A stretch of 20,607 bases of DNA from a virus. Both the position numbers and the translations under genes were made by a program. How positions within the stretch are numbered: the first letter of the stretch is position 1; each line of letters opens with the position of its first letter. Where the stretch lies: the IMG/VR virus record IMGVR_UViG_3300046722_000300, positions 1-20,607 of that record; one strand, given 5' to 3'. Below the pieces are notes generated by a model. That model was given only the letters and a program-made list of their open reading frames with translations, made no database searches and was not told where the DNA came from. Positions 1 to 20,607 of the stretch are shown here, piece by piece.

Positions 1-52
1 GCTCATCAGCAGCTCCGCCCCCTTTCTAAGTGACGTAACAGAGGAGAAAGCC

Positions 53-1003
53 ATGGCACTGCCATTTGAAGCAAAGCGGAAGCGTTCAGCGACGCCTGAG
101 TTGTCGCTACTCGATCAAGAGAAGATCATCGCCCGGCAGCGAGTGAAGGCCGACACCGCGTCGGTGGCACCGGCCGACGAGCTCGCGGCTTTGCTGGCGC
201 AACACAATACCATCGGGCACGTGTATCTCGAAATAGCCGTTGGGCCGGAGTGGGCGGCGGCGGCGCTGGCCCGCAATTTTGATAACCGTCCATTGCGCCA
301 ATGGAAGGTAAAGATCATGGCGCGCGCCATGACGGAAAACCGCTACGCGGACAAGCAGCCGCATCCGATCTGTTTTAACCACCTTGGTGTGTTGGCGGAT
401 GGACAACACCGATTGGAAGCTATCGTGCTGTCAGGGTGCACTATCATCTTCACGATATGCTTCGGTTGCGATCCTAAAGAGCGTGACCACTATGATCAGG
501 GCACGCCGCGTAGTGTCTCCGACATCGCGCGTGAGCACGGGCACCAGAACACCGTGCTGGCACAGTCGGTCGTCGCCATGATCCTGCGCACCGAATTGAG
601 AAGCGCCGCGCCGCTGGATCGCAACGAGCAAACCGAAAGGCTGGACGCTCTATATACCGAAAGCGAGGACTTTGAGCAGGCCCTTAAGGCATCCAGTCGG
701 ACTAAGACGCTGATCTCTCCGACCACGGGAGCGTTGGCGTTTTATCATATCGCCGCGCACACCACGCATCGTGACAAACTCGAGGCGTTCTGGGAAGCGC
801 TCGCTAAGGGTCTGCTGACAGAGCAGAATCCCGTCTGGCGTGTTCGACAGGAACTGATCAAAGATCGTAATCAAAAAGGCAGCCGTGATCTGGCGGTCAA
901 GAAGGCGGGCTCTATCGTGTTGGCGTGGAATGCGCTGATGGAGCGGCGCCGCCCGCGTAACTTCAAATGGGATACGTCGCTACGACTCCCGGAGGTGGTG
1001 TGA
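53..1003 (+). CDS. ParB-like (GQHR motif) phage protein
   Basis: This 316-aa protein carries DGQHRLEA at about residues 116-123, followed by a hydrophobic strand and a D-x-G-x-x-R element (D148-R153). That is the arrangement of the ParB/sulfiredoxin-fold family, in which the G-x-H-R motif binds or hydrolyses nucleotide. No clear C-terminal HTH is visible, so it is not a complete chromosome-type ParB. Such stand-alone proteins occur in phages with largely unproven roles in DNA metabolism or regulation. The ATG at 53 is chosen because a purine-rich Shine-Dalgarno (GAGGAG, 41-46) lies 6 nt upstream. The stop overlaps the next start as TGATG, so the two ParB-like genes are translationally coupled. 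The fold is seen from the motif; the function is inference. Confidence 0.75.
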   Translation: MALPFEAKRKRSATPELSLLDQEKIIARQRVKADTASVAPADELAALLAQHNTIGHVYLEIAVGPEWAAAALARNFDNRPLRQWKVKIMARAMTENRYADKQPHPICFNHLGVLADGQHRLEAIVLSGCTIIFTICFGCDPKERDHYDQGTPRSVSDIAREHGHQNTVLAQSVVAMILRTELRSAAPLDRNEQTERLDALYTESEDFEQALKASSRTKTLISPTTGALAFYHIAAHTTHRDKLEAFWEALAKGLLTEQNPVWRVRQELIKDRNQKGSRDLAVKKAGSIVLAWNALMERRRPRNFKWDTSLRLPEVV

Positions 1004-2088
1004 TGGCGGCGACAATACCGCACAAGATCAGGATCAACGACATCGTCGTGACGAAGGGGCGCCTTCGGGCGCTCCAGCAGTCAACCATCGATGCTATTGC
1101 CGAGAGTATCGGGGCGATCGGCTTACAGATCCCCATCACAGTGCGCATAGTCAAAGGCACGCCGCATCTGATCACCGGAGAACATCGCGTAAGGGCGATG
1201 CTGCAGCGGGATGAAACTCATATTGATGCAATGGTGTTCGATAACGAACACGACGCCCGCGTCTGGGAGATCGATGAGAACCTCGCCCGCGCTGATCTTA
1301 GCGAGAAGGAGCGCAAAGAACATATGGCTGCCCGAGCTGTGTTGATCGACCGGCGCGTGCAAACCGCACGAAAGGCACCCCCTATGGCAGACCGACGTTT
1401 TACCGCTCGCGAAGCAGCGAGAGCTGCAGGCGAGACATTCTACTATCCAACCGACCTATGCTCGAACGGACACGCCGGCAAGCGCTATGTGTCCAACGGC
1501 ACCTGCTATGAATGCCACAAGGCCAAGGTGGCGCGGTGGCAGGAAGGCAGGGGGTATAAAGTGGCCGAAAATCGGCCACTTTATACCACGGGACGTGGCA
1601 ATACCGGTGGCACCCGTGCCGCCTCGCGCGAGCTTGGCGTGAGCCGGGACACGATCGGCCGCGCCAAGATGTTCACCAACCTGACCGAGCGGGCCAAGGC
1701 GGAGGCGGTCAAGCTGGGTCTCGCCAACAACCACCACGCACTCAAATACGCCGCCGCACATCATGGTGCTGAGCTCCAGGTGCGCGCGCTGCAGACCGAA
1801 GCGCGGAAGCTGGTGGAGAAGGCGGAGCGCAAGAAGTTCCAGGAGATGACGGTGCAGGAGCAGGCCGCCGCCGCGCCACCGTCGCGCGTGGTGCCGCTGA
1901 TCGATAAGCGCCGCGAAGCAACCGAGAACTACTGGCTATGGCTGGTCGAGGAGTTTGGCCAAAATGCCTACGCCATCGTCAACCGGCTGCGCGAGATCGA
2001 TTACGGACTGCTGCTGCAGATCGCCGACAAGGCAAAAGCAGACGGCACCATCAAGGCGGATGCGCCGCCGAAGCCATCGGTGCATTGA
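1003..2088 (+). CDS. ParB-like protein with inserted zinc-knuckle module
   Basis: This 361-aa protein begins with a ParB N-terminal domain (ITGEHRVRA, GEHR at 59-62, then an ENLARADLS helix near 92-100) that resembles true ParB/Spo0J. A ParB-type HTH follows at about 205-225 (ASRELGVSRDTIGRA). Between them lies an unusual insert at about 130-200 with C153, H157, C168 and C171 in the pattern C-x3-H-x10-C-x2-C, which resembles the zinc knuckle at the start of phage HNH-type proteins. A 35-bp inverted repeat lies in the same insert. The start at 1003 is preferred over the in-frame ATG at 967 because GGAGGTGG (991-998) precedes it and the upstream stop overlaps it as TGATG. Likely a DNA-binding CTPase-like partitioning or regulatory protein; the role of the insert is unknown. 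Confidence 0.8.
   Translation: MAATIPHKIRINDIVVTKGRLRALQQSTIDAIAESIGAIGLQIPITVRIVKGTPHLITGEHRVRAMLQRDETHIDAMVFDNEHDARVWEIDENLARADLSEKERKEHMAARAVLIDRRVQTARKAPPMADRRFTAREAARAAGETFYYPTDLCSNGHAGKRYVSNGTCYECHKAKVARWQEGRGYKVAENRPLYTTGRGNTGGTRAASRELGVSRDTIGRAKMFTNLTERAKAEAVKLGLANNHHALKYAAAHHGAELQVRALQTEARKLVEKAERKKFQEMTVQEQAAAAPPSRVVPLIDKRREATENYWLWLVEEFGQNAYAIVNRLREIDYGLLLQIADKAKADGTIKADAPPKPSVH
1553..1587. repeat. Perfect 16-bp inverted repeat inside ParB-like CDS
   Basis: The arms at 1553-1568 and 1572-1587 are exact reverse complements separated by AAA. The outer part is TATAAAGTGG on the left and CCACTTTATA on the right. It is read through in frame as about residues 184-195 of the ParB-like protein, at the end of its zinc-knuckle insert. 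The RNA would form a very stable hairpin. It could be an insertion scar, a palindromic element or a protein-binding site; the sequence does not decide. Confidence 0.9.
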
Positions 2089-2366
2089 TGGCGAAACCAA
2101 CCTTCGACGAGGTGACGGAGATCATTGCCGAGCACCTCACTGAGGTCGCCGATGGTGGCTACCCTGGTCAATACCTGTGGGTTGGTAGCACGCTGGTCTA
2201 TGTGACTCAGAACACCGGCGAGAAACACGACTCCCAACTAGGAACCATCACGGCGCGGGAGATGCGCGCGTGGTATAAGCGCGCCGTGGCTTTTCTAAAA
2301 GAAAACCCTGACTTTGGTGATGACATATCCAGTGCGCTCTACGAAACCGAAAACCAGCGATCGTGA
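2088..2366 (+). CDS. Hypothetical small phage protein, 92 aa
   Basis: The ATG at 2088 overlaps the stop of the ParB-like gene (TGATG), which fixes the start despite a longer open frame back to 1938. The product is a soluble, acidic 92-aa protein with a central hydrophobic strand pattern (QYLWVGSTLVYVTQ) and a helix rich in Trp, Tyr, Arg and Lys (ITAREMRAWYKRAVAFL). I do not recognise a family. Its place in the ParB/primase operon suggests an early, DNA-related accessory role, but that is context only. Confidence 0.7.
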   Translation: MAKPTFDEVTEIIAEHLTEVADGGYPGQYLWVGSTLVYVTQNTGEKHDSQLGTITAREMRAWYKRAVAFLKENPDFGDDISSALYETENQRS

Positions 2367-2553
2367 CACCGAGCTCGCCGCCTACCACCGTACGCTCGCA
2401 ACCATGTTCGCGGCCCGGCGCTGCCTCTGTGGTGCCGCGGCCGGCATCGTCTGTGTCGGGCTACCGCTCGAGCCCGACCGCCACTGGTGCCTGCCCTGCG
2501 CCTCGTGGCTGGCCATGCCGGTGGAGCGATCGGTGGATAGTGGCCATGCGTAA
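2320..2553 (+). CDS. Small Cys-rich protein (putative zinc finger)
   Basis: A 77-aa frame that overlaps the end of the preceding gene. Its core reads CLCG...C...W-C-L-P-C, giving the pattern C-x-C-x7-C and a later C-x2-C, compatible with one structural zinc site. The start is uncertain: ATG at 2320, upstream TTG or GTG at 2314-2317, GTG at 2332 or ATG at 2404 are all possible, and none has a strong Shine-Dalgarno. The 2404 start would give 49 aa and still keep all the cysteines. Compact Cys-rich proteins of this kind are common in phage early regions; the function is unknown. Confidence 0.5.
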   Translation: MTYPVRSTKPKTSDRDTELAAYHRTLATMFAARRCLCGAAAGIVCVGLPLEPDRHWCLPCASWLAMPVERSVDSGHA

Positions 2554-2617
2554 CAGCGTTGAAACACACTGGCCAGATCGGGGGGCGAAGCGCTAGCCTG
2601 AGGGCCTGACATGACAA

Positions 2618-2640
2618 CGGCCCCGTTGAGAGCGGGGCCG
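2618..2640 (+). terminator. GC-rich hairpin without U-tract, possible terminator
   Basis: CGGCCCCG (2618-2625) pairs perfectly with CGGGGCCG (2633-2640) over a 7-nt loop, between the gene ending at 2553 and the 2745 leader ORF. Neither strand has a T-run after the stem, so this is at best a weak intrinsic terminator or an RNA structure affecting the primase-helicase transcript. The stretch 2554-2744 otherwise shows nothing convincing; a 26-codon frame at 2611-2691 runs through the hairpin. Confidence 0.45.
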
Positions 2641-2744
2641 GTGTCGGTATCGATCACCGCCGCCTGTGGGGGCGAAGCCGCGATCAACTGACGGAATCCG
2701 GTTTCGCACACGGGCGGCCACAACGCAAGGGGAGGCGTGCCGCC

Positions 2745-2816
2745 ATGGCTGTGGCTATCAATCACACTCGGTTCATCGATGGTCGCAATGAGGTGCCAGC
2801 CCTGGGGCGACGCTGA
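2745..2816 (+). CDS. 23-aa leader ORF coupled to primase-helicase
   Basis: The ATG at 2745 is preceded by AAGGGGAGG (2728-2736), a very strong Shine-Dalgarno 8 nt upstream. The frame encodes 23 aa (MAVAINHTRF to ALGRR) and its TGA overlaps the ATG of the 907-aa gene as TGATG. The primase-helicase has no comparably strong site of its own, so ribosomes leaving this leader may start it. It may also be the remnant of a longer gene. There is no recognisable domain. Confidence 0.5.
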   Translation: MAVAINHTRFIDGRNEVPALGRR

Positions 2817-5539
2817 TGAGCGGCCCCGCGCCCTGCGCGATCACGTTCTTCACCGACTACGCCGCGGCGTCCAAGCGCGAGATGCTGCTCGAGCTCAGCG
2901 ATCTGGCGCAGCGCATCGCGGCGACCAGCGGGCCCGACAAGGGCAGCCTGCCCTGGCTGAAATGCGCCAGATTCGGCGATCTCCGTACGGCCAAGGGCAG
3001 TCTCAGGCATGACGCCAACCTGATCGCGGTGACCGGCGTTGAGGCGGACTATGACGGGGAGCGGCTCAGCTTCGACGAAGCGCGCGATCGGCTCGGCGCC
3101 GCCGGGCTGCTGGCGATCCTCTACACCTCCCCCAGCCACACCGAGGACGCGCCACGTTGGCGGGTGCTGTGTCCGTTCGCGGCGGAGCATGCGCCGGCGG
3201 AGCGGGATCGCTTCCTGGCGCGGCTCAACGGGCTGTTCGATGGGATCTTTTCCAACGAGAGCTGGACCAGATCCCAGAGCTACTACTACGGCGCGATCAA
3301 CGGCAATCCGTCGCACCGGGTGGCGCTGCTGGACGGCGCGCCGCTCGATCTGGTGGTCGAGCTCGACGGATCCGCCATCGGCAAGCCGGCCAAACCAAAT
3401 GGCGCGGGCACCAATGGCGCCGAGCACCACGGCCCGCCGACGCCGCCCGAGGCGATCACCGACAGGCGGATCAACGGGCTGATCCAGTCGCTGCTGGACA
3501 ATATCCGCCGGGCACCTGATGGCGCCAAATACTTCACCCTGCGGGATATCAGCTTCACCGTCGGCGGCTACCTGCACCTGACCGACTGGACGGCCGAGCA
3601 GGCGGTGGAGGCCTGCGTGGCCGCGCTGCCCAGCGCCAACGACTACGCGGCTGCCCGGCGCACCGCAGCGGCGGCGATCGCGGCGGGGCAGCTGAAGCCG
3701 CTGGAGCTGGCTGACCGGCCTAGGCATGGCCCACAGGGCCGCAGCAACGGCAGCCATGGCCCGGTGCCGGGCGTGCCGCCGGTGGGTGAACCGGATAAAC
3801 CGGATCACAAACCGGATAAACCGGATCCCAAACCGGATAAACCGGACGGACCGGGCGATGAGTGGATCGATCCGAACACGCCCGACGACGAGCCACCGGA
3901 TCCGCCCAGCGATGACGGCCCGAGCGGTCGCCCGATGCCGCCGGAGATTCCGGTGATCCTCTGTGTGGCCGGCGAACTACCCAGGATGGTGCGCCAAGCC
4001 GAGGCGGCGCTGCTGGCTGCCGGCGTGGAGGTGTATCAGCGGCTGCATCTGGTGCACCCGATCGTGGATGACCACGACGCGATCGCAGCCGACGGCAGCA
4101 AGACGCATAGCGCGCGGCTGGTGGCGTTCGACGCCCCGACCATGCTCAAGCTGCTGTCCGAGGTCGCCACCTTCCAGAAGTTCAACGCCCGCGCCAGGGC
4201 ATTCGTGACGTGCGATCCGCCCGACAAGGTGGTGCAGATCCTGCTGGCCGGACGAGGATCCTGGCCGTTCCCCAAGGTGCGCGGCGTGCTTACATGCCCA
4301 ACCTTAAGATCCGACGGCAGCGTATTGAAAGACAAGGGATACGACCGTCGCAGCCAATACTACATGGCGATCCCGGACGATCTGGTTCTGCCAGAGCTTC
4401 CCCCGATGCCTACCCGGCAGGATGCGGAAGACAGCCTGCGACGGCTCGAGGGTCTGCTGGCCGAGTTCAGGTTCGTCGATGCCGAGGTGGATGGTGCCGT
4501 CGCGCTCTGCGTGCTGATGACCCAGGTGCTGCGCTGCGGCATGGAGTGCAGTCCGCTGCTAGCGGTCAGCGCGCGGGCGCCGGGCACCGGCAAGAGCTTC
4601 CTGGTGGATCTGGCATCCGCGATCGCGCTCGGTCGACCCTGTGCGGTGATACCACCCGGCAAAAACGAGGAGGAGACCGAGAAGGGCATCCGCACCAAGT
4701 TGCTGTCCGGCACGCCGGCCTTCAGCATCGATAATGTCCACGGTGATCTCAACCTGCCGCTGCTCAACCAAGCCACCGAGCGCACGATGATCTCGATCCG
4801 GATCTTTGGCGTGCTCGAGGAGCTCGAGGTGGAAAACAGCATGGTGGTCTACATGACGGGGAACAACCTCGCCATCGTCGGCGACCAGGGCCGCCGCAGC
4901 TTTCGCTGTGAGATGGATGCCAAAGAGGAGCGGCCCGAGCACCGTCGCTTCAAAGTCAACCCGATCGACACCGTGATGGCCGACCGCGGCCGTTACGTTG
5001 CCGACGTGCTGATCATCGCCCGCGCCTACCTGACGTGCGGTGAACCGCGCCCTGACATTCCGCCGATCGGCGACAGCTACCGCGGCTGGTGCAAGCTGGT
5101 GCGCGAGCCGCTGATATGGCTCGGGTGCGTGGATCCGATCAGAGCCCAGGAAAGCGCCCGACAGGGCGACCCGGTTACCTCAAGACTGGAAGCGATCATA
5201 GAGGCATGGCACGCGGCCTTCGGGTTCGATGCGAAGACGCTGGCCGACGCATCACGCTACGCCACGACGCCGCCAACCAGGGTCTATGACCCCGACCCGC
5301 GACAGAACGCCATCAACCAAGCCGTCTACGAGGCGGACAGAGCGAAGCAGGAGATCCTGCTGGCCGCGCTGCGTGACGGCTTCGCCGCCGGCAAGGACGG
5401 CGTGAACACCCACGCATGGGGCAACTGGATGCGCCGCTACGAAGGCGCCATGCGGCACGGCATGCGGTTCGTGAAGGTGAAAGAGGAGGAGACCGCGGCG
5501 ACCCATAAAGGGAGTGCCCGGTGGCAGCTAGAAAAATGA
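2816..5539 (+). CDS. Phage primase-helicase (AEP-like primase + AAA ATPase)
   Basis: This 907-aa replication protein appears to have two parts. The N-terminal part (about 1-180) shows an acidic motif GVEADYDGE (D78, D80), a TSPSH motif (104-108, like the sxH motif of archaeo-eukaryotic primases) and PRWRVL (113-118). A low-complexity linker with PDKPD repeats spans about 320-370. The C-terminal part has a Walker A APGTGKS (588-594), a Walker-B-like AFSIDN (635-640) and a sensor-like MTGNN (680-684) followed by an arginine-rich stretch, as in phage superfamily 3 or DUF927-type helicases. It probably primes and unwinds at the phage origin. The ATPase call is strong and the primase call moderate, since I identify it from short motifs. 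Its start overlaps the leader ORF. Confidence 0.8.
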   Translation: MSGPAPCAITFFTDYAAASKREMLLELSDLAQRIAATSGPDKGSLPWLKCARFGDLRTAKGSLRHDANLIAVTGVEADYDGERLSFDEARDRLGAAGLLAILYTSPSHTEDAPRWRVLCPFAAEHAPAERDRFLARLNGLFDGIFSNESWTRSQSYYYGAINGNPSHRVALLDGAPLDLVVELDGSAIGKPAKPNGAGTNGAEHHGPPTPPEAITDRRINGLIQSLLDNIRRAPDGAKYFTLRDISFTVGGYLHLTDWTAEQAVEACVAALPSANDYAAARRTAAAAIAAGQLKPLELADRPRHGPQGRSNGSHGPVPGVPPVGEPDKPDHKPDKPDPKPDKPDGPGDEWIDPNTPDDEPPDPPSDDGPSGRPMPPEIPVILCVAGELPRMVRQAEAALLAAGVEVYQRLHLVHPIVDDHDAIAADGSKTHSARLVAFDAPTMLKLLSEVATFQKFNARARAFVTCDPPDKVVQILLAGRGSWPFPKVRGVLTCPTLRSDGSVLKDKGYDRRSQYYMAIPDDLVLPELPPMPTRQDAEDSLRRLEGLLAEFRFVDAEVDGAVALCVLMTQVLRCGMECSPLLAVSARAPGTGKSFLVDLASAIALGRPCAVIPPGKNEEETEKGIRTKLLSGTPAFSIDNVHGDLNLPLLNQATERTMISIRIFGVLEELEVENSMVVYMTGNNLAIVGDQGRRSFRCEMDAKEERPEHRRFKVNPIDTVMADRGRYVADVLIIARAYLTCGEPRPDIPPIGDSYRGWCKLVREPLIWLGCVDPIRAQESARQGDPVTSRLEAIIEAWHAAFGFDAKTLADASRYATTPPTRVYDPDPRQNAINQAVYEADRAKQEILLAALRDGFAAGKDGVNTHAWGNWMRRYEGAMRHGMRFVKVKEEETAATHKGSARWQLEK
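3791..3847 (+). repeat. 21-bp tandem repeat in primase-helicase linker
   Basis: Six CCGGA cores start at 3791, 3800, 3812, 3821, 3833 and 3842, spaced 9, 12, 9, 12 and 9 bp apart, so a 21-bp unit occurs about 2.7 times. In frame it encodes the heptads PDKPDHK, PDKPDPK and PDKPD. It is a flexible linker between the primase and helicase halves and a likely site of length variation. Confidence 0.85.
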
Positions 5540-5703
5540 GAATGTGTCTCAAAAACCGGTTGGGGACATGGGGGACATTGGGGAATGTTGCCATAGCTAC
5601 CCAGGATTCGCATTCGTTCTTTTTTGGTAATCTTGCCAAATCGGGCGCGTCGTTGGAAAAGTCCCCAAAGTCCCCGGAGTCCCCAAACTACCATAGGTTG
5701 TAA
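5521..5703 (+). CDS. Possible 60-aa protein with GT and SP triplets
   Basis: A GTG start at 5521 overlaps the end of the primase-helicase gene and has AAAGGGAG (5507-5514) 6 nt upstream. The product has a basic N-terminus, then GTWGTLG, and ends in SPKSPESP. The GT and SP runs are translations of opposed GGGGAC and GTCCCC repeats, so the frame may be a by-product of those repeats. No domain is recognised. Confidence 0.35.
   Translation: MAARKMRMCLKNRLGTWGTLGNVAIATQDSHSFFFGNLAKSGASLEKSPKSPESPNYHRL
5561..5687. repeat. Opposed GGGGAC / GTCCCC repeat clusters
   Basis: The left cluster (about 5561-5584) holds three G4-5 runs, two of them followed by ACA, at roughly 9-bp spacing. The right cluster (5661-5685) holds three CCCC runs within GTCCCC units, also 9-10 bp apart. 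The clusters are inverted relative to each other across about 75 bp of AT-richer DNA and could pair as a stem or serve as iterons next to the replication gene. Confidence 0.7.
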
Positions 5704-5723
5704 TAACACGCAGGAGTTGTGTA

Positions 5724-6233
5724 ATGTCTTGGATGAAAGCGCACGACGGGAGTTATGTTAATTTAGCCCACGCGGTGCGGGTAAGGCGGGTGCGGTCGCA
5801 TGAGCGACCGAGCCGGGGGGACAAGCCTCGCTGGGTGTGGGGCGTCGAGCTACCGGATGGTGAAGTGGTCGAGACCACCGAGGAGGGCTACGACGTCGGC
5901 GAGCACCTCGCCACCATCGTCCCGGCGCAACCCGGCCAGGAGTTGGTGACGGTCAGCTGGGACACCGAGAGCCGAGCGACCGAGCTCTGGATCCTTCGCT
6001 TGCCGATTGTCGCTTGGCGGGTGGAGCTTCGGCCGGATATCGCTCCGACACCGATCACGCCGGACGATATGGCGACCAGCTTCAATTGCCGCCGGTTCAT
6101 CGTGCTGCCCGACGGCAAACTGCTGGAACCCTATAGCGCGGAATTCGAGAGCCTTGAGGCAATGAAGACCGATCTGCTCGAGGCGGCGCAACGGGACTGG
6201 GACAATGCGCAGGCAGCGAAAGCTGTCGCCTGA
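5724..6233 (+). CDS. Hypothetical protein, 169 aa
   Basis: The ATG at 5724 has a clear AGGAG (5712-5716) 7 nt upstream. The protein looks soluble and beta-rich: a start like WMKAHDGSYVNLAHAV, then short strands, and a second half holding FIVLPDGKLLEPY and an acidic Ala-rich C-terminal helix. I recognise no catalytic motif, membrane segment or HTH. The two halves both contain an L-PDG turn (VELPDGEVV and VLPDGKLL), which hints at a duplicated small domain, though the match is short. Function unknown. Confidence 0.65.
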   Translation: MSWMKAHDGSYVNLAHAVRVRRVRSHERPSRGDKPRWVWGVELPDGEVVETTEEGYDVGEHLATIVPAQPGQELVTVSWDTESRATELWILRLPIVAWRVELRPDIAPTPITPDDMATSFNCRRFIVLPDGKLLEPYSAEFESLEAMKTDLLEAAQRDWDNAQAAKAVA

Positions 6234-6260
6234 TCCAGTGCCGCCCGATCACGCGCGACC

Positions 6261-6545
6261 ATGCGCCGGCGCCGACGACGTCCGCGGCTGATCAGCGACC
6301 GGGCGTGGTGGGCGGCCTACAGCCGCTACCTCGAGGGCCCGGTGTGGCAGAGCCGGCGGCGGGCGGTGCTCGAGCGGTGCGGCTGGATCTGCGTCCACTG
6401 CGGCGCCAGGGCGGTGCAGGTGCACCACCTCCGCTACCCGCGGGGCTGCCGGCCGGGCTCGCGGTCATGGCTCGTGCAGGAGACCGCGGACAGCCTGCAG
6501 GCGGTGTGCCTGGGCTGCCATGGGCGGCTCCATGACCAGCTCTGA
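6261..6545 (+). CDS. Compact HNH-type protein
   Basis: A 94-aa protein with an extremely basic N-terminus (RRRRRRPR) followed by an HNH/zinc core: C44-x2-C47, VHHLRYP (H55, H56), then AVCLGCHGRLH (C83, C86, H87, H91). This matches small phage HNH proteins in which four cysteines hold zinc and the first His of the motif is catalytic. The central Asn of the classic motif is not obvious. In phages such proteins can nick or cleave DNA for packaging or homing. Here it lies among replication genes far from the terminase, so its role is unresolved. The ATG at 6261 lacks a clear Shine-Dalgarno. The stop lies inside a 10-bp tandem repeat array. Confidence 0.7.
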   Translation: MRRRRRRPRLISDRAWWAAYSRYLEGPVWQSRRRAVLERCGWICVHCGARAVQVHHLRYPRGCRPGSRSWLVQETADSLQAVCLGCHGRLHDQL

Positions 6546-6573
6546 GCAGCTGTGACCAGCTCTGACCAGCTCT
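6534..6573 (+). repeat. Four 10-bp tandem repeats across a gene junction
   Basis: GACCAGCTCT occurs at 6534-6543, 6554-6563 and 6564-6573, with a two-base variant GAGCAGCTGT at 6544-6553. The array contains the end of the HNH gene and the GTG start of the next, so both proteins carry the short sequence DQL from it. It may have arisen by slippage, and copy number would shift the downstream start. Confidence 0.9.
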
Positions 6574-6782
6574 GCTTCCGGTGCGGCAAGCCGGCGTGCT
6601 TCGGCTACGGCCTGCCACCACGCCCCACGACATGGGCCTGCCTGGGCCACCGGGCGCTGCTGGAGGCCACCTACGTGGTGGGGCGGTATGTTCCCCTACC
6701 GCGGCTGGCCAAGGGCGCCAGGGCGGCTCCGGCGGCCACCAAGGGGCAACCCCGGCTGCGCCTCGGCGATCGGCTGACCTGA
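6552..6782 (+). CDS. Small Cys/His protein, 76 aa
   Basis: Starts with GTG at 6552 inside the tandem repeat array. The core is CFRCGKPACFGYGLPP followed by W-A-C-L-G-H-R, giving C-x2-C ... C-x2-H, a probable single zinc site of the kind seen in small phage proteins that lie next to HNH genes. The tail is basic and rich in Ala and Pro. There is no good Shine-Dalgarno apart from the repeat, so it may be coupled to the HNH gene six bases upstream. Function unknown. Confidence 0.6.
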   Translation: MTSSDQLCFRCGKPACFGYGLPPRPTTWACLGHRALLEATYVVGRYVPLPRLAKGARAAPAATKGQPRLRLGDRLT

Positions 6783-6912
6783 CATGGCCCGCGTGGCCCG
6801 CGTAACACAACCATAGGTTACGTCCGATAAGATCTATTTGCGGACGGAGAACACGGACGCCAGCCGGTCTCGTCAACAATCATGCGCGCCATGGTTGTAG
6901 AGCAGCGCGCCA

Positions 6913-6961
6913 GTTGACATGCGGGGCAAAAACGGTTACTAACCGAACTGCACACATTTTG
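6913..6961 (+). promoter_or_regulatory. Promoter/operator block upstream of SF2 helicase
   Basis: The 6783-6976 gap holds TTGACA (6914-6919), a perfect -35, then 17 bp and a poor -10 candidate TACTAA (6937-6942). The dyad CGGTTA-C-TAACCG (6933-6945) overlaps that position. TGCACACATTTTG follows at 6949-6961, ahead of the helicase Shine-Dalgarno. Almost the same series of blocks (GTTGACAT, GGGGCAAAAACGGT, TGCACACATTTT) recurs on the minus strand at 17154-17107, so it is very probably functional. Confidence 0.75.
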
Positions 6962-6976
6962 TTCGGAGAGCCTCCA

Positions 6977-8485
6977 ATGACCGCCCCCGTCCTTCGTGAT
7001 TACCAGGAACGCGACATTCAGCGACTGCGCAACGCGTTCAGCCACGGCATGCGCGCGCCGATCTACCAGCTGTCCACCGGCGGCGGTAAGACCGTCGTGT
7101 TCTCCCACGTCGTCCAGAGCGCGGTGGCCAAGGGCAAGCGCGTCCTGGTGCTGGCGCATCGCCGCGAGCTGATCCGCCAAGCCTCCGCCAAGCTGGACTG
7201 GTGCGGCGTGTCGCACGGCATCATCGCCGCCGGCGAAGACCGCGACCACGACGCGCAAGTCATTGTCGCTTCAATCCAAACCGTCGCCCGTCGCCTCGGC
7301 TCGTTGCCGCAATTCGACCTGATCGTGCTGGACGAAGCGCATCACGCGGTGGCCGGCAGCTGGTCGAAGCTGTTGGCCAGCCAGCCACAGGCGCGGCTGC
7401 TGGGTGTCACCGCGACGCCGGCCCGGCTGGACGGTAAGGGCCTCGGCAAGCACTGCGGCGGCCATTTCGACGCCATCGTGCTGGGCCCGACCATGCAGGA
7501 CCTGATCGACCAGGGGTATCTGGCGCCCTGCAAGGTGTTCCTGCCGGCGGCCGGCATCGATACCCGTGGCGTCAAGAAGATCGCCGGCGATTACGACGAG
7601 GGTGAGCTCGAGGGGCGCGCCGACGCGGTGACCGGTGACGCGGTGAAGGAGTTCGCCAAGCTGCCCGCCGGCACCACGGCGATCGCGTTCTGCGTCACGG
7701 TGAAGAACGCCGAGCGCGTCGCCCAGGCGTTCCGCGACGTCGGGGTCCGCTCGGTGGCGGTGCACGGCGGCATGGCCAAGCCGGAGCGGGACGCCGCGAT
7801 CGCCGGGCTGGAGGACGGCACGGTGACGGTGCTGACCAGCTGCGAGATCGTCTCCGAAGGCCTCGACGTGCCGTCGGTGGGCTGCGTCATCCTGCTCCGC
7901 CCCACCAAGAGCCTGACCATGTGCCGACAGCAGATCGGGCGGGGTATGCGCCCGAAGCCGGACGGTTCGGCGCTGATCGTGCTGGATCACGCCCGCAACT
8001 GCCTCGAGCATGGTCTGCCCACCGACGTCATCGACTGGACCTTGGACGGGGTGGAGAAGGACGAAAGCAAGAAGCCGCCGCCGCCCTGGCAGTGCCTGTC
8101 CTGCGGCGTGCTGAACGCGCCGGCCAGGACGGAATGCAAGGAATGCGGCGCGGCCAAGCCCTGGCGCTGCGCCACCACACCGATGCGGCGCGGCTGCGGC
8201 GAAACCAACCCGGGCGATGTGATGCATTGCCAGTTCTGCGGCCGGGCCCGCCCGGTGCGGCGGGAGCTGGTGGCGGACAACGCCGAGATGGCCGAATTTG
8301 CGCCCGAGCAATTCGCCTACATCCTGCGCATGGGTTATCGCCAGCTGCTGAGCCGGCCGCGCACGCAGGAGGAGCTCCAGGCCTACGCCCACGCCAAGGG
8401 GTATAAAAAGGGCTGGGTGTTCCACCGCATGCAGGAGCAGGCGCGCCAGTTCGGCCACGGCGCGCCGGACCGGGAGGTGGCATGA
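6977..8485 (+). CDS. SF2 DEAD/DEAH-box helicase with zinc ribbons
   Basis: A 502-aa superfamily 2 helicase. It shows Walker A STGGGKT (33-39), motif Ia LVLAHRREL (57-65), DEAH (119-122), TATP (145-148), HGGM (263-266), SEGLDVP (293-299) and QQIGRGMR (318-325), so both RecA-like lobes are complete. The C-terminus adds two probable zinc ribbons (C373, C376, C387, C390; then C397, C407, C418, C421) and a basic helical tail, a layout often seen in phage helicases. It should translocate on or remodel DNA during replication or recombination. The ATG at 6977 is chosen over 6914 because GGAGAG lies just upstream and the 6914 codons are the conserved regulatory block. The stop overlaps an ATG as ATGA. 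Confidence 0.92.
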   Translation: MTAPVLRDYQERDIQRLRNAFSHGMRAPIYQLSTGGGKTVVFSHVVQSAVAKGKRVLVLAHRRELIRQASAKLDWCGVSHGIIAAGEDRDHDAQVIVASIQTVARRLGSLPQFDLIVLDEAHHAVAGSWSKLLASQPQARLLGVTATPARLDGKGLGKHCGGHFDAIVLGPTMQDLIDQGYLAPCKVFLPAAGIDTRGVKKIAGDYDEGELEGRADAVTGDAVKEFAKLPAGTTAIAFCVTVKNAERVAQAFRDVGVRSVAVHGGMAKPERDAAIAGLEDGTVTVLTSCEIVSEGLDVPSVGCVILLRPTKSLTMCRQQIGRGMRPKPDGSALIVLDHARNCLEHGLPTDVIDWTLDGVEKDESKKPPPPWQCLSCGVLNAPARTECKECGAAKPWRCATTPMRRGCGETNPGDVMHCQFCGRARPVRRELVADNAEMAEFAPEQFAYILRMGYRQLLSRPRTQEELQAYAHAKGYKKGWVFHRMQEQARQFGHGAPDREVA

Positions 8486-8583
8486 GCGATCCGCCGGCAT
8501 GGTGGCTGGCATGGCGGCGCTCCGCTACGCTGTGGCTATGGACACCAACGATGATGGCTATGACGAAATCGGCAGCAAGCTGA
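8482..8583 (+). CDS. Possible Trp-rich 33-aa peptide ORF
   Basis: The ATG at 8482 overlaps the helicase stop (ATGA) and is preceded by GGGAGGTGG (8472-8480), one of the best Shine-Dalgarno sequences here. The frame gives 33 aa with five Trp (AWWLAWRR and TLWLW). It runs out of frame across the start of the zinc-ribbon gene and may serve to couple that gene to the helicase. Peptide or leader cannot be distinguished from sequence. Confidence 0.4.
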   Translation: MSDPPAWWLAWRRSATLWLWTPTMMAMTKSAAS

Positions 8584-8744
8584 CCAAGGCCGGTGTTCCG
8601 TGGTTCGCCTGCCCGCTGTGCTTCACGATCAGCGTCAACCCGAACGATGTCCGCGAGCGCTACTGTGGCCGGTGCCATCGGTTCGTGGACGATCCCGCGC
8701 CACCCCCGATGGGGCCATACTGGCACCCGGGAGATGAGGCATGA
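8538..8744 (+). CDS. Small zinc-ribbon protein
   Basis: A 68-aa protein from the ATG at 8538 (in-frame ATGs at 8499 and 8511 are also possible; none has a good Shine-Dalgarno). The core is FACPLCFTISVNPNDVR then YCGRCHRF, a four-cysteine zinc ribbon (C-x2-C-x14-C-x2-C). A protein in the minus-strand cassette (15196-15669) has the same cysteine spacing and a shared N-x-ND-x-R core, so the two ribbons are probably related. It may bind nucleic acid or protein. It ends as ATGA with the next gene. Confidence 0.6.
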   Translation: MDTNDDGYDEIGSKLTKAGVPWFACPLCFTISVNPNDVRERYCGRCHRFVDDPAPPPMGPYWHPGDEA

Positions 8745-8896
8745 GCCAAGACCTGACCGACATCGTGACCATGATGCTGAAGGTTGACGCCAACCACGAC
8801 CCGTCAGAGGCTAACGAGCTGCTGTCGGCCGGCGCGCAGGAGATCACGCGGCTCCGCACAGCACTCGCCGATGTAGCAGAGATCAGGAGCCAGTGA
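8741..8896 (+). CDS. Short helical protein, 51 aa
   Basis: The ATG at 8741 overlaps the previous stop (ATGA), with a purine-rich GGGAGATGAGG upstream. The 51-aa product is acidic and probably all-helical, with a C-terminal amphipathic segment (AQEITRLRTALADVAEI) that could form a short coiled coil. The stop overlaps the next ATG as TGATG. Both coupled junctions support real translation. Function unknown. Confidence 0.6.
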   Translation: MSQDLTDIVTMMLKVDANHDPSEANELLSAGAQEITRLRTALADVAEIRSQ

Positions 8897-9090
8897 TGCG
8901 ATGGCTGCTGGCGCGCTGGCGCGCCCGGCAACGGGCGATCGACATCCGGATCTTGTGGCCGGCGTGCAGGGACAACGCCCGCGACCTGGACCACGCCCGC
9001 GCGGCGTTCGCCTATCACGCGTTCCACGACCGCGCATGGCTCGAGCTCGGCGACGACGAGATCGCCCGCTGCATCGATGCGTTGAACTGA
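8896..9090 (+). CDS. Hypothetical helical protein, 64 aa
   Basis: The ATG at 8896 overlaps the previous stop (TGATG); a GTG at 8893 would add one residue. The N-terminus is basic and Trp-rich (RWLLARWRARQR), followed by a helical segment with many Ala, His and Asp and an acidic end (LGDDEIARCIDAL). It reminds me of small uncharacterised phage proteins with the theme ILWPAC...HA...W, but I cannot assign a function. Confidence 0.6.
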   Translation: MRWLLARWRARQRAIDIRILWPACRDNARDLDHARAAFAYHAFHDRAWLELGDDEIARCIDALN

Positions 9091-9181
9091 CGCCCCGGCA
9101 TCGGCTAGGGTGCGCAGCGCTCCGGCCGGAACATCTTGGGACGGTCGACCCCTGGCCGCCAGCCGGGCCGGTCGGCTCTCG

Positions 9182-9194
9182 CAAAATGTGTGCA
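9182..9194 (-). promoter_or_regulatory. Third copy of TGCACACATTTTG motif
   Basis: CAAAATGTGTGCA on the plus strand is identical to the 13-mer at 17107-17119 and the reverse complement of 6949-6961. Here it stands without the TTGACA and GGGGCAAAAACGGT parts, in the otherwise empty 9091-9252 gap. It may be an isolated operator. Apart from this and a local CCGGCCGG palindrome, the gap shows nothing clear. Confidence 0.5.
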
Positions 9195-9324
9195 AGCCGG
9201 CCGGGGTGCTGCTAGGACGCGCCTCCAGGCCTGTCCGCCTGGGGAGCAGCGATTGCCCGCCCGCACCCGTGCCCGCCGCCTAGCGCTGCCACAGCTCGCC
9301 GGTGAGCCGATTCCAGCGCATGCC

Positions 9325-9834
9325 ATGCCGGCGACGTGGCGCGACCCGGATGATACCGCGCCGACGGCGCGTAGGACCCCCCGTGAGATCGCCGGCTGGC
9401 GCCGCTATGACGCGTTGCGCCGGATGTTCGGCGATCCCCGCTCCGGCATCACCGCGCAGCACATCATGGCCGCCGACACGCTGCGCGAGCTGGTCGATCT
9501 GGCCACCCTCGGCTACGCCGCCGATCGGCCGCTGATCTACGTGGCGCAGAACGCGCAACCGCGGTTCGGCATGGGTCCGGCCGCGCTTGCCCAGGTGAAA
9601 GCCGCGCGCGCGGTGAAGCGGGTGACCGCGCTGTTCCCACCGCTGCAGCTGGCGATGATCCAGGCGATCATTTTGCGCAATGTGTCGGTGCGCGCGTGGA
9701 CCACCGCGCTGCCGCCGCCGGCGTCGCAGGCGGTGGAGAAGGGCAAGCTGCTGGCCATCCTGGAGATTCTGGTGCAGCATTTCGCGGTCGAGGTCGAGGA
9801 CGATCTGGCCAGGGGCAGGCGACTGCCGCCGTGA
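9325..9834 (+). CDS. Hypothetical protein, putative HTH, 169 aa
   Basis: From the ATG at 9325 the product begins MPATWRDPDD and then has a basic helical region (REIAGWRRYDALRRMFG), a middle region reading ITAQHIMAADTLRELVDLATLG, and a C-terminal part (LQLAMIQAIILRNVSVRAW ... KGKLLAILEILVQHF) whose helix spacing could be an HTH. I infer a possible DNA-binding or late-regulatory role, with low confidence. The start is debatable: TTG at 9253 has a good GGGGAG (9241-9246) upstream and would add 24 residues, while 9325 has none. It is followed by GGGGAG and the next gene. Confidence 0.6.
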   Translation: MPATWRDPDDTAPTARRTPREIAGWRRYDALRRMFGDPRSGITAQHIMAADTLRELVDLATLGYAADRPLIYVAQNAQPRFGMGPAALAQVKAARAVKRVTALFPPLQLAMIQAIILRNVSVRAWTTALPPPASQAVEKGKLLAILEILVQHFAVEVEDDLARGRRLPP

Positions 9835-9852
9835 CACTAGGGGAGACCACCC

Positions 9853-10326
9853 ATGAGTGACGATACAAACGTATCTACAGAGACGGTAGAGACAGACGCA
9901 CATACAGAACGGGAGCTGCGGCGATTAGGGATACCGCGGGCGACCGATGATCTGCGGCGCGTGCAGTTCTACCACAAGGGCTTGTTCTACGACACCGAAA
10001 ACGCCGATGTGCTGTTCCACTGGGATCAGGACGATTGGAGCGGGCCACCTGACGAAAGCTACGTTCTGCGCGGCGATGTCACCGAGACGCTGTATCGCAT
10101 CAAGCCGCCGAAGAAGAACTGGTATAACATGCCCGCGGTGGAGGCGTATCTGCTGGTGCGGTATAATACGCACATCGACTGGGACGATGACTTCAAGCCG
10201 GTCGAGGTCTATTCCCGCGAACAAGCGATCGACTGGGCGTGCGAGCGTTGCCAACATCGGGTGCAGGCGCTGTTCGGTAAATTACCCGCACCCGGTCAGG
10301 CGCCAGCGTATACACGAATATGGTGA
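9853..10326 (+). CDS. Hypothetical acidic protein, 157 aa
   Basis: The ATG at 9853 follows a good GGGGAG (9840-9845). The first 25 residues are Thr/Glu-rich and probably disordered. The rest is rich in Trp, Tyr and Asp (NADVLFHWDQDDWSG, YNTHIDWDDDF) and suggests a compact, mostly beta, soluble protein with a C-terminal helix containing C-x2-C (WACERCQH). I recognise no family. Base composition here is less GC-rich than in the neighbouring genes. Confidence 0.65.
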   Translation: MSDDTNVSTETVETDAHTERELRRLGIPRATDDLRRVQFYHKGLFYDTENADVLFHWDQDDWSGPPDESYVLRGDVTETLYRIKPPKKNWYNMPAVEAYLLVRYNTHIDWDDDFKPVEVYSREQAIDWACERCQHRVQALFGKLPAPGQAPAYTRIW

Positions 10327-10327
10327 C

Positions 10328-10570
10328 ATGACCTATCCGGAGCTCCGCAAGCAGCTGCGTGCTGCCGGCTTCATCAACCACGAGATAGCCGCGCTGCATC
10401 ACGGCTACCTCGTGGTGCACGCCATGGGGATCCCCGACGCGGATCTGGTGTTTGACCGCGACCACGGTCTGCTGGTGCATCAGCGCTCGCGGCCGTTACT
10501 GGAAAAATACCAAGGCGCCCAGGCGGTGGTCGACTGCGACAACCACACCGCGGTGATCCGTCCGGTATGA
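10328..10570 (+). CDS. Hypothetical protein, 80 aa
   Basis: The ATG at 10328 lies one base after the previous stop, and the stop overlaps the next gene (ATGA), so the frame is part of the operon. The N-terminal half is helical and basic (ELRKQLRAAGFINHEIAAL); the rest looks like alternating strands (VFDRDHGLLVHQRSR, AVVDCDNHTAVIRPV). No motif I can name. A longer open frame back to 9947 is a shadow of the gene before it. Confidence 0.6.
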   Translation: MTYPELRKQLRAAGFINHEIAALHHGYLVVHAMGIPDADLVFDRDHGLLVHQRSRPLLEKYQGAQAVVDCDNHTAVIRPV

Positions 10571-10917
10571 GCGAGCTGCTTGATCGACCGTTGGTGGAGG
10601 CGCGACTGCCGACCCGGTTGTTCACGTGCATGAACACCGAGGGCTGCGAGACGTTGCGCGATGTGGTGGCCAAGACCGAGCAGGAGCTGCGGCGGATTCC
10701 GGGGTTCGGCAAGACTTCATTGAACCTGTTGAAGCAGATTCTGGCGGACCTCGGCCTCGAGCTGGCCAACCGGCCGGCGAAGGACGGCACGCTGCCGCTG
10801 CCGTTCCCGTCGCTGCACGAACGGCTGACCCGGATCGAACAACGGCTCGATGCGCTCGAGCGGCATCCGCTGCTGCGTGAGGTAGGCCAGATGGGGAGAT
10901 CTCAGGGGGAAGGGTGA
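10567..10917 (+). CDS. RNA polymerase alpha C-terminal domain-like protein
   Basis: A 116-aa protein whose residues 14-63 align without gaps to the alpha-CTD of bacterial RNA polymerase: LPTRLFTCMNTEGCETLRD matches LTVRSANCLKAEAIHYIGD of E. coli RpoA, and TEQELRRIPGFGKTSL matches TEVELLKTPNLGKKSL. R17, C21, G48 and S51 correspond to E. coli R265, C269, G296 and S299, so several UP-element contact residues are kept, while N268 and K298 are replaced by Thr. The alpha N-terminal assembly domain is absent; instead there is a short C-terminal coiled coil (LTRIEQRLDALE). It probably binds DNA or sigma/activators and may modulate host transcription. Coupled by ATGA upstream and GTGA downstream. Confidence 0.8.
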   Translation: MSELLDRPLVEARLPTRLFTCMNTEGCETLRDVVAKTEQELRRIPGFGKTSLNLLKQILADLGLELANRPAKDGTLPLPFPSLHERLTRIEQRLDALERHPLLREVGQMGRSQGEG

Positions 10918-11537
10918 GATACCTCCGCGCCCCGCAATGGCCGCTCACGACGTTGTTGCCATGGTGGAAGGGCGACTACACCGACATTCGCGACCGCCTC
11001 CATGCCCACGGCTACCTGGAGATTGCGGAATCCGGGATCTGGACGCGGAAGCCGGACGAGTCGGAGTGTGACCGCTTCAGCGCGCAAGCCTGGAAGTATG
11101 ACGCCGAGAAGCTGGCGGAGGTGCGCCGGCGCGGCACGCCGACCACCCTGGCGGAGCGCGAGCGCGCCCGGGCGGCGGAGGCCGAGCTGGAGCGGCAGCG
11201 CGCCGAGCAGGCCGCAGCAGACCGGGCCGCGGCGGAGGCGGCGCTGGCAGCCGCGGAGGCGGCGCTGGTGGAGCTGGCGGCGATGGCGGAGCAGCGTCGG
11301 CTGGCGGCTGCGGCGCTGGCCGGCAAGGAGGCCGAGGAGCGCAAGCAGCGCGAGCAGGCGGCGTCGCGGCTGTTCTGGTCAAACCGCAACCCGGCGTACG
11401 CGACCGAGCGGTTCCACTCCGTGCCGATCGCCACCACCGGCAAGGTCGCCGGCGCCACGCTGGAAGCGGGCAAAACCTACTACTTGCCCGAATCGGTGAG
11501 GGACCAGATCGTGGCCAACAGCAAGGCGAGTCGCTAA
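10914..11537 (+). CDS. Ala/Glu/Arg-rich coiled-coil protein, 207 aa
   Basis: A GTG at 10914 overlaps the previous stop (GTGA) with GGGGGAAGG just upstream. There are three parts: an N-terminal domain (1-60, WPLTTLLPWWKGDYTDIRDRLH), a long continuous coiled coil at about 75-155 made of A, E, R, Q and L repeats, and a C-terminal domain (about 160-207, ATLEAGKTYYLPESVRDQIV). It could be an oligomeric scaffold or DNA-associated protein. No enzymatic motif. Internal near-repeats (AAAEAALAAAEAALVEL) suggest expansion of the coil. Confidence 0.65.
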   Translation: MRYLRAPQWPLTTLLPWWKGDYTDIRDRLHAHGYLEIAESGIWTRKPDESECDRFSAQAWKYDAEKLAEVRRRGTPTTLAERERARAAEAELERQRAEQAAADRAAAEAALAAAEAALVELAAMAEQRRLAAAALAGKEAEERKQREQAASRLFWSNRNPAYATERFHSVPIATTGKVAGATLEAGKTYYLPESVRDQIVANSKASR

Positions 11538-11559
11538 CACCCCCGAGGGAGTCGAGCTC

Positions 11560-11781
11560 ATGTCAGCGCTGGAAGACGACGAAGACGCGCCGATGACGCC
11601 GGCGGCGATCGCCGCATGGTGGGACCGTTGGGGGCTCGATCACAGAGCCGCGGCACAGCAGCGCCGGGCCGACTATGCGGTGCAGAAAGCCGCCGCCGAC
11701 GCGGTGATGCGGGCGATTGTTCCCGTTGTGTCCCCAGATGGAACGGGTCACAAAATACCGAAGGTCGGCCAGCGTTCGTGA
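11560..11781 (+). CDS. Hypothetical protein, 73 aa
   Basis: The ATG at 11560 has GAGGGAG about 10 nt upstream. The product has an acidic N-terminus (LEDDEDAP), then a Trp/Ala-rich helix (AAIAAWWDRWGLDHRAAAQQ) and a short basic tail. It is the last gene before the 11782-12042 control region. Function unknown. Confidence 0.55.
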   Translation: MSALEDDEDAPMTPAAIAAWWDRWGLDHRAAAQQRRADYAVQKAAADAVMRAIVPVVSPDGTGHKIPKVGQRS

Positions 11782-11810
11782 TTCGTTGCCGGACATTCTG
11801 ACCGACAAAG

Positions 11811-11826
11811 TGTCAGGTGCCTGACA
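11811..11826. promoter_or_regulatory. Operator-like dyad TGTCAGG-TG-CCTGACA
   Basis: Seven-base perfect arms separated by TG, in the non-coding gap just after the gene ending at 11781. The size and symmetry suit a dimeric repressor site. I found no second full copy in the window, so the binding protein is unknown. Confidence 0.5.
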
Positions 11827-11832
11827 TAAGAA

Positions 11833-11865
11833 CGGGCGGCATCTCGTGGGAGAGAGTGCCGCCCG
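11833..11865 (+). terminator. Strong hairpin ending the upstream operon
   Basis: CGGGCGGCA (11833-11841) pairs with TGCCGCCCG (11857-11865); the 15-nt loop can pair further (TCTC with GAGA). It lies 52 bp after the last gene of the 6977-11781 operon, a sensible terminator position. No U-tract follows on the plus strand; the minus strand has only a short TTCTT. Confidence 0.5.
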
Positions 11866-11940
11866 CCCGCCTGCCTAGCGATCATGGGATTCCGCAGAAA
11901 CATGACCACGCGACGGCGCATATTTGGTGGCTTCGTTCCC

Positions 11941-11980
11941 CTACGTCAAACCACCTGTGGTGGCTAAAGTATTGACGTAG
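11941..11980. promoter_or_regulatory. Inverted TTGACGTAG pair around small hairpin
   Basis: CTACGTCAA (11941-11949) and TTGACGTAG (11972-11980) are perfect inverted 9-mers, with a nested CCACC-TGT-GGTGG (11951-11963). The right copy contains TTGACG, a possible -35 for the 12043 operon; the left copy gives the same hexamer pointing the other way. A repressor bound here would cover the -35. No good -10 is visible. Confidence 0.55.
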
Positions 11981-12042
11981 TGCGATTCATGCTCGTAGCG
12001 TCCGCGCCACGCTCTGTGAATTGTGTCCGGAGTATCCCCCGC

Positions 12043-12261
12043 ATGGACAATGTTACGGCCCTGGCGCCGGTGCGCACGCGCGCCGAGATCCTGCGCGAGC
12101 AGCGCTCGACCAGCGCGCGCGGTGATAAAATGCAGCAGGCGATCAACGGCATTTATAACCAGCTCGATCTGGCCGGCCTCCGCCCGGTGGAGCGGTTGGC
12201 CGTGCTGTGCAGTGTGCTGCAAGAGGAAAACCACAGCGCCGGTGCTGGTCTGCCGCCGTGA
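12043..12261 (+). CDS. Hypothetical protein, 72 aa
   Basis: The ATG at 12043 is preceded by CCGGAGT about 10 nt upstream; a longer frame from 11980 is rejected because it begins in the inverted repeat. The protein is basic at first (TRAEILREQRS), then helical (KMQQAINGIYNQLDLAG...VERLAVLCSVLQEE), which suggests a small helical dimer. It overlaps the GcrA-like gene by GTGA, so the two are co-translated. Function unknown. Confidence 0.6.
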   Translation: MDNVTALAPVRTRAEILREQRSTSARGDKMQQAINGIYNQLDLAGLRPVERLAVLCSVLQEENHSAGAGLPP

Positions 12262-12713
12262 CCGCGCCCGCGCCGCAGATCGAGTGGACCGAGCAGCAGG
12301 ACGCCCAGCTGCGGCAATGGCGCAGCGAGGCGGTGAGCTACAAGCTGTGCGGCGAGAAGCTTGGCGGCATCTCCTCCGGCGCGGTGGCCCGCCGCTGCAA
12401 GGCCCTCGGGCTGCCGATCGTCAATGCGCCGCCGGACATGCGCCCCAGGCCGCCGCCGGCAGAGCCGAAGCGCGACCACCACGCGCAGCCGCTGAAGGAC
12501 AACGCGGTGACCCTGGCCGTGCTGCCGTCGCTGCATCACCCGCTGCCCGGCTATGTCGCGTGCGCGCCGGACGGCACCGCGATTCCCGCGACGCTCCGTC
12601 CGACCGCCGATGAGGCGTGGCGTGCCGCGGGAGCGGACTATCAGCTCCACCGCGGCTGGCATGTCTGCCGCTGCATGGTGTTGTTGGCGGAGCGGCTGGA
12701 CGACAGCGACTAG
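12258..12713 (+). CDS. GcrA-like HTH regulator
   Basis: A GTG at 12258 overlaps the previous stop and gives 151 aa. Residues about 9-54 read EWTEQQDAQLRQWRSEAVS then CGEKLGGISSGAVARRCKALGLP, which follows the GcrA N-terminal pattern WT-x-L-x-LW-x-G-x-S-x-IA-x-LGG-(V/I)-(S/T)-RNAV-x-LGL. In alphaproteobacteria GcrA acts with sigma-70 at methylated promoters in cell-cycle control. The C-terminal part does not resemble GcrA's sigma-binding region as far as I can tell, and holds a proline-rich linker and a Cys/Trp-containing end (GWHVCRCMVLL). A phage DNA-binding regulator is likely; mimicry of GcrA is inference. The preceding inverted repeat may control it. Confidence 0.65.
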   Translation: MTAPAPQIEWTEQQDAQLRQWRSEAVSYKLCGEKLGGISSGAVARRCKALGLPIVNAPPDMRPRPPPAEPKRDHHAQPLKDNAVTLAVLPSLHHPLPGYVACAPDGTAIPATLRPTADEAWRAAGADYQLHRGWHVCRCMVLLAERLDDSD

Positions 12714-12746
12714 GTGGACGCGACCAGCCTTAGCTTTATCAAGATT

Positions 12747-12875
12747 TCAGCCGGACAGGCATTGCCCGAGACTGCCGCCGTCATATGTCCGCCACGAAAG
12801 CCCCGACCGCTTCGGTGACGTTTGGGGCACGGTGGTCAGTGAGAGGCTGGTCATGTCGCCATGCGCGTCCGTCAT
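12747..12875 (-). CDS. Possible 42-aa ORF ending minus-strand cassette
   Basis: On the minus strand an ATG at 12875 opens 42 aa (MTDAHGDMTSLSL to GQCLSG), stopping 34 bp from the end of the converging GcrA-like gene. It begins 24 bp after the previous minus-strand stop. No Shine-Dalgarno is visible and there is no domain, so it is tentative. The region between the convergent genes otherwise holds only a weak GCCCC/GGGGC stem near 12801-12830. Confidence 0.3.
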   Translation of the reverse strand: MTDAHGDMTSLSLTTVPQTSPKRSGLSWRTYDGGSLGQCLSG

Positions 12876-12899
12876 GTGCAAGGAGTCCGGCGCCCCAAC

Positions 12900-13184
12900 T
12901 CACGCGTCATCCTCGCGCTGTTGGGCGGCCTCGGCAAGCTGCATCGCGATGCGCCCGACAATGGCGACGGTGATCAACCCGGGCACATCCAGCAGCTCGA
13001 TCAGCCGTGCCAGGAAGGTGGCGATCACCATGTGCACGGTGGCATTGCCGAACCCCGTGAACAGCGCGTCGATCTGTTCGTAAAGCTTATCGATCGCGGC
13101 GTCGTCGCTGGCTTCGGCGATCCGCAGCACCCAGCGGTCGAGATCCGCCATCGGGATCTCGATCTGGAACATCTCATCGGTCAT
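12900..13184 (-). CDS. Hypothetical protein, 94 aa, last secure cassette gene
   Basis: The ATG at 13184 overlaps the previous stop (TGATG). The protein has an acidic start, then ADLDRWVLRIAEASDDAAIDKLYEQIDALF and a hydrophobic, probably helical second half (VHMVIATFLARLIELLDVPGLITVAIVGRIA). The hydrophobic stretch is broken by charges and is more likely a helical bundle than a membrane anchor, but that is uncertain. No family recognised. Confidence 0.65.
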   Translation of the reverse strand: MTDEMFQIEIPMADLDRWVLRIAEASDDAAIDKLYEQIDALFTGFGNATVHMVIATFLARLIELLDVPGLITVAIVGRIAMQLAEAAQQREDDA

Positions 13185-13429
13185 CACGCCCGGCCCGCGT
13201 CGCGCACCCGCTTGCCGTCTTCGGTCAGCGCCAGGATGTTGTCGCCGGCCTCCAGGTCAGCCTCGGCGACGGCCGCTTCCACTTCGGTGGCGGCGCGCCA
13301 CTCGGTCAGCCCGGTGGCCTCCAGCATGGTCTCCAGGTCGGCCTGATCAATACCCATGCCTTCGGTGAAGGCTTGCCACACACCCACAAACAGCACGGCG
13401 AGGCCGTGCTCGATCTCATCATCGTTCAT
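13184..13429 (-). CDS. Hypothetical acidic protein, 81 aa
   Basis: The start at 13429 (MNDDEIEHGLAVLF) is fixed by TGATG overlap with the preceding gene, although the frame is open up to 13555. It is strongly acidic and helical, with a Glu/Ala-rich middle (TEWRAATEVEAAVAEADLE) and a basic end. Acidic small proteins of this kind are common among phage host-interaction proteins, but nothing in the sequence identifies a partner. Confidence 0.65.
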   Translation of the reverse strand: MNDDEIEHGLAVLFVGVWQAFTEGMGIDQADLETMLEATGLTEWRAATEVEAAVAEADLEAGDNILALTEDGKRVRDAGRA

Positions 13430-13695
13430 CACCAGAACCTCTGATCTGCTTCCATCTGGCGCAGGATCAACCACAACAGCATGCGTGCGTTCCCGTCGCT
13501 GTAGGCCTTGCCGGTGGCCATCGCCTCGCGTAGCGCCTCGACGCTGCCTTCCCACTTGCCGTCAGCGTGCAGCGTGATGGTGCAGTCACCAAGGTGGACG
13601 GTGAACGGAAACCACGGCGGTATGTTCAGCGTGAATGTGCTGGTGACGGTTTCGCCGCTCGGGATCGGCACGAACTTGATCTCTTCATCGCTCAT
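13429..13695 (-). CDS. Hypothetical protein, 88 aa
   Basis: The start at 13695 has GAGGGA 7-8 nt upstream; the ATG at 13710 lacks one. The N-terminal half looks like a beta domain (GETVTSTFTLNIPPWFPFTVHLGDCTITLHADGKWEG), and the C-terminal half is helical (EALREAMATGK...MLLWLILRQMEADQRFW). No family recognised. It is the only cassette gene separated from its predecessor by a gap (13696-13731), which a 15-codon minicistron bridges. Confidence 0.65.
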   Translation of the reverse strand: MSDEEIKFVPIPSGETVTSTFTLNIPPWFPFTVHLGDCTITLHADGKWEGSVEALREAMATGKAYSDGNARMLLWLILRQMEADQRFW

Positions 13696-13731
13696 GGTTT
13701 GGTCCCTCATATTGTGACCGCATTCGTTGCA

Positions 13732-14376
13732 TCATCGCTCCATGCACTCGCTCCTCTCCATACCGCCGCTAATGTAACGGTCGCAGGTTACGATCTGGCC
13801 GTCGATGACATACGTGTCAGTCCACACGCCGAATTCCTTACGCAACTGCTGTGTGGTCTTGCCGGCGATCCGGCGGTTCATCGCGGCCGTGGCCGGATCA
13901 ACGGGCGCCAGCATAGCGCGGAGCTCGGTCTGCCGCTGTGCCGCGGCTGCCGCCTGGAGCTCCGCCGCTGAAGCGACCGGCGCCGGTTTAGGATCCGGTG
14001 TAAAGGACCCGACAGTTAGCCCATCCAGCGCCCCGGCGCAGCCGCCGAGCAGGCTGAGCAACCCAACGATCAGCAGCAGGATGATCAGCCCGCGGAGGAG
14101 CCGATGGGCATACGATTCCAGTTGCGGCGGTGGCGGTGGCGACGGCTGCTGCGGCGGCTGCCCGCGTCGGTCTATAAATTCGATCTCGATCCGGACGCGG
14201 GGACTTCCTCCCCCTCGCTCGGGCGGGGTTGGGGGCGGCGAGGTTAGCGTCGCTCCCTTCCGCAGTTTCCGTTGTGCGCTGAAACCCTCCCAGAACGCCG
14301 CCGGTTCGTTGCGCAACATGTCACGCGGCGCGTCCTTACGGATCGGTTTGAGGAGGTAATCAAATTCGCCAGTCAT
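13732..14376 (-). CDS. Single-pass membrane protein with lipobox-like Cys
   Basis: A 214-aa protein starting at 14376 with GGAGAG upstream and ATGA overlap. The cytoplasmic-looking N-terminal part (1-90) contains a Pro/Gly run (PPPTPPERGGGSP, about 47-59) and a second proline tract. One hydrophobic segment follows (about 93-113, LLRGLIILLLIVGLLSLLGGC) and then a soluble C-terminal domain ending in IDGQIVTCDRYISGG and MERSECMER. The end of the membrane helix reads LLGGC, like a lipobox, but it lies 110 residues in, so lipidation is doubtful. An envelope-associated role is inferred only from the membrane segment. Confidence 0.7.
   Translation of the reverse strand: MTGEFDYLLKPIRKDAPRDMLRNEPAAFWEGFSAQRKLRKGATLTSPPPTPPERGGGSPRVRIEIEFIDRRGQPPQQPSPPPPPQLESYAHRLLRGLIILLLIVGLLSLLGGCAGALDGLTVGSFTPDPKPAPVASAAELQAAAAAQRQTELRAMLAPVDPATAAMNRRIAGKTTQQLRKEFGVWTDTYVIDGQIVTCDRYISGGMERSECMER
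14200..14238 (-). repeat. Repeat-like GC tract coding for PPPTPPERGGGSP
   Basis: The minus strand here is a C-rich tract followed by a G-rich tract (CCCCAACCCCGCCCGAG, then GAGGGGGAGG). This resembles the dispersed GC-rich palindromic repeats of many alphaproteobacterial chromosomes whose translations give TPP-x-ERGG strings. It is in frame in the membrane-protein gene. Relationship to a chromosomal repeat is by resemblance only. Confidence 0.35.
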
Positions 14377-14594
14377 CTTGAATCTCTCCTATATGTGGCC
14401 TGGAACGTGGCAAACTCTTCCCGGATGCTCTCCCACGCATCTGGATCGCAATGGGGTTCTAATTTAGCAAGCACGTAGGCAGCACCATAGGTGAACACCG
14501 ATTTGCCCATGGGGCTATCGATGAACAGACTGCCAGCGCCACATTTGCTGAGGATGTCCCGCCACGCTTCGTTGGCGCTGTTGCTTTCGCTCAT
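14373..14594 (-). CDS. Hypothetical protein, 73 aa
   Basis: The start at 14594 (MSESNSANEAW) overlaps the previous stop (ATGA), though the frame stays open to 14711. It contains ILSKCGAGSLFIDSPMGKSVFTYGAAYVLAKLEPH and an acidic helical end. The GAGSLF...GKS resembles a P-loop only superficially and is too short and broken to call an ATPase. Function unknown. Confidence 0.65.
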   Translation of the reverse strand: MSESNSANEAWRDILSKCGAGSLFIDSPMGKSVFTYGAAYVLAKLEPHCDPDAWESIREEFATFQATYRRDSR

Positions 14595-15199
14595 TGCAGC
14601 GTCTCCGGTTTGAGCTGCATGCTCTGCAGATCGATGCCGTGCTTCTTGCAGAACGCTTCGATCAGGACTTGCGCCGCCGCGCGGATATCGGGCGTCGTCT
14701 CCACCGGGCACAACAGGTCGGTCATGGCGCCGCCGAACTCTGCGTCAACTGCCTCCCGCTCAATCACCTCGGTCAGCGTGCCGTCGACAGTGCGCATCAT
14801 GTCGAGCGTGCTGACCAGCGAGTGCCGCTCGTTGTTCTCGCGATAGGTCAGCGACACGATCAACACCTCGGTGCGGTCCTCCGCCTCGGCCGGTCGCACC
14901 GCGTCGATGCGCGCCTGATGCTCGGCCTCGGTCTCGCGGGGATGCCGCATCACCGCGCGGCTCCAGGCCTCCGAGATGAAGCTAATGGCGGTGGCATTGG
15001 CGGCGAGTGCCATCAGCCCGACCATCTGTTGGGCACGGCGCTTCTCGGTGTCATCGGCCCAGCCGGCGCCGACGATCCTGACCTCGTCTGGGCAGTGCAG
15101 GATAAACATCGGCATCAGGCTGCCTTGTTTGAGCAACGCGGTGCGGGCGAAGTCGACGTCGCGCTTGAGCTGGTCTTGCCAGTCGATGGGCTTGGTCAT
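14591..15199 (-). CDS. Hypothetical protein, 202 aa
   Basis: The ATG at 15199 has GGGAGGACG just upstream and overlaps the previous stop (ATGA). It is the second largest protein of the cassette. The layout is alpha/beta: a helical start, strands MPMFILHC and EVRIVGAGW, a long Ala-rich helix region (GLMALAANATAISFISEAWSR), then TEVLIVSLTYRENNERHS and a C-terminal helical part. This pattern, with a strand such as EVLIVSLTY after an acidic loop, suggests one globular domain. I recognise no catalytic residues. Confidence 0.65.
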   Translation of the reverse strand: MTKPIDWQDQLKRDVDFARTALLKQGSLMPMFILHCPDEVRIVGAGWADDTEKRRAQQMVGLMALAANATAISFISEAWSRAVMRHPRETEAEHQARIDAVRPAEAEDRTEVLIVSLTYRENNERHSLVSTLDMMRTVDGTLTEVIEREAVDAEFGGAMTDLLCPVETTPDIRAAAQVLIEAFCKKHGIDLQSMQLKPETLQ

Positions 15200-15669
15200 G
15201 GCGCGTCCTCCCGTGTGGTGTAGGCCTTGCAGTTGTCGCACCAACCGTTGCGAATATCGTTCAAATTCCAGCTAGTCTTGTTGCAGCGCGGGCAGGTGAT
15301 GTTGATCGGGATATGATCACTGCCCGCGTCTGGATCAGTGGGCGCGTCGCGCATCACCCAGCTCGCCGGTGGGATCAGCGACGCCCGCAGCAACACTACG
15401 CTGACCGTGGTGATGGTCTGGTCGATCTCCAGCACTTTTTTGACCATGTCGAGATGCGGCATGGCGTCGATCGGCGCGGAACCGAGCAGCGCACGCGCCG
15501 CTGCGATAAAGCAGTGTGGGTAGTAGTCATTGCGTAGTCGCCGCGCCGAACAGATCAGCTCGGCATAGGCGCGGCAGACTTCGACGATGTTATGATCGAT
15601 CATAGCTGAATCCCTTTGGAGCTGATCCAGCATCTTGCCGACTGGACCTTTTGGTGTGAGGTCGGTCAT
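15196..15669 (-). CDS. Helical protein with C-terminal zinc ribbon, 157 aa
   Basis: The start at 15669 has AAGGAAAA upstream and overlaps the previous stop (ATGA). Residues 1-120 are mainly helical (LDQLQRDSAMIDHNIVEVC, PHLDMVKKVLEID). The C-terminus is a four-cysteine ribbon (ITCPRCNKTSWNLNDIR then WCDNCKAY) with the same C-x2-C-x14-C-x2-C spacing as the protein at 8538-8744. It may bind nucleic acid or a protein partner. Function unknown. Confidence 0.65.
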   Translation of the reverse strand: MTDLTPKGPVGKMLDQLQRDSAMIDHNIVEVCRAYAELICSARRLRNDYYPHCFIAAARALLGSAPIDAMPHLDMVKKVLEIDQTITTVSVVLLRASLIPPASWVMRDAPTDPDAGSDHIPINITCPRCNKTSWNLNDIRNGWCDNCKAYTTREDAP

Positions 15670-15950
15670 GGGGTTTTCCTTTGCTTGGCGCGGGACTTGC
15701 GTTTGGCTTCCGCGTTCTTGTTGGTCGAATAGACGTGCGGTGCCCGCCAATGCTGCGGTGGTGGTGGTTCCGGATATTTGCCGCGCACCTCGACGCAATC
15801 CTCGAGCCAGTCGGCGACCGGCTGCGGCACCGGTCGTTCACCCAGTGACCAGTGCCGCGTCGCGCCAGGACTGCAGCCTAACACCCGCGCCAGATCGCGC
15901 CGCGACAGCCGCATGATGTGCAGGCATTCCTGAAACCGTTTCGGTGTCAT
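15666..15950 (-). CDS. Small HTH (Cro/XRE-like) protein
   Basis: A 94-aa protein with an N-terminal HTH: MTPKRFQECLHIMRLSRRD then LARVLGCSPGATRHWSLGE. This follows the XRE pattern in which the second helix starts with LA and the recognition helix follows GCSP. A basic tail (AEAKRKSRAKQRK) could add DNA contacts. Being sixth from the end of the promoter-linked cassette, it could be its autoregulator; that is inference. The start at 15950 overlaps the previous stop as TGATG. Confidence 0.7.
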   Translation of the reverse strand: MTPKRFQECLHIMRLSRRDLARVLGCSPGATRHWSLGERPVPQPVADWLEDCVEVRGKYPEPPPPQHWRAPHVYSTNKNAEAKRKSRAKQRKTP

Positions 15951-16042
15951 CAGTCGTCGTCGTTGGTCAACAGCGCGACCAGCACGGTGGCCAGCAGCGC
16001 GGCCAGCAGTGGCGCGACCAGGGTGAACGACCAATAGAGCAT
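15950..16042 (-). CDS. 30-aa single-pass membrane peptide
   Basis: A minus-strand frame from the ATG at 16042 to TGA at 15952-15950, with TGATG overlap at both ends and a GGAGGTGG Shine-Dalgarno. The 30 aa are almost entirely one hydrophobic helix (about residues 4-26, WSFTLVAPLLAALLATVLVA) with an acidic NDDD C-terminus. It is probably a real inner-membrane micropeptide. It is too small for a typical holin; the role is unknown. Confidence 0.65.
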   Translation of the reverse strand: MLYWSFTLVAPLLAALLATVLVALLTNDDD

Positions 16043-16254
16043 CACCACCTCCATTCCGGCGGCAGATCGTTATTGAGCTCTTCGCAGATCCTATCGCAGT
16101 GCAGTGCGTCGCCGATGTCGCCGAGTATGCGGGCGCGCATGGCACGCTCGCGGCAGGCACAATAGCGCGCCAGTCGCTTCAGGTTGCGCGCCAGCGGCCC
16201 GAGGTCCTCGGCCACCATGGCGTCGGGGTTCAGGTAGGCCAGGGGGTGGGTCAT
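16042..16254 (-). CDS. Hypothetical protein, 70 aa
   Basis: The ATG at 16254 overlaps the previous stop (ATGA); an internal ATG would drop 12 residues. It is Arg/Cys-rich in the middle (NLKRLARYCACRERAMRARILG) and has an acidic C-terminus ending in PPEWRW. A C-x-C pair and several His/Cys could bind metal, but no standard pattern is present. Function unknown. Confidence 0.6.
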   Translation of the reverse strand: MTHPLAYLNPDAMVAEDLGPLARNLKRLARYCACRERAMRARILGDIGDALHCDRICEELNNDLPPEWRW

Positions 16255-16472
16255 GGGTTGTTATCCATGGCCACCCGGGTGCGCCGGGCCAGCCCGGCCC
16301 CGGTGGCGAGGCGCAGGGCGCGCGCCAGAGCCTCGGGCCACTCGATGGTCTTGGAGGCCACCCAGCGGCCGTCCAGGCGCCACTCGCCGCCGTGCTGCGC
16401 CAGCCAGTGCAGTTGGTCGTCGATCTTGATCGAGAAGCCGAAGCTCGACTCCGCGGTGATCTCGAGGTTCAT
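16251..16472 (-). CDS. Hypothetical protein, 73 aa
   Basis: The ATG at 16472 overlaps the previous stop (ATGA). The N-terminal half looks like a beta sheet (LEITAESSFGFSIKIDDQLHW), followed by GEWRLDGRWVASKTIEW and a basic helix. It ends in VAMDNNP. It could be a small beta-barrel or a binding protein; no family recognised. Confidence 0.6.
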   Translation of the reverse strand: MNLEITAESSFGFSIKIDDQLHWLAQHGGEWRLDGRWVASKTIEWPEALARALRLATGAGLARRTRVAMDNNP

Positions 16473-16696
16473 GGCTCGAGCTCCTCCCGCCCGGCCAGCT
16501 TGACCGCCGCGGCGCTGACCGCCTCCTGCTCGGTGGCGTCGGGCAGCCCAACGAGGCGGGCGTAGCCGAGCGCGACCGAGAAGCCGACCAGGAAGGCGCA
16601 GGACTGGCCCGCGCCGGGGCTGTGCTCGTTGAACTTGGTCAGGGCCATGCGCGCGAAGCGCAATGCTTCCGGGGTGAAGTCTTTGCGCTTGGTCAT
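16469..16696 (-). CDS. Hypothetical protein, 75 aa
   Basis: The start at 16696 (MTKRKDFTPEALRFA) overlaps the previous stop (TGATG), although the frame is open to 16813. It is helical, with a small-residue hydrophobic middle (SCAFLVGFSVALGYARLVGL). That middle is broken by Tyr and Arg, so a membrane helix is possible but not secure. Function unknown. Confidence 0.6.
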   Translation of the reverse strand: MTKRKDFTPEALRFARMALTKFNEHSPGAGQSCAFLVGFSVALGYARLVGLPDATEQEAVSAAAVKLAGREELEP

Positions 16697-16866
16697 CACG
16701 CGATCCCTTCGTTCAGATCTTTGGCCGCCAGCTTGGCCAGATACTCGGCGACATCCCACTCGCCGTTCTTGACCACGAAGCTGCTGACCTTCGTGTCGGT
16801 GGACAGGCGCCAAACCTCAAACGCGGGGACCGGGGTGAGCCGGCAGCGCACGTAAAAATCGCTCAT
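16696..16866 (-). CDS. Hypothetical protein, 56 aa
   Basis: The ATG at 16866 overlaps the previous stop (ATGA); the rest of the open frame up to 16974 is a shadow. A start such as MSDFYVRCRLTPVPAFEVW suggests strands, and FVVKNGEWDVAEYLAKLAAKDL a strand then a helix. Small single-domain protein; no family recognised. Confidence 0.6.
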   Translation of the reverse strand: MSDFYVRCRLTPVPAFEVWRLSTDTKVSSFVVKNGEWDVAEYLAKLAAKDLNEGIA

Positions 16867-17096
16867 GCCACGCACTCCGCGTCGCCGGACGCCAGCTCGA
16901 TCATCTCGTTGGTGATCGCGTCCGCCAGCACGCTGTGGTGCTTCGCCTTGGCGTCGTAGCCAACTTCCGCCCACAGCCGGGCGGCGAGGTGGTGCTGGGT
17001 GGCGGCGGTTGACAGCCGCTCGTCGATGTAGGCGCTGCTCGCCGCGGCGGAGACCGCCAAAGCGAGATTCAACAGATCAGTGCGAGAGAAGGTCAT
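16863..17096 (-). CDS. First gene of minus-strand cassette, 77 aa
   Basis: The start at 17096 (MTFSRTDLLNLALAV) has GGAG upstream. A frame back to 17156 is open only because it reads through the conserved regulatory block. The protein is helical throughout and rich in Ala, with HHLAARLWAEVGYDAKAKHHSVLADAITNEM in the middle. I recognise no domain. Being first after the promoter it should be the most strongly expressed of the fourteen. Confidence 0.65.
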   Translation of the reverse strand: MTFSRTDLLNLALAVSAAASSAYIDERLSTAATQHHLAARLWAEVGYDAKAKHHSVLADAITNEMIELASGDAECVA

Positions 17097-17106
17097 CGAG
17101 GGACTC

Positions 17107-17154
17107 CAAAATGTGTGCACCCTCCTTGTGACCGTTTTTGCCCCAGATGTCAAC
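17107..17154 (-). promoter_or_regulatory. Promoter/operator block for minus-strand cassette
   Basis: Read on the minus strand it contains TTGACA (17153-17148), then TCTGGGGCAAAAACGGT, then TGCACACATTTTG (17119-17107), just before the cassette's first gene. These blocks match 6913-6961 in the same order and spacing to within one base; the intervening bases differ, so selection on function is likely. No convincing -10 is visible. This divergent gap also serves the plus-strand packaging genes, for which I see no clear promoter. Confidence 0.75.
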
Positions 17155-17170
17155 AAAAGGGGTCATCCCG

Positions 17171-17659
17171 ATGTCGAACCAATACGCCGCGTTGATGCGG
17201 GAGGGCGGCAAGCTGCCGCCGGAGGCCAAGGGCCCGGACGGACGGCTCGAGCCGTTCGTGCCGAGCGATAAGGAGCGCGAGCAGGTGCGGATCCTGGCCA
17301 GCAACGGGGTCGCCCACCAGACCATCAGCAAGGTGCTCGACATCGCCAACCACACCCTGACGAAGCACTTCCACCAGGAGCTGGAAGACGGCCGCGACAT
17401 GGTCACCGCCAAGATGGGCTTCGCCCTGGTGACCGAGGGCTTCGCCGGCAACGTGGCGGCGATCAAATACTGGCTGCTGACCCGCGGCGGGCCGGAGTGG
17501 AAGCTGACCGCGGCCGACATGCGCGGGCTCGATCCGTTCGCCGAAGCGCGCGAAACCGTTCATTTCTTCATGCCATCGAACGGCCGCGACAAGCCGGAGG
17601 CGATCGAACCCGAGCCCGGGCCGCCGACCATCGACGGCAAGGCGGAGGAGGCGGCGTGA
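17171..17659 (+). CDS. terS: Small terminase subunit (probable)
   Basis: A 162-aa protein starting at ATG 17171 with AAGGGG about 9 nt upstream; an earlier TTG at 17138 would overlap the regulatory block. It has an HTH-like segment reading ILASNGVAHQTISKVLDIA then NHTLTKHFHQEL, the layout of phage small terminases that recognise packaging sites, and a central helical region (KMGFALVTEGFAGNVAAIKYW) that fits the oligomerisation domain. The C-terminus is acidic and Pro-rich. Its position just before the large terminase supports the call. The family is inferred from pattern, not alignment. Confidence 0.7.
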   Translation: MSNQYAALMREGGKLPPEAKGPDGRLEPFVPSDKEREQVRILASNGVAHQTISKVLDIANHTLTKHFHQELEDGRDMVTAKMGFALVTEGFAGNVAAIKYWLLTRGGPEWKLTAADMRGLDPFAEARETVHFFMPSNGRDKPEAIEPEPGPPTIDGKAEEAA

Positions 17660-17877
17660 TCCTGCATGAGTCGACGTTTGAATATTTGAAACCGACCGAC
17701 GAACAGCTGATGCAGATGGCGGATCTGCGTCACGTGTTCCGCGAGTTCGCGCTCTATGTCGAGGGTCACCTCCAGCCCGGCGCCGATCGTGACCACGTGC
17801 TGCGCACGCTGCGCACTGCGGCGATGTGGGCGAACGTTGCCATCACCCGCGAAGCGGACGGCACGCCCCGCACATGA
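17656..17877 (+). CDS. Acb2-like anti-CBASS sponge protein (candidate)
   Basis: A 73-aa protein from GTG 17656 (GTGA overlap with terS; stop ATGA with terL). It reads FEYLKPTDEQ near the start, a helical middle with ADLRHVFREFALYVE, and then R-x4-RTLRTAAMWANVAI (about 45-63) before a short tail. This matches the Acb2/Tad1 hairpin-type family of phage proteins, where an initial aromatic-x-P-x-DEQ segment is followed by two helices, the second carrying A-x-MWA-x-x-AI. Acb2 forms hexamers that sequester cyclic di- and trinucleotides, blocking CBASS signalling. The resemblance comes from memory of the family; binding is not shown here. Confidence 0.7.
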   Translation: MILHESTFEYLKPTDEQLMQMADLRHVFREFALYVEGHLQPGADRDHVLRTLRTAAMWANVAITREADGTPRT

Positions 17878-19262
17878 GTGCCAGCGCCGCATTTGACGCC
17901 GCGGTTAAGATCATGCCGCAGGAGGGCCCGCAGCAGACCTTCCTGGGCTGCGACGCGGACATCGCGATCTTTGGTGGCTCCGCCGGCTCCGGCAAAAGCT
18001 GGTCGTTGCTGCTCGAGGCGATGCGCTACCCGTCCAAGGTGCAGGGTTTCGATACCGTGATGTTTCGCCGCACCACGGTGGATCTGCGCCGGCCGGGCGG
18101 CCTCTGGTCAGAGACCATGAAGCTGTTTCCGCACGCCAACGGTATTCCGGTCAACCATCGTCTCGAATGGGTGTGGCCCGGCCGCGGCAGCGTCAAACTG
18201 TCGCATCTCGAATACGACCAGACCGTGCTCGACTGGCATGGCTCGCAGATTGGTTGCATCTGTTTCGATGAGCTGACCACGTTCACGCAATACCAGTTTA
18301 TGTATCTGATGTCGCGCAACCGCTCGACCACAGGTATACGTCCGTATATACGCGCGTCCTGCAACGCCGACGCCGGCTCATGGGTCGCCAAGCTGATCCA
18401 GTGGTGGTGGGATCCGGACAGCGGCTATCCGATCATGGAGCGCAGTGGTGTCGTGCGCTACTTTGTGCGCGGCGCCGACGACGCGCTGAAATGGTATGAC
18501 AGCAAGCGCGCGGCAATACGCGACAATCCGGACCACACCGCCGACACCATTAAAAGCCTGACCTTCATCGCGGCACGGCTGGCCGACAACCCGGCGCTCG
18601 AGCGTAACGATCCCAATTACCGCGGCAACCTGATGATGCTGCCACAGGTCGAGCGCGAGCGGCTGCTCAACGGCAACTGGCGGATCCAGCCGTCGGCCGG
18701 GCTGTATTTCAATCGCAGCTGGGTCAAGGTGATCGACATCAAGCCGGCGCTGATCCAGAGCGCGCGCGGCTGGGATCTGGCGGCGACGCCGGAGACGCCC
18801 GGTGGTGATACCGATCCGGACTGGACGGTCGGCGTCAAAATGGGTCGCACCCTGCAGGGTATGTATGTCGTGCTGCACGTGGCGTTCGCCCGCGGCACCC
18901 CGGCCGAGGTGGAGCGCATGGTGCTCAACACCTCCACCCAGGACGGCTACGGCTGCAAGGTCAACATCCCGCAGGATCCCGGGCAGGCCGGCAAGCATCA
19001 GGTCGCCGGCTTCGTGCGCATGCTGGCCGGCTTCCCGATCGAATACTCGCCGGAGACCGGCGACAAAATCACACGGTTCTCCCCGTTCTCGGCACAGGCC
19101 GAGGCCGGCAACGTGTTGGTGCTGCGCGGCGATTGGAATGAGAGGTGGTTCCAGATGCTCGAGGGCTTCCCGCAGCTGCCGCACGACGATGACGTCGACG
19201 CCACCGCGCGCGCCTTCCAGTCGATCGCGCAGACCAACCTCAACGTCTGGGCCAATCTGTGA
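17874..19262 (+). CDS. terL: Large terminase subunit
   Basis: A 462-aa packaging motor. It has the Walker A motif GGSAGSGKS (34-42), Walker B CICFDE (128-133), and a C-terminal RNase-H-like nuclease with RGWDLA (D301), QDPGQAGK (365-373) and HDDDVDA (437-443) as likely metal-binding acids. The ATG at 17874 overlaps the Acb2-like gene's stop (ATGA), so the 17826 start is not needed. It pumps DNA through the portal and cuts the concatemer. The family is typical of tailed phages with a DUF1073-type portal. Confidence 0.93.
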   Translation: MSASAAFDAAVKIMPQEGPQQTFLGCDADIAIFGGSAGSGKSWSLLLEAMRYPSKVQGFDTVMFRRTTVDLRRPGGLWSETMKLFPHANGIPVNHRLEWVWPGRGSVKLSHLEYDQTVLDWHGSQIGCICFDELTTFTQYQFMYLMSRNRSTTGIRPYIRASCNADAGSWVAKLIQWWWDPDSGYPIMERSGVVRYFVRGADDALKWYDSKRAAIRDNPDHTADTIKSLTFIAARLADNPALERNDPNYRGNLMMLPQVERERLLNGNWRIQPSAGLYFNRSWVKVIDIKPALIQSARGWDLAATPETPGGDTDPDWTVGVKMGRTLQGMYVVLHVAFARGTPAEVERMVLNTSTQDGYGCKVNIPQDPGQAGKHQVAGFVRMLAGFPIEYSPETGDKITRFSPFSAQAEAGNVLVLRGDWNERWFQMLEGFPQLPHDDDVDATARAFQSIAQTNLNVWANL

Positions 19263-20607
19263 GCGACTCACCGCCGACGATGAGCGAAGCGACCAAGCCG
19301 CGTGTTTCGGTGCGCGCCGGCACCGGCCTGACCACCGACGGCACCAGCTGGGCCGGCGCGCTCAATGACTCGGTGGAGAACTTCGCCGCCCGGGTCGGGT
19401 TCGGCATGCCGAACCTGTTGTCCAACACCAGCTACAACTACCAGCCGCTGACCCGGCTGCGGCAGAAATTAGAATGGATGTATCGCGGCTCGTGGCTGGT
19501 CGGCGCCGCGGTCGATGTGGTTGCGGATGATATGACCCGCGCCGGCGTGACGATGAATTCCGACACGCCGCCCGACCAGATCGAAAAGATCAATACCGCA
19601 ATCAACGAGCTGTCGATGTGGCAGTCGATCAACGAGACCATCAAATGGTCGCGGCTCTACGGCGGCTCGTTGATGGTGATGATGATCGACGGCCAGGACA
19701 CCGCGACGCCGCTCGAGCTCGACACCATCGCGCCGGATTCCCTGCAGGGGTTCCTGGTGCTGGATCGCTGGATGGTGCAGCCATCCTACGCCCGCCTGAT
19801 CCGCGCCTGGGGGCCGGATTACGGTAAGCCGGAATACTACGATCTGGTGGTGCAGAACCCTTACTTGCCGCAGTTGCGGCTGCACCATTCGCGGGTGGTG
19901 CGGATGGACGGCATCGAGCTGCCGTTCAACCAGAAGATCACCGAGAACCTCTGGGGCATGTCGGTGCTGGAGCGGCTGAACGATCGGCTGGTGGCATTCG
20001 ACAGTGGCACCATGGGCGCGGCGCAGCTGCTCTACAAAGCGTATCTACGAACGTATAAGGTCAAGGACTACCGCAACCTCGTCGCGTTCAATTCCGAGCT
20101 GACTGAGAAGTTCCATAAACTTATGGATCTGATGCGGGCCTATCAGTCCAACGAGGGACTGACGGTGATCGACGCGGAGGATGAATTCGAAACGCATGCG
20201 TATGCGTTCGCCGGCATTCCCGAGACGCTGATGATTCTCGGGCAGCAATTGTCGGGTGCGCTCGGCATTCCGTTGACCCGGCTGTTCGGTCAGGCTCCGG
20301 CGGGGATGAACTCGACCGGCGAGTCCGACATGCGCAACTACTACGACATGATCAAAGCGGCGCAGCAGGCGCGGCTGCGGCGACCGCTGACCAAGCTGTT
20401 CAACATCATCTGGCGCAGCAAGCTGGGCAACGAGCCGCCGGACACGTTCGATTTTAGTTTCAATTCGCTCTACCAGCTCAACGAGATGGAAAAGGCCGAG
20501 GTCGCACAACGTGACACCGACACCATCAACATGGCGCACCAGGGCGGCATCATCACCACCCAGATCGCGCTGAAGGAGCTGAAGCAGAGCAGCATCCAGA
20601 CCGGGCG
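19259..20607 (+). CDS. Portal protein, DUF1073 family (incomplete at 3' end)
   Basis: The open frame starts at GTG 19259 (GTGA overlap with terL; ATG at 19280 is an alternative) and runs off the window after 449 codons, so the C-terminus is missing. Recognisable segments include WMYRGSWLVGAAVDVVADDM, WSRLYGGSLMVMMIDG, WGMSVLERLNDRLVAFD, GIPETLMILGQQLSGALG and LFGQAPAGMNSTGESD, the hallmark block of the DUF1073 portal family. It forms the dodecameric ring through which DNA enters the capsid. In databases this N-terminal domain is also named for Acb1-like fusions, so the missing C-terminus matters. Confidence 0.88.
   Translation, partial: MSDSPPTMSEATKPRVSVRAGTGLTTDGTSWAGALNDSVENFAARVGFGMPNLLSNTSYNYQPLTRLRQKLEWMYRGSWLVGAAVDVVADDMTRAGVTMNSDTPPDQIEKINTAINELSMWQSINETIKWSRLYGGSLMVMMIDGQDTATPLELDTIAPDSLQGFLVLDRWMVQPSYARLIRAWGPDYGKPEYYDLVVQNPYLPQLRLHHSRVVRMDGIELPFNQKITENLWGMSVLERLNDRLVAFDSGTMGAAQLLYKAYLRTYKVKDYRNLVAFNSELTEKFHKLMDLMRAYQSNEGLTVIDAEDEFETHAYAFAGIPETLMILGQQLSGALGIPLTRLFGQAPAGMNSTGESDMRNYYDMIKAAQQARLRRPLTKLFNIIWRSKLGNEPPDTFDFSFNSLYQLNEMEKAEVAQRDTDTINMAHQGGIITTQIALKELKQSSIQTG

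Follow-up and report, generated by a model that had tools for sequence, protein, structure and literature searches.

A candidate early regulon in an uncultured phage: two host-type promoters with a predicted phage-specific operator in the spacer

Genes and shared blocks at the two sites

The stretch of DNA analysed here (the window, 20,607 nucleotides) is an incomplete virus fragment of 20.6 kb with 65% G+C. The plus strand includes genes for ParB-like, primase-like, helicase and alpha-CTD-like proteins, and a GcrA-like match below the threshold. Megablast of the whole window against phage records gave zero matches, and a terminase search across bacterial genomes returned distant relatives only. 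The sequence GANTC is depleted throughout the window (35 observed, 80 expected from shuffles), which is compatible with avoidance of methylation or restriction sites. The primase-like protein contains a DKPDxKP linker encoded by three 21-bp tandem repeats (3789-3851, plus strand). A small gene with HNH-like sequence ends in overlapping 10-bp direct repeats (TGACCAGCTC, 6533-6572, plus strand).

Three blocks, GTTGACAT, GGGGCAAAAACGGT and TGCACACATTTT, occur in this order at 6913-6961 on the plus strand (site A) and at 17154-17107 on the minus strand (site B). Read along its own strand, site A is GTTGACAT-GC-GGGGCAAAAACGGT-TACTAACCGAAC-TGCACACATTTT and site B is GTTGACAT-CT-GGGGCAAAAACGGT-CACAAGGAGGG-TGCACACATTTT. 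The blocks are exact whereas the linker bases between them have diverged. This agrees with the original prediction, and so does the order of the blocks. The spacing, described as identical, is only nearly the same, with 12 nt between GGGGCAAAAACGGT and TGCACACATTTT at A and 11 nt at B. With the base composition of the window, chance alone would give about 1.5e-4 pairs that agree in the 22 fixed letters of blocks one and two. Apart from A and B, no further copy of GGGGCAAAAACGGT with up to one mismatch is present in the whole record. For TGCACACATTTTG there is a third exact copy, which had been missed earlier; it lies in a hairpin of -24.7 kcal/mol (plus-strand fold).

Both sites are located directly ahead of gene starts, as had been claimed. 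The helicase ATG (6977) lies downstream of site A and the ATG of the first cassette gene (17096) downstream of site B. From 17171 the terminase genes (small and large) are oriented rightward, and from 17096 the cassette extends leftward; thus, the cassette begins behind B and the helicase unit behind A (Table 1). Among the cassette proteins scanned, none gave a functional family. The gene content immediately behind B varies: one cassette gene (16696-16866, minus strand) is absent from the near-identical contigs L003 and L006, in which promoter B is invariant.

Table 1. Coordinates of genes, promoter elements and repeats in the window.
Feature	Position	Strand	Details
ParB-like protein	967-2088	+	gene inside the window
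Core promoter A	6914-6942	+	-35 TTGACA 6914-6919; 17-nt spacer; -10 TACTAA 6937-6942
Spacer block GGGGCAAAAACGGT at A, proposed operator	6923-6936	+	exact repeat at A and B only
Inverted repeat CCGAAC-TGCACACATTTT-GTTCGG	6943-6966	+	surrounds the presumed start; 3' arm overlaps Shine-Dalgarno GGAG 6965-6968
Start/leader block TGCACACATTTTG at A	6949-6961	+	block TGCACACATTTT proper at 6949-6960
Superfamily II DNA helicase gene, behind A	6977-8485	+	PHROG 16, E 7e-94; Pfam ResIII and Helicase_C
Third copy of TGCACACATTTTG	9182-9194	-	inside a strong intergenic hairpin, no promoter nearby
Leftward cassette from B, about 13 small genes	12900-17096	-	from ORF lists; first gene 17096-16863
Candidate reader of the spacer blocks: 94-aa helix-turn-helix protein, Aca-like	15666-15950	-	encoded in the B cassette
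Start/leader block at B, GAGGG-TGCACACATTTTGGAGT-CCCTC	17098-17124	-	Shine-Dalgarno GGAG 17107-17104 in a possible short stem
Block TGCACACATTTT at B	17108-17119	-	
Core promoter B	17125-17153	-	-35 TTGACA 17153-17148; 17-nt spacer; -10 CACAAG 17130-17125
Spacer block GGGGCAAAAACGGT at B, proposed operator	17131-17144	-	exact repeat at A and B only
Small terminase gene, divergent from B	17171-17659	+	PHROG 309, E 7.5e-5; neighbour conserved in L060

Core promoters and the spacer block in related phages

The arrangement of a sigma70-type promoter, TTGACA and a -10 hexamer at a distance of 17 nt ahead of a gene start, is present at both sites. The 17 bp noted earlier separate TTGACA from the -10 hexamer, which is TACTAA at A and CACAAG at B. 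Neither A nor B was detected by a strict E. coli-type promoter scan because each of these hexamers matches TATAAT at only three of six positions. By the E. coli standard the claim that no good -10 follows is right. The two hexamers nevertheless fit the relatives, whose promoters combine TTGACA and a spacing of 17-18 nt with -10 hexamers such as CATAAG, TATAAG, TATGAG and TACTTC. A matrix trained on other phages ranked B first (18.0) and A second (17.3), the next site in the window scoring 14.3; its training sites were hand-picked with shared leaders and fixed spacings as a guide, and the matrix, although the window was left out, is not fully blind. Promoter B is invariant across five contigs.

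In many unrelated phages, GCACACA is found just 3' of the -10 and ahead of GGAG-ATG, behind a perfect TTGACA-17-TATAAT. That scan was pre-selected for the pattern, and its information therefore lies in the surplus of -10 hexamers with the consensus rather than in the number of matches. The occurrence of GCACACA at consensus promoters of unrelated phages argues for a start or leader sequence and not for the box of a dedicated factor, and the downstream block is best read as transcription start plus leader.

The frame of TTGACA, 17-18 nt, weak -10, start region and Shine-Dalgarno sequence is also present in relatives, ahead of the orthologous helicase and of the first cassette gene. The helicase promoter is TTGACA-17-CATAAG in L008-L010 (helicases 69% identical) and in G005, TTGACA-17-TATGAG in G011 and TTGACA-17-CTATGG in L285. 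Homologs of the first cassette gene in G005 (38%) and G011 (52%) lie directly downstream of composite promoters, the one in G005 being TTGATT-17-CATAAG. The L060 promoter orthologous to B adjoins the small terminase gene; TTGACA and GAGGGxGCACACA are kept and the spacer is different.

Within one phage the spacer block is reused. In G005, TGATG-N3-CATCA/CATAA is found at four promoters. In G011, TAGTGCGCCA or close variants are present at 5692, 7619, 8856, 12163 (one mismatch), 15935 and 21371 (two mismatches). The copy at 7619 belongs to the gene homologous to the first one of the cassette, that at 15935 to the helicase homolog (54.6%) and that at 21371 to a homolog of window gene 53-1003. From the last of these, a third GGGGCAAAAACGGT ahead of gene 53-1003 is predicted for the complete genome of the window phage. 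At the helicase of L285 and L293 the spacer is different again and has dyad symmetry. Several of the relatives' blocks are palindromic with a 3-nt centre (TGATG-N3-CATCA, TAGTG-CGC-CACTA). Unlike most of the relatives' blocks, the window block GGGGCAAAAACGGT is not a palindrome. Exact block scans in other phages matched site B only in near-identical contigs of the same phage. The search of related phages proposed earlier showed conservation for the promoter frame and not for the spacer block itself, of which each relative has its own.

A block that varies between phages and is common to the promoters within one phage behaves like an operator, and GGGGCAAAAACGGT is most likely a phage-specific operator, as predicted from these comparisons. 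The proposal that the A and B units form one regulon gains from the same data: the orthologous helicase and first cassette gene of G011 share one block, which occurs at up to six promoters, and the pattern is repeated in G005. The similarity of A and B could instead date back to a promoter that was duplicated long ago, without any regulator in common, given that there are two copies only and both are promoters. This is very unlikely, as the blocks are exact while the linkers diverged, and in other phages a block of their own recurs at many promoters.

Repeated or perfectly palindromic blocks in the TTGACA/-10 spacer were also observed in L246, L249 and related contigs, which belong to unrelated phages (in L249 the palindrome is AGATGCTGATCAGCATCT). 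Judged by these sequences, promoters with an operator in the spacer look common. The entire helicase promoter of L285 lies between the 8-bp arms of an inverted repeat, TCTGGTTT/AAACCAGA (1375-1470, plus strand). Two simpler markers were discarded: GGGGCAAAAACGGTNAC alone matched unrelated, mostly non-promoter DNA, and matches of TTGACA-N-TGCACACATTTTG in AT-rich contigs looked coincidental.

An inverted repeat around the presumed start

At site A, the arms CCGAAC and GTTCGG surround TGCACACATTTT. The 5' arm lies between the -10 and the expected start and, therefore, the stem would be formed by read-through RNA only. The RNA fold of this site with the 5' arm has -7.7 kcal/mol, and most of the stability is lost without that arm. 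The arms at the helicase site of G011, CCGGAC-TGCACACATTCT-GTCCGG, differ from those of A by one compensatory pair. The arms at the G005 helicase site are CTGAGGAG/CTCCTCAG. The arrangement at G011 8856, GGGAAG-GCACACACTCCTTGGAGT-CTTCCC, is similar to that at B, where the stem is weak (fold z-score -0.5). Across 58 promoters, some of them homologous and many without a stem, the mean stem is 3.60 compared with 3.26 (sd 0.10) in partner-swapped controls, and stems of at least 5 were observed 14 times with 4.7 expected.

A start-site hairpin as at T4 gene e may account for these features. The stem would hide the Shine-Dalgarno sequence in read-through RNA, whereas RNA initiated at A would be devoid of the 5' arm and translated freely; such a control could add to an operator. 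The compensatory pair between A and G011, the G005 helicase stem, the loss of fold stability without the 5' arm and the excess over the swapped controls all favour this explanation, for which the T4 leader hairpins of gene e, soc, 49 and I-TevI are a precedent (PMC3014915). In these, the 5' arm of the stem is placed in the promoter and is absent from promoter-initiated RNA, and the 3' arm overlaps the ribosome-binding site. With the predicted start, this geometry fits A and the G011 helicase site and is weak at B. The promoters described here differ from those of T4 in being early-type host promoters instead of late ones and in that the stem, itself a prediction from sequence, is missing at some members of the family. 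Several family promoters are stemless, the tested set includes homologous sites, and upstream of B, with its weak stem, there is no co-directional gene. Hairpin control is thus a possible but improbable explanation of the shared blocks, and as the sole reason for the block an RNA hairpin was rejected because of its weakness at B. The inverted repeat is possibly a second layer of control, with weaker support than the operator has. On the minus strand, site A also has a stem resembling a terminator; it was rejected, being within chance numbers and having no counterpart at B.

Candidate readers of the spacer block and the proposed regulon

The original prediction assigned the blocks to a dedicated activator or sigma-like factor, perhaps the alpha-CTD-like or the GcrA-like protein, acting on promoters with weak -10 hexamers. 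Because of these hexamers a smaller chance remains for an activator, and the window does encode an alpha-CTD domain (E 9e-11), next to the GcrA-like match below the cut-off. A sigma-like factor, however, is not suggested by a core that fits the sigma70-type promoters of relatives (-10 CATAAG, TATAAG, TATGAG) and that the matrix from other phages places at the top of the window. Relatives that retain the promoter design have no convincing alpha-CTD-like or GcrA-like match. The shared blocks are located within the core promoter, 3' of the -35, and not upstream in the binding position of an alpha-CTD; upstream of the two sites the flanking sequences are dissimilar. In L006 the alpha-CTD domain has strongly diverged, yet site B is unchanged. 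GcrA has been described as a sigma70 cofactor at methylated promoters (PMC7987155). A methylatable GANTC is present at B only (17102-17106) and none lies within 1 kb of A, so that a GcrA/CcrM-dependent promoter was rejected. Furthermore, the palindromic spacer blocks of relatives suit repressors. Control of these promoters by such an activator is quite unlikely. The alpha-CTD-like proteins of the window (10567-10917, plus strand) and of L006 (143-490) are 65% identical overall, with an identical C-terminal half and a diverged N-terminal domain, as if the alpha-CTD domain had been swapped.

A more probable reader of GGGGCAAAAACGGT is the helix-turn-helix (HTH) protein of the B cassette. Its AlphaFold model has a pLDDT of ~90 over residues 1-58, and the best Foldseek matches in the PDB are Aca2 and Aca1 at modest E-values of 0.02-0.1, headed by Aca2 chains (7ezy, 1.2 Å over 59 columns, E 0.024). 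Sequence matches point in the same direction (phmmer Aca2, E 0.028; PHROG transcriptional repressor, E 0.002), while the Pfam match is weak (HTH_31, E 0.008, below the cut-off). Homologs are encoded in the same cassette of L060 (40%) and G011 (48%); among 385 genomes of one bacterial class, the only match was a weak one. The homologs of L060 (2759-3169, minus strand) and L280 (8410-8856, plus strand) have a C-terminal extension that is absent from the window protein.

The recognition helix and the operator were compared in three phages: RLTREWATGASSVP occurs with GGTGGGCCACC in L060, RLTREWATGASPVP with AGTGCGCCACT in G011 and GATRHWSLGERPVP with GGGGCAAAAACGGT in the window. L060 and G011 have a near-identical recognition helix (RLTREWATGAS-VP) and share the operator core GTG-[CG]GC-CAC; in the window both helix and operator differ from these. 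The cassette of G005 encodes an unrelated HTH protein (PF01381, E 0.0014, below the cut-off) and the operator is different.

Alternatively, the operator might be read by another protein: the ParB-like protein, a repressor encoded outside the record or a host factor. The asymmetry of GGGGCAAAAACGGT, the presence of the ParB-like gene in the window and in G011 (69%) and the fragmentary nature of the 20.6-kb record are in line with this alternative. The ParB-like protein, however, is conserved at 69% in G011 despite a wholly different operator, whereas the HTH helix changes with the operator. This co-variation, in three phages and short of proof, points to the HTH protein as the candidate reader in preference to the ParB-like protein, and a reader other than the HTH protein is rather unlikely.

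The most satisfactory reading of sites A and B is an early regulon whose operator is specific to the phage; systems of this kind are known, and the members are new. Both would be early promoters used by the sigma70-type RNA polymerase of the host, with GGGGCAAAAACGGT between -35 and -10 as the operator. A regulator bound to GGGGCAAAAACGGT would exclude the polymerase and thereby switch off two units together, the helicase unit for replication and the accessory cassette that runs leftward. The most likely regulator is the 94-aa Aca-like HTH protein; B would then be under autoregulation, and A would be an additional target. TGCACACATTTT coincides with the predicted start of transcription, near 6949-6952 in A and 17119-17116 in B, and would give the 5' leader that precedes the Shine-Dalgarno sequence. 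We infer all functional steps, i.e. binding, repression, start sites and timing, from the repeats and their placement, the conserved frame, the phage-specific spacer block and the helix/operator co-variation in three phages. The probability of this reading as a whole is roughly 0.6. Against it stand the asymmetry of GGGGCAAAAACGGT, which is unlike known Aca sites, the -10 hexamers with three of six matches, the weak HTH family match, a co-variation that covers three phages and the unrelated HTH protein of G005. An unlikely, more elaborate version is a switch of two layers, in which the spacer operator would stop transcription and the start-site repeat would lock read-through translation, both being reused regulon-wide and operator and recognition helix being exchanged jointly between related phages.

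According to published work, Aca proteins repress a promoter by attaching to a site within its core (PMC9410906; also PMC8434428). The predicted regulon resembles the Aca1 and Aca2 autorepressors and their operators in having a small HTH protein whose fold is nearest to these two, encoded in an early operon of accessory genes behind B, and in the position of the site inside a host-type core promoter. The differences are the weak sequence similarity, the asymmetric block, the helicase as a second target and a scan of cassette proteins for functional families that identified no known anti-CRISPR gene. The Aca site is an inverted repeat in the core promoter whereas GGGGCAAAAACGGT, in the same place, is non-palindromic; therefore, the system is said to work like an Aca system and is not classified as one. 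The Start-Associated Sequences (SAS) of cluster K mycobacteriophages and their extended form (PMC3203893) likewise recur as short conserved sequences just ahead of genes, and the upstream repeat that accompanies them varies from subcluster to subcluster. The blocks described here, in contrast, align with a -35/-10 promoter and the presumed start, and their sequences are unrelated to GGGATAGGAGCCC. Membership in this group was rejected by inspection, the start block TGCACACATTTTG being unrelated to the GGGATAGGAGCCC-like 13-mer.

In place of the special factor that had been guessed, the comparison points to a regulon design found in several uncultured phages, in which the same promoters carry an exchangeable operator. 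If the co-variation of helix and operator holds true, the pairing of repressor and promoter would be predictable from sequence alone. Likewise, an accessory cassette under Aca-like control would be a place to seek counter-defence genes.
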